Part shown: positions 1 through 64,000 of the stretch, piece by piece
Numbering within the stretch: position 1 is the first letter of the stretch
How the letters are laid out: each line of letters starts with the position of its first letter
Assembly (NCBI RefSeq): GCF_024199795.1
Contig: NZ_JANADK010000001.1
Coordinates: forward strand, 1,612,001-1,676,000
Direction of reading: 5' to 3'
DNA length: 64,000 bases
Source of the DNA: Bradyrhizobium sp. CCGB01
GTDB lineage: Bacteria; Pseudomonadota; Alphaproteobacteria; Rhizobiales; Xanthobacteraceae
The notes under the pieces: generated by a model
Database searches by the model: none
What the model was told of the DNA's origin: nothing
What the model saw: only the letters and a program-made list of their open reading frames with translations
Translations under genes and position numbers: made by a program

Positions 1-162
1 GATTCTCTGGTCAAACTTTCCATAGCAGCTGGCACTTGCGGGTCTATCGGTCGGATCACCCCTGAATGGGAGTGACGGGCGCCCAAGCCTCAAATGAGCT
101 TGAATCGGTCGTGGCGTCAAGTTGTACACGACTCCGGAGGCATATCCACGAAGTGTAGACAA

Positions 163-669
163 ATGAAGAATCCCTCTCTCGGTGTTATACTATGTTTCGT
201 TTTGATTTTGCTTGGCCTGAATGGGATTGCGCTCGCGGATTCAACGCGGCGCTACGATTGCACGATAGACGGAACCGATCGAGAGCCGATAGGCGATCGG
301 AATGGGCACATTATTGTCAGCCTTCAATACACCTGTCGCGTCGCGGACGGTCTGTTGAAGGACGCGAGAATTTCGGGACTGTCGGTCAGCGAATGGGACA
401 GTGAGAATGGAAAGTACTTGGCTTCTCTTGACGTTCATCGCGCGCGCGACGGATTTGCGATTGGCCAACTTTTGGAGGGGGGCGCCTCCTCTGTCATAGA
501 GGACAACAGGGCTGGCATCGCAGCTTCCGGCAAGACGGTATTCAAGTTCGCATCCGGCTCGTTGACGGCTCTCTCAGGAAGGACCGTGAACTTTACGACC
601 AAGCCCCTCGGTTCTCGTCGATTCGAGATGGAGTTCACAGATTGGCCTGAAGCTACTCAACCGAAATGA
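163..669 (+). CDS. Predicted secreted protein of unknown function (168 aa)
   Basis: The reading frame opens upstream at 94, but the ATG at 163 is preferred because it starts a classic Sec signal peptide: MKNPS, then a hydrophobic core (VILCFVLILLGL) and a small-residue cleavage region ending near ALAD. The mature part, about 145 residues, has no cysteine pattern beyond two near its N-terminus and no motif I recognise. It is probably periplasmic or exported. No partner gene is adjacent; the next 340 bases hold nothing convincing. It could be a free-standing island protein. I cannot assign a role. Confidence 0.6.
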   Translation: MKNPSLGVILCFVLILLGLNGIALADSTRRYDCTIDGTDREPIGDRNGHIIVSLQYTCRVADGLLKDARISGLSVSEWDSENGKYLASLDVHRARDGFAIGQLLEGGASSVIEDNRAGIAASGKTVFKFASGSLTALSGRTVNFTTKPLGSRRFEMEFTDWPEATQPK

Positions 670-1008
670 CTCCCGACGCCGATCACCTCATTTCCGTCCC
701 TTTAACCGTGTTCCTTGCGATATTGCCTTGCTCGAATGCCGGAATGTGCCGTAAAACGTGCTTCCCACACGAAGGACACAGACTATGTCGGAAGTCTTAT
801 GGCGACATGATGGGATGCATTCTGGCCGGTTCATCGTCGGCGGCATCGGATCGGTCCGAAGCGCCGGTTCTCGATCCTGAGACTTTTGCGTGAAGGGTTG
901 CGGCCAGGCGCTTGGAAGGCACCGCCCTTATCTAGTACTTGCATTGGGGCTGCATGAATTTTGCTTTCCTGCCGTTGCATCGTAGATCTTCGCATAACAA
1001 CTGAAATT
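670..1008. other. Stretch without a recognisable gene
   Basis: Short open frames exist on both strands but none has a protein-like composition or a ribosome site. No repeat or IS end seen. Confidence 0.5.
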
Positions 1009-1419
1009 CTAGCCACCGACTTCTATGTAGGTTTCGACGCCATGGGCTTGTGGGTCGGCGATGACCCTTTTCAGATTCTGGAAATCGACTTTCGGATCTC
1101 TGGTCTCCCTGGAGACAGTCTTGGTTGTGCCATCGCTGGTACAGGTATAACCAAAAAGTCTCGTGCAGGTCAGATCGTTCGATGTGTATTTGGTCAAACT
1201 GGGCTGCACGAATGTCAGCACGAGGCTGTTGAAGTTTGCCTGCTCGTGCTCGATCTTTTCGCGGAGCTCTTCGAGATTCTCCAGGCTCGCGTAGCTCTGC
1301 ACCGGAAAATTGTGGGCTCTGCCAGCCCATTTCCTGCCAGGAAAAATGCAAGTGTGGTCGACAACAAAGCCAGGCGGCAATGTTGTGCTGCCGCTAGACA
1401 TTCTATTTCCTTTCGACAA
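1009..1419 (-). CDS. Hypothetical protein (136 aa)
   Basis: An uninterrupted frame whose product has a normal amino-acid mix, with a helical central part (residues about 45-65, ENLEELREKIEHEQ) followed by a serine/threonine-rich segment. There is no signal peptide or membrane segment. I do not recognise a family. It stands alone between two gene-poor stretches. It might be a remnant of a longer protein, since nothing upstream gives a clear start context. Confidence 0.4.
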   Translation of the reverse strand: MSKGNRMSSGSTTLPPGFVVDHTCIFPGRKWAGRAHNFPVQSYASLENLEELREKIEHEQANFNSLVLTFVQPSLTKYTSNDLTCTRLFGYTCTSDGTTKTVSRETRDPKVDFQNLKRVIADPQAHGVETYIEVGG

Positions 1420-1795
1420 GATCAGCGCTGTCCCGCTATCAAACGTCGAAACCCGCCATTATGGCAAGCTTATGCACCTCTTCAGCTTCGGCAGAGAAAT
1501 GCTCGACGCAACTGTTGGCGAGGAAGAAGCTTTCCCGAAACGCTCGCATTGGCGCTCGTAGGGGGCGAGATGCTGGTCGGAGTACGAGTGTTGCTTTAGA
1601 TGCTGGAGTCCGCTGCCGATGCTATCACAGGTCGCTCGATACTGGCGATGTTATAGCATAATCGAACACCGCAACGACGTTCGTCGTGGCTAAGCGCTTG
1701 GGCGGGCGTTCCGATCGCAGCGGCGCTGACGATGGACCCCTGACGACCGCCTGACGGCGCGACAAAATTGTCGGATGTTTTGCGCAACTGCGAAG
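1420..1795. other. Gene-poor stretch
   Basis: No ORF with protein-like composition; no repeats or hairpins noticed. Confidence 0.45.
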
Positions 1796-3149
1796 TCAGT
1801 CTTTCACCACGACTAGCCGCGGCAATGCGCCGTTGATCCGATTGATCAGCGTAGCGACTTCAGCGAAATAGCGGTCTACCGCGCTGCGGGCGGTCGTGCC
1901 GGGGGGATGGAAGCTCAGAAAGATTCCTTCATGTGACCGGCTGATCCACACGTATACGTCGTTCGGCTCGGCGCTGTGGCTTATAAAAAATCTTGTCCGC
2001 CAGCGCGCCCAGCAATCCACCCAGAGACCTTTCGATCATCCATATAGGACACCATGAAAGGATCGCGGAGTGTCGCCCCCACAATTCCATCGCCATGGGG
2101 AACGGCACCTGAGCGGTTGCTTTGCCCGCTTCAGTTCGAGCCTGACCAAGCGCAGTACTTCTGGGACGCTTCGGACAACGGGACGCTTACCGGACTCATC
2201 CCGACATACCACTCAATCTAGTTCTTCCTGCGCAGTTCGTTGCGCGTATGGAAAGGAGGGGACGGTGTGAAAATCCTCGCGTTCGCCCAGCGCTTTCCCT
2301 TCCGAAGCGAAACACGCAAACATGCCAGTTATGGCATTTCCGCATTGGGCACGACACGCTCAATCGACCTCCGCGCGGTCTCCGCGTCAAAGTGCCATGT
2401 CCGGCTGGTGAGCTGGAGGGCTCCACCCACCGCGCCGAGTGGCACTGGGAAATCGGGCAGCTCACCGCCGTTGGCCGCAATCAGCTCACGCCAGTGCCCG
2501 ATTGCCGGATGCTCATCGGTCAGATTGGTCACGCGGGCGCGCTTGGACACCGCGTAGTCCAGATAGCTGTGCGCCAGGGCCAGTCGCGGGACTGCACCCT
2601 GGATTGCTGCGGCATAGAACTCCTTGATTTCGAAGGGGACCGAAGCCATCGAGAAGGCGTCTGTGACTGAATGGTCGGAGGCGAGCACGGCAGTGGTGGA
2701 TCCCGGTCTTCTGATTGTCACGAATAGGTAAGCAGGCGAGCGCAGCGGATTTGTCTCCGTATCGAACAGCTCTTCTACTATCCGGGTGAGTTCGCCCGAA
2801 TCGGCGTAGTCACCGAGTTCGATCAGGTCGAGCGTGGCCACGCCTCGGTCGGCGGTGGCCAGATGGATCGTCGAGCCATGCTTGACGAAGCGACAGCGTA
2901 GTGCCTCGTGCCGGTATACCCAACCAAGATCGCCCTGCTCAGAGCTTTCGTGTCGATCTCGCCTGACCATTCAAAAGCGACGCCCAGCCAGGCGGGCCGT
3001 CCGTTCCCGAACCAGCAGAGGTGCTCCTTCTGAATGCGGGAGGGGCGACGCGGATCCGCGCGCCACGTTGCGGGGTGGGGCACGTTGGCCCGCCACAACG
3101 TCAGGCGGCCCGGCCGTAGCTCGAGGTCGCCAAGCTCGTGGATCTCCAT
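1796..3149 (-). pseudogene. Condensation-domain / acyltransferase-like protein, broken
   Basis: Pieces in different minus-strand frames line up as one former protein. The N-terminus starts near 3149 (MEIHELGDLELRPG). A shift near 2940 leads into the main block (2970-2329), which holds an H-x3-D motif (HSVTD) like the HHxxxD/G active site of NRPS condensation and Pap acyltransferase proteins. A last piece (2020-1796) resembles the C-terminal helix of that fold. About 300 bases between 2329 and 2020 are scrambled. It lies directly downstream of an MFS exporter remnant on the same strand, so the two were probably a make-and-export pair for a small lipidic or peptidic product. Only the lone histidine/aspartate pair supports the enzyme class. 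Confidence 0.5.
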
Positions 3150-3179
3150 TCGCAGTCCTGTCTGCCAATCCGTGGTGAT

Positions 3180-4390
3180 CAGAGATGCAAGTTGTGCTTG
3201 TGGCGTAGGGTGATCGCCAGATCCATGGCACGGAGGCCGCGCCCAGCACGCTGCTTGCCAATAGCGTAGTGCGCAAGCGGATCCGGCGCCGACCGCACCG
3301 CCAAGCAGCGCGCCTATCGGTGCAAGTCCCCACACCACGCTTCGGATGCTCGCATTGCCCCGCCCCTGAACGCGGTCCGGGGCCAGCACGTATCGAACGA
3401 GGACTTGGTGTACGTTGTAGTCCAAACGACAGCACGAACTGAGAAAGCGCCACGCACACGACTGCCGTCCATCGCGGCTGCGTGAGCAGCGCTGCCAAAG
3501 TCAATGCCTGCGGCGCTAAGCGCCAGCGTGACCATCAACACCGGCCCAAGGCCGATCGCGCGGCCGGCCCGGGCTGCGGTGAGCGCACCCATCACGCCAC
3601 CGAGTGCGCCGATGCTGAGTACTAGGCCTATCGTCCAGCCGTCCAAACTTAGATACTTGGTCAAATAGAGCAGAAAGACAGCAAAGTAAGCGTTGTAGCA
3701 GAAGATGAAGCTGCCGGTAGCCAACGTGACAGCACGCAGAATCGGTTTGCCAAACACCGTCGTCAGTCCTTCCGTGATCTGACCGAGTACCGGACCTGAT
3801 CCAGCGGGCGGGGGCTCAGCCCCGCGCTTTGGCACCAGTGGCAGCAAGGCGGTGGCGAGCACGAAAGAGGCCGAGTCGGCGAGAATCGCGATGGGCGCGG
3901 AGAACGCACTGACCAGCCAGCCTGCGAGGAATGGACCGACTGCCACCACGCCAGATCTGCTGAGCTGCCAGGAACTCTGCGCCCTGACGAGTCGAGCCCG
4001 ACCCACGACCGTCGGCACGCGCGCCAAATAGGCCAGGTCGGCGATGACTGCGGCCGTCCCGACAAGGGTGGTCGCCACATATAGCTGAACCATTTCGAGT
4101 TGCCCAAGGCTCGCGAAGATCGGAATCGTTGCGAGCGTTACCGCCATCACCAAATTGGCGGTCAGCAGGATGCATCGGTTTGGGAGGCGGTCCACGATCA
4201 CCCCGGCGAAAAGGCCGATTATCAGGTACGACGCCTGCCGCAGGCGAGCAGTAGCCCGGTCTGCGCCGGGCCCGCCTCCAGCAGAGTGATTGCCGTCGGT
4301 GGTAGCGCCAGCACGGTCACTTCGGATCCCAATTCCGACACCGTACGCCCGACGAGCAGCGCTAAATAGACGCGCGGCAATCCACGAGGT
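3180..4390 (-). pseudogene. MFS exporter (EntS-like), frameshifted
   Basis: Three frame segments together make a 12-helix major-facilitator exporter of the enterobactin-exporter type. The N-terminal piece, from about 4390, carries VGRTVSELGSEV. The middle piece (4201 to about 3440) contains FAGVIVDRLPNR and several membrane helices. A C-terminal piece (about 3425-3180) contains QGRGNASIRSVVWG, the typical loop before helix 10-11, and GALLGGAVGAG. Frame changes lie near 4210, 3440 and 3250. The first residues are missing: the gene runs into the broken integrase at 4412, so the integrase side may mark an insertion boundary that removed the start. Substrate unknown; context suggests the product of the neighbouring condensation protein. 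Confidence 0.65.
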
Positions 4391-4411
4391 GGGTGGAGGT
4401 CTCAGTGGGAC

Positions 4412-5712
4412 TCACGCGTCGATGGCCGGGCTCGAGGCCGACAGATAGCTCAATCGGGCCAATTCACCGCCGGCGATGCGCTCGAACTCCGCGATCTGGC
4501 GGGCGTCAAGTCCTGCGTGTGACGGCCAAGCCGACCGGCGTGCAAGGGTTTGCCCGCGGACTCGGCCGCCGGGTGGCCGTAGGGCCGTACGACGCAGGTT
4601 AGCCTCATCGACTTCGGACGGGGAAAGGCCTTGCCTCCGACGATCTGGTACGATCCGACACGCGAAGGTCCGGCGCAGGTCGCGGTTCGTCACATAGGGG
4701 ATCACGCCGCGGTCCCGTTGGCGCCACATGAACAAATAGAACGTGCCGTGGCCGACGGGCCTCGATGGGTCCTTGGCCGAAGGGAAGAACCAGCCGTATT
4801 CATTGACGTTGATGGATGAGATCAACTCTGCGGCGAGATTCGGCACCGGAACGGCGTGGGGCTGGTCGTTCTTGGTCGTGGACCAGTCGATGATCTTCTC
4901 CTTAGCGTCCCATTGGTCGATGTGGAGGCTCGCGATCTCTTCGACCCGCTGGCCGGTCAGCATGAGAATTCGGACCGCACGGGTATACGGTGGATGGACA
5001 GGCGTATCGGGGCTCGCCAGCCAGCGATACAGCTCGACGAACTCGTCCTCGTCGAGCCAGCGCGTGCCCTTGACCTTCGGTTCGGTCGGAATGCCGGTCG
5101 CCGGATTGAAGGGGATGCGGAAGCGCCGAGCGGATTGCTGCCGATAATCGTTGTCTGACTTCATGTCCCAGCTGAAGGCAGCGTGTATGTAGGACCGCAC
5201 ATGATCGGCCATCGACTTGGCTCCGCGTTCATAGATCGGGCGGATCAGTTCGATGATTTCCTCTGACTCGATATCGCGGGCGAGGCGGTTGCGTCCGAGC
5301 GTGTCGGCGACCTTGTTCAGTCCTTTTTCGGTTTCTTTCCGGGAGGGCTGTCCGCAGCCTTGAGCGAAGCGACATAGCCCTCGAACAGATCGGCCACAGT
5401 GCCAGGGGCGCGTGTCGGTCGCGATTTTGATGCTTCGGCCCTTCTGGATCACGTCAGCGAAGTCGCGCTTGAAGATTTCTCGCGCCTGCGCGAGCGACAT
5501 TGACGGGTAGGCGCCGAGCTTCTTCTTGGTATGCTTCCCGTCGCGCCACTGCTGCGCCATCCAGTCGACCGTGACGCACTTCGGCAGGGCTTGAGGACCA
5601 GGACGAGGCGACCGGTACCGCGCCCTTCGCCGTCGGCAAGGTTTTCTTGCTTCCGGCTCATCTCGATGCGCTTGAGCGCATGTCGGATTGCTGTGTCGGT
5701 CAGGCTTGGCAT
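4412..5712 (-). pseudogene. Tyrosine-type site-specific integrase (P4-like), frameshifted
   Basis: The N-terminus (MPSLTDTAIRHALKR) begins at 5712. A shift near 5590 leads into the DUF4102-type arm domain (KKLGAYPSMSLAQAR) and a second near 5400 into the core-binding domain. The catalytic domain shows the first catalytic Arg (LTGQRVEEI) and an R-x-x-R-like TNRDLRRTF, but past this the frame is lost and no catalytic Tyr is recognisable. Intact relatives are about 400-420 aa and drive excision and integration of genomic islands at tRNA genes. It marks a former island junction but should be inactive. I could not find a flanking tRNA gene. Confidence 0.75.
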
Positions 5713-5973
5713 GGCGTTCCTCCGGGTCCCGCAACTGGGATCGGTCGAGGAGAAACGGGGATCGTTTGCTGGCCTGCGATCGACTTGACACAGCCGAATG
5801 TCCCGTCAATGCGCTGGCCGAGCGCATAGCCAGCTGTGCCGAGTCATTTGTGCGTCGACTCGTTAATAGAGTCTTCTGCATGGTAGGCTTTGTCCGGCGC
5901 CAAGCGTGATCGCTGTCGCCCGGTCGGCACGAGGCGAAGACATGATGGCCCTGCAGGTCCCTCGAAGGCGTCA

Positions 5974-6000
5974 GTCAGCTTGGTGACAGCTGATGTTACC
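5974..6000 (+). promoter_or_regulatory. tts-box-like palindrome
   Basis: The segment contains GTCAGCTT, then 7 bases between two AGCT cores, and AGCTGATG; the arms TCAGCT and AGCTGA are perfectly inverted. The known TtsI site of rhizobial type III secretion promoters has GTCAGCTT and a second AGCT at the same 7-base distance, though with TCGAA in the middle, which differs here. No type III effector or other ORF follows on the plus strand within 400 bases. It may be an orphan or a chance palindrome. Confidence 0.3.
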
Positions 6001-6071
6001 GGGGACGAAGTCCTAACGGTCGCATGCACAGCAACGCGAGGTGGGAACGCCCCGCGTTCGAACCACCAATC

Positions 6072-6254
6072 TTATTTGGTGGCTCCGGTGCGGTCGATGA
6101 CCCAAGCCACCATATGGCCCTTGGCCTGCTCGGCCTGCATGTGCCGGAGGGCCTCAGAGTAGGTTAGCAAGGGCTCCTGCGCCGGGTAGACGGCGCGGTC
6201 GGTCGGGGTGGCGAAGTGGTGGCAACACACGCGATAGTCTTTAGCCTCGTGCAT
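6072..6254 (-). CDS. Small hypothetical protein (60 aa)
   Basis: Starts at the ATG at 6254 (MHEAKDYRVCCHHF), preferred over the upstream start at 6323 because an AGGA lies just ahead. The product is soluble, has a CCHH cluster near the N-terminus and ends VAWVIDRTGATK. The length and style resemble small conserved rhizobial proteins of unknown role. The stop codon lies inside a 7-base-pair hairpin (6059-6080). It lies 360 bases upstream of the integrase remnant on the same strand. Confidence 0.45.
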   Translation of the reverse strand: MHEAKDYRVCCHHFATPTDRAVYPAQEPLLTYSEALRHMQAEQAKGHMVAWVIDRTGATK

Positions 6255-6453
6255 CGGATCCTGCTCTCGTCTGAAGTTGCGACGCCATACGCTCGCGCGT
6301 TCAAGTACTGCCCTATCACACACAGAATGCGACCTTTAAAAGGCCGCGCGCTTCAACCCCTCCGTCGCTTGGGGGGCTGATCTTTTTTATGATCGGTTGG
6401 GACCGGGCAGCGGGTGCTCGCTTATGCTGAGCGTAAGGGTTGGCAAGCGGAGT

Positions 6454-6765
6454 TCAAGCCAAATCACCGCTCGCCTCGGTCAGCCAGTTCAGCAGCCAGC
6501 ACCTTCCCGCGATCTCAGCCAACACCGTCACTGCACTCACCTCAGCATTCATCGCCGAGCGAGCCAGTAGACCCACAAATCCCACGATCAGTAGTCCCGC
6601 ACGCGCAAGCGCAGGCAGCTCGACCAGCAGTTCTAACAGCTTGGGCTTCTCGCTGGGGGCATGCGAACGCAGAGGGCCGACATGAAACGTAACACCTAAG
6701 TCTATGTTCGGGAACTGCTCTTGCGAGTACAGATTGGTCGGATTGGTGAAAGTCCCAAACGACAT
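6454..6765 (-). CDS. Possible small membrane protein (103 aa)
   Basis: An open frame with one strongly hydrophobic segment (about residues 53-90, containing GLLIVGFVGLLARS). It follows the next ORF upstream by only 9 bases on the same strand. There is no family match I can name. The surrounding 2 kb is a decayed zone, so this may be a surviving fragment. Confidence 0.3.
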   Translation of the reverse strand: MSFGTFTNPTNLYSQEQFPNIDLGVTFHVGPLRSHAPSEKPKLLELLVELPALARAGLLIVGFVGLLARSAMNAEVSAVTVLAEIAGRCWLLNWLTEASGDLA

Positions 6766-6774
6766 GCCACTGGT

Positions 6775-7101
6775 TCAACGTTGTTTTCGAATTGCCTGTT
6801 GCAAGAACTTGACGGTCTGGTCGAGCGCCTGCCAGTTCACGTCGCCGATGATGGTCTGCTTCTCGTCAGGCGTAGACTGCAACATGAGCAATCTGGGGGG
6901 ATTGCCCCTGCATTGCACGCGTCTGGCGCGGCTCTCATGCAAACGACAATGCGACGCGGGTACGCGCGACTGCTCAGCTCGCGCGTATTTCGCAGTGGCT
7001 TTTTCGGCCTTTGGCTTTTTAGCAAGAGAAGTGGCTTCCCGAGCAGTAAATGACCCGCCGAACGGGGCTTCACTCCCGACGCCCGGTGGCATGGTGACCA
7101 A
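6775..7101 (-). CDS. Possible hypothetical protein (108 aa)
   Basis: The C-terminal third (LQSTPDEKQTIIGD and then DQTVKFLQQAIRKQR) looks like a real alpha-helical protein end; the arginine- and alanine-rich first part is less convincing and may come from a frame change. It sits 9 bases upstream of the possible membrane protein. I do not recognise it. Confidence 0.3.
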   Translation of the reverse strand: MVTMPPGVGSEAPFGGSFTAREATSLAKKPKAEKATAKYARAEQSRVPASHCRLHESRARRVQCRGNPPRLLMLQSTPDEKQTIIGDVNWQALDQTVKFLQQAIRKQR

Positions 7102-7249
7102 CCGATTCTGACAAATGAGTCGGGGGCCCTCTTGGAGATTCGGTGCGACTTGGACCGGCTGCGTGGGGTACGTGAGTTAAAAAGAAAATGACTGAAAGGC
7201 GCGTACCATGATTCGGCATCGCTCTGCCTTGGTCTATGGTTGTGTTTGA

Positions 7250-7976
7250 CCCGGTCTGGCCGGTAAGGATAATGATGTCCGTTCGGACGACGACGCGCTG
7301 ATCGACAAGGTCAAATCAACTTGGCGAGCGCAGGATGGTGAGATGGCAGAGCAAATCTTCACCAATGTCTCGATGGTAGCCAACTTCGTCCCCACCGGCT
7401 GGAAGTTTGGGCCAAAGACTGACACTGGTGAGCTCGTCTTTCCATGAGCCAAACGTCCATCTGATGAAGGAAGTGACTGGGTATGCCGTCACATGGGAGT
7501 GGCACACGATGGCACAGTGAAACTTGTGGTTCCGCATGCAAAGCTGGTGGAACTAGGCGGACAGGCGTTCGCACTTGCTGACGAGGTAACAAACAAAAAG
7601 GACGTGAACCGTCGCTTCTGTATGATCCCGCTAGCTTCAACTTCGTGACGACCGCGCAAGATGAGTTAAACAATCTTCTGCGGCTTGACGCTGCACTATC
7701 GGTGAGCTGCTTGGAGTGTACTATTCGACGAGGTAGACGAGCAGCAAACCGCGAAGGCCACCCTGTGGCGCGTGTAGCGCTCGGTCGACTGCAATATTGC
7801 CGAACCTGGTTATCCGCCGTGAGGGGCATCATTTTGACGAGCGCGAAGAGCAGGATTGGAACCACAATCTTCTTGCCACGCTTCTCGACGCGTATGCACC
7901 GGGTTCTTGGTTTAAACTTGCAGAGCCGAAAGACCGGAAAGCATTCGAGGTGGCCGAAGAACATTGGCCAAATTAA
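7250..7976 (+). pseudogene. Remnants of one or more unknown proteins
   Basis: Two short plus-strand stretches have clear protein character but no proper starts: 7250-7447 (DDDALIDKVKSTWR ... FVPTGWKFGPKTDT, ending FP-stop) and 7803-7976 (EGHHFDEREEQDWNHN ... EEHWPN-stop). Between them the frame changes repeatedly. They read as the ends of decayed genes whose families I cannot name. Confidence 0.35.
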
Positions 7977-8351
7977 AAGCAGCAAGCAACCGCGAGCGCG
8001 GACCGTCAGCGAAAACGAACAGATTGACGATAGGCTAATACGTGCTATCGCGCGCGCAGAGACGCGAGAGCGTGTCATCCGGTTGCTAGACCTTCTTCAG
8101 GCGTTCGTCAGAAATGGTCCTCCATGCCCGATACGATCCGCTTCCTGTGTCCGAACAGAGCAAGTGGTGAAGAATCATTTAGAGGCCGATAAAGGGCGAG
8201 CACTCCCGCGGCAACAAGGATAAGCCTAACCTCGCGACCAGACTGCCGTCAGCGTCGCTTGCGCCTCTGCAGCGAGCAGGATCGCTCTTTCACACTACTG
8301 CCCACTGAAATTGGCAGCGACGTGACCCGACGCTTCGTGGCGGGTCAATGA

Positions 8352-8410
8352 AGCGCTGTCCCTGCCACGCGCCGCTAACTTGCGGTCAGCCCTGCCGTCC
8401 TCCACGCAAA
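8352..8410 (+). repeat. Degenerate direct repeat, copy 1
   Basis: Begins AGCGCTGTCCCT and continues CACGCGCCGC, AACTT and a CCGTC-rich tail. It matches 8730-8788 in the same order with scattered substitutions. A partial third copy (GACGCTGTCCCTACCGCGC) lies at 8648-8667. Confidence 0.55.
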
Positions 8411-8729
8411 ACTCGCCTGCTGGCCGTTAGAACGGTGGGAAAGCCCGGGGCGATGGAGTTGTATCTCAGAAGTCTCTAGGCTTGCACCTCCAAAAATTGA
8501 TTAGCCTCCTGAACCAACGCCGCGTGAACCGATCACCTCAGCCTTGGCCGCAAAGCGGCTAGAATCTCAAGGGCCGAGCGCGACCGACGCGACTACACTT
8601 GGGCAGCCAGCGCGGACGCGACTCGGCGCCGGGAAACATGCGAAAAGTCGACGCTGTCCCTACCGCGCCCGCGCTGCCATTGAACTTAACAACAACGAGA
8701 CTCGGCGTTCGGGGCGTCGCGAGCACGCA

Positions 8730-8788
8730 AGCGCTGTCCCTATCACGCGCCGCCAACTTCAGTGGTTAGCTTTACCGTCTCAAATAGC
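8730..8788 (+). repeat. Degenerate direct repeat, copy 2
   Basis: Same blocks as copy 1 (AGCGCTGTCCCT, CACGCGCCGC, AACTT, then GGTTAGC and CCGTCTC). The rest of 8224-9278 holds no gene I trust. Confidence 0.55.
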
Positions 8789-9278
8789 GAAGCTGACCGC
8801 CGCGCTGCCCGATGGGTGCATGTCCATCAGAAAGCGCTCAATTCATACAGCTTAGAAACCCTGGAGGTGCCTACCAGGATTGGTCGGCTGACTGATTCGA
8901 CGCCGGCATGTAAGATAGTGAGCGATTTCGCCCGCGGAGTTCTAATTGCGAGTGCCAGCACGGCAGACCAGGCTCGGCCGCCAGCCATGTCGGCGAAGTG
9001 CGGATTGAGCAACGATGGCATTCTTATGCGCATTTGTATGGCTCGCGCATGCGCCGGTGGAAGATGTGCTGCCCCCCCAGATGCACATCATTGCCGAGCC
9101 CGTCGCGAACCTCGCTCTCCCGAGCTATCGTGCGTTGCCCAATTGTCAGGTTTGTCAGGGACACGGTGATGTTCGGCCCACACGCTGTAACTTCGGCCGA
9201 TTATCAATCGTGGCAAGAAATCGGCTGCGGGCGGTTTCGCCTATGCGGTTGGCCGTCCTGCGCAATCGGTAGGATAGT

Positions 9279-9809
9279 TCAGGATGATGCCGCGCCTTGC
9301 GGTTGCTCTCCGGTGAGAGGTTGCGCCGCCTTGGCAAGGGCGTCACGTAGAATATGTTCCTTCGTCTCATCCAGGGACGTCTTCAATACGACACCACCGG
9401 CGTCCTTGATCTCCTTCAGAACTTTGTCCGCGGTCATGTTCCTAATTAGAACGAAGAGAGCGGCGTTTCCGGGTTCGAGCGCCGTAGATAATTCCTTCAT
9501 GAAGGCATCGTCGATGCCAAAATCTGTCAAGGCACCTCCGAGTGCTCCTGACGCTGCCCCTAGCGCGACACCAATGATGGGGTTCAGAAAGATCATCCCG
9601 ATGAGGAGGCCCCAGAAGCTGCCGGTCGCCGCACCTATAGCCGTTGTGTTCACCAACTGGTTCAGCTTGATGCTGCCTGAGTCCGTCTTGACCGCGATCA
9701 CCGCGTCGCCAAGGCTGATCAGGTACTCTTTCTGGAGACTGAGAAGTCGCTGACGCACCTTCTCGGCCTTCGCTTCGGTCTGGTATACGATCGCCACAAG
9801 ATCAGACAT
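9279..9809 (-). CDS. DUF1269 family membrane protein (176 aa)
   Basis: A complete frame that starts MSDLVAIVYQTEAKAEKV, the typical opening of DUF1269 proteins. An alpha/beta N-terminal part is followed by a glycine- and alanine-rich double hydrophobic segment at about residues 55-100 (GLLIGMIFLNPIIGVALG, then GALGGAL) and a C-terminal ferredoxin-like half (NAALFVLIRNMTADKV ... VLKTSLDET). Family length is about 165-180 aa, so it is intact. The function is unknown; members sit in or at the inner membrane and are often stress-linked. One copy of a four-copy dispersed repeat lies about 210 bases upstream on the same strand. Nothing else is in its transcription unit. Confidence 0.85.
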   Translation of the reverse strand: MSDLVAIVYQTEAKAEKVRQRLLSLQKEYLISLGDAVIAVKTDSGSIKLNQLVNTTAIGAATGSFWGLLIGMIFLNPIIGVALGAASGALGGALTDFGIDDAFMKELSTALEPGNAALFVLIRNMTADKVLKEIKDAGGVVLKTSLDETKEHILRDALAKAAQPLTGEQPQGAASS

Positions 9810-10018
9810 GAAACTCTCCTCGACGTTGTCAGCTGACCCGCCCGCGGGCCAGACAGCCGCTCAATATCGGGAATCAGAGGCGAAGCTGCCAACGATTGCA
9901 TCCGAGCAAACCCTGAGCTGCTGAGGTGAATGTGCGCACCTGCCATCTCCCATTTCTCGAGATCGCACCTCGATCTTGGAGGGTTGAGCAAATTCTGCGT
10001 TGGTCTGCGACTACGATT

Positions 10019-10062
10019 GCCATATGTCCGGCTTCGCTATCAATTCCCAAGGTTGGTAGCTG
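10019..10062 (-). repeat. Dispersed 45-base repeat, copy A
   Basis: Read on the minus strand: AGCTACCAACCTTGGGAATTG, then AT, a short variable spacer, GCCGGACATATGGC. It aligns with copies at 10405, 24943 and 26647. It points toward the DUF1269 gene, about 210 bases ahead of its start. Confidence 0.65.
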
Positions 10063-10404
10063 TGTATTGGATCGCTTGTATGGGCGCTCTTTGGCGTGAT
10101 CGACCGGACGTGTTCGGTGATGGAATGGCCTGTTCCGCCCCTTCAGCCGATGGAGCAGCAACGATTGTGAGTGTCAGAAGCTTTGGATGTTGTTAGTCTC
10201 CTTCATGGCGCATCGCTCTCTTTGAGAGGTTCTGCCAGCTTTCTCACCCGCCTCGATACGCCAACCCAGACTGGCACTCTCCTCTCAAAAGCAAACTCAC
10301 AGAAATAGTCTGCCTTAGGCTACTGACGTCCTCGGCAGGCAGCATCCGTAACCGGCCTGACATGCACTTCGGCGGAGGGACGATTCGGCAACGCTCGCGA
10401 GCTG

Positions 10405-10450
10405 GTCAACTACCAACCTTAGCAATTGATGGAGAAGGCGGGCACATGGC
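10405..10450 (+). repeat. Dispersed 45-base repeat, copy B
   Basis: TCAACTACCAACCTTAGC, AATTGATGGAG, then GGCGGGCACATGGC. It is the closest match to copy A and lies 54 bases ahead of the outer-membrane protein start at 10504, on the same strand, so it would fall in that gene's leader or promoter. Confidence 0.65.
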
Positions 10451-10503
10451 ACTTGGATTCGATGAACCGTCAAAAAGGTCGATTCGAAACAGGGGCAAAA
10501 AGA

Positions 10504-11274
10504 ATGAAAGAAGTCCTGCTGGGCACAGTAGCCCTCATCGCGCTGGCTGCCGCAGCCTCTGCCGCTGATATGGCCGTACGGCCCTACGCCAAAGCGCCCC
10601 CGATGGTCATTCCGATCTATGATTGGACCGGCTTTTACATCGGCATCAATGGCGGCGGTGGCTCCGCGCATCAATGCTGGGATGCGGTCAACGTCGGCGG
10701 TGTCCTCGTCGCTCCGCCCCTTGCGATGGGGTGTCATGATGCGACGGGCGCCACGGTGGGCGGTCACATCGGCTACCGCTGGCAGATTGCAAATTCAGTG
10801 TTCGGCATGGAGGCGCAGGGCAACTGGGCCAATTTCAAGGGCTCCAACGCCAACCTCGCTTTCGCAGGCGTCCATGATGAATCCAAGTCTGATGCATTCG
10901 GCCTGTTCACCGGCCAGATTGGTTATTCCTGGAACAATGCGCTGCTGTACGTAAAAGGTGGCGCTGCAGTCGTTCGCGACAAATACCGGGTTTTCGTTTT
11001 TCCCGAGACGGGGCTAACCATCAACGATGGCAGCGAAACTCGGTGGGGCGGCACGGTAGGGGCGGGCCTTGAATTTGGCTTCGCTCCGAGCTGGTCAGTC
11101 GGCGTTGAGTACGACCACCTGTTCATGGGCGATCGGAACGTGGACTTCGTTTCAACTGGAATCGTGGGTGCTCCGGCGGGTACTCTTGCGGGTACCGCCC
11201 GTATTGGTCAAGACGTCGATATCGGTTTGGTCCGCGTGAACTACCGCTGGGGTGGCGCACCCGCGAAATATTGA
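10504..11274 (+). CDS. Outer-membrane beta-barrel protein, Omp25/31 (RopB-like) family
   Basis: The start at 10504 begins a signal peptide (MKEVLLGTVALIALAAAASA) with cleavage near SAADMAVRPY; an in-frame ATG 78 bases upstream would bury it. The mature protein has the family opening YDWTGFYIGINGGGG, alternating beta strands with GGHIGYRWQ and GQIGYSWNNALLYVKGGA, a GLEFGFAPSWSVGVEYDH strand and a terminal VNYRWG strand. At 256 aa it is full length for an eight-stranded porin-like barrel of rhizobial outer membranes. A paralogue lies at 30997-31737. A copy of the dispersed repeat stands just upstream. The downstream gene, a patatin relic, is unrelated. Confidence 0.88.
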   Translation: MKEVLLGTVALIALAAAASAADMAVRPYAKAPPMVIPIYDWTGFYIGINGGGGSAHQCWDAVNVGGVLVAPPLAMGCHDATGATVGGHIGYRWQIANSVFGMEAQGNWANFKGSNANLAFAGVHDESKSDAFGLFTGQIGYSWNNALLYVKGGAAVVRDKYRVFVFPETGLTINDGSETRWGGTVGAGLEFGFAPSWSVGVEYDHLFMGDRNVDFVSTGIVGAPAGTLAGTARIGQDVDIGLVRVNYRWGGAPAKY

Positions 11275-11443
11275 TTTTCGTCGATCATAATCTAACAGTG
11301 AGGTACAGTCTGCCGACGCGGCGCGAACGACCTCTCTTCAAGCGGGGCTGCACGATTGTGCCACGTCCATTGCTACGGCGCCGCGAGGGTTTATTCCTGG
11401 GTTACTTAGCGTGGCGAAGCGACGCGCCTTCGTGGAGGCCAAA

Positions 11444-12495
11444 ATGCCAGAGCCTAAAGGCCGATCTGAAAATCGCCAGCGGAGGGAGAAAGCCTCGGGA
11501 GCCAGTCCTTGTGGATTTGGCTCTGCAGGGAGGGGGCTCGCAGGGCGCCTTTACTTGGGGCGTGCTCGATCGCGTTCTTCAGGAGAACTGGCTTCGCATC
11601 GTCGGCCTATCCGGCACCTCGGCCGGCGCGATGAACGCAGGCAGTGATGGCATATGGCTATGTCGTGGGGGGAGCGGAAGGCGCGCGGGCCGCCCTCGAC
11701 GCCTATTGGGAACTCGTCGCGTAAACCGCGCGCTTAAGTCCGTTTCAACGCAGCCCGATCGACGTATGGCTCGGCCGCTGAACGCTCGACTATTCTCCGC
11801 TGTTTATCGCAATGGACATGATGTGGCGTCTTTTCTCGTCCCACGATCTCAACTTGGCCGGCGCCAACCGCTCCGTTCCATACTCGAACAGTCGATCGAT
11901 TTTGAGCGGCTCAAGAAGTCGCCTGTTCGGATCTTCATCACCGCGACCAATGTTTGAACCTGTCGCGGCCGGGTGTTCCGGAATCCCCGAGATCACGCCG
12001 GATGTTCTGCTTGCCTCCGCCTGCCCGCCGACTCTGTTCCAGGCGGTTGATATCGACGGGGAAAGGTATTGGAACGGCGGCTACGCCGAAAACCGACGCT
12101 GACGCTGCTTGTGCGAGAGCTGGACTCGAACGACACAATCCTAACAATCCTAGTGCCGATCAATCCGATCGAGCGTCCCGGCATGCGCCGGACCGCAGCT
12201 GAAATTCTGAATCGCGTCAACGAAGTGTCGTTCAACGCCACCACCCTGAAGGAACTTCGGATGATCGCCCTCCTGAGCAAGGTCGCGAATCTCGATGACA
12301 GCGAGGCGCGCGCTGGGGGAGAATGCGCATCCATTTCGTCCGCAATACCATTATGACCATGCTCGGTTATTCCTCCAAGATCAACGCCGAGCGGGCGTTT
12401 CTCCAGATGCTACGAGATGAGGGATGGAAAGCGGCGGATGAGTTTCTAGACGTCGATGGAGACAATATTGGCAAACGGTCTTCGGTCGATCTGAC
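11444..12495 (+). pseudogene. Patatin-like phospholipase, frameshifted and missing its catalytic Asp
   Basis: After a shift near 11500 the frame shows the oxyanion motif (LALQGGGSQGAFTWG) and the nucleophile elbow GLSGTSAGA (GxSxG). A scrambled stretch near 11650-11760 and another shift near 11955 follow. The downstream block (CPPTLFQAVDIDGERYW) then reads NGGY where patatins have DGG, so the catalytic Asp is Asn. A third shift near 12320 leads to a C-terminal tail (FLDVDGDNIGKRSSVDL) typical of rhizobial patatin-like proteins. It cannot make an active enzyme. It precedes a GntP permease relic on the same strand. Confidence 0.75.
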
Positions 12496-12519
12496 ATTCT
12501 GCTGCGGGGGGCCTGATCC

Positions 12520-13970
12520 TTGGGTTTTCTCGGCATTCTGCTGGGTTTGGGCCTCTTGGTGTTATTCGCCTATTGAGGCTCGAGCGTCCTGCTCCTTGCG
12601 CCAATCTCAGTGCTCATCGCGGCGTTTTTCTCGGGCGAGCCTCTGCTCGCCAGCTGGACCCAGACCTTCGTGGTCAGCACGATGAGGTTCATCGGGCAGT
12701 TCTTCCCATTGTTTCTCCTTGAGCCTCTTTTTGGCAAAGTTATGGAGGACAGCGGCTCGGTCAGCGCGATCGCGGATTTCATGACCGCGAAGCTCGGCGC
12801 ACAGCGGGCAGTCCTCGCGGTGGTGCTCGCCGGTGCGATTGTAACCTATGGCGGCGTCAGCCTTTTCGTCGCCCTGTTTGTGCTAGCGCCGATGGTCGAG
12901 GCCTTGTTCCGTGCCGCCGATATCCCGCGGCGACTAATGCCGGCGGCGATTGCGCTTGGCACGTTCACCTTCACCATGATGGCCCTCCCGGGCACGCCCG
13001 CCATCCAGAACGCCATCCCAATGCCCTTCTTTGGCACCACACCCTTCGCCGCGCCTGGGCTCGGCATCATCGCGTCGACGATCATGCTCGGCTTCGGCCT
13101 TTGGTGGCTCGCGCGAGCCGAGGCAGGCGCGAGGCTCAGGAAGGAAGGGTTCTCTGGAGACACGATGCTGCCCAAGCAGGGTCTCTCCGATCCCGTGCTG
13201 CGCGAGCGCGCCGCCACCGCCGGGAGTTTGATCCTGCCGAGATCGAGCGCGGACATCTCAGCCTCGAGCCGTCGCCGATTATCCTCGCCGGGCTGCCGCT
13301 GGTGCTCGCGATCGTGGTCAATGTAACCATGTTGTTCGTCGTGCTTCCGCGAATTAGTTTCGATTTCCTTGCCGAGGAACGCTGGGGCGAAACGTCCTTC
13401 GCGGCTGTCCGCGGCGCGTGGTCGGTCGCCGTAGCGCTCATCGTCGCTATTCTAGCGACGAGCGTGGTGAACCGATCTCGTCTGCAGAGGCTGCGCGACA
13501 CACTGGACGCTGGCGCCAATGCCTCGGTGCTGCCCATCCTCAGTGTAGCGAGTCTCGTCGGCTTCGGAGCCGTCATCGCGGCATTGCCGGCTTTTGCGCT
13601 GGTGCGTGATTGGGTGCTCTCGATCTGCGGTGGTCCGCTCGTCTCTCTCGCCGTAGCCACGAACATCCTCGCCGCGCTAACCGGCTCGGCGTCTGGCGAC
13701 CTGACCATCGCGCTCGGCGCGCTCGGCGCGACCTATTTGTCGCGCCCACTTGAACTGAACATCGATCCGGAACTCATGCATCGCGTCGCCGTGATGAGCG
13801 CCGGCACTCTCGACAGTCTTCCCCCTAGTGGGGCGGTGGTCACGTTGCTTTCGGTCTGTGGCACTACACCCAAAGAGAGTTATCGAGACATAATTTTGGT
13901 TGCCATCGCAGGCGCTCTGCTCGCGCTGCCGGTCGTCATCCTGTTGGGCTCGATCATTGGGAGTTTCTGA
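12520..13970 (+). pseudogene. GntP-family organic acid/gluconate permease, disrupted
   Basis: From a TTG at 12520 the frame reads LGFLGILLGLGLLVLFAY and hits a TGA at 12574, then continues in the same frame through transmembrane segments (PLFLLEPLFGKVMEDSG, then ALPGTPAIQNAIPMPFFG, a GntP hallmark). Near 13225 the frame shifts, and the second half continues to 13970 with the family end (DSLPPSGAVVTLLSVCGTT). The total of about 480 codons equals a full permease of about 13 helices. One nonsense codon and one shift are the only damage, so inactivation looks fairly recent. Family members import gluconate or related hydroxy acids by proton symport. Confidence 0.8.
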
Positions 13971-14474
13971 AATGAAACGTGGTCACTTGCACCCGGTCCG
14001 GGCCGACCGATCACGTAAGCTGCAAGTAACCGAGTGCAGCCGCTAACCGACATCACTGGTTGCAAAATTTAAGGACGCCTTCGGTCCGACCCGCCAAGCC
14101 TCCGGAAACTGAACGGTGTCATGTCGGTGGTCCCGCTGTTCAAATTCATCATGCTCACCTTCTTCGGGTTTTGACCTTAGGCTGCCATTGGGGACGCTCG
14201 CTCGCGAATTTCTTCGCCTGGGCTTTGGGCCGAAGATGTTCTTGACGGTAATCGGCATCTTTTCGATCGTGACGATCCTTACCCGCTATCGCGCCGGCAC
14301 GTTTTGCGATGAGATTAGGCGCGCGCGGGAGTTGTCGCTGCGATCATCGTCGCTGCGTTATATGTTGCAGAATTGCAGCCGGCTGCGTTGGCCCGTCTTC
14401 TGCTCGGCGCAAGGATATCGAGTTCTTCAAGCATGCTTTTCCGCACGAGCGCTCGAAGCCGAGCACCCTGGCCA
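13971..14474. other. No clear gene
   Basis: A short hydrophobic coding-like stretch (14230-14320, MFLTVIGIFSIVTILTRY) is the only protein-like signal; it has no start or partner and may be a gene scrap. Confidence 0.4.
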
Positions 14475-15072
14475 TCAGCAGGTCTCCGCGATCAGCTTAG
14501 GTAGCTGTACGAGATTATAGGCCACAGCAACGAAGGTAAGTGCCCACCCGACGCGATCACCGCCACGAACCTGATCTTCTCTTGTCAGGCGATCGTCTTC
14601 ATCCAGCCGAGTGCCTCCTCACTGCGCTTCGGGATGCGCCGGCTGACGGCATAGCCGCCGTGCCGGATTCGTCGTCCGTCAACCGCAGAACTGCGGCCGC
14701 TGGTGTCCTGCGCAACGTGCGGCGTCACATTCATCGAGCGCAGCCTGTTGACGAAGTCTTCTGCATCCGCAGGCTTGTCGGCACCCAGCGTCAGTCGCTC
14801 CTTCGCGAAACGGCACCAGCGGCCCGCTAAGTGCTGCCCACACCTTATTGGTCTCGGATCGACGCGATCGTCGGCACTATCTTAGGCTGTGCCGGCACCG
14901 CCGGGAGACGGCCGTGATGTCGACTTTCCGGTCTTCGGGGTGGCAACGTCGGCGCTACCGTGAGAGGCGGTATGGTGCGATCGATCGTTGGGGCCAATCT
15001 GGCCGACACCAGCTTGCTTCGGGCGACCGTCGGGCGAAAGAATGCATGCGCATAAACTGCGAACTGCAGCAA
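14475..15072 (-). pseudogene. IS5-type transposase, C-terminal remnant
   Basis: Read from about 14830 down, the sequence gives MNVTPHVAQDTSGRSSA, GGYAVSRRIPKRSEEALGW and, after a shift near 14580, AYNLVQLPKLIAETC then a stop. This is the C-terminal half of a transposase class common in Bradyrhizobium. The part above 14830 (SHHTASHGSADVATPKTGKS) could be the degraded middle. No terminal inverted repeats were found, so the element is an old scar. Confidence 0.6.
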
Positions 15073-15420
15073 TGCAATCGCGGTGAACTCGTCGGCTTTC
15101 AGAGGTGCGCCTCATCGGCACGAAGTGTTGGGGTACATTACCTCGACGATCTTGACGAGGCGGGACGAACACTGATCCGCTGAACGCAGAATCCGTTCGT
15201 TGCCGACGACCGACTATCGAATCTGGGCATCATATCGAATTCCATCGACTGCGGTTTCGATGCGCGCCAAAACCCCCTGAGATCGAAGTTGCTGATAGAG
15301 ATAAGGACGCCAGCGTTCTTGTGATTCGGCTTAGTGCAGCCCAATTTGAGGTGCTCATTTCGCGGAGACCCGCCGTTTTGATCTGCTTCGGCACCAGGCG
15401 TGCAACAAGGAGAGCGAGCG

Positions 15421-15978
15421 TCAAGTGGCTTGCATTGATCTGCAGTCAACCTCGCTCAGAATAGTCCGCACTGGTGCGAGAAGCTGAGTTTTTCCGACGA
15501 ACGAAGCGACGGAAAAAAATGACAAAGTGGGCGATCGGCCCTCCCTGACCGCGGGATGTGTCGGCGCCCATTCTGGCTGCGCCGGAACGGTGATCGCGGC
15601 TAGGGACACCCACGCTCGTTCGAGCGTCACCGGATCGCGCAGCTGGGCGACTGTCTCGGTGCGGATGTCCAGCCACTCGAACGATCGACCATGGACCGCG
15701 ACAAGCTGAGCGGGCAGGAGGGTGGCGAAATGATCTGGACGGAAAACCCTTATCACTCGAATGTTGTCGAGCGAGTTCAAGATGATGCGGTCAAACTGTT
15801 CAACTACAGATGTTAAGGGCTTGACAGTTTTAAGCGGGTAGCCGCAAGAGCTCCGTCCGAGCATAGAAACGCTGGAGGACGGAACTTCCGCCAAACTGAC
15901 TGTGTCGGTTTCTGTCCATAAAGGCTTAGTCGGTGCTATTTGCACGGCAACCTGGCTCTGAAGCAGCTTTGCGCGCAA
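15421..15978 (-). CDS. Hypothetical protein (185 aa)
   Basis: An uninterrupted frame of normal composition: an N-terminal part ending near CGYPLKTVKPLTSVV, then mixed alpha/beta segments such as IILNSLDNIRVIRVFRP. No signal peptide and no motif I know. It starts 313 bases below a decayed RhtX-like permease on the same strand. It may be a fragment of a longer gene, because the frame overlaps another short open frame at its start. Confidence 0.35.
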   Translation of the reverse strand: MRAKLLQSQVAVQIAPTKPLWTETDTVSLAEVPSSSVSMLGRSSCGYPLKTVKPLTSVVEQFDRIILNSLDNIRVIRVFRPDHFATLLPAQLVAVHGRSFEWLDIRTETVAQLRDPVTLERAWVSLAAITVPAQPEWAPTHPAVREGRSPTLSFFSVASFVGKTQLLAPVRTILSEVDCRSMQAT

Positions 15979-16290
15979 CGCCGCCTATCTGCAGGTACAT
16001 ATGAAGTCTGACGAGCTTGATGCATGTGATCTGATTTTCATAGACCGGCTCGAAGGAATGCTGCGCTTCCTCACCCAGCGAACGTGCGAGATACGCCCCC
16101 CGCGAAGTGCGCCGCAGCTCGCGAGGTGACATGCCGCCCTCAACGGCGGCGACCACCCGCCTGGACCGAAACAGATGCCGGCTATGACTGGCGGCTTCCT
16201 TCACCAGCAGGAAGCTCGGATCAGAACTGACCTGTTTGGGTATCCCAAACGCTTCTGGTTGGAATCCGCTCTACTGCATGTGCCTGAGCA

Positions 16291-17178
16291 TCAGTCCCTC
16301 ACCAGGCGCTGCGTGTCAGCTTGGCGGACCAATGCCGCAGAGAGAAAGGCTGAGAGAGCATAGCCGAGGTTCGGAGAAATCATCGTGACTCCATAGCCCA
16401 ATCTTGCCGCGATGAACCCGCTCGCCGCAAACCCTACCAATGCGAACGCCGCCATTACCGAAGTCAGGAACGTGACATCTGTCCACGCGCTTCCAGGCCG
16501 GGTGAGCCCGAGAAACCAGTTCGTGAATGTAACATGCTGGACTGGCAGTGCCGCGAACACGATCCCAACGTTCGCGACGGCGCTCACGCGAGCGCCGACA
16601 TAGCGATCGATAATCGAAAGCGCTCCAAAACCGACCGCCATGACTGCGCAGCCCCCCATCAAGCCTCGGCGCGGCGCCATTCGCGAGAGAATCGCGCTGG
16701 TCAGCGGCGCGACGAAGGCAGACCGCGCCGCCGATTACGTGGCCTCCCAGCCCAGCAGCGCGGCCCCGAGCGGCCGCTCATTGGAATCGAGGGCTTCCGC
16801 TATGTAGCCCAAGGTTGCGATGCGCTGTGTCGCTGCAACGGTTGCGAGCGTGAGCGAAACAAGAAAGATCGCCACGAGATTGGTCTTCGGGTTCAAAAAT
16901 GCCATCGCTGCCAGCACAGTGGTACTGGCGACTTGGGCCAACAGGATCCATGAGCGCCTCAGCCCGAGATGATTGAGGCTCCAACGATCTACGATCGGGG
17001 CCCAAAGGAAGTTAACGTTGAAGGCAGATAATTGCGTACTATACAAGCCGGTCAGTTCTAGGCTGGCGCCGTTGCCTCGAAGGATCACGGGAATGGCCTA
17101 ACAGATGAGCGCGATTGCCAGATACTGTTGACTAGCCAACGCAACTATCGCGATATGTGACATGTAACGACGTCCCAT
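16291..17178 (-). pseudogene. RhtX/FptX-like siderophore permease, decayed
   Basis: From the ATG at 17178 the frame reads SHIAIVALASQQYLAIALIC and meets a TAG, then ILRGNGASLELTGLY and NFLWAPIVDRW, the N-terminal signature of RhtX/FptX-type MFS importers of siderophores. A TAA near 16735 follows GAALLGWEA. The C-terminal helices continue in the same frame to 16291. Only about 290 codons remain of the usual 400, so the middle is deleted. No siderophore receptor or biosynthesis gene stands beside it. Confidence 0.6.
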
Positions 17179-18856
17179 CAGCCTCTTCCTCCGCAGAAGA
17201 ATTTGCGCGCGTGCCTCAAGGGCACGGTTCGCAGGCAACAGACCGTTCTAGCGCAGCTGTGCCTTAAGGTGGATATGCAGCGATCGAGAATGTCGAGCAT
17301 GCGCTGAGGCGCCTCCGTTTCGATCGATTGTTCGAGTATCACCTCGCAACGTCTTCCGTTTGCGCCCCGATCCGCCGTCGTCTCTCAAAAAGCAGGCTTG
17401 CCCTGTCCCGAGTCCTTGCGCAGTATAGTTGTTTCGTGCTCAAACTGAGGAGCGGACATGCGCTCTCCCCCTCAGCCGCGTGGAAGCGTCAGTGTTGGGT
17501 GTTGCGATCACTGAATGAGCTTCCTGCAGGCTGCGATTGGCAGCAACATCGTTGTTCATCGGTGGCCGTAGGGGTTGATCGGAACGTCGATCGTTACGGG
17601 GGGTGAGGTCCGAGTGGCAGTTGCTAGTCCCGATCAGGTCGCATTCGAAAGACGCACACTGCGCCTGACCGTCATCATGTAGCAAAGTGACCTGCCAGAA
17701 GGATAAGCCTATCGACGACGTGGACATATTGGCAAACCCGGATTGCCGAAGGGCGTCCGGCCGTAACCACTGCCGACCTGCACGTCAGTTGGGTTCTGAC
17801 CGCCTCCACAACGTGCGGGGGGCTTTACTGCTGGCCCCAAGCCCGCCGAACTGGTTGCGCAGCTTGCAAGGGAGGCAATCGATTTTGCTCGGCAAGAACG
17901 CTCGGTCCCATCAAACACTCCGCCGCGCTTTCCCGCTTTCTCAGCCACCGTCAGCTCGCCTCGGTGACGGTGCTAGGGATGAAGCAAGCGGCGTGCCGCT
18001 TGGGTCTCGTTAGCTCGCAATTTGGTGCGCGCGTCGAATAAGGGACATTGGTCTCAAAGCCGACAATCGTGTTGTTTGCGCCGACCGTATACACCACATC
18101 GAACCACGCGCAATTGAGAGGCAGAGCGCTAGAATCTGGACGCGCCTAGGGCACCGCCGCTGATAGGCGCATCTCGGGCAGGTTCGTCAGACATGTACTC
18201 AGGCTTATGTCCTCATGAGGGCCACCAAATGTCTCTTGGAGTGTCAGCTCACCGAAACCGCTGCTTGCGATCCTCGACGCTGAAGGCGCACGGTGCCGCG
18301 GTGGTGGACCTCCTGCATCGCGAGCAAGTCGGTCGACATCTTGCGCCATTGGTTCAGTTTCGACGACTTGAGTTCGACGTAGGCGAGCTGCAAATACAGC
18401 GCTGATCTCCAACCGATCGCCTCTTGTAAGGGGAGAATTTACATAGCCGGCGCGACTCAGGACCACTGGCTACCGCTAGCGCCCGTTGGCAGAACTACCA
18501 ATGCTTGATGTCGATCAAAACCTGCAACAGACAAAGCTGAGAGAAAGGCGTTGTCTAATTGCGGAGGGCTCGCCTTTCTCCCCGCCAGTGGCATCGAACA
18601 CAAAACGCATTGAGTTCGCCCCGCCGCCTGATCACCTCTTTACGCAGATCCAGCGCAGCTCGTTGGAGTTGCCGGCAGAAACTCTCTTTTTCGCTTTGCG
18701 CAGAGGTTTCACGTTTTCTAGTTCACCATGGCTGGGCATTGGCCATTCAGGCCAAAAGCACGAGAGTTGTTTCTGCCTAAAAGTGAAGAGCGAATTGCCA
18801 CAGAGCGAGGGCGGCGGCTGGTGAGGGCAGGGCTCGCGCTGACAGGCAAAAATAAC
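17179..18856. other. Long gene-poor stretch
   Basis: About 1.7 kb with many short overlapping frames on both strands and no stretch I can tie to a protein. Probably decayed sequence. Confidence 0.45.
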
Positions 18857-18884
18857 TTGCTTGTGCGGTGCGGTGGTGTATTAT
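18857..18884 (+). promoter_or_regulatory. Sigma-70-type promoter for a small RNA
   Basis: TTGCTT (18857-18862) and TATTAT (18879-18884) are separated by 16 bases. Transcription would begin near 18891, just ahead of structured RNA that ends in a strong terminator. Confidence 0.45.
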
Positions 18885-18890
18885 TGCAGC

Positions 18891-18974
18891 GCGGTAGCCT
18901 TTTGCGCTGCCGCTGCCCTCCTTGGGCGTTTCCTCCCTAGACTTGGGCCGCTTGTCATTCAAGCGGCCTTTTTC
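18891..18974 (+). ncRNA. Probable small regulatory RNA, alpha-r14 (NfeR1)-like
   Basis: About 84 nt between a plausible promoter and a perfect terminator. Four consecutive hairpins can be drawn. The first pairs GGTAGC with GCTGCC. The second is GCCC/GGGC with loop TCCTT (18916-18928). The third is GTTT/AGAC with loop CCTCCCT (18929-18943). The fourth is the terminator. Placing anti-Shine-Dalgarno pyrimidine motifs in successive hairpin loops is the hallmark of the alpha-r14 family (NfeR1 in Sinorhizobium), which represses translation of transport genes by pairing at ribosome sites. Flanking sequence codes for nothing convincing. Family membership is inferred from structure only. Confidence 0.5.
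18946..18974 (+). terminator. Rho-independent terminator
   Basis: GGGCCGCTTG, loop TCATT, CAAGCGGCC, then TTTTT. The stem is nine perfect pairs. Orientation is plus. Confidence 0.8.
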
Positions 18975-19776
18975 TTGCCCATCCATCGGAGCATTGGCTC
19001 GGTATGCAGGTTCGGTTTTCGCGCTCGATGCGAAACGATATAGACCGCGATCAAGAACTGTAGTGCAATCTTGACCTGCTCTGCGAGCGCTTCTTGTGCC
19101 GGGAGATCATGTTTGAGCATTGAGCTTTTTTGATCCCGTAGGGATTCGTTCCCGTGCGGATTGACACGGCAATCGTCCGGGACACAGAAATTGGTGCCCG
19201 TCAGGAGCGCGGCAAGCGCGACCGAACTCCTCGCCCACCTCACTTTGAAGATCTTCCGGCGGGAGCGATCCAGGCGGGGCTCCAGTATGCTCCTGAGCAC
19301 GCATCTAGCCGGAGGTGACACAATACACGGTCACGATTGCGCAGTCCGTCTGGATCGCGCCTTCCCGGGCGCGTCTCGCATACAGCGCAAGGTTCTCAAC
19401 ATGCATCTCGGTGATGCACACAGGTTGCGCGTTGAGTTTGTCCACCTTGCGACTTACCGCGCCGGTGACACGCTCCAGGTTTGCCCCAGCGGCCAAAGGG
19501 TTTATGAGCAATCCAGAACCGCGGCGGGGTCCCTCATCGGGGCATCGTTCTCGGCGCACCCGAGCGCCTCCTCGTGGGAGTGCTGATAGTGAGGATCCGA
19601 TCGGAACGCACTGAGCGTCTTGTGTTCTCGGCGAAAGCCACGATTCTATAGTGCACCATGGACCTGAACAGAAGGCAATTTGGCCTATCATTCTAAGCAG
19701 AACGAGTTTTGACTAGCTGCACTATGGAGACAAGCTTCCGCACCTTGATTAGCGGGGACGTCAGCAGTCAGACCGT
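18975..19776. other. No supported gene
   Basis: Overlapping frames run on both strands (for example 19305-19691 minus) but none has a ribosome site or known motif. The minus frame 18959-19321 would end inside the terminator above. Confidence 0.4.
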
Positions 19777-21171
19777 TCATGGTCCAATTTGGGTGTCCAG
19801 TTTGGGTTGATGATCGCTCGCAGTGTCGACCAGGAGGGCCGCGAGTGCTGCACATTGGTGGCGAATATCCGGTATCGAAATGATCTCCCAAAAGGCCGCG
19901 CGCGTGAGCGGACCCACCGCGAACAAGCTGCGCGAAGCCGCGCCGTCGCGGCTGATGATCGCACAATTGCGATCGGTCTCAATGCCGATGCAGAGCGGGT
20001 CTACGCGGGCTAGACCACGGTCGAACAAACTACGCGCTGCCGGATTGAGCGTAGCGCGCGGATCTTTGACGATGCCGGTGCAATCGACGACGGCGCCGAC
20101 TTGTATGTCGAGAGGATTGGCGTCGCCCCGCCGGCGGTACGTGACTCTGGCTCCGGTGTTGTCGGGCTCGATGTTGATCATCTTTGCAGCCATGAGCGTA
20201 AGCTGCCCTCTGTCAAATGCCTGGCTGATGCGTGCTTCGCCCTCCGGCGCCATCCGGTGCCGATGCACGTCCCACCAGGCGCGCGCGTGCTCGAGAAAGC
20301 GGCGTTTCGATGCCCGGGGGAGCTCGTGCCACAGCCGCTGTGTATAGGGTCGAAGGCCATCGATGACACTGCGCCAGTCGCCACCTTGGGCCGCATTCCG
20401 GTCTATACGGTCGCGAAGCCAACGTAGCAGGTTGCTGATGCTGGCGCCGAAAGGAACATCCCTCTCCTCAATTCGCAAAGCATCGATGTGGCGGTGGGCT
20501 TTCGCGAGCAGGCCGCGCCGTGACATAGCAACGATCGGTCCGCGATGGCCGTCACGCAACAACGACAGAACGTAGTCGACCATGGTGAGCCCCGTGCCCA
20601 GGATCAGTACGGTTGCATTAGGGGCGATGGGAGCGGCCGACGGTGGAGCCCAAGGATTCGCATGAGCCGGGCGGTTAGCTCTCGTATCATGTCCCGTTGC
20701 GAGAACGACTGTATCGGCCACTAGCGATCTGCCATCATCCAGCTTGACCGACACGCAAGCTGGCCCCTCGTTGATATCGACGCAAGTACCTTGCAGGATC
20801 GACAGACGCCGTGCGTCTGTCGGGTCAGATATCTGCTGCTCGAGCAAACTCGCGAGGTAATCGCCATAGATGCGTCGTGGCACGAAACAGTATGGATCGG
20901 GACGCAGCGGCGCGCCTGCGTCACGCGCGCTCAGCCAGCGCCAGAAGTGGTCTGGTTGGTCAGGCAGCGCGCTCATATTTGAGGCGCGTACGTTGAGCAA
21001 ATGATCGGGGTTACCTGTATGATACGCGATACCACGCCCGATATCGGGACGCTGCTCAATCAGCGTGACGCGCAAATGGCTCTTCGGCCGGTGCAGCAAT
21101 TGATAGGTGAGCAAGACGCCGCTGGCACCGCCGCCGATGATGATCACGTGCCGCGTGCTTGAACTTGTCAT
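19777..21171 (-). CDS. FAD/NAD(P)-binding protein (464 aa)
   Basis: A Rossmann dinucleotide motif stands at the N-terminus (VIIIGGGASGVLLTYQLL), followed by GRGIAYHTGNPDHLLNVRA, which is characteristic of the COG4529 FAD-NAD(P)-binding family. A second nucleotide motif lies near residue 187 (LILGTGLTMVDYVLSL) and a GAVVDCTGI segment comes later. Length and order match intact family members. The start ATG overlaps the stop of the upstream 120-codon ORF (ATGA), so it is probably the last gene of an operon with cysD and cysNC. The reaction is unknown; a redox step linked to sulfur metabolism is a reasonable inference. Confidence 0.8.
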   Translation of the reverse strand: MTSSSTRHVIIIGGGASGVLLTYQLLHRPKSHLRVTLIEQRPDIGRGIAYHTGNPDHLLNVRASNMSALPDQPDHFWRWLSARDAGAPLRPDPYCFVPRRIYGDYLASLLEQQISDPTDARRLSILQGTCVDINEGPACVSVKLDDGRSLVADTVVLATGHDTRANRPAHANPWAPPSAAPIAPNATVLILGTGLTMVDYVLSLLRDGHRGPIVAMSRRGLLAKAHRHIDALRIEERDVPFGASISNLLRWLRDRIDRNAAQGGDWRSVIDGLRPYTQRLWHELPRASKRRFLEHARAWWDVHRHRMAPEGEARISQAFDRGQLTLMAAKMINIEPDNTGARVTYRRRGDANPLDIQVGAVVDCTGIVKDPRATLNPAARSLFDRGLARVDPLCIGIETDRNCAIISRDGAASRSLFAVGPLTRAAFWEIISIPDIRHQCAALAALLVDTASDHQPKLDTQIGP

Positions 21172-21530
21172 GCTATCACTTTACCGGTCAACAACCCGGC
21201 GCCATAGTGCGTTTCAGGGCGCCTATATTCTGAAGTCCCATCATAAGTGGCATCGCTAGGGCGCGCAGGCGTTGCGCGCTGCTCAAAACATGTATTCGCC
21301 CAGGCATGGTCGATAGATGTAAGCCATGCGGCCAAACGGAATTGTCTTGCAATTGTCATGCTCGTCGGGGGCTGCAGGTGAAGTAGTTTATCGAGACAAG
21401 CTCGAGGAGAAAATTCCTTTTGTTTGGACCCACGTGGTCTAGGAGGTTTTTGTTTCGGCCTCTCGAAGGGGATAGCGCTGCCAGTTTCTGAAACTTCAGC
21501 GCCGGCGCGTTGCAGAGCCCTCGGTGGCAC
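21168..21530 (-). CDS. Unknown 120-aa protein coupled to the sulfate-activation operon
   Basis: A GTG at 21530 overlaps the stop of cysNC (TAGTG), and its own stop overlaps the ATG of the next gene (ATGA). The frame fills the gap exactly, which argues for a real, translationally coupled gene. The product begins with a basic, proline-rich stretch and continues with LDKLLHLQPPTSMTIARQF. It has no recognisable motif, signal peptide or membrane helix. It could instead be untranslated spacer that happens to be open. Codon-level conservation in relatives would settle this. Confidence 0.45.
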   Translation of the reverse strand: MPPRALQRAGAEVSETGSAIPFERPKQKPPRPRGSKQKEFSPRACLDKLLHLQPPTSMTIARQFRLAAWLTSIDHAWANTCFEQRATPARPSDATYDGTSEYRRPETHYGAGLLTGKVIA

Positions 21531-23419
21531 TATGTCCGAGCGATGATCCCTCGCTCCGCCAGGCAGTTTAGCACCGCCTCAGCCAACTGCCCTGGTTGCT
21601 TGCCCAGCGTTTTCAAGTGGATATCCGGCACACGTGGCGCTTCATACGGCGCATCGATGCCAGTAAAGTTCGTGATCTTGCCGGATCTTGCCTTGGCATA
21701 GAGGCCCTTTGAATCACGCCGAACGCATTCATCTAATGGTGTATCTACGAACACCTCGACGAACTCGCGGTCGCCCACGAGCTTGCGCACCATGTCTCGG
21801 TCGGCTTTGTAGGGTGAGATGAACGAGCAGATGACGATCAGGCCGCTTTCCAGCATCAATTTGGCCACTTCACCAGCACGTCGGATGTTCTCGACGCGAT
21901 CTGCATCAGTAAACCCGAGATCGCAATTGAGGCCGTGGCGGAGGTTGTCGCCGTCCAGCAGCGTCGTGTGATGCGACGTCGCGTACAGCTTTCGATCGAC
22001 GATATTCGCAATCGTAGACTTGCCGGCGCCGGAAAGCCCAGTGAACCAGATGATGCACGGCCTCTGTTGCTTGAGCGCGGAACGCTCCTGCTTCCCAATC
22101 CACAGTGTCTGCCAGACGGTATTGCTTGCCCGCCGGAGCGGAAAATCGATCATTCCCGCGCCAACGGTGCGGTTGGTATAGCGGTCGATCACAATGAAAG
22201 ATCCGGTGCGCCTGTTAACGTGGTAGGGATCGAAGCTCGCAGGCACGACGGTCGCAACGTTACAGCGGCCGATCTCGTTGAGACCCAATGTGGTCGCCGT
22301 GAGACGCTCATGCTTATTGACGTCAATCTTGTACTTGATGGAGATGACTCTGCCGGATGCAATCGTTTGCGTACCAATCCGAAACGCATAAGAGCGGCCC
22401 GGCACCATCGGCTCTTCGTCCATCCAGATCAGATGAGCGGCAAACTGGTCGGCGACCTCAGGGCGCTGCGTGGGGCTCGCAAAGACGTCGCCGCGGCTAA
22501 CATCGATCTCATCTTCGAGCGTAAGCGTCACCGCGTCGCCCGCTTCGGCAACCGCAAGATCACCATCGTGAGTCACAATCCGCGTCACGCGTGAACTGCG
22601 CCCCGAAGTTGCCACGATGATTTCATCACCTACCGCGGTGCTTCCTGAGGCAACCGTGCCGGCATACCCTCGGAAATCCAGATTGGGCCGGTTCACCCAC
22701 TGCACCGGAAAGCGGAAGGGTAGGTCGGTCGTTTCGGATTGTATGTCGATCGTCTCGAGGTAATCCAGCAGGGATTGGCCTTGGTACCAATCAGTCTTGC
22801 CGGATAGGTAGATGATGTTGTCGCCGTACCTGGCGGAGATTGGGAACGGGACGATTGACTTGAAGCCGAGCGCCGCAGCGAAGGCGACATAATCGCGCAC
22901 GATGCCGTCGAAGACATCCTTACGGTAGTCGACGAGGTCGATTTTGTTAACGGCCACGACGACGTGCCCGATCCCCAATAGCGAGCAGATGAACGAGTGG
23001 CGCTTGGTTTGCTCCAGAACTCCTTTGCGTGCATCGATCAGGATGATGGCGAGCTGGGCGTTGGAGGCTCCGGTCGCCATATTGCGAGTATACTGTTCAT
23101 GCCCTGGCGTGTCGGCGACCATGAACGATCGACGCGGCGTGGTGAAGAACCGATAGGCGACGTCGATTGTAATGCCTTGTTCGCGTTCCGCCTCAAGACC
23201 ATCGACCAATAAAGCAAAATCGATGTCCTCGCCAGTCGTGCCGTGCTTGGCGCTGTCGCGCGCGAGCGCCAGCAGCTGATCCTCATAGATCATCTTGCTG
23301 TCGTGCAGGAGTCGCCCGATCAGCGTCGATTTGCCATCGTCGACCGAGCCACAGGTGATGAATCGCAGTTGATCCTTGCTGACGATATCGTCAAGGCATC
23401 GCGCGGGTTCCATACCCAT
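21530..23419 (-). CDS. cysNC: Bifunctional sulfate adenylyltransferase subunit 1 / APS kinase
   Basis: The N-terminal two thirds is a translation-factor-like GTPase (CysN). With residues counted from a TTG one codon upstream, it has the P-loop GSVDDGKST (25-33), DTPGH (104-108) and NKID (159-162). The C-terminal third (about 455-630) is an APS kinase with P-loop GLSGAGKST (462-470), DGDNLRHG and the FISPYKADR segment. With CysD it makes adenosine 5'-phosphosulfate from ATP and sulfate, driven by GTP, and the kinase domain makes PAPS. In rhizobia the same fusion is called NodQ when it serves Nod-factor sulfation; nothing here shows a nod promoter, so the general name is used. The ATG at 23419 overlaps the cysD stop (TGATG). 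Complete, about 629 aa. Confidence 0.92.
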   Translation of the reverse strand: MGMEPARCLDDIVSKDQLRFITCGSVDDGKSTLIGRLLHDSKMIYEDQLLALARDSAKHGTTGEDIDFALLVDGLEAEREQGITIDVAYRFFTTPRRSFMVADTPGHEQYTRNMATGASNAQLAIILIDARKGVLEQTKRHSFICSLLGIGHVVVAVNKIDLVDYRKDVFDGIVRDYVAFAAALGFKSIVPFPISARYGDNIIYLSGKTDWYQGQSLLDYLETIDIQSETTDLPFRFPVQWVNRPNLDFRGYAGTVASGSTAVGDEIIVATSGRSSRVTRIVTHDGDLAVAEAGDAVTLTLEDEIDVSRGDVFASPTQRPEVADQFAAHLIWMDEEPMVPGRSYAFRIGTQTIASGRVISIKYKIDVNKHERLTATTLGLNEIGRCNVATVVPASFDPYHVNRRTGSFIVIDRYTNRTVGAGMIDFPLRRASNTVWQTLWIGKQERSALKQQRPCIIWFTGLSGAGKSTIANIVDRKLYATSHHTTLLDGDNLRHGLNCDLGFTDADRVENIRRAGEVAKLMLESGLIVICSFISPYKADRDMVRKLVGDREFVEVFVDTPLDECVRRDSKGLYAKARSGKITNFTGIDAPYEAPRVPDIHLKTLGKQPGQLAEAVLNCLAERGIIART

Positions 23420-24354
23420 CAAAAGTATCCTTCCCGCTTCTTTTTCTCCATCGAAGCTGCATCATCGGTGTCGATTAGACGCCCTTGGCGTTCTGAGAAC
23501 CTCGCAACCCGCATTTCGGCGACGATGTCCTCGATGGTGGTGGCCTCCGACTCAATGGCGCCGCTCAGGGGGTAGCATCCGAGGGTGCGGAAGCGGATCG
23601 TACGCATTTCGGGGGTCTCGTTCGGCCGGAGCGGGAGCCGGTCGTCGTCCATCATGATCAGGGCGCCGTTCCGATGCACCACAGGTCGCCGTTTCGCAAA
23701 GTAGAGAGGAACAAGGGAGATGTTTTCAAACATGATGTATTCCCAGATGTCGAACTCCGTCCAATTCGACATTGCGAACACCCTCATGGTCTCGCCTTGC
23801 CGGATGCGGGTGTTGAACAGGTTCCAGAATTCGGGCCGTTGGTTGCGCGGATCCCAGACATGTCCTGCCGAGCGGAACGAAAAAATGCGCTCCTTGGCGC
23901 GGCTTTTCTCTTCGTCCCGACGCGCGCCGCCGAATGCCGCATTAAATCCGTACAGATCGAGCGCCTGCTTGAGAGCGTCGCTTTTCATGACCTGCGTGTG
24001 CAGCGCCGAGCCGGAGTCGATGGGATTAATGCCGCGGGCGATACCTTCTTTGTTAACGTGGACGATCAGATCGGCTCCCATGCGCTTGGCCGTCTCGTCG
24101 CGAAAGGTGATCATCTCGCGGAACTTCCAGGTCGTGTCGATGTGCATCAGCGGGAAAGGCAGCTTCGCCGGATAAAATGCCTTCGCCGCAAGGTGCAGCA
24201 TGACAGTGGAATCCTTGCCGATTGAATAGAGCATCACCGGCGCTTTGAACTCGGCTACAACTTCGCGCATGATTTCGATGGACTCGGCCTCGAGCCGGCG
24301 CAAATGTCGAGGCAGCGTGTCCGTTTTGAGTGCGGTCATGTCCTGCATGTTCAT
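23419..24354 (-). CDS. cysD: Sulfate adenylyltransferase subunit 2
   Basis: An intact CysD/NodP protein of about 311 aa. It has the PP-loop ATPase motif [11 protein letters not shown], the sulfate-site segment [37 protein letters not shown] and the conserved C-terminal REGYF. The ATG at 24354 is chosen because GAGG lies nine bases upstream; other ATGs at 24363, 24348 and 24339 are possible. It forms the catalytic partner of CysN, adenylating sulfate. The first gene of a four-gene unit. I found no nod box or CysB-like site in the 240 bases ahead of it, and no cysH nearby, so the route stops at APS/PAPS. Confidence 0.92.
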
Positions 24355-24363
24355 CTTGAACAT

Positions 24364-25456
24364 CCTCGAAAAATGCCCCCGCGACGAGGCTGCCGCTGCG
24401 GTATCGCGTACCTCAGCATGGAGGAGCCTGGTGTGAGAAGGATAGCGTCGCCCGCCGCCCTATCTAATCCATGGAGCGTCTCAAGCTGAATCGACGTCGG
24501 CTTCACCTGCGCCAAGGACACAGAATGCTCGGGACGAGCCCAATGCCTGTAGGTCGTAAGTCGACAGACGGTCAATACATACGTTGGTTGCGCCAACATC
24601 AAGCTACCTCACCGTGGCGCAGGTCGTTGTAAGCGGGAGACGTCTCAACGCAATCGGTCCGTCTTGCTTGAAGGCAAGGCTTATCCTCGCGCCGTTCAAG
24701 CTTGCGCGCGTGCTTGCCGCCAATATAGAGCTGGTGCAGTGTCGGCAAAAACCGTGCCTACAACCGGATCGCGGCGTTCATGATGACGTAGCTTTGCCGA
24801 TGGGAAACCTACCAGGTTGCTCATTGGCCAGCGTTCTTTCTACCCGCAATACGTGAATTGGTGAAATCGATTGTTTGGATGGAATGCATTCATATCGCGG
24901 ATAGCGATAGCTCCTAGGTTCCGGCTATGCTTTGCGCCCGTGTCAACTACTAGCCTTGGCAATTGATTGGGATGACTGACACTGGCATTGCATGAGCGTC
25001 CACGCTGCGGCTGATGGGCACGTGTCTTACCGACGTGTAGCCATGAACTGCGATCATTATCTTTTGCCGGAACATCATGATCGACCATCTTTGTGCTCGC
25101 CGATCGCTCAACGGGCGGAAATCTCATGAAGCAAACTGGACAGATGCCTTGTCGAGGCCTGCTTTGCGCGACTGTGATCTTTTGAAGGAGACGACGTCCT
25201 CGAGCAGGACGCTGTAATGAGCGAATTCTGAAAGGCTTCTAATGGTAGGTAAGGTGAGGCGTTTCCGCTTGCATGAGATCGCCGGGCTTCGGCGCAAGGC
25301 TGTAGAGCTAGGTCCGAGCGGCTTAGACTGTTCGCGTCGAGTGCTTCGCTTGAAGAGGGAATGCCGACCGAACGGCGGTGCTCGATCGCGCCTTTGTGAT
25401 GCGGGGTCCAATTCAGATGGAGCCGATTTGCATCCTGAGCGTAGCCAGGTAGAGGT
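24364..25456. other. Intergenic region, no supported gene
   Basis: About 1.1 kb. Apart from one copy of the dispersed repeat (24943-24990) I see short random frames only. Confidence 0.5.
24943..24990 (+). repeat. Dispersed 45-base repeat, copy C
   Basis: TCAACTACTAGCCTTGGC, AATTGATTGGGA, then ACTGGCATTG. Aligns with copies A, B and D; the closest downstream frame is the dead ABC exporter at 25457. Confidence 0.6.
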
Positions 25457-26538
25457 ATGACCGACCTACCTGACAAACGTCCTATCGCAATCCGCGCGGT
25501 GCTCCCGTTCGTTTTTCGCCACTGGCTGCTCCAGCCCTACCGTGCCGCCCTTGTGCTGGCGGGCTTCCTCGGCGCAACGGCGGCCGACCTGTTCATGTCG
25601 ATCTACTCCGGTCATCTTGTGAACGCATTGACGTCAGCCCTTACAATGAGGCGGCGCGACATGCGGCGCTGGCTGCCTTCGGCGGCATTGTCGCGCTCGG
25701 GCTCGTTTCCATGATCCTGCGCCTCACAGGTCTGCAAGCATTCGTTCCGTTTACGCTCAAGACTATGTCGGATGTGTCACGCATGCGCATCAGCGGTTCT
25801 CAACCGACTGGCACGCCAACTCTTATGCCGTTTCGAACGTGCTGAAGATGACGCGCGGCATGTGGGTCCTCGACTTGCTCAACGCCACCATCCTGATGTT
25901 CCTGTTGCCGTAGCGGACGGTACTGGTCGGTTCCAAGAGTCTGCTCGGGCTGCATTGGTCTGCGCCAGGTGGAGTGATCGCGAGGTGCGTCAATCTATGT
26001 CGCGCTTACGATCACATTTTCGATCCACTATATCGCGCCTGCCGCACGCGTCTCCAACGCGTGGGACACGAAGATCGCCGGCACGCTGGCCGATGCGCTG
26101 ACTTGCAATGCGGTGGTAAAATCTTTCGGGCGCTGAAGCGCGTGAGGATGCTCGACTCGCCCACACCATCGACCGCTGGCGCATGCGGCTGCGGCGAACT
26201 GGGCTGCGCTACAACTGCGCGGCCATATGTCAGCTCTCGCTCAGTTGTGCCTTCCGGTATCGGTGATCGGCGGCGCGGTATGGCTGTGGATGGCGAGGCG
26301 CCCCTTGCCCGGCGATGTCACCTACGTGCTGACCAGCTACTACGTTATCCACGCGTATCTGCGGGAGGTCGGCATATACATCAACAACCTAGAGATCGTG
26401 TTTGACGATGTCAGTTTCCAGTATGGCGACGACGGGGCGCGAGCGATTGCTCTCGAAAGCCCATCATGGATTTCCATGAGCAAAGAGAGGTCGTTGTTGG
26501 GGCAAACCCAAGGTCGAATTATAATCGGCAGGCAGTGA
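25457..26538 (+). pseudogene. ABC exporter (membrane plus ATPase type), multiply frameshifted
   Basis: The first 70 codons are clean (DLPDKRPIAIRAVLPFVF, then GATAADLFMSIYSGHL). After that the frame changes near 25650, 25780, 25960 and 26210, with a TAG near 25910, while the parts still spell a six-helix exporter: GGIVALGLVSMILRLTG, NVLKMTRGMWVLDLLN, then AWDTKIAGTLADALT and LPGDVTYVLTSYY. The ATPase domain starts EIVFDDVSFQYGDDG but breaks off after some 30 residues, before the Walker A motif. It is an old relic of a lipid- or glycan-type exporter. Confidence 0.7.
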
Positions 26539-27879
26539 TTTCACGCATCGATCGGACCCGTTTTCGCGAACAGATCTATGTTACATGCTGAGTGACCTAA
26601 GGCGCGACCTGATTAAGCAATGACTCGCACGACTCCGTCATCACGTTCAATTACTAACGTTGGTAGTTGATCGGAGGGCAAAGAAGTTAACCTCGACAAT
26701 AGCAGGGCAAAGAATTCGGGCCTCGTCCTCGTCGGGGGCAGTTTTGCTGCGACACCTGAACTGGGTGTGAGTTGAATGCGTAGTCCTGCACGAATGGGTA
26801 GAAAGCTTTGGTCGCTTGCGGAGCGTGCAGCCGCTAGCTCGGCGCGTTCAACGTTCTGTGCGAGCAGAAGGTCGTATGCTACCCAAGCTCAGGAGATTTG
26901 TTGATCTACATTGAGCGATGTAGTGGCTGGTGCAAACAGCGCTGTCGTAAATCCGACGTATGTCGCAGTGCGTCAGTTCGGTTAAGACCCGTCAATCTCT
27001 TCACGTGCTTGTCTTGACGACCGAGTTCCCGATGGCCGCGGTTGGTATGACACTTGCTGCGTCTATTTCGGTGCTCGCAAAGTCCCTGCTTACAAAGTTC
27101 TTGGAGAAGCGGATGCTCAGTGTCAGCTACATGAATCCGGGCCCGGAGTTTGCCCAAACCTCCATGCAACTTCTCGCCGATGTCGGCAAGCGCCGGGCTG
27201 GTGACCAGTATCATCCAGCTCGATCGGCTCCTGCTGATGGGAGTGGGGGCCCTGCGCGACCAATTCGACGGCAGCATCGGCGTTCTCACAACAAGCTCAG
27301 CAAATGGGCCGGATTCTTTTCACAAGGTCGGGTCTCTTGGATCCGCGACCGCCATGCATTTCAAAGATTGCGTCTGCGTCGACGCCGGCTCACCGCCGAA
27401 CAGCCAGGGGCTGCCGGCGATGATACGCACGAGTTAACGGTCGATCGAGTGTGGACGCCGTCAAGCCGATCTGTGTACTGCGGCTCAGGTGCCTGCCCAA
27501 ATCCGAAGCTCTCGGTACCATCCCTGGCCCGATCGAAAAGCAACTGGCTGACGCTTACATGGCGTAGAGGAAAGACCGACAGGGGCACTCAGTCTCGCAC
27601 GAAATATCGGCGCAGTCGTTTTTCGCGCGATCCACCATCATTTGCGCGCCTGCGGAAGCCATATGGACACCGCCATATAGCCGCCGGCGTTCCGACTTTA
27701 CCCAGATCGCTATTATGTGCATGTCGTACCTGCACCAATGGCGCCTTTCGGTCCGGAGCTCCCGCCCCATTCACGCGACTGCGTCGTGGTCTGGAGCATG
27801 TCAAGAATGCAGCGAACCTGAAGCAAGCTCGATCGAACGGCGCAGAACAGCTTTCCGGCTCGATCGCGTGAGGCGCCAT
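26539..27879. other. Decayed region with one repeat copy
   Basis: Besides repeat copy D, scraps with protein character appear at 27000-27190 (MTLAASISVLAKSLLTKFLE, plus strand), 27190-27290 (VTSIIQLDRLLLMGVGALR) and 27470-27570 (LPKSEALGTIPGPIEKQLA). None has a usable start or a family I can name. Confidence 0.4.
26647..26682 (+). repeat. Dispersed 45-base repeat, copy D
   Basis: TCAATTACTAACGTTGGTAG, TTGATCGGAGGGC. The most diverged of the four copies; it lacks the GGCACATGGC tail. Confidence 0.5.
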
Positions 27880-28644
27880 ATGAACCTCTTCAGTTTCGTC
27901 GAGTGCGCAAACCAAACGCAATCTCTCAAAGCGCTGTTTGATCTGCTTGTGAGCTGCGCAAGCCAAGAGGGGTTCACTGAGGTTGCTTACGGAGCACTCA
28001 CCTTCGCCGAGCCCCTTCGTCTAGCGGGGTGCCCGCCGCCTCTAGTGGCTATGAAGGCTCCGCCTGACTGGTGCCAGCGCTATTTGGAGCGCAAGTACTA
28101 CACCATCGATCCGGTGGTCCGGCGGACGCCGATGTTTGCGGCGCCGTTCCTCTGGGATGAGCTCGCGAGAGTATACCAGCTGCAGACATGTGAACGACGT
28201 GTACTACAGGAGGCCCGAGAGGCGGGCCTGAAGAATGGCGTCAGCGTGCCGCTATTTGGGCCATCAGGGCGAATATCTGTGATGTCATTCGCCTCCCTTT
28301 TTGATGATGCCGATCTTCAAAGGAATGTGAGGCGTCTCAATACGCTGGCTTGGCACTTTCATATTGCATTTGCGGAGATCGCAAAGCCCTCGGACTGTCC
28401 CTCCGAGAGAAAAGTGGACCTATCCAAGCGCGAAAAGGATTGTTTGCGATGGGTGGCGGAGGGCAAATCATCCTGGGAAATTGGGAAGATACTGAGCGTG
28501 AGCGAGAATACGGTGAATTTCCATGTCAAGAACGCAATCCGAAAGCTTGGCACGGCGAACCGGACTCAGGGTCTTGTAAAGGCGATTCGTCTCGGCCTTA
28601 TTGAGTTTTCGGAGCATGCGTCGGCAACGTCGATGGTGGCCTAA
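27880..28644 (+). CDS. LuxR-family autoinducer-binding transcription regulator (254 aa)
   Basis: The start at 27880 gives a protein of standard length. The N-terminal domain keeps the acyl-homoserine-lactone pocket pattern: W64, Y68, D77, P78 (WCQRYLE ... YYTIDPVV), W92 and G120. The C-terminal LuxR helix-turn-helix is at about 180-245 (LSKREKDCLRWVAEGKS ... VSENTVNFHVKNAI). No luxI-type synthase is in the window, so it is an orphan (solo) receptor here. It is the only intact gene between 24.4 and 31 kb, which suggests retention by selection. Ligand and targets are not visible. Neighbours are pseudogenes. Confidence 0.9.
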   Translation: MNLFSFVECANQTQSLKALFDLLVSCASQEGFTEVAYGALTFAEPLRLAGCPPPLVAMKAPPDWCQRYLERKYYTIDPVVRRTPMFAAPFLWDELARVYQLQTCERRVLQEAREAGLKNGVSVPLFGPSGRISVMSFASLFDDADLQRNVRRLNTLAWHFHIAFAEIAKPSDCPSERKVDLSKREKDCLRWVAEGKSSWEIGKILSVSENTVNFHVKNAIRKLGTANRTQGLVKAIRLGLIEFSEHASATSMVA

Positions 28645-29640
28645 CTGGTGTCGCGTCCACTGCAGGACGCCGTAAAGAGTGAAAGAGCGAGCCCCGTGCA
28701 GGGCCAGCACTTTTCAAGAAAATAAAAGCATCTAAAGCGGGATTAGGTTGAATGAATTTGGGAGTTCCGAATCAGACTGTTTCCGATTCACCATGCTGGC
28801 TGGACGAGGCGAGCATGGATGTGCATATGCTCTGGATTTGCGGGGGAGGAGTCCCCCAACCAGCCAGCCGAGCAGCTTGGGTCGCGATTGGCACCTAATC
28901 GTGGCCGCGATGCAAGCACCGGACGCGAGATCGATGTCAGTGATGCGCAGTGGCTGCAGAGGCTTCACTCCTTCGGTTTGTTGCGCGCGAGATTCCGGCT
29001 CAAAGGTCAGACCGCCGGCGCGATATCCGTGTCGTTCTCGTCGAACAGAAGCTGCGAAGGCACGCCTGCAAGAATTCCGCGCTCGCGAGGATATTCGGCG
29101 GAATTGGTTAGGATGTATGATGAGTGTCTGCGTGATGGACAGCGATATCGAAAACTATGGCATCACCACTGCTCGTATCTTTACCAGCCAACAAAATCAT
29201 CGCCGAGCCCAGATAGAGCGGTGATCGTACCTTTCCATGCTAGCGCAGATAATCCCGTAAGATGTTGTGGAACCTTAAGGCGTGACAAAAGGTTCCCGGT
29301 TTCATTCTCATCGTGCTGCAGGACTTCGCGGCGAGACCATGCGCAATGCATGGTGTCATCATGGGCGATGTGCGGTTCAAGGCAAACGTGCGCCGCTGAA
29401 GTGTCGAGACAACAGTGAAGCGTCGGCGCTGCCATGGGACGCCCCCCACCTGCGAGTTCAACGAAGGAGTATCGATGAAGGTTCTGGCGTCGACAAGCGA
29501 GTCGTCGACTCCAGCGTCAAGATTCGCGTCAAGAGTGACGGGGCGGCTTGAACTCGGCAACTTGAAGATGGAGGCGCTCGCTCTTAAACAATTCGCCCAA
29601 CGTAGTGGAAGAGTGGGCGGCTCGCGAAGAGGCCTGAAAC
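28645..29640. other. Gene-poor stretch
   Basis: Overlapping short frames on both strands without clear protein character. The last 180 bases, before the SDR relic, contain a plus-strand fragment (MEALALKQFAQRSGRVGGS) that may belong to a decayed upstream gene. Confidence 0.4.
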
Positions 29641-30387
29641 ATGCGTACTGCGGTTAAAGGGAAGCGCGTCATCATTACGGCAGGAGTGAGTGGTATTGGA
29701 CAAGCCGTGATCAGCAATTGGTTGCTGCTGGGGCCGAAGTCGCGACCTGTGATATTTCCGAGGAAGGTATCGAGCGCCCCGGCAGGGAGTTACCCGGAAT
29801 CCACAGTGAGGTGGTCGATGTAGGCAACGCAACTATGAAAACGCACTTTCCAAAAGTGCGACTGAGCGTTTCGCGTGCTTGTGAATAATGCCGGTATTTC
29901 AGGCCCAACAGCGCATATCGACGACGTGGCTGTTTCCGAGTGGGGCAATGTCTTTCGTGCGACCGTTGAGTGTTATTTCGTCGGCTGCAAGGTCGTTGTT
30001 CCCTACATACGGAAGCAGCGTGCCGGATCCGTGATCTTTATCTCGTCAAACTCGGCTTCGCACTCCTTATTCCGCATCGAAGTGGGCATTGGTCGGACCG
30101 ATGAAATCGTTGGCGATTGAGGCCAGTCCAGGTGGCGGGCTCGTCAATGCCATCATGCCCGGGTCGTCGACGGCGAGCGAGTAAGGCGCGTCATTGCCGC
30201 GAAGGCAGAAGCGGAGAACTTGCCGTATGACGAGATGGAGCGGCAATGGCACAGGCTGGTCTCTTTGCGGCGGATGATTCCGCCCCAGGAAATTGCCGAG
30301 ATGATCCAATTCTTAGTCTCTAATGCAGGCAGGACCATCTCGGGCCAATCGCTCAGACTATGCGACAACCAGGAAACTTTGCGCTAA
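29641..30387 (+). pseudogene. Short-chain dehydrogenase/reductase, frameshifted
   Basis: Starts at 29641 with a degraded nucleotide-binding motif (VIITAGVSGIGQAV for TGxxxGIG). A shift near 29710 gives AAGAEVATCDISEEG, another near 29870 gives VLVNNAGISGP (the NNAG motif), then SVIFISSNSA and, after a further shift near 30070, PYSASKWALVGPMKSLA with the YxxxK pair. The C-terminal part (MIPPQEIAEMIQFLVS) ends with a stop at 30387. At least four shifts make it nonfunctional. It was an NAD(P)-dependent oxidoreductase of unknown substrate. Confidence 0.75.
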
Positions 30388-30439
30388 GCAGGAAGGCCGC
30401 CGGAGGTTCGGCCGCCACCAATCCGGATCAACTGTGAAA

Positions 30440-30900
30440 CGGTCCTGAAGCATCCAACAAATGCGGCAACCATCGCCGAACAAAATTGCAGCTGCGTTTG
30501 CCCGTCACGGTATTGCCGTCGCGCTCGGTCATAGTCCCAAAATGGGAAGGCGGCTTTGGCGGCGAAGCAGATCTTTCGTGAAGCGCCGCGGCGCCGGTAT
30601 TGTTCTCATCGGGTAGAAGCTTACGGTCGCGTTTGAGGTCAGCGTTCGGCTAACCTCGGCAGCCACACGAGCAAAGCGGGTCGCCAGCTCATCCGTTCAA
30701 TCGGTGCCCACTCCTCTTCTTGCAAAATGTTCGCCCGACCGGAACCCGATCGAACAGGTTCTCACCAAGCTCAAGCACCTGCTCCGCAAAGCTGCCGCAC
30801 GAACCGTCTATGAATCTGCGTCGCAAACGGTGAAGTCCTGACAGCTTTCAGCCCAGAGGAATGCGTGAACTGCCTCGAAAATTCGGGCTTCCAACCTAAT
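30440..30900 (+). pseudogene. IS630-family transposase remnant
   Basis: Near 30735 the plus strand reads SPDRNPIEQVLTKLKHLLRK followed by AAARTVYE, the D-x-N-P-I-E region around the last catalytic acid of IS630 transposases. Upstream and downstream parts are scrambled and no inverted repeats are visible. Confidence 0.55.
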
Positions 30901-30936
30901 GCCAGCGCTAAGAGGACCTTGCGTCTTGACTTAGGT

Positions 30937-30966
30937 CAAAAGAGCCCCGGCTAAAGCGCCGAGGCT
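30937..30966 (-). terminator. Rho-independent terminator of the outer-membrane protein gene
   Basis: On the minus strand GAGCCTCGGC, loop GCTTTA, GCCGGGGCTC, then TTTT. It lies 31 bases past the stop of the gene at 30997. Confidence 0.75.
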
Positions 30967-30996
30967 CTCGATCGCCGTCCCAAGGTGAGGAGATCG

Positions 30997-31737
30997 CTAT
31001 TTGAGAACTACGGGCCAGCCAAACTTGTAATTGACTCGCGCGGTGACGAGATCGAAATCCTGGCGGATGCGTTCGTTGCCAAACGTGCCACCACCTGCGG
31101 CTGTGAAGTTCACGTCGCTAGCCGGCATAAACACATGGTCGTACTCGAGCCCAGCTGACCAGTTCGGCGTCAGGCTGACCTCGAATCCGGCACCAACGAC
31201 ACCGCCCCAACGCGTCGTGTCCGCGCTCCCAAGCTGCGTGCCTGGGGAAACGGAGCTGACCTGATAGCTGCTGCTAACGATAGCGGTGCCGCCTTTGGCG
31301 TAGAGTAGCACGTTGTTGATCGCATACCCGATCTGCCCAGTGATTAGACCGAGCGCGTCGATCTTTGTTTGGTTCCTGTTGGCTGGAAAAGCACTGCTGA
31401 CATTGGAGCCGTTGAAATCGGCCCAGTTGCCCTGGCCTTCGATGCCAAGCACTGTCTGGCCGATCTGCCAACGATAACCGATCTGCCCGCCTACCGTGCT
31501 GCCGCTTGCGTCGTGAGAGCCCTCAGGAGTCGTGCCTGCGAAATCCCAGGAGTTATGGCTCGAACCCCAGCCTCCATTGACGCCAGCATAGAAGCCGCTC
31601 CAGTCGTAGAGCACGACGGCAACCGGGTGAGGAGGTGCCTTGATGTAGACCGGCTGTGCAGCGAGATCCGCGGCGAATGCAGGCGCCGCAGCGGTGAGTG
31701 CTACGATGCTCGTAGTCATAAGCAACAAGTGTTTCAT
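30997..31737 (-). CDS. Outer-membrane beta-barrel protein, Omp25/31 (RopB-like) family
   Basis: 246 aa with signal peptide MKHLLLMTTSIVALTAAAPA and cleavage near FAADLAAQ. The mature protein shows the family strands YDWSGFYAGVNGGWGSS, GGQIGYRWQIG, GQIGYAINNVLLYAKGGTA and NWSAGLEYDHVF, and a terminal VNYKFGWP strand. Complete. It is a paralogue of the protein at 10504-11274 with the same domain order. It has its own terminator, but the dispersed repeat found before the other copy is absent here. An outer-membrane role is secure; ligand or function is not. Confidence 0.88.
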   Translation of the reverse strand: MKHLLLMTTSIVALTAAAPAFAADLAAQPVYIKAPPHPVAVVLYDWSGFYAGVNGGWGSSHNSWDFAGTTPEGSHDASGSTVGGQIGYRWQIGQTVLGIEGQGNWADFNGSNVSSAFPANRNQTKIDALGLITGQIGYAINNVLLYAKGGTAIVSSSYQVSSVSPGTQLGSADTTRWGGVVGAGFEVSLTPNWSAGLEYDHVFMPASDVNFTAAGGGTFGNERIRQDFDLVTARVNYKFGWPVVLK

Positions 31738-31879
31738 TTAGAACTTCATTTCCTTGAGTGGCCCCCGGCCGCGCGCGTCATAGCAGCGACAACGCAAATT
31801 GCTGTAACTGCTGCGCAACATTTACTTTGAAAGAATCGGCTTGAATCTGACGCCGCGTAAAGTTGTACACTTGACCTGT

Positions 31880-32803
31880 GAGTGTCCGACCGAAAAATAA
31901 GTTGAGTGATATCAGCGAGTTCTGATTCCATCGGTGTTGCGAAGCATCAAAGGGATCGAGAATGTGGACTGAAATCACCCGGGCACAGTCTGCCCGAGAG
32001 GAGCTGCGTTTGCCAAGCGACTTGACGGATGCGGAATAGGGCGTGCTGGAGAGGTTGCTTCCCGTGCGGGCCACGCGGGCGGCGCCCGAAATGGAGCTAT
32101 CGCGACATCGTCGAGGCAGTGTTCTATCTGCTGCGCGGCGGATTGCCGTGGCGCATGCTGCCGCCCACTCTGTTTCCACCAATGACCACGGTGCAGTACT
32201 CTTTCTACCCGTGTCGCGACAACGGATTGTGGCAATCGATCAACCACGCACTCCTGATGCTGGCGCGCGAGGCGATCGGCCGGGAGGCCTCCCCGACGGC
32301 CGGCGTGATCGACAGCCAATCGGTCAAGACCACGGAAAGTGGCGGCCCTCGCGGCTACGACGCGGGAAAGAAGATTAAGGATCGAAAGCGCCACATCGTC
32401 ACCGACACCCAAGGGCTCCTGGTCGGAGCGATCGTTCACGCTGCGGACGTCCAGGATCGCGACGGCGCGCCAGATGTCCTGTGCAGCATTCGCTACCGCT
32501 TCCCCTGGCTGCGCCATATCTTCGCCGATGGCGGCTATGCCGGCGAAAAGCTCAAGGCGGTGCTGGAAAAGATCGGCCGGTGGACTGTCGAGATCATCAA
32601 GCGCTCCGATGCCGCACAGGGCTTCGAGGTGCTTCGGCGCCACTGGGTGGTCGAACGAACCTTCGCCTGGCTCGGCCGCAACCGCAGATTGGCCAACGAC
32701 TTCGAGCGAACCATCGAAAGCGCAACTGCCTGGCTCTTCCTCGCCTCTGTCCAGCTCATGACAAGGCGCATCAAAAACAGCAATGCAATTTTGAGTCAGG
32801 CTC
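31880..32803 (+). mobile_element. IS5-family insertion sequence, degraded
   Basis: The right end is clear: TTTGAGTCAGGCTC, ending at 32803, whose complement GAGCCTGACTCAAAA is a typical terminal repeat of this IS5 subgroup. The left end is less certain; GAGTGTCCGACCGAAAAA at 31880 resembles the other terminal repeat type seen in the element at 61171-61989 (GAGCCTGACCGAAAAA). The transposase spans nearly the whole element. Confidence 0.6.
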
Positions 32804-32841
32804 TGAGCACCGTCAACTGCTTTAGCCCGTCCTGTTCGTGA
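31962..32841 (+). pseudogene. IS5-family transposase with early stop and frameshift
   Basis: The ATG at 31962 starts MWTEITRAQSAREELRLP, then DLTDAE is followed by a TAG where a Trp is usual. A shift near 32080 leads into the long open part (YRDIVEAVFYLLRGGLPWRM). The DDE core is present: GVIDSQSVKTTE, HIFADGGYAGEK and [15 protein letters not shown]. The frame runs out past the right terminal repeat to 32841. The catalytic region is intact, but the start region is broken, so a functional product is unlikely unless it uses programmed shifts. Confidence 0.85.
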
Positions 32842-32947
32842 GAGTGTGTTTTTTAGTTCGATTGATGTGGCCGCACATCTGCTCTGACGAAGCGCGCGGG
32901 ATTGCCTTCGGCTTTCACTGCCTGACGACCGATACTTTGCAACGCGC

Positions 32948-33653
32948 TTGAGGGATGGGTTATTCCCTGACAACGAGTTTCGTAAAAGAACGGCCAAATC
33001 CCTCCGGAATGAGACCGTACGGACGTTTATGCTCAATGAGTTTGAGCGATTCTCATTTGGCTATCGCGCTGACGGCACCGCGCCGATCCAGAACAAGGTC
33101 GAAGCGTTTCTGGCTGATCCGCTGCTCAATCGAAATATTAACGGCACCCGAAGAAGATTTGCATCTCCGCCAGATCATGGACGAAGGCAAGATTCTCTTG
33201 GTCAATCTGGCGAAAGGACACGTTGGGGAAGATAGCTCGTCGCTCCTTGGCGGGTTGGTCGTCACAACGATTGGCCTGGCCGCCTTTAGCCGGGCCGACA
33301 CTCCACAAGACAAACGTCGGGACTTCTTCGTCTACGTCGACGAGTTTCAGAGGTTTACCACGGTCGCGCTGGCGAACATGTTTTTCGAGCTTCGCAAGTA
33401 CCGTGTCGGCTTCACAGTGGCGTATCAGTATCTAAACCGGCTTACCCCTGAGGTGCGCCATGCAATTCTCGGCAACGTCGGCTCTATCATCTCATTTCGC
33501 GTCGGCGTGGAGATGCTCCATATCTCGTTCGAGAATTCCAGAGCCGGTTTTCGGAAATCGACCTCTTGAGGCTGCCGAACTACCGCATCTATCTCAAGCT
33601 TATGATCGATGGAACGCCATCAATACCTTTCAGCGCCGCGACGCTTGAGCCGA
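32948..33653 (+). pseudogene. Conjugation/type IV secretion ATPase fragment (DUF87/HerA-VirB4-like)
   Basis: An N-terminal piece (RNETVRTFMLNEFERFSFG, ADGTAPIQNKVEAFL) shifts near 33155 into the ATPase C-terminal half: LRQIMDEGKILLVNLAKG, LLGGLVVTTI, then the Walker B FFVYVDEFQRF and LRKYRVGFTVAYQYL. Another shift near 33565 gives LRLPNYRIYLKLMIDG and a stop at 33646. The Walker A half is missing. Such ATPases couple DNA to conjugation machinery on integrative elements, so this is a relic of an island-transfer system. Confidence 0.75.
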
Positions 33654-33865
33654 TATAGGGACATTTGCCAAACTGGCATAATCCCGTGTCTACCCTCGCT
33701 TTTCTCCTGAAGTACGATCGCGCTCGGACATTGTTCTTTCCGGCGCCAATTCGGATGTCGGTAGCGAGACGGAGGATCGGTCTGTTGCTGTTTTGAGGAC
33801 GGCGCAGCTCCGCCTCGCTATCCGGCACTCGAATGGTTCGGGCTGACGGTAGTGAGGAGAAGAAC

Positions 33866-34108
33866 ATGTCCACGATTGCCCTTTGGTACAAGGCCGTGAA
33901 GCTAATGAAGCTCTGCGATCTCGAAGGCTTCCAAAGCCTCGACGATCATCTGTTGGTGGTCGCCCTTAAGGACTCGGCATGTCCAGCCTTCTGTATAACG
34001 GGAGGTGATCACACGGCAAACATGGAGCCGGACCTGGACCGGGGGTTCTGCGAGGCCTGCGGTGGCAACACCGTCGTATCGGTACTTGTGCTCGCCGGTC
34101 TCATCTAA
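33866..34108 (+). CDS. Small cysteine-containing accessory protein (80 aa)
   Basis: The ATG at 33866 has GAGGAG a few bases upstream, so it is preferred over 33833. The product starts MSTIALWYKAVKLMKL and contains a possible zinc-binding pattern (PAFC ... FCEACGGN). It leads a three-gene unit, with 10 bases before the next start. Genes of this sort accompany plasmid and integrative-element backbones; a specific function is unknown. Confidence 0.55.
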   Translation: MSTIALWYKAVKLMKLCDLEGFQSLDDHLLVVALKDSACPAFCITGGDHTANMEPDLDRGFCEACGGNTVVSVLVLAGLI

Positions 34109-34118
34109 GAGATCAGCC

Positions 34119-34271
34119 ATGCAGGTCCGAAACGTCTATCACTGCCCAGAGTGCGGTCGCGAGTGGACGGACATGTGGTCCGCACAGTGCGACAATGAAT
34201 GCCCGCACTGCGGCGCATGTCATATCTCGCCCTACAAAAGCGAAGACGCGGAGGAGAGCGATGACGAATAG
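34119..34271 (+). CDS. Zinc-ribbon mini-protein (50 aa)
   Basis: Starts at the ATG at 34119, 10 bases after the previous stop, and overlaps the next gene by 11 bases. Two CxxC knuckles (HCPECG-like CPEC and CPHC), with a further Cys at NEC, form a compact zinc ribbon; the tail is strongly acidic (SEDAEESDDE). Many such proteins bind nucleic acids or act as regulatory adaptors. It is too short for confident family naming. Confidence 0.6.
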   Translation: MQVRNVYHCPECGREWTDMWSAQCDNECPHCGACHISPYKSEDAEESDDE

Positions 34272-34581
34272 GATTGCTCTTCTCAACGACGCCTTCCGCC
34301 GCACGTTTAGCGGCGGCAAGGTAATGATCACATCAGGCGTCAATGAACTGCCGAACTGCGTGAAGGCTGAAGCGCTCATTCAAGTGACGAACTTCGCTGA
34401 ATTCAGCGAGAACAACGATCCGTATGACGAGCACGACTTCGGCAGCTTCGTTCTGGTCGGTCGGAGGTTCTTTTGGAAGATAGACTATTACGACAAGCGG
34501 TGCGAGTTCGGCTTGACGACCCTGCAGACGCTGAAAAAGACCATGCGGGTCCTAACCCTCATGCTTGCTCAAGAATATTGA
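34261..34581 (+). CDS. DUF3768 family protein (106 aa)
   Basis: The sequence matches my memory of DUF3768 over its full length: LNDAFRRTFSGGKVMIT, GVNELPN, then NDPYDEHDFGSFVL, FFWKIDYYD and the end RVLTLMLAQEY. It overlaps the zinc-ribbon gene (start ATG inside the acidic tail codons), so the two are coupled. Members are common on plasmids and genomic islands of alphaproteobacteria. No enzymatic role is known. The three genes end at a hairpin at 34604. Confidence 0.8.
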   Translation: MTNRIALLNDAFRRTFSGGKVMITSGVNELPNCVKAEALIQVTNFAEFSENNDPYDEHDFGSFVLVGRRFFWKIDYYDKRCEFGLTTLQTLKKTMRVLTLMLAQEY

Positions 34582-34603
34582 GTAATAGGATGCTTCCTTG
34601 TTA

Positions 34604-34630
34604 CCCCGCGATTCGCGGGGCATTTCTTTG
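34604..34630 (+). terminator. Terminator-like hairpin after the DUF3768 gene
   Basis: CCCCGCGATTCGCGGGG followed by CATTTCTTT. Perfect stem of 7 pairs; the T-run is interrupted. Confidence 0.5.
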
Positions 34631-34889
34631 CCCTAGCGGGCCGCCGTCGCTAACCCGGGCTCGCCGGTCCTGCTTTCGGGGCCGGTCATTTCGAAAACCG
34701 TTCGAGTAGCGCGCCTTCCGTTTGACGCTGTTCAAACTCTTCGCCCGGCGTGTACGCCCTGAAGACAAGGGAGTTGCTCGAGCGCTTCTTGGGAACGGAT
34801 CGCTGCGGAGAGAGCTTGCAAGCACTTGGCGGTCCCCTCATCTCCTTCCACCAACCGGCCAGCAAGAGCCAGTTGCTCTTGCAATTGGC

Positions 34890-35536
34890 TCAGTGTTGCT
34901 GTGGGGCACGCCGGGCCAAGTCGCGGCAACAGCGCGGCGGTATGGCGTGTCGCGTTCATTGCTGCTACGTGGCGACGGTCGTTTCGGCCGGAGCCGAAGG
35001 ATGCCGCCGATCAACCGAGCTTCGTACCGGCGATGGTGGTCGCGGAATCAGGGCCGACGCCTTGTCCAGCCACGCCGGCCAGCAGCGGCGGGTCGATCGA
35101 GATCGAGTTTGCTGCCGGGGCTCGGATGCGGATCACGGGCGCGGTCGACGCGGCGACGCTGAAGGCCGCCGTGGCGGCGCTGGCAGATGGACGCCTGCGG
35201 TGATTCCCGTTGCGTCGGGCGTGCGGGTGTGGATTGCGACCGGCCACACCGATATGCGTCGCGGCATGAACTCGCTGGGCTTGCTGGTGCAGGAAGCCTT
35301 CAAGCGAGACCCGCACGGCGGTGATCTCTACGTGTTCCGTGGCAAAAGCGGGCAAGCTGATCAAGATCCTTTGGCACGATGGACTGCACCCTCATCGCCA
35401 CCGCCAAACTCAACGGCATCGATCCATAGGCCTGGCTCGCCGACGTGCTCGCCCGCCTGCCGGACCACCCCGCAAAGCGCATTCGCGAACTCCTACCTTG
35501 GAATTGGCGCCCTCAGAACGTCGCTCACGCGGCGTG
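34890..35536 (+). mobile_element. IS66-family element, remnant of three genes
   Basis: The first orf remnant shows PGQVAATARRYGVSRSLLL and, one shift later, FVPAMVVAES ... GARMRITGAVDAATLKAA, ending at 35203 (TnpA type). A GTG at 35202 starts the TnpB type with IATGHTDMRRGMNSL, VQEAFKRDP and DLYVFRGK; a shift near 35350 then gives LIKILWHDG. The C-terminal end of the TnpC transposase follows as DVLARLPDHPAKRIREL and LPWNWRPQN, stop at 35536. The bulk of tnpC is deleted. Confidence 0.75.
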
Positions 35537-35543
35537 AACGCAG

Positions 35544-36052
35544 TCAGCCAGGCGGCACCTCGCCGCGCTGCGCATTGCCGAAGGCCACCACCCGATCGCG
35601 CTGCTCGTCGGTATCCGGCACGATCAGGCCTCGCGAAGCTCTAATCAGCGCAAGCGCTTCCTCCGCCTCGATTCCGCAACAGATCAGCGCGCAAGCTGCA
35701 ATACCAAAGACCGGCCAATCCCCGCCCGGCAATGGATCGCGATGGAACGACCGTCTCGCAAGCCGGTGGCCAACAAGTGAGCGATCTGCGAAGCCTCACG
35801 CCGGGATTCTGGTAGTCCACGATCTGGAATCGGGAAAGAAATGAAGTCGATCCCATTAGAACGGCAAAGCTCGGCATCACGCTGCAATCCAAGCTCCGAA
35901 ACCTCCTCGTGCTCCAGAAGGCTCACCACCACATCGACGCCGGAGTTCTTCCACTCGTTCACCTCCGTCTCCAACCACTCGTCAGCGCGAGGACGCGCCA
36001 TAATTGCTATCCGTCCAACCGCTTGAATCGCGATCCAATGTAATCGGGACAT
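35544..36052 (-). pseudogene. Dual-specificity protein phosphatase with one frameshift
   Basis: From 36052 the frame reads through LEHEEVSELGLQRDAEL and FPIPDRGLP to the phosphatase loop HCRAGIGRS, the Cys-x5-Arg active site. One base is then missing near 35698. After correction it continues GIAACALICCGIEAEEALALI and ends at 35544. The full protein would be about 169 aa, a normal length for small bacterial tyrosine phosphatases. The catalytic loop is intact, so a single sequencing or assembly error would restore a working gene. Confidence 0.75.
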
Positions 36053-36401
36053 CCAAACCCTACTTGTGGCAATCCACTACACGGCAGCATCGCATAGTCC
36101 ACGCCTCACCGGCAGGGTGTGGCCTTCCCCGGACGGATACGTCAGTCCAGCGCTCGGTGACGGTAATCCTGACCTCATAGGAGCGCCCGCGAAGAGACCT
36201 TCCGGCCTGTCGGCGCGCAGGCTGCCGACGTCGCGAGGTCAGCGCCATCCTGGTCGATACCCTTGTTGACGAGAATAAGCTTGTGTTCCGCCGTGCCCTG
36301 CAGGAGCTCCCGTGGCGTCCGCTGCGTTGAAAAGAAGATGGCTCGCGAGCATAGAGTTCGAATGCCCCTCAGCGGCCCGGAGGTTGGTATCCAAGTCGCC
36401 A
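36053..36401. other. No clear gene
   Basis: Two overlapping short minus-strand frames (RELLQGTAEHKLILVNKG at about 36300-36240 and SYEVRITVTERWTDVSV at about 36190-36110) look protein-like but I cannot place them. Confidence 0.4.
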
Positions 36402-37200
36402 TTATTGATACGTGCCACTTGGTGCTACACAGCGCGTACGACGATCATCTTCAGTCTGAGCGCATCGCTCGTAGTCTTTGACAAGTCTTCGGAAGCGTGT
36501 GGCCCACGTGAAGGAGCGTTCGACGACCCACCGCCTTGGGAGCAGCACGAAGCCTCGTTTGGCCTCCGACAGCTTCGTGACCTCGAGGGCAATGCCGTGT
36601 TCAGCAGCCGCCGTTGCAGGCTTGTCGCCTATGTAGCCCCGGTCAACGAAGGCGACTTCGACGCTCTGACCAGTCTCTGCCTGAAGCGTCTTGGCGATCC
36701 GGCCAATCTCGGCGCGATCGTCGGTGTTGGCGGGCGTGACATGCAGCGCGAGAAGCTTCGAACCTTTCTTGCACTTGGCTCCGTCGTAGGCGCCGCGGGC
36801 GCCACTCTCGGGCGTCGAGCGCAGAGTTCGACTGTCGATGATGGCGGCGGTCGGCCGCGCGGGTCGTTCCAGCCGCAAGGCGCAGGATAACGCGCGATCC
36901 TCGGCCAGGGCTTCAAAGCAACCCGCGCGCAACCACCGCTGCGCCTGTTGATAAACGATCTCCCACGGCGGCAAGTCTTTCGGCATCCAGCGCCAGCGCG
37001 CGCCGGTCTTCACGATATAGCGCAGGCCGTTGAACACCTGTGGCGCTTGCTGCCCCCTATCTGACACTTTTGCCCGAGGACGCCTCGCAGCGGACGCACG
37101 CGCTTTGCCACTCGTCATCGGAAACGTCAGAAGGATAAGGCTCGCGGACGAGACTCGGCGTCGAACAAATTCGTCAAAATTGGATCGAAGAGGCTTGAAT
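36402..37200 (-). pseudogene. IS5-family transposase (second type), frameshifted start
   Basis: The N-terminal signature YPSDVSDDEW is found near 37170, one frame away from the main open part (37118-36402). The latter contains VFNGLRYIVKTGARWRWMP, the first acid in AAIIDSRTLRSTPESG, the second in FVDRGYIGDK and WVVERSFTWATRFRRL with the last glutamate. The very end is replaced by unrelated sequence. The catalytic residues survive. No terminal repeats found. Confidence 0.75.
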
Positions 37201-37280
37201 CGTACGCGATGTCAGATTGTACAAGCAAGCGTCTGAAGCGTTTGCAATCCCGCATATGCACCGTAGGCGAAGATATCTCG

Positions 37281-37469
37281 ATGGACATGTATGTTGTTAT
37301 TTTTTATGTTGTTGTTGTTGTGAACGTTCTGGCTGGCTTTGGAGCAGGCTACGCCGTGCGTAGCTGGCGTTCTCGCAAGCGGCGTGAGATCGCTCGACGG
37401 TATCGTGGCTTCTGCCACTCGGATCACCCTGCTAAGCACCCAGATCTAGGGGCTATTAGGACTGATTAA
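37281..37469 (+). CDS. Small membrane protein (62 aa)
   Basis: Begins MDMYVVIFYVVVVVNVLAG, a single long hydrophobic helix, followed by a basic cytoplasmic face (RSWRSRKRREIARRYR). It therefore probably sits in the inner membrane with its C-terminus inside. It is flanked by two IS5-type fragments. No clear family. Confidence 0.45.
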   Translation: MDMYVVIFYVVVVVNVLAGFGAGYAVRSWRSRKRREIARRYRGFCHSDHPAKHPDLGAIRTD

Positions 37470-37485
37470 CCGTAGACGTTGAGGT

Positions 37486-37640
37486 TTGCGGGATGTCGAT
37501 TCCCCGCGAGCCTATCCTTCTGACGTTTCCGATGACGAGTGGGCGCTTGTTGCGCCCTATTTGACGCGGCCCGCTCAACCGGTCGACGCAACACAGGCGT
37601 TAAATCTCTCTGCTGGGGTTTCAAGGTCTCACGTGGTCGT
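37486..37640 (+). pseudogene. IS5-type transposase, N-terminal scrap
   Basis: Reads AYPSDVSDDEWALVAPYL, the same opening as the transposase at 36402-37200, and then diverges after about 30 codons. It is a separate partial copy in the opposite orientation. Confidence 0.6.
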
Positions 37641-37689
37641 TCGTTTAGTTGACGAGCCACTTTGTTCAGATTGGTCCTCCTAGCCGCGC

Positions 37690-38075
37690 GCCATGTCTGG
37701 CGGCGCGCCGATCGTGTCGCGTGAAAGATCCGGGCACAGCACGAGCTTTCGCTCGAGACTGCTCGCCTCGAGCCGGCGGTGAGCTTCGGCGACCTCGTCG
37801 AAGACGACTGCTCGGCGACGCGCGGCCGGATGGCGCCAGTCGCCAAGAGCCTGAACAACCGTTCCAGGTCATCGTTGAACCAGGTAGGGTGTCGCGCTCG
37901 CATCGCATTGACCGAGTAAAAGCAAGCGCGCTTGCCGCTGGGCAACAGTCTCCACAGGTACAGGCGCGCGATCTCCATCAGGACGTGGAACATGCGACGC
38001 TGTGCCCGCACGCTCGCAGAGAAGCCGATGGCGCAGAGCAGGCCGCCCGGCTTGAGCGCTGCGTATGAGCGGCGA
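37690..38075 (-). pseudogene. Zinc-type/quinone oxidoreductase, C-terminal fragment
   Basis: The minus strand reads YAALKPGGLLCAIGFSA, then MRARHPTWFNDDLERLF and LLATGAIRPRVAE, which is the C-terminal part of MDR-superfamily oxidoreductases. After a frame change near 37790 a KLVLCPDLS-like end may follow. The catalytic and cofactor domains are absent. Confidence 0.55.
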
Positions 38076-38399
38076 TAGCTGCACTATCGATTGCAATTGG
38101 TCCGCGGGAGAGAAAGACGCCGCATCTCTCGGGTTTCTAGCGCGCACCAAAACTGCCGGTGCGCTGAAGCAATTCGCAACGCCTTGGTCTGCTACGCGAG
38201 CGGTTCCGATGGTCTGCGGTGTTGGTGCTCAAAGATGGAAGTACCAGATGATCGCGTCGGCAAGCGCATCGCCACGATGCCAAATGAGGGACGTAGACGC
38301 AAAAATAGCCGTGCTGCGACTATGCGAACTCCCGCACGATGTTGAGCATGCGCGGCATGCCTTTACTTATCCTGCCCAGTTTTTTTACCACGCTCAAGT

Positions 38400-38640
38400 C
38401 ACGGTCCAGGCGCCTTGATGTCGAGTGGCACATCAAACGCGGCGCGACAATACTGGATCTCGGATGCGGATCAGGTTTGCTAGGGCTTGCTGCGCTCGGA
38501 GACTGCGCGGGACGCCTGGTTGCTCTCGACAATGATTCGCAAGCCGTTCTCGCGACGCAGATAAACATCGAGCGGCCGAAGCAGGTCGCGATCAGCATTG
38601 CAACCGGCGCCAACAGCGGCGGCCTTCGCCAAAATGTTGT
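38400..38640 (+). pseudogene. SAM-dependent methyltransferase fragment
   Basis: Codes for LDVEWHIKRGATILDLGCGSG followed by LLGLAALGDCAGRLVALD. That covers motif I (DLGCGSG) and the acidic end of strand 2 of class I methyltransferases. The frame stays open to 38725 but loses protein character after QINIERPKQVAISIATG, so only the SAM-binding start survives. Confidence 0.55.
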
Positions 38641-38725
38641 CGCAAGCCGAGAAGCGGTGGATGACGTCCACTCCGGGGGGCTCTCCGGCCGCGGAGTGCT
38701 CGAAGTGTCGCTTCTCAGGCGATGA

Positions 38726-39890
38726 GGACACCGAAGCTGCAATAAGCAGATTGAGTTGTTTGTCTTTCATTGTGACGAAGTGTCCCGTGCCGGAAAGGAG
38801 CGAGTGGCGCGTTGTGTCCGTCATTTTCGAGGCAATCTTGCGCAACACAATGCAAAAGCTGCAGCGACGTCTCATTGCGGGCCGGTGTCGCCCCAAGCTG
38901 CCCAAATTTGCAATCCGCGTGGATGAGACCGAGCCCGAAGTACTGGTCTGCATGAGGTTTATCCCGCAGCTGCGATCAACCCACCAGTCCAGATCGAGTG
39001 CCCATAACGCGAGCAAGTGCGCGGCGTTATCTCGGCATCGTCCTCAAGTGAGGCGCGCCATCGTTTGCCTCGGCCGCGCGATCTTGCTCGAGCACAACGA
39101 GGACTGCGCGGTCCATTGCATCCGCTACATGACCTGGAAACCTCGTGTCATCGAGCGGCGATCGAGTCATGGTCGCTCCGGCTGCGGCAACACCACTTTG
39201 CTTGGCCCTGTCGACGATCGGTCGACCGTCTCGTTTGAGTTTGAGAGGTGCAAAGCTTGCCTGCATCAACATCGAATCAAGTGGAGGCCCGGCAGCATCG
39301 GAAGCCTGGCTGCAGGCGAGCCTTCACACGAAGCAGCCAGACGCGCGATTGATTGCATCCCGCCCTCAATGCGCAGATGGTACAGCTGCTTATGTGGTGC
39401 AAAGCCCTGGCCGCGGAGAACTGCGGCGCGACATTAAGTTCCAGAGAATGAGCTTGAATCGAATCCCGACGCTAATGACATCCAGCGTATCCACGAAGCT
39501 CTCTTTCAGGCTTGTGTAAGGCCGTCCCGCTTGAGGAAGGCGTCAGTTGATGCGTGTGAAAGCTTACAATCTGACGCCACGTGAGATACAAGATGTTTTA
39601 TCGCTCATTGAACCGGATGGTTTGACCAGGGTGGGTCTCCTCGCCACCTGGATAACGCGTCCTGCGGAGCAGTCTCATGGACAGCGAACAGATCGGGACC
39701 GCGTAAAGCTCTGCCGTGACATGGGTTGTCGTGGTGACCTGCTTTGTCCTTTAGCGAGCTAAGCGCCGTCTCGTTTGTTGAAAGCGCGCTCTATGCTGCT
39801 GGCGGAAATAGATAGCCGATAATGCGTATTGAAGTGTTCGAGATGCCGCCGCCTGATTGCAGCGGAGGCGTTCGGTCTGAAAGCCTAACC
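38726..39890. other. Gene-poor stretch
   Basis: Long overlapping frames on both strands (for example 38598-39437 plus) lack recognisable motifs and starts. A short plus frame at 39550 (MRVKAYNLTPREIQDVLSL) resembles the beginning of a regulator but ends after 71 codons. Confidence 0.4.
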
Positions 39891-40475
39891 TCACAATCGA
39901 TAGCTCTCTGCGAGCCGCAAAAAATTTGCGAGCAGAACGTCTCCCTCTTGGGTCAGTATCGATTCAGGGTGGAACTGCACGCCAAACGTGCGCTGATCGC
40001 GAGGCGCAAGGGCCATGATCTCACTCTCGTCTGAATGCGCCGTTACGTTAAGATGCGGGGTGTACGACTGATCGATCTCAACAATAAGGGAATGATAGCG
40101 CCCCACGCGAAGAGCAGAAGGAAGTCCTTCGAATAGCGTCGCCCCATCATGCGTAATGTATGATGACCGACCGTGCATGGGGCGACGCGCACGTGCCACG
40201 CGTCCGCCGAAAACACTCCCGATGCACTGATGCCCAAGGCAGATGCCTAAGATCGGGAGACGGCCTGAAAGTTCGCGAACGATCGAGTTCGATATTCCGG
40301 CTTCTATTGGGGAGCAGGGACCGGGGGAGATGACCACGGCGCGCGGCTTGAGGCGGGCAATATCACTGACGCTGATCGCATCATTCCGGACAATCTCCGT
40401 GACTTCACCGAGCCGGCGGAAATAGCGGGCAATGTTGAAGACGAAGGAGTCATAATTGTCGATGATAACAATCAA
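39891..40475 (-). CDS. pabA: Aminodeoxychorismate synthase, glutamine amidotransferase subunit
   Basis: A complete class I amidotransferase of 194 aa. It opens IVIIDNYDSFVFN and has the nucleophile Cys79 in ILGICLGHQ and His169/Glu171 in GVQFHPES. It supplies ammonia to PabB for the conversion of chorismate to 4-amino-4-deoxychorismate, the precursor of p-aminobenzoate and folate. TrpG proteins are nearly identical in motif, so the call rests on the partner. It starts with TTG overlapping the pabB stop (TTGA), which implies coupled translation. Confidence 0.85.
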   Translation of the reverse strand: MIVIIDNYDSFVFNIARYFRRLGEVTEIVRNDAISVSDIARLKPRAVVISPGPCSPIEAGISNSIVRELSGRLPILGICLGHQCIGSVFGGRVARARRPMHGRSSYITHDGATLFEGLPSALRVGRYHSLIVEIDQSYTPHLNVTAHSDESEIMALAPRDQRTFGVQFHPESILTQEGDVLLANFLRLAESYRL

Positions 40476-41868
40476 GAATCACCGTAAGAACGGGCGCGGA
40501 ATGCGGCAAACATTCGCTGGGCTTTAGCCAGAGTCTCCTCGTATTCGGCCGCTGGATCCGACAAGGCCGTTATCCCGCCGCCTGCGTGAAACACAGCCAA
40601 GTCGTTGTCGATCGCGACAGTGCGAATCGCAATATTGGTATCCATGTGCCCGTTGAAGCCGATGAAGCCGATCGCCCCGCAGTAGACCTCTCGTGCTAGT
40701 TGCTCGATTTCCGTAATGATTTCCATTGACCTCACCTTTGGCGCCCCGGTGATAGAGCCACCTGGAAAGCAGGCGCGAAGAAGAGTGACGGCGTCTTGGC
40801 CCCCTTCAAGTTCACCCCGTAACGACCGACACGAGGTGGTGCACCGAGGCGTACGACTCCAGCTTGCACAGCGCTTGAATATCGACTGAATGGGGAGTGC
40901 AAACGCATGACAGGTCACTCCGCAGCAGGTCGACGAACATGATGTTCTCGGCACGATCTTTGTCGGATGTGACGAGGAGTTGAGCGCGATGCTGATCTTC
41001 CCTGGAATCAGCGGAGCGCGCGATCGTGCCTTTTGATCGGGCGCGTTTCGACCTGTCGTCCGTCTAGCTTCAGGAAACGCTCCGGCGAGCTTGATGCAAT
41101 CGTGACATTGCCGTAACGAAGGAGTGCTGCGAATGGCGCGGGGTTCTTTGACCGCAGTCGGCAGTAGAAGGCAACTGAATCGAATGAGGCTGGTAGCCGG
41201 GCGCTAAAACGCTGCGCAATGTTGGCTTGAAAGACGTCTCCAGCCAGAATCAGGTCGATGACGCGCTGTACCGCCGCAATGTAGCCCGCGCGGCTGAAGT
41301 TCGAATGCCATGGTCCGATTGCGCCGCAGGCGCCATTCCGCGGCGATTCTGAATTGGCAAGAAGTGCTGTTAACTCATCGGCTCGATGGCGTGCACGCGC
41401 GGGTCGGCACGCGGGATCCTGTTCCGGCCAGCCTGTGGAGACGATCCAGCATCTGCCGTTGTGGTGATCGAAGCTGACGACGACGTCACAGAAGGACAGG
41501 ACGGATTGAGGCAAGCGGCGTCCAGAGGTTGCCGGAACTGACAATTGCTCTATTGTCCTGTTTAGATCGTAACCAAAGAATCCGGCAGCTCCTCCCTGGA
41601 ATGGCGGGAGGTCGGTGCGATGCTGTTGCGGATAGTTGGCGAGCAGGCTGCGAAGGACGTCCCATGGATCGCCGTCAAGACCCTGTCCGTTCCAACTCGC
41701 CCGTCGGTCCGCGACCATATAGGTACCGAACGGGTCGCAGGTCAGATATGAGTAGCGCCCAAGTGGCTCGCCGCTTGCTGCGCTATCAAGAAATGTAAGA
41801 TGGGAGCGGTGGGCGAGACGCTGCATTGCCGTGACAGGGGCAATCCATTGCAGTTCGTGGACGTGCAT
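40472..41868 (-). pseudogene. pabB: Aminodeoxychorismate synthase component I with two one-base insertions
   Basis: Starts MHVHELQWIAPVTAMQRL at 41868. All blocks of a chorismate-binding enzyme follow: GGAAGFFGYDL, DVFQANIAQRFSARLP, ASSSPERFLKL. Near 41025 the ETRPIK motif meets a run of four A where three are expected; in the corrected frame it reads PIKGT, and this Lys is diagnostic of PabB rather than TrpE. DKDRAENIMFVDLLR follows. Near 40807 an extra G in GGGG shifts again, before GELEGGQDAV, FPGGSITGAPKVRSMEI and AGGGI. Full length is about 465 codons. Both lesions are in homopolymers, so they may be real inactivation or sequence error. It lies upstream of pabA. Confidence 0.85.
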
Positions 41869-41960
41869 TGGCTATCTGTCACCAGCGAGCGGCGTTCGCG
41901 CGCTGCGATTGCTGGCTGCCAAACGTGAGCGACCTTCAAACGCACGCAAGCTCGTGAGAC

Positions 41961-42308
41961 CTACGACCAACTTGGCCTTCGCCAATAGACGCCCGCGCGG
42001 CGGGTGAGGAATCGCACATCCGTCGATATGTCGTAGTCTGCTGCGAACCGCAACTCGCGTAGTGGACGTACCCGCTTGATTGATTCTTGGTAAAGATCAT
42101 GCGCTTTGTAAGCTGCAAGTTGCGCCTCGGTCTCGAACTCACCATATACAACGACGTCGATGTCGTTGCCAAGCTGGTCGCTCTTGCGGTTGCAAGCGAC
42201 CTCGAGCCGGCGCGCATGCGGGATCTTCGTGAGAACCAATAGGCCTTCGATGATCTCGTCAATGTGTCCCTTATCGTTGGCGGTAAACAAAACGATGTGG
42301 CGGATCAT
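41961..42308 (-). CDS. Dabb-domain (stress-responsive A/B barrel) protein (115 aa)
   Basis: The start at 42308 (MIRHIVLFTANDKGHIDEI) is the typical Dabb beginning and is preferred over the frame opening at 42377. The family pattern continues with a basic-arginine strand (ARRLEVACNRKSDQLG), DIDVVVYGEF and LAAYKAHDLYQESIKRV. These small dimeric ferredoxin-like barrels have varied roles; no catalytic residues can be assigned. It stands between bioR and pabB on the same strand, with 158 and 93 bases of spacing. Confidence 0.75.
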   Translation of the reverse strand: MIRHIVLFTANDKGHIDEIIEGLLVLTKIPHARRLEVACNRKSDQLGNDIDVVVYGEFETEAQLAAYKAHDLYQESIKRVRPLRELRFAADYDISTDVRFLTRRAGVYWRRPSWS

Positions 42309-42465
42309 GGATGTCTCTATAAGTGTTTCCAGAGATGGGTGCATAGCTAGCTTGGGATCGCGCTCTCCGCAACGCAACTCTTCTGCCTCGCGGGTTTATG
42401 ATCCATTGTTCGCGGCTCGTTGTACCCCGCACACCGTAACTCACCCCGTCAGAAACGCCTTCCGA

Positions 42466-43095
42466 TCAGGATGTCGGGAGGGCCAGACGCTCAATGGTCT
42501 GAATGTGACGCGCGAGCAGGTGACAGGCTTGATCAAGGTTGCGCGCCCGCAGGGCCTGCAAAATCAGGCGGTGATCTTGGCTGGTCCGTGGGCGCCAGCC
42601 GGCACTTCGCGCCTTCGCGAACACCAGCCTAGAATTTGCAAGCTGTAGTTCGTCGAGGCTGGCAAGCAGGCGCGGCATCGCACAGGGGGCAACCAGGGCA
42701 TAGTGAAAGGCCCGGTTGGCCATCTCGAAATCCTCAATGGTTTGTGCCTTGTCTCCTTCAATCAGGGCGAGTTCGATGCGTGCGAGGTGGATGGATGAGA
42801 GCTTTGGGGCTGCATTGCGCAGCGCGACTACCTCGAGCGCGGCGCGCATCTCAGCGATCTCCTTCACCGAATTCGTGTCGAGCGGAGCAACCCGCACGCC
42901 GCGGCGCGGCGCACTCACGACAAGATGCTGAGCCTCCAATTGTCGAAAAGCTTCGCGCACCGGGACATGACTTGAGTTGAATTCCCGCGCGACGTGTTCC
43001 TGCCGGAGTGGACAGTCCGGCTGCAGCGCGCCGTTGATAATGCGCTCGCCAATCGACTTAGCGATGCGCCCAGCAGTCGTCCTGTTCTCGCTCAT
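42466..43095 (-). CDS. bioR: GntR-family (FCD) biotin regulator, BioR-like
   Basis: 209 aa. The N-terminal winged helix (about 8-75) contains IINGALQPDCPLRQEHV and HVPVREAFRQLEAQHLV. The C-terminal FCD helical domain (about 80-205) contains EIAEMRAALEVVALR and ANRAFHYAL. BioR is the GntR-type repressor of biotin genes in alphaproteobacteria. The call is supported by divergent placement next to bioB and three TTATCTA sites in the shared promoter, one of them 6 bases ahead of its own ATG, which implies autoregulation. Intact. Confidence 0.85.
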   Translation of the reverse strand: MSENRTTAGRIAKSIGERIINGALQPDCPLRQEHVAREFNSSHVPVREAFRQLEAQHLVVSAPRRGVRVAPLDTNSVKEIAEMRAALEVVALRNAAPKLSSIHLARIELALIEGDKAQTIEDFEMANRAFHYALVAPCAMPRLLASLDELQLANSRLVFAKARSAGWRPRTSQDHRLILQALRARNLDQACHLLARHIQTIERLALPTS

Positions 43096-43100
43096 CGTAG

Positions 43101-43111
43101 ATTATCTACCG
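43101..43111 (+). promoter_or_regulatory. BioR box 1 (bioR side)
   Basis: ATTATCTACCG matches the first seven bases of the known BioR site TTATCTATAA. It would overlap bioR's ribosome-binding region. Confidence 0.55.
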
Positions 43112-43166
43112 GAATAGTGAGTGCGCCCCCAGAGCACATCGATTAGCATCGATCCGATCTTAATGA

Positions 43167-43178
43167 CGATAGATAATT
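43167..43178 (-). promoter_or_regulatory. BioR box 2
   Basis: CGATAGATAATT; its complement AATTATCTATCG contains TTATCTAT, eight of ten consensus bases. Confidence 0.65.
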
Positions 43179-43184
43179 CGCGCA

Positions 43185-43196
43185 ATTATCTATGAT
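43185..43196 (+). promoter_or_regulatory. BioR box 3 (bioB side)
   Basis: ATTATCTATGAT contains TTATCTATGA, nine of ten consensus bases. It lies 8 bases from box 2, inverted, and spans the upstream-most ATG of bioB (43192), favouring the start at 43213. Confidence 0.65.
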
Positions 43197-43212
43197 TGCG
43201 GACTGGAGGCTT

Positions 43213-44249
43213 ATGAAGGTTTGTACTCGAGTTGACCGAAACGAAGGCTGCGAGTCAGCGCAGGTTCGCGGGAAATGGAAACGTATCGAAGCCGAAGCGT
43301 TCTATGGTTTGCCGTTTGCCGAGGCGATGTTTCGCGCGCAACGCGTTCACCGAGATAACTTCGATCCCAACCACGTCGAAACGGCTAGCCTGCTCAGCAT
43401 CAAGACCGGGGGGCTGCCCGGAAGACTGCGGCTATCGCGCAGAGCGCGCACTACGAGAGCGTGGGTGAAAGCGACCCGCCTGATGGATCGCCCTGAAGTG
43501 GTCGCCACCGCACCGCGGGCCAAGGAAGCAGGCGCGACCCGCTTCTGCATGGCCGCGGCCTGGCGCAGTCCGAAAGACCGTAACCTCGATCGAGTCTGCG
43601 AGATGGTCCGTGCCGTCAAGAATCTTGACTTGGAAACCTGCGTCACGCGCGGCATGCTGACGCCGAAACAGGCGGTGCTGCTGTCCGATGCGGGGCTCGA
43701 CTTCTACAACCACAACATTGACACTTCACCTGATTTCTATGGCAGGTTCATCACCACTCGCACGCTGCAGGATCAAATTGACACGCTCGAGCACGTGCGC
43801 CAGGCAGGCATCAAGATCTGCTGCGGCGGCATTGTCGGCATGGGCAAGCGTGCTGAGGATCGGCTCGAGCTGCTCGTCCTGCTCGCCAATCTCCCAAAGC
43901 CTCCGGAAGGCCTGCTGATCAATCTGTGGAACGAGGTCAAGCGGGTTCCTGTCATTGGCAGTGCCGAGGCTCCCGATCCGATCGCGCTGGTGCGTCTGAT
44001 CGCGACCGCCCGGATCATGATGCCGAAGAGCGTGATTCGCTTGTCCGCGGGACGACGTGACATCACCGATGAATGGCATGCGTTGAGTTTTTTAGCCGGT
44101 GCGAACTCGATTTTCATCGGGGACGTGCTGCTCACGACCAAGAATCCGAAACCGAGCGGGACGCCAAGTCGCTGTCCAGGCTCGACATCACATCCGCCCT
44201 TGGCTGGACCAAATCGGCAGCAAGCACGCTTTGCAGATATGAGGATTAG
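43213..44249 (+). pseudogene. bioB: Biotin synthase with scrambled radical-SAM motif, open frame
   Basis: Most of the protein is clearly Bio[50 protein letters not shown] and [13 protein letters not shown], then [20 protein letters not shown]. The CxxxCxxC iron-sulfur motif is gone from the reading frame. An extra G in a run of six (43408-43413), loss of two bases near 43435 and loss of two near 43466 together change the length by -3, so the frame closes again but codons 67-85 read nonsense. In the +1 frame the sequence still spells GGCPEDCGY. The third cysteine codon lost its TG. Near 44151 one base is lost, so the natural stop at 44249 is passed. The product should be unable to hold the catalytic cluster. 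The start at 43213 is preferred over 43192, which overlaps a BioR box. Confidence 0.85.
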
Positions 44250-44259
44250 GTTAAAAAAA

Positions 44260-44611
44260 ATGCAAATTTCCTTGCTGAAAGGCAAAATCCACTGCGCATC
44301 AGTGACTGAAGCCGATCTGCACTATGAAGGCTCGATTTCAATCGATCGCGCGCTACTGGACGCGGCAGGGTTCCTGGCGAACGAACGCGTCAAAAGTCAC
44401 AATGCCGAAACCGGCGCGCACTTCGCCACGTTTGCGACCGAGGCGCCCTGCGGCTCGGGGACCGTAGACTTGAATGGTGCGGCCGCGCGATTCGCGTTAC
44501 CCGGAGACAATTAGCATCCTTGCCTACGTCTTACTTGATGAGGCGGAAGCCAAAACGTTCAGGCCCCGTATTGTACTAGTCGATCGCGAAAATCGCATTG
44601 TGCCGGTTTGA
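44260..44611 (+). pseudogene. panD: Aspartate 1-decarboxylase, fused to bioB and truncated
   Basis: [20 protein letters not shown] begins at 44260, and Gly24-Ser25 in HYEGSIS is the self-cleavage site that makes the pyruvoyl cofactor. Lys9, Thr57 and Asn72 are kept. The positions equivalent to the substrate-binding Arg54 and the catalytic Tyr58 are His and Phe (HFATF). A two-base loss near 44506 (one AC of ACAC) ends the frame at 44514 after 84 codons; corrected, it continues [15 protein letters not shown] to a TGA at 44609. Because of the bioB frameshift, panD is also in frame with bioB. PanD makes beta-alanine for pantothenate and fits with panB and panC downstream. Confidence 0.8.
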
Positions 44612-44691
44612 TAGTCAAGACGCCGGCCGGAAGCTGTCTTTCTTCACGCATGTCGGAATATTGCGCAATTTCAATGCCCTCAAGGTGCAGA

Positions 44692-45840
44692 ATGAACTCG
44701 ATCCACCCAGCACAATATGCCGGATATGCCGCAGCTTTGAATGTCCTCAAACAAGATCACCGACTGCGCGGCCTCAAGCCGCGTGCTGGAGTCGATTTCA
44801 CATCGAACGACTATCTGGCGCTCGCGAGCGCGCCGCGCATGAAGAAGGCTGTCTTGGCCGCGATCGAGGCCGGCACGCCGATCGGGGCCGGCGGGTCGCG
44901 GCTCCTGCGCGGCAATTGTGAGGAGCACGAAAGCCTGGAAGCTGAAGCTGCCAGGTTCTTTGGCGCCGAGACAGCACTCTTCTTTGGCGGCGGCTACGTC
45001 GCAAATTTTGCGATCCTGACGACGGTGCCGCAGAAAGGCGATCTGCTCGTTCTCGATGATCTGGTGCACGCGAGCATCCATGAAGGCGCGCGAGCCGGCC
45101 GCGCTGACTTCCGGATGAGCGCGCATAATGATCCAGAGGCGATTGAAGGTACGATTCGTGACTGGCGGGCAGATGGCGGAGTTGGCCGCATCTGGATCGT
45201 GGCCGAAAGTCTCTATAGCATGGACGGAGATTTTGCGCCGCTCAAAGAGCTGGTTGCGATCGCCGACCGGCATGATGCATTCCTGATGGTGGATGAGGCG
45301 CATGCCACGGGTGTCTACGGTGAGCAGGGCCGGGGGCTCACCGCTCCTTACGAGGGGCGAGAGAACCTCCTGGTTGTTCATACCTGCGGCAAAGCGCTGG
45401 GTGCCGCGGGCGCGCTTGTCACCGCGTCCAAGATGCTGCGAGACTTCATGGTCAATCGTTGCCGTCCGTTCATCTTCACCACCGCACCCTCGCCGTTGCT
45501 AGCGATCGCAGTGCGGCAGGCGATTCTGATCCTGCAGCAGGAACCTGAGCTTCAGCAACGTCTGGCCAAGCTGGTCGCGTTCGCGCATCGGCAGATGACA
45601 GAGCGTGGTTGCAAGAGTCCCTCAGATTCGCAGATCGTGCCATTCATGGTCGGCGACAATGTGCGTGCGATGCGGCTCGCCTCTGCACTTCAGGCTCGCG
45701 GCTTCGACATTCGCGGAATCCGTCCCCCAACGGTGCCGGCGGGCACGGCCCGCTTGCGGATCTCGCTAACTCTCAATGTCGTCGAAGATCACGTATGCGC
45801 AATGCTCGACGCCTTGGTCGAGGAAGGCGCACTTCGATGA
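44692..45840 (+). CDS. bioF: 8-amino-7-oxononanoate synthase
   Basis: 382 aa, complete. It is an alpha-oxoamine synthase with [49 protein letters not shown], the PLP ring aspartate in [14 protein letters not shown] (Asp201) and the PLP lysine in [12 protein letters not shown] (Lys234). It condenses pimeloyl-ACP/CoA with alanine, the first committed step of biotin assembly. The ATG at 44692 gives the normal N-terminus ([10 protein letters not shown]). Its stop overlaps the bioD start (ATGA). Confidence 0.92.
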
Positions 45841-46481
45841 GTGCAGGGATCGTAGTGACGGGCACAGATACCGGGATCGGAAAGACGGTGTTTGCCGCGG
45901 GGCTGTCTAGCCTCCTTGGCGCGAAATATTGGAAGCCGATTCAGGCCGGCCTCGATGGAGAGACTGATGCCGAGACCGTCGCTCGTCTTGGCCGTCTCTC
46001 ACCCGGTCGGATCGTGCCGGAGTGCTATCGCCTTCGCACGCCAGCCTCGCCTCACTATTCTGCCGAGCTTGATGGAGTTCGCATTGAAGCAGCTTCGCTC
46101 GATGTGCCAGATACCGGTCGGCAGCCATTGGTGATCGAGGGCGCCGGCGGGCTTATGGTGCCGCTGAGCGGCGACACACTCTACATTGACGTATTCGAGC
46201 GCTGGCGGCTTCCAATCGTGCTTTGCGCGAGCACAGCGCTTGGCACTATCAATCATTCACTGCTGTCGATAGAGGCTCTTCGAAAGCGTGAGATTCCTAT
46301 TCTCGGCATGGCCTTCATTGGCGAAAGAAATGCCGAGACTCAGACCGTCATTCGCGAGATGGGGCGGGTACGTTGGCTCGGACGATTGCCATGGCTCTCT
46401 CCCCTCACCGCGGATACGCTGCAGACAACGTTCAAGACCTCTTTTCGTGCAGATAGCTTCAAATTGTATGCCAAAGAATAA
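45837..46481 (+). CDS. bioD: Dethiobiotin synthetase
   Basis: 214 aa, complete. It starts [17 protein letters not shown], the P-loop of the family, followed by [18 protein letters not shown] (substrate lysine region), [13 protein letters not shown] and [14 protein letters not shown]. It closes the ureido ring of dethiobiotin using ATP and CO2. The ATG overlaps the bioF stop by four bases, and the gene overlaps bioA by 14 bases. Translational coupling is therefore likely. Confidence 0.92.
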
Positions 46482-47751
46482 ATCTCCGATCTGGCATCCC
46501 TTCACGCAACACGCTCTTCAAGACGAAATGACGAGGGTTGTTCGGGGCGAGGGGGCCTATCTCCACACCGCGGATGGTCGCCGTATCATCGATGCGATAT
46601 CATCCTGGTGGGTGGTGACGCATGGTCATTGTCACCCTCATATCGTGCGCGCGATCCAGGAGCAGGCAGGCAAGCTCAACCAAATCATCTTTGCCGGGCA
46701 TACTCATTATCCTGCGGAGGAGGTTGCGGCGCAGCTTCTGAAATGTGCGCCCCGCGGGCTCGAACATGTCTTCTTTTCCGACAGCGGTTCAGCCAGCGTG
46801 GAAGTCGCGCTTAAAATGGCGCTCGGCTATTGGCATAATATCGGCAAGCAGCGCATACGCATTGTCGTCATGCAACATTCCTATCATGGCGACACGGTAG
46901 GCGGAATGTCGGTTGGTGCGAGAGGCGCATTCAACGCGGCGTATGAGCCCTTGCTATTCGACGTCACCTCGGTCCCTTTCCCCGCAACGGGTCGAGAGCA
47001 GGACACGCTTGACGCCCTCGATTCTGTATGTCGGAGCGAAATGCCGGCAGCCTTCATCGTGGAGCCCCTCATAGCGGGGGCCGGCGGAATGCTGATGTAT
47101 CCAGCCTGGGTGCTCACAGAGATGAAGCGGATTTGCGAGGCATCGGACGTCCTGTTCATTGCCGACGAGGTCATGACAGGCTGGGGCCGAACGGGAACAC
47201 TCTTCGCGTGCGAGCAGGCCAACGTCACACCCGATATCGTCTGCTATTCCAAGGGAATTACGGGCGGAGCGCTTCCCCTTGCGGTAACGCTCTGTCGCGC
47301 GGATATTTTCGATGCCCACTATTCGAAAGATCGGACGCGCACGTTCTTTCATTCAAGTTCATATACCGCAAATCCGGTGGCCTGTGCGGCTGCAAGGGCC
47401 AATCTGGATCTCTGGCAAGGTGCCGAAACTCGCCAACGCATGGCGGCGATTGCCGCGATGCAAGAACAGGCAATTGAGCCGTTCCGGGCCGATGCGCGCT
47501 TCGCAAACGTTCGTCGAACTGGCACGATTACGGCACTCGATCTGAACGCGAACGATGCGGGCTACCTGGCACATATTGGTCCGAAGCTTCACGCTTTCTT
47601 CAGAGAGCGCAATCTTCTGCTGCGGCCGCTCGGCAATACGATTTACGTGATGCCGCCGTATTGTGCGACAGCGGCAGACCTTGATGAAATCTATGCCGGC
47701 ATCTGGGATGCCGCCGATGCGCTGTCGGGAAGGGACGCCTTGCGTGCATAG
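46468..47751 (+). CDS. bioA: Adenosylmethionine-8-amino-7-oxononanoate aminotransferase
   Basis: 427 aa, a class III PLP aminotransferase. It has [27 protein letters not shown] (the double Trp is typical of BioA), [17 protein letters not shown], the PLP aspartate 233 in [15 protein letters not shown] and the PLP lysine 262 in [11 protein letters not shown]. It uses SAM as amino donor to make 7,8-diaminopelargonate. The start at 46468 lies inside the end of bioD. Complete; no bioZ or other pimelate gene follows in the next kilobase. Confidence 0.92.
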
Positions 47752-49156
47752 AGTGAGGAGCACACCTTCTTAACGATCCAAGGAGTAGCGCGGATAGTCT
47801 TGCTCACCTGAAGATCAGCGTGCAGTAGGCTCAGCAAAGATCTGAGACAGTGCTGCCATTGCCACGCACCGGGTCCCATCCCGCACACCCCCGCTCGCGG
47901 CGAATAAATGGTGTCAGTTGCCAAACTATCAAGCGCCTTGGGTTGTGCCCTGCCGGCGTCTATCTGCCCGATAGCGTCCGTCGGTTTTCCAAGCGAGCCA
48001 GGCAGGATCCAATGTCCTGGGCGCCTGCCGAAACAGTCACGTCGATCTTGTGATATCAAATTTTGCGCAACTACACCAAAGACAGCGCAATTTATGCGCC
48101 AGCTGGCCGTTTGCGGCGCGAGTCGGCAGAGAGATGACGAGACATGCAAATCTTGTAATCGTTTGTTTGGGCTGTCCGCGATCGGTCAATCAGCGGCGAA
48201 ACGCGCAGAGCCCACGACCCCCGAGGGACAAAGGACGCAAAACAAACCCCTTTCGCTTTCGTCACGGGGGCCCCTCAGATCTCACTGTCGACGATTTGTG
48301 ATAGACCTCAAACTGCGAGGTCGCGAGCATCTCTCCGTGCTCGCGACTCGGAAATCGGCAGCAGTATTGGCAGGATCTCGCAATTCGCATCGAGCTGTTG
48401 CGATCGAATCACAGGTTGCGGCAACCACGGATACTGCGCAGAATCTTGCATGCGGAAGACCTGTCGACGCAGGTCGCGGGGAACATCCGGCAGATAGTAT
48501 TGAGCGCCTCGAGCACAGGCGCGTCGTCCTCGTAGGTGCTGACACCTGCAATGCACTGCCCAAAGCAACCATCGTCGTAAACTTGAGGTTGATCACTTTA
48601 TCGTCGGGATCACGTCGTAAGCAGCAGTCCTGCGGAGCGGTTTGGCGGTACGATTAGCTCTCTCTCAGGGGATGTCAGAAATGCCTGCCATCGTGCATCA
48701 TATGAAAGGCCACCTGAGGGGTGTGCCGTGGCGGCGAATGTTCCTGTAAATCGCCTCTACACTGGCCCTTGCACTTCCTGAGCATGGAATCCATCGTCTT
48801 AACTCCTGCGCCGCGCACGAAGGCCAGAGGGGCGACCTCGCCCGGGCATTCCTATTTATGAAAGCAAGATGCCGCGGCTTCGAGCTAAACTTGGCCAAAT
48901 CCCGCCGGCGGGTGAGGAAGAAACTACGTTTCCTCTCTTCCAGGCGAGGCCTGCCCTAACAAGCAGCCAGTCACTTGCCATAGTGACCGGAACTCTTCAT
49001 TCGATGATCGCGCAATCATTGGATGCTTCGGTGCATCTGTTCTTGACTTTTCAGGCGCACGTTTGTTGTTTCACGCTGACATCGGCAATTTTCTGCTGTC
49101 TTCCCTACGAAATCACGACTCTCTGTGTGCGGGTCGGCTGTCGGATCGGAGCTAAG
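47752..49156. other. 1.4-kb spacer between bioA and panB
   Basis: Only short conflicting frames. A bioZ-like gene, expected after bioA in many rhizobia, is not recognisable in any frame, even as fragments. The frame in front of panB is open back to 48869 but has no protein character. Confidence 0.5.
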
Positions 49157-50029
49157 ATGAGCCACATTTCTGCCCCGCCTATTGAACGCGTCACAATTCC
49201 AGTGCTGCAGGGGTGGAAAGGCGACGGGCGGCGTATTGCAATGATCACCGCTTACGACGCGATCACGGCACGAATCGCCGACCCCATTGTCGATATTATC
49301 CTTGTCGGCGATAGCGTTGGAAATGTCTGCCTCGGGTTCGATAGCACGCTGCCGGTCAGCATGGCGATGATGAACCACCACCTCGAAGCCGTCGCACGCA
49401 CAAGACCTCATGCCTTGCTTGTAGCCGACATGCCATTTCTTAGCTTTCACCTCAATCCCGAGGAGACGATCCGCAACGCCGGAGGTTTCTTGCAACGTGG
49501 GGCCGACGCCGTGAAACTCGAGGGCGGAGCCAAGCGCGCCGAAATTGTACGCGCCTTGGTCGATTGCGAGATCCCCGTGATGGGCCACCTCGGCCTGACG
49601 CCGCAGAGCGTCAATGTTATGGGTGGTTTCAAGGTGCAGGGTCGGAGCCCTGATGATGCCTTGCGTCTGCTCGACGACGCCCACCGTCTGCGGGAGGCCG
49701 GATGTTTCGCTCTCGTTCTGGAAGGTATCCCGGCAGAGCTCGCCGCCCGAGTGACTGAGACCCTGACAATACCGACCATTGGAATCGGGGCTGGCCCTAG
49801 TTGTTCGGGCCAGGTACTTGTGTTCCACGACGTGCTTGGCCTGACCGAAAGCCATCGGCCGAAATTCGTTCGCACATATGTCGAGGGTTTTCGGCTGTTT
49901 CAGGAGGCGCTGTCACGTTGGGCGACGGATGTTCGCGATGGTGCATTCCCGACGCAAAAGGAATCTTATCGGCTTCCTCAAGCCTTGAGCGATGCAATCG
50001 CAAATTGGGCGCCTTCCAATCCAAACTGA
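49157..50029 (+). CDS. panB: Ketopantoate hydroxymethyltransferase
   Basis: 290 aa, complete. Family blocks in order: MITAYDAITARIAD, LVGDSVGNVCLGF, HALLVADMPFLSF, GADAVKLEGG, MGHLGLTPQSVNVMGGF, FALVLEGIPAELA (catalytic Glu region) and TIGIGAGPSCSGQVLVFHD. It transfers a one-carbon unit from methylene-tetrahydrofolate to 2-oxoisovalerate on the way to pantoate. The ATG at 49157 gives the usual N-terminus. panC follows after 14 bases, as in most panBC operons. Confidence 0.92.
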   Translation: MSHISAPPIERVTIPVLQGWKGDGRRIAMITAYDAITARIADPIVDIILVGDSVGNVCLGFDSTLPVSMAMMNHHLEAVARTRPHALLVADMPFLSFHLNPEETIRNAGGFLQRGADAVKLEGGAKRAEIVRALVDCEIPVMGHLGLTPQSVNVMGGFKVQGRSPDDALRLLDDAHRLREAGCFALVLEGIPAELAARVTETLTIPTIGIGAGPSCSGQVLVFHDVLGLTESHRPKFVRTYVEGFRLFQEALSRWATDVRDGAFPTQKESYRLPQALSDAIANWAPSNPN

Positions 50030-50043
50030 GATAAAGCTCAACA

Positions 50044-50890
50044 TGCAAACAATTACGACGGTCGCCGAACTCCGTGCCGCTCTTGCAAAAGCGCGTGACC
50101 AACGTGTCGGCTTTGTGCCGACAATGGGCTACCTGCACGACGGCCACCTGGCATTGGTCGAGGCGAGTCGTGCACAATCCGACGTCACGGTCGTAAGTAT
50201 CTTTGTCAACCCCACTCAATTCGGGCCAACCGAGGACCTCAGCACGTATCCGCGCGACTTTTTGCGCGATGAAAAGCTGTGTCGCGATGCCGGTGTTGCG
50301 ATCGTCTTCGCTCCAGAGGCACAAGAGGTCTATCCGGCTCAGTATGACACCTTCGTCGAAGCCGGCGAACTCGCAAAATCATTGTGCGGGGCGTTCAGAC
50401 CTGGACACTTTCGCGGCGTCGCAACCGTCGTCTGCAAGCTGATCAACATGGTGCAGCCGGATATCGCATTCTTCGGACAGAAGGATTTCCAGCAATTCGC
50501 GGTCGTGCGTCGGATGGCAATTGACCTCAATCTCCCCATCGAGATCGTCACAGTGCCCACGGTTCGGGAGCCGGACGGGCTCGCCATGAGTAGCCGCAAT
50601 CGCTATCTCACTACGAAGAGCGCCAGCGGGCTCTTGCGATCAGTCGCGGTCTGTTCGCGGCGGAGGCCGAACTGCGCGCAGGCGAGCGCGAATGCGAGAA
50701 GCTTATCGCAATGGCCCGGCGGCATTTGGATGAAATCGACCGGCTGCAGTACCTCGAACTCGTTGATGCCGAAACGCTTGAGCCGGCATCGAATCCCTTA
50801 ACCCATCCAGCTGCTCTATGCGCCGCGGCTTACGTTGGCTCCACGCGGCTCATTGACAACGTCATCCTGAAGCCGCAAGTGAGCGACTAG
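50044..50890 (+). pseudogene. panC: Pantothenate synthetase with one frameshift
   Basis: From the ATG at 50044 the frame gives FVPTMGYLHDGHLALVE (the HIGH-like motif), SIFVNPTQFGPTEDL, FRPGHFRGVATVV, FFGQKDFQQFAVVRR and the KMSKS-like region SSRNRYL. Near 50613 a single base is missing; corrected, the protein continues EERQRALAISRGLFAAEAEL and LQYLELVDAETLEP, to a TAG at 50888. About 282 codons, a normal length. Uncorrected, the product keeps the whole N-terminal catalytic domain but has a nonsense tail ending at 50801. It joins pantoate and beta-alanine using ATP. Confidence 0.88.
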
Positions 50891-51953
50891 TACCAGCGAT
50901 CGGGCTCGACTGACGACATCGGAGCTCGACCACTTTGCGCCGCAAAACGGCCCAACCGCGGCGCGCGATGCTCACTGAGCATGAATGCGGCGTCACAATA
51001 TCAACCAGATGGTGACATGGGCGGCCAATGGGGGGATGCTGTTCTCCGCCCGTTGATGGTGCGTGCCGACTGTTTTAACCAGCTATGAACGGCTGAAGGT
51101 CCTCCGCGTCATGCTTTCCAATCGGCCGGTCTTGTCGGACAGTAGTTTTGAGTGATACATTTCGACGCGGCAATATTGCCTTTCCGTCCTTACCCGGTTT
51201 TCCGGCGGGCGAACTTGATCCGCCGTGTCGCCCATTCCTGAGGAGTCCAAAGCGCCCACTTCGGAAGGAAGCCACAAACGCGACGTTCCAGCCGGTCCTC
51301 AGTGATAGAATTGCTCGAAATGGAAACCGGATGGACGGCGAAGACGACGCGCCACGGCGGTGTTGACACATCATCTCGATCGGTTTTGTTCGAAATCCGT
51401 CGAAAATTAGCGAATGAGCGCAGGATTTGGGCTTAGGTTCGCTGCCGATTGCACTAATCGAGATTGAATTGCGCGTATAGTCAGCAGCCTCGGCGACGCC
51501 CTCCAACGGAGATGTTGCATCGTCAAATCGGTGCACATGAAACGTACGCGACCGGCGTCCGGACGGGTAGGACTCGGCGCTGGCCGATTCGCGTGTGGCC
51601 CGAGGCTGTGCCGAGGAAAATGCTGAGGGAGGGGCAATCCTCCAAACGCCGTCAGGAGGCGAGAATGCGCAATGGCTTCCAAAGTGCGGAGCGCGGGTCA
51701 GCAAGTTGCTGTGCGATCTGCGGTGGAGTGGTTCGGTCTGATCCGCTACTACTGCTGGCGAACGGCTCTTTGTTCGAAGAAATGCGTCGACCGTTTGAGG
51801 ATCCGGCGGGAGGCCGATCATAAATGGTTTAGCTGGTTGCGAGCGGCCTAGCTCCTGGCATGGAGTGCCACAGGGCTCCGATTGCTATCGATGCTGTCAC
51901 TTAAACCGTACGCCGCGAGCCTTCCTCAGGGACGAAATGAGGCCATAAGCATG
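50891..51953. other. Gene-poor stretch
   Basis: A 248-codon minus frame (51075-51821) exists but its composition is rich in Arg, Ser and Pro and it lacks motifs; I regard it as chance. Nothing else seen. Confidence 0.45.
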
Positions 51954-52136
51954 TTAGCGCGAGACGATCCTTAAATTTCCATCGAGAAAAGCCTGGACTG
52001 AGCGAGCGATGTGGCCCCAAGATCGGCACGACCCGTCGATCGCATCCTGCGGTGGCGCGCTGATCGGTTCGAATAAGCCGTCCCCGAACGCGCGGAACTC
52101 TCTGGCGCTTCCACATTTCGTACAACTGATCTTCAT
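51954..52136 (-). CDS. Small cysteine-containing protein (60 aa)
   Basis: The ATG at 52136 follows a good ribosome site (GGGAG five bases ahead). The product starts MKISCTKCGSAREF with a CxxC knuckle and has one more Cys in GSCRSW, so it may bind a metal. No membrane segment. No family recognised; the isolated position within gene-poor DNA lowers certainty. Confidence 0.4.
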   Translation of the reverse strand: MKISCTKCGSAREFRAFGDGLFEPISAPPQDAIDGSCRSWGHIARSVQAFLDGNLRIVSR

Positions 52137-52671
52137 GTCGCTCCCGCCACGATAGCCCTACAAAATCGCGCCCAACCATCGGACTGCGCTCGCTGGCGTG
52201 AGAGCTGCGGCGATCTTGCATTCGAATAAGCGTCTGTTTGAGCGCTCATCATACTCGTTGCGTACGACGGCCCGGCATGAACATTGCAACTATTTTCACG
52301 GGAGCTTGCCGGCTTCGAGTGGGAACGTGCATGCCAGGACAGATGGCAGCGTCGTTTCATTGAGTCGTATGGCAGTGCCTTCGAAAGAAAAGTCTCGAGT
52401 GATAGGCTGGCGCGTTTCCTGCAATTTGGCTGCCCCTCACCCATTGGTCGCTCCGTTGGGCCGGGTGGAGCGACGACTCCTTACCGAGAGGAGCCGGTTA
52501 CGCGAAACATTGGCATCTCCGCGACCGCTCCGAATGGGCGCGGTTGCTGTACGGCGGCAAGGAGCTTTGCTCGTTGCCTTACTGATCAAGGTTCTTGCTC
52601 GCTGATACAGCGCGCTGCTGTGTAATTCGATATATCTACCAAATCCGGGCAATTATCAATTTGAGAGATCG
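52137..52671. other. No supported gene
   Basis: Conflicting plus-strand frames only; nothing with motifs or a ribosome site. Confidence 0.4.
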
Positions 52672-52872
52672 ATGTCGCATTCAGTTGAGTTGATCGTCAA
52701 CGGCTATGTCAGGCTAAATGATCGTGGCGCACTGGAGCGCCTTCTTGCGCATCGGCGGGAGCTGCTGACGCGACTAAAGAACGTCACCGGTGTCGATCCG
52801 AGACAAGCCATTGCGCAAATATGCCAAGAAATCGCAGTTATCGAAGCCGGACTTGCGACGATCGCGCAGTAG
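52672..52872 (+). CDS. Small helical/coiled-coil protein (66 aa)
   Basis: GAGAG precedes the ATG. The product is almost all helix: LERLLAHRRELLTRLKN, a short DPRQ turn, then AIAQICQEIAVIEAGLA, so two antiparallel helices are likely. The minus-strand protein at 53338-53177 has the same plan (leucine/arginine helix, short turn, second helix ending in an acidic/hydrophobic repeat). They may be diverged copies. Function unknown. Confidence 0.55.
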   Translation: MSHSVELIVNGYVRLNDRGALERLLAHRRELLTRLKNVTGVDPRQAIAQICQEIAVIEAGLATIAQ

Positions 52873-53176
52873 CTAGCGCAACCACTGATTTCGCCTTGTG
52901 GACCCGGACGGGGCAATGTCGGGTACGTGGAGCCTAGCCACCCTGAATACGACCGCAATCAGGCCTATCATTAAGCTTTTTGTCGTCGCTGCAAGACAAA
53001 TCTGGAACCGCCATAGCGGTCCACTTCAGTCGAACGCTATGTCAGCGAGGGTGGACAACAGATCATCGTTTGGACGAGTCGATTGCGATGAGATTAGACG
53101 GAGAGGTTCTAAAGTCAGCCTTTGCTGTAAGGGCAGAAGCTCCACATTAGATCGCGCCGAGCTTGGTCTCGCGATC

Positions 53177-53338
53177 TCACTCGCGCGGATTCTTAGGTCG
53201 ATCGAGAAAGTCAAGTGCAGTGCTTATTTGCTCGAGCTGATGCTCGATCTTCTCACGTTGCTCGATGTCTATGGCCGAAGCAAGTTGCTCGAGGAGCTTT
53301 TGCTTTCGGTCGAGAAGATTTCTTATGACCGTCGACAT
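53177..53338 (-). CDS. Small helical/coiled-coil protein (53 aa)
   Basis: The ATG at 53338 has a strong ribosome site (GGAGG, five bases ahead), which decides against the longer frame opening at 53443. The sequence NLLDRKQKLLEQLASAI, turn EQREK, IEHQLEQISTALDFLD forms a two-helix hairpin like the product of 52672-52872. It ends PKNPRE. Possibly an adaptor or antitoxin-sized protein; no evidence for either. Confidence 0.55.
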   Translation of the reverse strand: MSTVIRNLLDRKQKLLEQLASAIDIEQREKIEHQLEQISTALDFLDRPKNPRE

Positions 53339-53581
53339 CTGACCTCCGTTACTGATGCCACTCATGCCTAGGTTGTAGGCTGTTCTCACCTTGTGCAGCG
53401 CCTCTGCCTGCCGCGACAGGCCGGTCGCAATGCCTAGAGACAATCACGTCGATGGCCCAGACAGCACTCGGACGCGCGGCTGCTGCAACAAGCAAAAGCG
53501 GCGGTCCGCAGTGCATAGAGGATCGGCCTCATCATCCATAATTGATTTGATTGTGCGTGACCCCGTTTATGCGAGATGACG

Positions 53582-54620
53582 CTATCTGCCTAAGGAGGGT
53601 GGTGGCGTCTCCTTTGTGCGCGTTGGCAGTATCGGATATTCGATCTTGGGTAGACGCCCGCTCAGTGATTTGAGAAACGCAACAATATCGTCGTTCTCCT
53701 CCTCGCTGAGCTTTGTGCCGAGCTGGACCTCACTCATGATTCTTACGGCTTCCTTGAGAGTCCAAACCTGACCTGAATGGAAGTAGGGAGCCCGCAAGGC
53801 AACGTTGCGCAAGGGGGCGACGCGGAACACGTATTCGTCGCTGGCAGTCTTGGTGACTGCGAATCGTCCCTTGTCGACAGCAGGAAGCAGTTTGCTATCA
53901 GGCTTTTCGACCACACCAAACGGGAAGTAATCTTATCCGCCAATATTGAGTCCGTTATGACAGGAGGCGCATCCTTTGTTTATGAACAGCGTCAATCCCG
54001 CCTTTTGCTGATCATCCAGAGCGTTGGCATCGCCATTCAGGTACTGATCGAACGGAGCCCCCGGCGTAGTGAGAGTGGCTTCAAACGCTTCAATCGCTTT
54101 CGCGAAATTGTCGAAGGTGACCGGTGGTGTATCATTTGGGAATGCCTGCCTGAACTTTCCGACATAATCTTCCATCGAGTTCAACGTGCTTGTCACGCGA
54201 TCCGGAGTCGCATTCATTTCGACGCTCGCCTGAACGGGTCCCTTGGCTTGGGCCTTGAGATCCGGCGCGCGTCCGTCCCAGAACTGCGCGACATTAAACA
54301 CTGAATTGTAGACGGTTGGCGCCCGACGCGCCCCCTTTTGCCAGGCATGACCAATGGACGTTGGACCGGCGTCGACGCCGCCGGTGCCAAGGTTGTGGCA
54401 CGTATTGCAGCTAATGATCCCACTTGCCGAAAGGCGTGGGTCGAAAAACAGCATCTTCCCGAGCTCGGCTTTCTCAATGGTGACAGGATTGTCCTTAATC
54501 GTAGGGATAGCAAAGGGAATCGGTTTGAAAATTTGTCTGGCTTCCGTCATCAATTCGTCATTCAATAGCATGGAATGAGGCGAGCGCTAGAACTGTAGCA
54601 ATGGAGACCTTGCGCATCAT
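53582..54620 (-). pseudogene. Di-haem cytochrome c peroxidase / MauG-like, with nonsense codon
   Basis: The signal peptide (MMRKVSIATVLALASF) starts at 54620 but is one frame off from the mature part, which opens at 54571 (MTEARQIFKPIPFAIP). The two haem sites are CNTCH and CASCH. MLFFDPRLSASG, WDGRAPDLKAQAKGP and KAIEAFEATLTTPGAPFD are all typical. After CHNGLNIGG a TAA interrupts the otherwise continuous frame, which goes on YFPFGVVEKPDS, then RVAPLRNVALRAPYFHSG to 53582. One shift and one C-to-T-like change are the only lesions. The intact enzyme reduces peroxide in the periplasm. Confidence 0.85.
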
Positions 54621-55189
54621 ATGAGACTTCCGCCTCGTTCGCCCCACTACCGAACAAGAGTTCTTTTTAGGGCACTTACTACAGGTCGCCTGCAGCTATG
54701 CAGAAACTGAGCCAACCCCTCGCCTGAATCACTGCCGTGTTTCCCTTTCGACGTCGGCTTCGCGACACGTTCGCAGCAAGCCGACGCTGGTAAATTCAGC
54801 GCGGCACGAGGCATATTCGTTATGCCGCCCTTCTTCCGGCGCACCTCTAACGGCACGTCAATTGCAAGCCGTGACATCGCAGGCACCTGTCCCGCGAGTT
54901 CAGATGCAGCTCGTTCAGTTGGATCCAAGTCGATGTCACAGACGCTGCGCCATTGATGTGGTCCCAAAGCGCCGCCGAGGCTGTCACCGGCGCGCTGTCG
55001 CTCGCGTGTCGCAAGAGAAGTTGCTTGAAATATTAGCTATCCTGCGCGTCGTCACAAGAAAACTTAAGGTTCCGGAGAGTTGGGCACGGATCATCTGATG
55101 CGCCCGCAATCGCGACGTGCGCGCCGAGGGAGCAGGGGCGGCGAGCGCCGCCGGACCGCTGCACTGCTCCGCAACCACAGGTGAAGCTC
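54621..55189. other. No supported gene
   Basis: Short frames only; the last part may belong to the upstream end of the decayed RND gene. Confidence 0.4.
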
Positions 55190-55938
55190 AGCTACCAGAT
55201 CGCACCAGCAACAACGCGATGGTACCGCTGGACGGTAGCCCACCTCGACACTATAGCCGCTCCGCAGGCGCTCAACCATTTTCAGCGGATCAACGCCGCG
55301 ACCATTTCCGGCGTTGTGATGGGCGATGCGCTGGCGACCTTGAAGGCGCTCGCCAACTCCCTTCCGGCGGGCTACTCGACTGATTTCGCAGGCGCCTCCC
55401 GCCAAACCCGAACAGGAGTCGGGCGGCTTCATCACTATGTTCCTGTTCGCCTTGATCATCATCTACCTTTCGCTTCCCGCGCTGTTCAACAGCCTCGACC
55501 CAATCGTCATCCTCATATCGGTGCCGATGTCGCTCGCCTGCGCACTGATGTTCATCGGCTTCGGTATCGGCGGCGCCAGCCTCAATATCTACGGCCAGGT
55601 CGGGCTCGCAACCTCAGTGGTCTCGTCAGAGAACACGGGATTCTCATGGTGGAGGTCGCGAACGAACTGCGCGTCGAGGGGAGGAGCTGCACGAAGGCCA
55701 TCATCGAGGCGGCGACGATCAGGTAGCGGCCCATTCTCATGACCACAACGGCCATCGTCCTGGGCGTGCTGCCGCTAGTCACGGCGGGGGGTGCCGGCGC
55801 GGTATACCGCTACAATATGGGCTTGTGATTGCCACCGGCCTCTCGGTCGGAACGCGCTTCTCCCTGTTCGTTGTGCCGGTCGCCTACGCGCTCATCGCCC
55901 GTCGCGGGCGGGAGGACGCACTGGAGGCGTCAAATTGA
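55190..55938 (+). pseudogene. RND efflux pump inner-membrane protein, C-terminal relic
   Basis: Pieces in alternating frames spell the C-terminal third of an AcrB-type transporter: LNHFQRINAATISGVVMGDALATL, FITMFLFALIIIYLSLPAL, DPIVILISVPMSLACAL, LNIYGQVGLAT, then HGILMVEVANELR and, near 55730, LRPILMTTTAIVLGVLPL. The end reads VVPVAYALIARRGR. Frame changes lie near 55410, 55640, 55720 and 55810. The first two thirds are absent. It once powered drug or metabolite export. Confidence 0.7.
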
Positions 55939-56228
55939 AGCGCACTGATTGGTGATTGCGTCGGCGAAATGCTGAGGACGCGTTAGAGGGTTCAGCTCGG
56001 CAGATCGATGGCCGCACGATAGAGGAGGCGTACCTTCATGTGAGTAAGATTTCGGCCTCAAGCCGATTGCGAAAATCGCTCCTGTTGCTTGATCTCGCAA
56101 ATCAAGGTCGAGCGCCGAAGGCCCATATATTTCGGATAACACTCTCGGATAGATGACTGGCGAAGAGCGGGTGCCAAAACGCTCCGCATTCAAGCAAAGT
56201 TTTACCGTGCGTGCGAGGTCCTGTGAAT

Positions 56229-57138
56229 TCAAGCCATGCGGGACGCCTCCTGTAAAATGATCTCCCGCATCCAGATGCACTCCGGATCATTGTTGCGAAT
56301 GAGCCGGCCATTGCACAGCCACTGCAAAGGCGGGCAGCGGAATTGGAAGATCAACGATCCGCGGCCGCATCATCGCTGCGAAATGTTGCGCTAGCCGTGA
56401 GTGCATCGTCGCGATCGCGCCGCTCGGTCCCCAGCAGCAGGGGCGGGATGAATCTGAAGCTCGGCACTGCAAACTCGATACGCCGCTTGTAACATGCTCG
56501 AGCAGGAGCCATGCCTTTGATCGAAGGCTTACCCGTTCGTCCGAACTGCGCAACAACGTGTTCCATCGATATGTACCGCTCGAAGGTGGGCTTGCGTGAA
56601 CGCTGTTTGTTCGTGCAACAGCTCACGCACACCAGCATCTCGTCAAACAGCATTGCCTTGGGGGTGTGCGTTTGACATGTACGTTTCCGAAAGATCAGGA
56701 AATCCACCTCGCCGCGCCGTAGCGGCTCGCTCGGTTGGTCGTCAAACGAAATCAGCTCGAACGTGATGCCGGGGGCCTCGCGAGCAACACGCGCGATCAC
56801 CTTCCCGAAGAACGCCAACGAGTAAATCAGACAGCACGATCCGGAAGCGGCGGTCCGATTTGCCCGGGTCGAATGTGTCACTCGCCGCAATAGAGAGCTG
56901 GATGCGGAGCAGCGCTTCGGGGGCCAGGGCGGGAGCGCTTCGGCAAGCAGCGTCGGAACCAGTTCGCGGCCCAGCATCGTAAAGAGCTCGTCGCGGAAAT
57001 AGGTACGCAGTGTGGTGACGGACGCTCTCATGGCCGGCTGGCTTAACGGATGCTGCGCGCCGCCGCTGTGAGGCTGCGCTTGGTCATCAGCGCGTCGAGC
57101 GCGCCGAGAAGAGTCGGATCGAGGCCTTTGAAACGCAT
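56229..57138 (-). pseudogene. nodD: NodD, LysR-type activator of nodulation genes, inactivated
   Basis: The ATG at 57138 starts [20 protein letters not shown], then [10 protein letters not shown]; this is the characteristic NodD N-terminus. A small deletion and shift follow at the recognition helix (LSQPAM reappears near 57045). LRTYFRDELFTMLGRELVPT continues in another frame. Further shifts lie near 56950 and 56830. The effector domain is recognisable: RRGEVDFLIFRK, PKAMLFDEMLVCVSC, FERYISMEHV. The C-terminal end reads AVQWPAHSQQ, stop, then in another frame DPECIWMREIILQEASRMA with a TGA at 56229. At least four lesions, so it cannot work. A functional nodD presumably lies elsewhere. It is the strongest marker of a symbiotic region here. 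Confidence 0.85.
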
Positions 57139-57237
57139 GTCGCACCAACACCGCGGATATGCTTCATAAAGACAATGGAGTGTTCCTACGCCTCGGACCG
57201 TCACAAGCTAGAGAAAACTCAGGAAAGACACTCTGGC

Positions 57238-57480
<243 letters not shown>

Positions 57481-57998
57481 CCGACATTCTCTACGATTTG
57501 AAGGTCGCCACTCGTCGGCACAGATCTCGTGACGTGTCCGGGAAGAAAGGCGCAAGGGCGATCTGTGACGCGCTATCTTCAAGGCTTCAGTATCGTCGTC
57601 AGGCCGAAGCCGTCAGAGTTTCAGAAACTTGCGGAACGCCGAGCTCGTCGGCGAGAGAACGCACACAATCCGCAACAAGGTGCCGCGGCGCAAGATCCAA
57701 AGGCGCCAAAAGATATTCTGTACCTGGCCTCGATGTTGCCTATTGCACACTTCTTTTGCTCAGAGGAACGGAAAATCGTAAAAAGTGGCCGGCGTACTAG
57801 GAGTCGGCGTGTGCCGCATGACCCAATGAGCGTGTGGTCCAGAAAGAAGTTTTGGCATACCAGATGATCACCACCCGCAGAACAGACAATCCGCAGCTTA
57901 GCAGCTTTACCGAGTAGAAAGACGGCGCATGGCGTTCAATCTGCGCTAATTATCGCCATGTGGTACGGACTTACACTGATTAGCTGGGAATCAGATTA
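57481..57998. other. No supported gene
   Basis: Decayed continuation of the monooxygenase relic and spacer; no motif recovered. Confidence 0.4.
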
Positions 57999-58271
57999 AT
58001 GAAGAGCGTTCGCAATGCTGCGATGGTCGGAACTTTCGTGACAGTCGTCGCCGCACAAATCACCTGGAAATTTGCAAATAGCTATCTCGCCTGCGTCCTC
58101 GCGCTTGTCGTTTCATTCAGTGTCGGCTGTTGCGTCGAGCGCGTCTTCATCAAACGTACGCATCGCGAGATGAATCGCCTTCACGGTCCCGACTGGCGTG
58201 CTTTAGACGGTGGCCCCACTGGTGTCGCCGCTCCTCCGATGGAGTCTCCTATGGAGTTCGTCATCGGCTGA
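57999..58271 (+). CDS. Small membrane protein (90 aa)
   Basis: The start at 57999 leads into two hydrophobic segments (AAMVGTFVTVVAAQI, then YLACVLALVVSFSVGCCV) and a polar C-terminal half. The second segment and the following ERVFIKR resemble helix 2 and the loop of branched-chain amino acid permeases, so it could be a permease fragment; the tail does not fit. I keep it as an unassigned membrane protein. Confidence 0.4.
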   Translation: MKSVRNAAMVGTFVTVVAAQITWKFANSYLACVLALVVSFSVGCCVERVFIKRTHREMNRLHGPDWRALDGGPTGVAAPPMESPMEFVIG

Positions 58272-58551
58272 GAAAAACGGTCGTCTCTTCATCACGTTCG
58301 TAACAACGGTACCAAGTCATTCAGCATTATGTTCATCGACGAAGGCGCAGATGTAGTGCGCCGACTTCAACCGTGTCGCTCAAAATGCGTTCTTGTACGC
58401 GAGTGACGATACAGGGTGATGCCCCGCAAAAGTACAAGGTTCGGCCGTCAGAATGTACGACATGGCTGTGATCCAGAGAGTTTTATCTTAAGAGCTACCC
58501 TGCGCGGTTAACGTAGACATTCGTGGAATGGATAGGCGGATAAAGTGAAAC
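58272..58551. other. Spacer without a gene
   Basis: Nothing seen beyond short random frames. Confidence 0.4.
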
Positions 58552-58738
58552 ATGCTTAGGAACGGGTCTCGGCGATGGAGCAAGGAAGAAAGACGGCGCC
58601 TGCTCGAGTTCGCCTCAAATAACGAGATACCGAAGCGAATTGCGCGCCTTCTGGGGAGAAGCAAAAGACTGTCGTTCCGCGGCTCAAGCATTTGCGATCG
58701 TGCTCCCAAAACTTAAGTCGACCTCTCAATTGATGTGA
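58552..58738 (+). pseudogene. Small SANT/Myb-like helix-turn-helix protein, frameshifted
   Basis: From the ATG at 58552: RRWSKEERRRLLEFASN, then EIPKRIARLLGRS. This is the RWSxEE opening and second helix of short DNA-binding-like proteins that are abundant in Bradyrhizobium. A shift in a run of A near 58668 replaces the third helix; corrected, it reads KKTVVPRLKHLRSCSQN. Read without correction it ends at 58716 after 54 codons. Confidence 0.5.
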
Positions 58739-59249
58739 CAAAGCGCGAGATCGAAGCCCCGCGCTGAATAGCGTTTCGAGAGAACCCCAAGACTTGGCGG
58801 CGAGACACAGTTAGGGACGCGAAGCCGCTGCCCGTCGGTCCAACGGCGAAGACAATTCAATAGCCGAAGCCTAAACTAGGCCCATTCCGATGAAAATTGC
58901 TCGGAGAGCGCGCTAATCGAGCGGTTTCGCTGGTGCTGCTGGTGACGATGTGTTGCCGTACCCTGGGTGACGAAGGCGGGCTTTAGTTGGAAAGTTCAGC
59001 GAGAGCCGCAGGAGCATCGACGAACGCCGAACGCATTGAGGAATTAGCGTCTCCATAGGAAGTCGCGGTCAACGACTATCAGCGATGCGGCATCGCATAT
59101 CTCGTTCCAAGGCGTCTTGATTTGGCGAGCGATGAGGTCGAGAGCGTCATTCTTATTGAGCAGAAGCAACGGAGCCGCTTCAACGCAAACGGTTATCTGA
59201 CTCGTGCGGCGATAGCCAACAATATGCATCGCCTGCGTTGTTTCTCCTA
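58739..59249. other. No supported gene
   Basis: Mixed short frames; possibly the far end of the HipA relic beyond 59180. Confidence 0.4.
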
Positions 59250-60145
59250 GTCCTGGTTTGTGGACAGATATCGTAGGCTGGCGTCAGCATAAGTTTTTCC
59301 GTTCCAGAGCGCCGCGTGGTTGCTGGCATGATCGGCTGTGTTGCTCCAAAGGATGGTGAACACCATCCGGCCGTACAACTCGCGTAGAGTGACCTGCGTG
59401 AAGTGAACCGGTGCCGAATGAGGGTGGCGAGATCTTCATAGCTTGCGTAGCGGGCCATCATTTCGTCGAACCTAAGCAGGAGCAGTGCTGACACCATGGC
59501 GTGGCGCTCCCATGCGCCATTGGCCTTTTGCCGATCGAAGCGCTCGATCAGCAGTACATCCTTGCCAGCGGCGCGCTCAAGGCTGACCAAAGCAGCGCAA
59601 GCCCCGCTTCGGTGGGCAGTCGCATGGTTACGAACTCGGCCTTTACCACCTTGTAGAGGTCGTTTTGTGAGGAGAACTTGGCGATGTACTTCGTGCTGTT
59701 TGAGGTAATCATCGCCTTGGGCCGGGCGCCGCCGATCGAGCTTCCATGTATGAGCGCGCGATCCAGGTCCTGCGTCAGTGGCATCCCTTCCGACGAGGTC
59801 GGTCGTGGCCTGAAGCTCTTCGAGTGAGGCCGCTGAAGCTTCCCGCGAGACAAACGTTCGAGCTAAATTCGAGCAAGTAGGTAAGTTCATCAATCTCCGC
59901 CGCATCAATATCCTTGCCGCTCTTTCCGAACCTGCGACTGATGATGACGCGGTGCCCCAGGCATCAGGGGCGGCGTCGCGGATGCAATTGGACATCATCA
60001 GTCCCCGCGTCAGTGGAATGGTGATCTCGCGCGCAACAACGCGGATCTTAGAGCGCAATCTGCCTTTGTGCTGACCTAAGAGGACCGCCGCTTCGCTCGC
60101 GAAGCGCGTCAAGGTAAGTTGATCTATAACAGGACCGCAATTCAT
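59250..60145 (-). pseudogene. HipA-family serine/threonine kinase (toxin-like), frameshifted
   Basis: The N-terminal piece gives IRDAAPDAWG, the hallmark of HipA N-terminal domains. After a shift near 59750, IHGSSIGGARPKAMITSNST matches the family's GGAxPK nucleotide-binding segment and KYIAKFSSQNDLYKVVKAEFVTM follows. The frame returns near 59600 with AAGKDVLLIERFDRQ, whose RFDR is conserved, and later LTPAYDICP (the D-x-C/L-P segment). At least three shifts. HipA kinases pair with a HipB repressor; the region upstream (60256-60400) has an HTH-like scrap but no intact hipB. Confidence 0.75.
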
Positions 60146-61167
60146 AATGGTTCACTAGTGAACCAATGTCCATCCAAATGCCGGCCGCGGATAGCCTGCT
60201 GCAAGTGGCCCATCAGGTCGCTCTGATGGTCCCGGCTATTGTCACGATGACGTTGATGTCGAGCTGCTAGGACTGATTGGTTCGGGTGCCGATGCGTTTG
60301 GCCAGCGTTGACCGACCAAGCTTGAGGCGTTTGAGCCGGTCGCAGATGAGAACGCCGAGGCGGCTAACGTTTCCGGTCCCCTAGGGATGTTTGGACTAAT
60401 GAAAGCGCCAAAATTGATCGCTTTCAGTGGAATCAGAATCCGATGCGTGGAGGTGCGCTGTGAGCCGCATCCAGTCCATCGTGCTGCCCTTCGTTGCCGA
60501 CCTTGTCCGAATGCCCGCCTTCGTGGTGGAGTTTTCCGACACCCGCCTCCGCGAATTCTTTGCCCCCGAACTGCAGGTTCAACCTCGTGCCAACGCGCGG
60601 TGCACGGCCGCCCAAAGGCGTACGGCTCCGCTGGAGACCACCGCAATTCGCAGGCGCGCGATCCGCTCGCCGTCGGCGGCGGACATCGTTTGTCCGCTAT
60701 CCTTCATGATTGTTTCCGATGAGCGATTTGCCCATTAAAAAGCGCTGCGCAAGCGCTGAACGCCTCAAGATGCGATGTTGCGAAGTGTCTCCTGTCATGG
60801 GGCGGCGTCTATTTACGGCGCTACGAAAACATCGAACTGTTGTCCGCTCCAGATGCCTGCTTTGTTTACGACAGCTAGTCATGCGCTCTTTGCGACTTTC
60901 GTGTTTGAGCTGTTGAGTAGCATGCGGATCTCGGGAGCCAGTCAACAGGTCGCTCCAACATCCAGGTGAAACCGCGAGGACCAGTGGGACGATGAGAAAG
61001 TCGTGAGCCTCACTGTTAGAAAACAGCGGAAGTCCTTTCGAGGAACAAGAGAGACGTTGACTGACGATCGCTTTGCGGCAAGGTTGTAAGTATTCATCGG
61101 GCGATAATCTCATTCGCGCAATAAATATCGCGTCGGATGGAGAATTAAAAAATTGAGTATCTCCACC
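60146..61167. other. Gene-poor stretch
   Basis: Conflicting frames on both strands. A minus-strand scrap near 60350-60270 (RLKRLKLGRSTLAKRIGT) could be the remains of a HipB-like antitoxin. No other signal. Confidence 0.4.
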
Positions 61168-61170
61168 TTA

Positions 61171-61989
61171 GAGCCTGACTCAATAAGCTCGAGGAACCTT
61201 CAGGGCGCGGCGAGGCGCCTTGTCAGCAGCCTGAGATGGGCAACGTGAAGCCAGGCAAGCTCCGTTGCGACCGAGCCTTCAAAGTCTCTGGTCAAGCGTC
61301 GGCAACGGCCGAGCCACGCAAAGGTGCGTTCGACCACCCAGCGCTTGGGCAAGAGCTGGAAGCCTTTGACCCTAGGTGGTCGCTGGACGAGTTGTCCTCG
61401 GCCCGCAGGGGGACAGCGGGTTAGTCAACTGCTTGCCGCGATAAAACCCTATCGGCAAAGACATGTTGGAGCCTGGGAAAGGCGAGCAGAAGGCCATTGG
61501 TATCGGTATCGATGTGCCGCGAGGCCCTCCGGCCTGCGTTGTCGAAGCAGTGTGGCTGTCGATGACGGCAGCCGTTGGCGTTGGCTTATGGCCGAGCTTC
61601 TTCCGTGCCCGCCGCACCAGGATTCGAACGATCCGGTGCCACCTGCCGCTGTCGCGCCAATCGTAAAAATAGCCCTGCACCGTCGAGTATGGCGGGAATT
61701 GCTTCGGCAAGGGTCGCCATTGGCAGCCGCTCGACAAAATATAAAAGATTGCCTGCACGATCTCGCGCAGATCGACCTCCCGCGGCCGGCCCAATCGGCA
61801 TCGAGGCGGCATCTTCCGAGCGATCCGCGTCCACTCGGCATCGGTCAGATCGCTTGCGTAACGCAGTCCACTGCGCTGATATTGGATACGAGCGGCTTTG
61901 GTCCACGGCATGGTGTCCTCCCTGGAATCTTTGCAAATCCGAAGGAATCGCAGGCCCGCCAAAACCGCTCACCTTTTTCGGTCAGGCTC
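61171..61989 (-). mobile_element. IS5-family insertion sequence with TTA target duplication
   Basis: Terminal repeats are GAGCCTGACTCAATAA at 61171 and, on the other strand at 61989, GAGCCTGACCGAAAAA. The direct repeat TTA stands immediately outside each end (61168-61170 and 61990-61992), as expected for IS5 relatives that duplicate TNA. Length 819 bp. It holds one transposase gene, which is broken. Confidence 0.85.
61228..61911 (-). pseudogene. IS5-family transposase with internal deletion
   Basis: Starts MPWTKAARIQYQRSGLRYA at 61911, with SDLTDAEWTRIARKMPP and FYILSSGCQWRPLPKQFPP, then the first catalytic Asp in AAVIDSHTASTTQAGG. Between about 61520 and 61380 the middle of the catalytic domain is lost. 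The last block ([35 protein letters not shown]) appears in another frame down to about 61228. It lacks the second Asp, so it is inactive. Confidence 0.8.
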
Positions 61990-61992
61990 TTA

Positions 61993-62338
61993 GGAAAATA
62001 GCTCGTCTTCGACTCCCGCATGCCAGCGTTCTCTGAGACGATGCTGAGGAGATGATGCCAAGCAGAGACGCTCATGATGCGCAACCACATCGTCGACCAA
62101 GTGACTCATTTCACCAAGCCGACAGCTTGCTGATGCTGCTGTGCGTATATGGGCTAATGAGGCGGAAATGCGTACGCCGGGACGGTTCCGAGACGACTGT
62201 AGCGCTTCTGAATCAAAAACATAACCGATGATCATGAATGACGCCTGAGCCGCGCGGTCTCGATGGACGCGGCGGCACGATGCTGCCTGCCTCGGACCGT
62301 CGCTCTTCTTCACGCAAAGCCCAGTTCTTGAGGGACAA
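61993..62338. other. Spacer right of the IS element
   Basis: No gene recognised; short frames only. Confidence 0.4.
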
Positions 62339-62342
62339 ACAG

Positions 62343-62885
62343 GATGACTGCGACAACAATCCGGTCAAGTTCGCCTTCTGGGCCGGCCTCATGATTTCGT
62401 CGATCCCGCAGCGCACTAGCTGGGATATTGATTACAATCGCAAGCTTGCCCGGATCGCCGAGAAGGGTAGTTTCGACTATGCCTAGAACCAGATCAGATT
62501 CACCGCAGGTTATGGCGCCGACACGAAGCGCGAGCCCGTCAGCTTCTCCCACCCGCTCCTTGCCGCGACCGAAAAGCTCAAAGTTGTTGCCGCTCTCCTT
62601 CCGGGCCTTGGAATCCGGCGCTGGCCGCAAAGCAGATGGCGACGATCGACCAGCTCACCAACGCGCGCGTTGCGGTCAACATCGTCTCAGGCTGGTTCCG
62701 GGGCGAATTCTATGCGATCGGCAAGCCCTGGCTGGATCATGACGAGCGATAGCGCTGATCGGAGAAAGTTATCACCGCCCTGCGCGGGCTCTGAACCGAG
62801 GAAACTTACAAGCTGATGGGCGACTTCTATCGGTTCAACGACTATTCGCTCAGGTGGTCGGCCTCGCGCACCGCGTACGCTTGTC
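62343..62885 (+). pseudogene. LLM-class flavin-dependent monooxygenase (SfnG-like), broken
   Basis: Plus-strand pieces read NPVKFAFWAGLMISSIPQRT then SWDIDYNRKLARIAEKGSFDYA, a stop, and in the same frame NQIRFTAGYGADT. Another frame carries FSHPLLAATEKLKVVAALLPG and then ATIDQLTNARVAVNIVSGWF, RGEFYAIGKPWLDHDER; the final piece is GDFYRFNDYSL. This order matches sulfone or sulfonate monooxygenases of the SfnG/SsuD type. At least two stops and two shifts, and the C-terminal half is gone. Confidence 0.75.
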
Positions 62886-62990
62886 CGATAATGTCTGCTC
62901 CTTTCCTCTCCGGAACGTTCATGGCGCACTTGCGTCCGGCGCGTCCTGAAATGGAAGCGGACGCGGAAAGCTTTCAGAGTCGAAGTTGCG

Positions 62991-63332
62991 TTACCATTTC
63001 CACGTATCGGGGCTCGTATCGGTGGCAAGTACCCGGATTCCGTGATCGCTGATGGTGACAATGGCATAGGTGTAGCCATCGTCACAGTTCAGCTGGTACT
63101 CCCCGTCCCCGTGCGACCAGCGCCAATAGTTCCGGCTGCCGCTGGAGGGATAAAACTGTTTTCGCAGCGAGCCCTTGCCAGGCTCAAGACCATTGACGTC
63201 TAGTTTGATCTCGTTGCCGCTGCTTCTCCACAAAACATGGCCCTTCAGCTTTTTTTTGGTCAGATTCACCACGAAAAATTCGTGCTTTCCTTGGCCCGAT
63301 TGCCCCCTTTTTGTACTCTCTTTTGTTCTCAT
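62991..63332 (-). CDS. Unknown soluble protein (113 aa), intact
   Basis: A clean frame in a zone where everything else is broken. The start at 63332 follows GGCGATG-type ribosome sequence. The N-terminus is basic (MRTKESTKRGQ). The rest looks like a small beta-sandwich: NLTKKKLKGHVLWRSSG, then GSLRKQFYPSSGSRNYWRWS, a YQLNCDDGYTYAIVTISD strand pair and DTWKW at the end. No signal peptide or catalytic motif. I do not recognise a family. Confidence 0.6.
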   Translation of the reverse strand: MRTKESTKRGQSGQGKHEFFVVNLTKKKLKGHVLWRSSGNEIKLDVNGLEPGKGSLRKQFYPSSGSRNYWRWSHGDGEYQLNCDDGYTYAIVTISDHGIRVLATDTSPDTWKW

Positions 63333-64000
63333 CGCCGACCCTCATGGCCTCTCCTTCGCGCGCGAGAGACTGATTCGGCGGAGAATGATAGGGTAACACT
63401 GTCGCCTCAACTACCTAATCCGGTGGGCTGGCATTCACATGCAATCCGCACTTCGCCTATCGCTTTTGCGCATCTCATAACGGCGACTTCAAATTGGCCC
63501 CAGCGTGAGCCGCGCTCGTTGTTGGGACAACGCAAACGCATAGCTGCGCATGAGCGTGGAATGCGAGATGCGAAAGGTCTTCGGCGGCCAGATCTATCTG
63601 CTACAGGCGCTGCGCTTGAGCGGAAGGCCAAAGCGAGACGTTTTACCCGAAAGCGCAAGCGTTGCATATGATGACGATAAAAGCGCAAGACGTACATTCA
63701 TCGAGAAGACAGTTCTAATCTCCGGTCTGCCCGTGCTCGCACTGCTTGCCGACTCGTACATGCCTTAGCGAATTCAGCCCAATGTCCTTGCCTTTGCGAC
63801 CGCCCTGTCGTCTGCCTTTAGGCTCGCTGAGCCGTGTCATGAGTCGCTGGCGTCGAAGCCATGTTCCGGCAAGAACACCATAGGATCGTGGTCACGGAAG
63901 AGTGACGATCTGAATATGGCTATCGGCCCAGCTGTCTTCGGCGATCTGCTGCAAATGGCAAAGGTGCTCGCCTGAGCCTGCTTCTAATCGGATTGCATTC
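63333..64000. other. Right edge of the window, no supported gene
   Basis: A plus frame at 63550-63768 is open but lacks a ribosome site and motifs. Genes running off the edge cannot be judged. Confidence 0.4.

Follow-up and report, generated by a model that had tools for sequence, protein, structure and literature searches.

The window analyzed here is a stretch of 64,000 nucleotides that spans positions 1612001-1676000 of the single 9,317,328-base contig of a 9.3 Mb Bradyrhizobium genome. It carries a pabAB-gntR-bioB-panD-bioF-bioD-bioA cluster with a panC further along (Table 1), in which several frames are broken and in which the bioB frame stays open without the motif on which the enzyme depends. 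The only NodA match in the genome (324.8 bits, cut-off 22) lies at 1708462-1709043 of the contig, about 53 kb downstream of bioB, and the NodA profile found no match in 14 control genomes. The window also holds a phage-integrase-family gene, an IS66-type match and a pair of overlapping genes that we take to be CysNC/NodQ-like and CysD/NodP-like, perhaps serving sulfate activation for Nod factors. Related clusters are found on plasmids, with 18 matching records of which 14 are from Bradyrhizobium and 9 match over at least 80% of the block. From this setting we infer, with good support, that the cluster belongs to a symbiosis island. For B. icense LMTR 13, biotin genes have been reported from a symbiosis island (PMC5843721); the B. 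icense BioB (P0036) is among the homologues of the window protein and has the motif CPEDCGYC, whereas the motif is broken in the window copy.

Table 1. Features of the window, with positions counted from its first base.
Feature	Position	Strand	Basis or remark
Phage-integrase-family gene	4412-5881		
GTPase/APS-kinase fusion gene overlapping PAPS-reductase-type gene	21530-24363		Domain matches
IS66-type match	34750-35844		
pabA/trpG-type amidotransferase gene, open	39891..40475	-	
pabB, broken by two +1 indels (40815, 41031)	40472..41868	-	Same 286-aa fragment on another contig
Dabb-domain ORF, private +1 at 41992 near C-terminal end	41961..42377	-	
GntR/FCD regulator gene, divergent from bioB, open	42466..43095	-	
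bioB (residues 1 to ~320), very probably decayed, read on into panD	43192..44514	+	440-aa open frame; TIGR00433, TIGR00223
First bioB indel, +1	43406..43406	+	Against ten of ten relatives
Out-of-frame stretch, residues 75-91 altered, CxxxCxxC lost	43407..43459	+	Alignment
Second bioB indel, -2 (or two single-base losses around a T)	43435..43436, between these bases	+	Against ten of ten relatives
Third bioB indel, +1, native frame regained, net 0	43459..43459	+	Against ten of ten relatives
Fourth bioB indel, -1, uncompensated, C-terminus shifted	44149..44151, place alignment-dependent	+	Alignment with ten relatives
panD (aspartate decarboxylase) remnant, -2 at ~44508	44260..44611	+	Sole panD match in genome, below cut-off
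bioF, open	44608..45840	+	TIGR00858 352 bits, below cut-off of 426
bioD, open	45837..46481	+	Only bioD above cut-off in genome
bioA, open	46468..47751	+	Only bioA above cut-off in genome
panC in two frames, shift at ~50615-50624	50043..50869	+	

Four private indels in bioB

The indels were called by aligning the window bioB with ten relatives, a comparison that the preliminary description of this locus had proposed, and all four proved to be private to the window, being absent from each of the ten aligned relatives. The preliminary description had correctly seen that the bioB frame runs open from 43192 while CxxxCxxC is replaced by out-of-frame residues. It had counted the changes as +1, -2 and -2, summing to -3, but at every site all ten relatives agree on +1 (43406), -2 (after 43435) and +1 (43459), for a net change of 0. 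The frame stays open across the lost motif because these clustered indels offset one another. Scrambling had been placed at codons 67-85, which is close but not exact, the altered stretch being residues 75-91 from the ATG at 43192 or 68-84 from an inner ATG at 43213. The CxxxCxxC motif of BioB binds a 4Fe-4S cluster. CPEDCGYC of the relatives becomes LPGRLRLS in the window, and the +1 frame of the window reads [10 protein letters not shown], in which two of the three cysteine codons are present; the third, which had also been thought to survive in that frame, was lost because of the -2 indel. None of the four indels lengthens or shortens a long homopolymer of the window. Between them, the window matches the relatives nearly base for base, and gene conversion from a different sequence was rejected on this ground. 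Programmed recoding was likewise discarded, since it would require three frameshifts in 54 bases and the codon for the third cysteine no longer exists.

The first three indels resemble a compensatory set in that they lie near one another and have a net length divisible by 3 (+1/-2/+1). The frame is nevertheless not kept to the native end of the gene, where the fourth indel, a -1 near 44150 that had escaped the preliminary description, carries the ORF past that end and into panD. It does so only because the shifted frame meets no stop before the one at 44512, which lies within panD and just past the -2 of that gene. Pairs of compensatory frameshifting mutations (pCFM), as treated in a study that covers vertebrate and insect genes (PMC8935012), likewise combine nearby frame-restoring indels with a scrambled stretch; here, by contrast, three indels run through a catalytic motif and a fourth, uncompensated one follows. 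We found no report of this bioB lesion in the literature searched.

The resulting 440-residue ORF matches the biotin synthase profile TIGR00433 over homologous residues 28-321 with about 286 bits (285.7-286.7), which exceeds the curated cut-off of 225, and the PanD profile TIGR00223 over residues 357-439 with 76.6 bits. By its score the window protein is a BioB, but it has no CxxxCxxC in frame and its C-terminus is shifted. An enzyme that is very probably dead would in this way be called alive by automated annotation, the BioB cut-off being passed with the catalytic motif gone.

A second record of the same lesion

Our homologue list consists of the best 120 of 7,999 scored candidate proteins, and CxxxCxxC is kept in all 119 listed homologues other than P0002. 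This protein is 99% identical to the window's and is encoded on a contig of 9,227,337 bases, compared with 9,317,328 bases for the contig of the window. It shares both the scrambled stretch and the C-terminal shift with the window protein, and 348 of 352 aligned residues are identical. The four differences are R13G near the start and the last three aligned residues, at the point where an A-run sets the two reading frames apart; the one-base difference in this run, near 44254, may be a sequencing error. The P0002 record is likely, though not proved, to represent an independent strain and not a second assembly of the same strain. In the window the fourth indel joins bioB at its end to panD in a single frame (44149-44514), whereas P0002 ends without a PanD part, and the fusion is probably accidental.

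The preliminary description had named a cluster of sequencing errors as the dull alternative, that is, an ordinary intact bioB misread during sequencing or assembly. The single-base indels are indeed clustered in one place, the substitutions resemble those of a working gene, and the A-run difference between the two records may itself be such an error. We nevertheless consider this very unlikely. Another contig carries the same scrambled residues together with the same C-terminal shift, no bioB indel is of the long-homopolymer type, and the genome completeness score of the window's assembly is 100%. A 286-residue pabB fragment identical to that of the window also occurs on two contigs, the longest of 19,343 bases, and both the pabB and the panC lesions recur on that contig, which could however come from the same strain. 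None of the best 120 pabB matches listed comes from the contig of 9,227,337 bases. Assembly error was set aside because of P0002, whose shared lesion all but refutes it unless both records share reads. What we find in bioB is what is expected of a pseudogene, a disabling lesion that is absent from the orthologues and is no artefact.

Neighboring genes and redundancy

Over a conserved block of 8.3 kb, identity between the window and six relatives is 82.8-84.4%. Private indels whose length is not divisible by 3 number 17 in this block of the window, compared with 7, 3, 8, 4, 7 and 4 in the relatives, where they lie mostly in spacers or at gene edges. Of these 17, pabB accounts for two, bioB for four, panD for one and the Dabb ORF, close to its end, for one; the remaining nine fall in spacers or upstream of where bioF probably starts. 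All eight genes tested in the six relatives are open or within a few codons of open. A private +1/-1 pair at 44629/44651 was left out of the coding count; it lies upstream of the bioF ORF starts in two of three relatives (44674, 44692) and inside the ORF of the third (44608). In the spacer past the 3′ end of pabA (39541-39818), small private indels are numerous in both the window and the relatives, and this spacer is apparently free of constraint.

A second bioB is present at 3394996-3395913 of the genome, scoring 422.9 bits versus about 286 for the window copy and having the motif CPEDCGYC, so that another intact copy exists, as is expected for a pseudogene. A second panC above the cut-off and without stops is found at 5.736 Mb. 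For bioA and bioD the window copy is the only one above the cut-off in the genome (one of 10 and one of 2 matches, respectively), and bioF has two similar matches in the genome, both below the cut-off. There is no second panD in the genome, the sole match being the broken window copy. Nor does any pabB in the genome exceed the cut-off, the matches being the three broken pieces in the window and a chorismate-binding match of 206.9 bits at 2.413 Mb. The latter lies within a 724-codon open frame and, in our reading, may be an anthranilate synthase. Since second copies exist for bioB and panC and none above the cut-off exists for panD and pabB, two of the four broken genes are redundant. The idea that only redundant genes have decayed was accordingly rejected; redundancy fits bioB but is not a rule for the whole cluster.

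Among the 117 genus genomes drawn, 62 have a panD copy above the cut-off, 54 have no match at all, and the window's genome is the one that has a match but none above the cut-off; two others (G037 and G045) have a split panD plus another copy above it. Since the only panD match here is broken and 54 of the 117 genomes have none, beta-alanine presumably comes from a route other than panD.

Constraint and the age of the lesion

Private substitutions in the window bioB number 20, 12 and 34 at the first, second and third codon positions, so that 34 of 66 are third-position changes. The ratio of nonsynonymous to synonymous changes, 33/33 in the window compared with 48/56 pooled over six relatives (Fisher p 0.64), is not raised, so the substitutions alone do not establish a relaxed constraint. 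Their pattern suggests that bioB was constrained along most of its branch and that it began to decay recently.

Outside the scrambled part, 8 of the 270 columns tested have lost a residue that is invariant in 120 other BioBs, among them E219K after GMG and G251R, while the highest count among the 119 intact homologues is 2; this control comparison favors the window because the panel contains close sisters of most controls. The second bioB of the same genome, which is only distantly related within the family, departs at 11 invariant columns. When near sisters were left out at identities of 0.833, 0.85, 0.88 and 0.92, the control maxima were 8, 7, 3 and 3 (19, 79, 119 and 119 controls), and one of the 19 controls at the strictest threshold reaches the window's 8, although the 0.833 and 0.85 thresholds leave fewer comparison sequences and so raise the counts. 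We regard the number of invariant residues lost as no more than moderate evidence of decay.

Interpretation of the open frame

Our results suggest that the locus is very probably a recent pseudogene of an accessory bioB in the pabAB-gntR-bioB-panD-bioF-bioD-bioA cluster of this Bradyrhizobium genome. The copy would have lost constraint because the other bioB, at 3.395 Mb, has an intact motif, and this loss is the likely cause of its decay. Small indels would then have followed, three of them clustered and summing to zero, which would have scrambled the iron-sulfur loop, and a fourth that would have shifted the C-terminus, with neighboring genes decaying stepwise. Any protein made would be without the three cysteines that hold the radical-SAM cluster; judging from sequence, the window product is probably inactive and the 3.395 Mb copy probably supplies the biotin synthase activity. 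The 17 private frame-breaking indels, compared with 3 to 8 per relative among the six, support decay. Some observations are harder to fit, namely that the frame is open through the first three indels, which occurs in only 2-3% of uniform simulations, that panD and pabB are broken though they have no second copy above the cut-off, and that NCBIfam still scores the window protein above the BioB cut-off. Even so, most of what is observed fits a redundant copy that is decaying in the ordinary way.

How odd the open frame is was estimated by simulating indels on three intact relatives (L090, L087 and L091), a fourth, L086, being dropped because an upstream one-base insertion brings its first frame to a stop at 33 bases. 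With three uniformly placed indels the frame is still open at about 44150 in 2.3-3.3% of simulations, with two in 9-11% and with four in 2-4%; with three indels confined to 54 bases it is open in 20-22%. The chance that three of four indels fall within 54 bases is 0.030 in 1014 bases, and that any three of seven do so is 0.006 in 7058 coding bases. Clustering multiplied by an open frame, about 0.03 x 0.2, gives about 0.006, a figure that is post hoc and ignores a single complex mutation. Clustered indels with a net sum of zero are mildly unlikely by chance, which leaves room for frame restoration at one step.

Such a step could have been taken if, after the first indel, the second and third were favored for keeping bioB translated to near its end and so avoiding polarity on bioF, bioD and bioA, with bioB acting as a translated leader and not as an enzyme. 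In the window's other frames a stop is predicted at about 43494 with the first indel alone and at about 43466 with the first two, and the downstream bioD and bioA, for which the genome has no other copy above the cut-off, are open; the chance figures for clustering and for an open frame point the same way. Those figures are post hoc, however, one complex mutation would produce such a cluster too, and neither the fourth indel nor the -2 of panD was compensated, so that we hold this scenario to be unlikely. If the frame was restored under selection, the locus would offer a testable case of polarity shaping the decay of a pseudogene. The broader proposal in the preliminary description, that selection holds the frame open without its active site, is not supported in view of the loss of the frame at the fourth indel, the broken pabB, panD and panC, and the second bioB with its intact motif at 3.395 Mb. 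It is also highly improbable that the scrambled protein has acquired a new function that needs no iron-sulfur cluster. The frame is open, the protein is mostly conserved outside residues 75-91, and two records share the scrambled form, but the protein has lost eight residues that are invariant in 120 other BioBs, the BATS match at the C-terminus covers only profile positions 16-75 of 88 (1-87 in P0003), and the window protein and P0002 have different C-terminal ends.

Read as a recent pseudogene, bioB illustrates how an accessory vitamin cluster decays step by step; bioD and bioA, which have no second copy above the cut-off, are still open there. Stepwise loss is supported by an intact panC of 282 residues on a contig of 9,227,337 bases, the size of P0002's contig, the panC of the window being broken. 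P0002 and P0243 were assigned to one record only from their equal contig size; if P0002 and the intact panC do come from the same record, the damage to bioB predates that to panC. About 190 kb downstream of the window, at 1865878-1866252 of the contig, there is a third panC remnant, which contains two TAG stops in frame.
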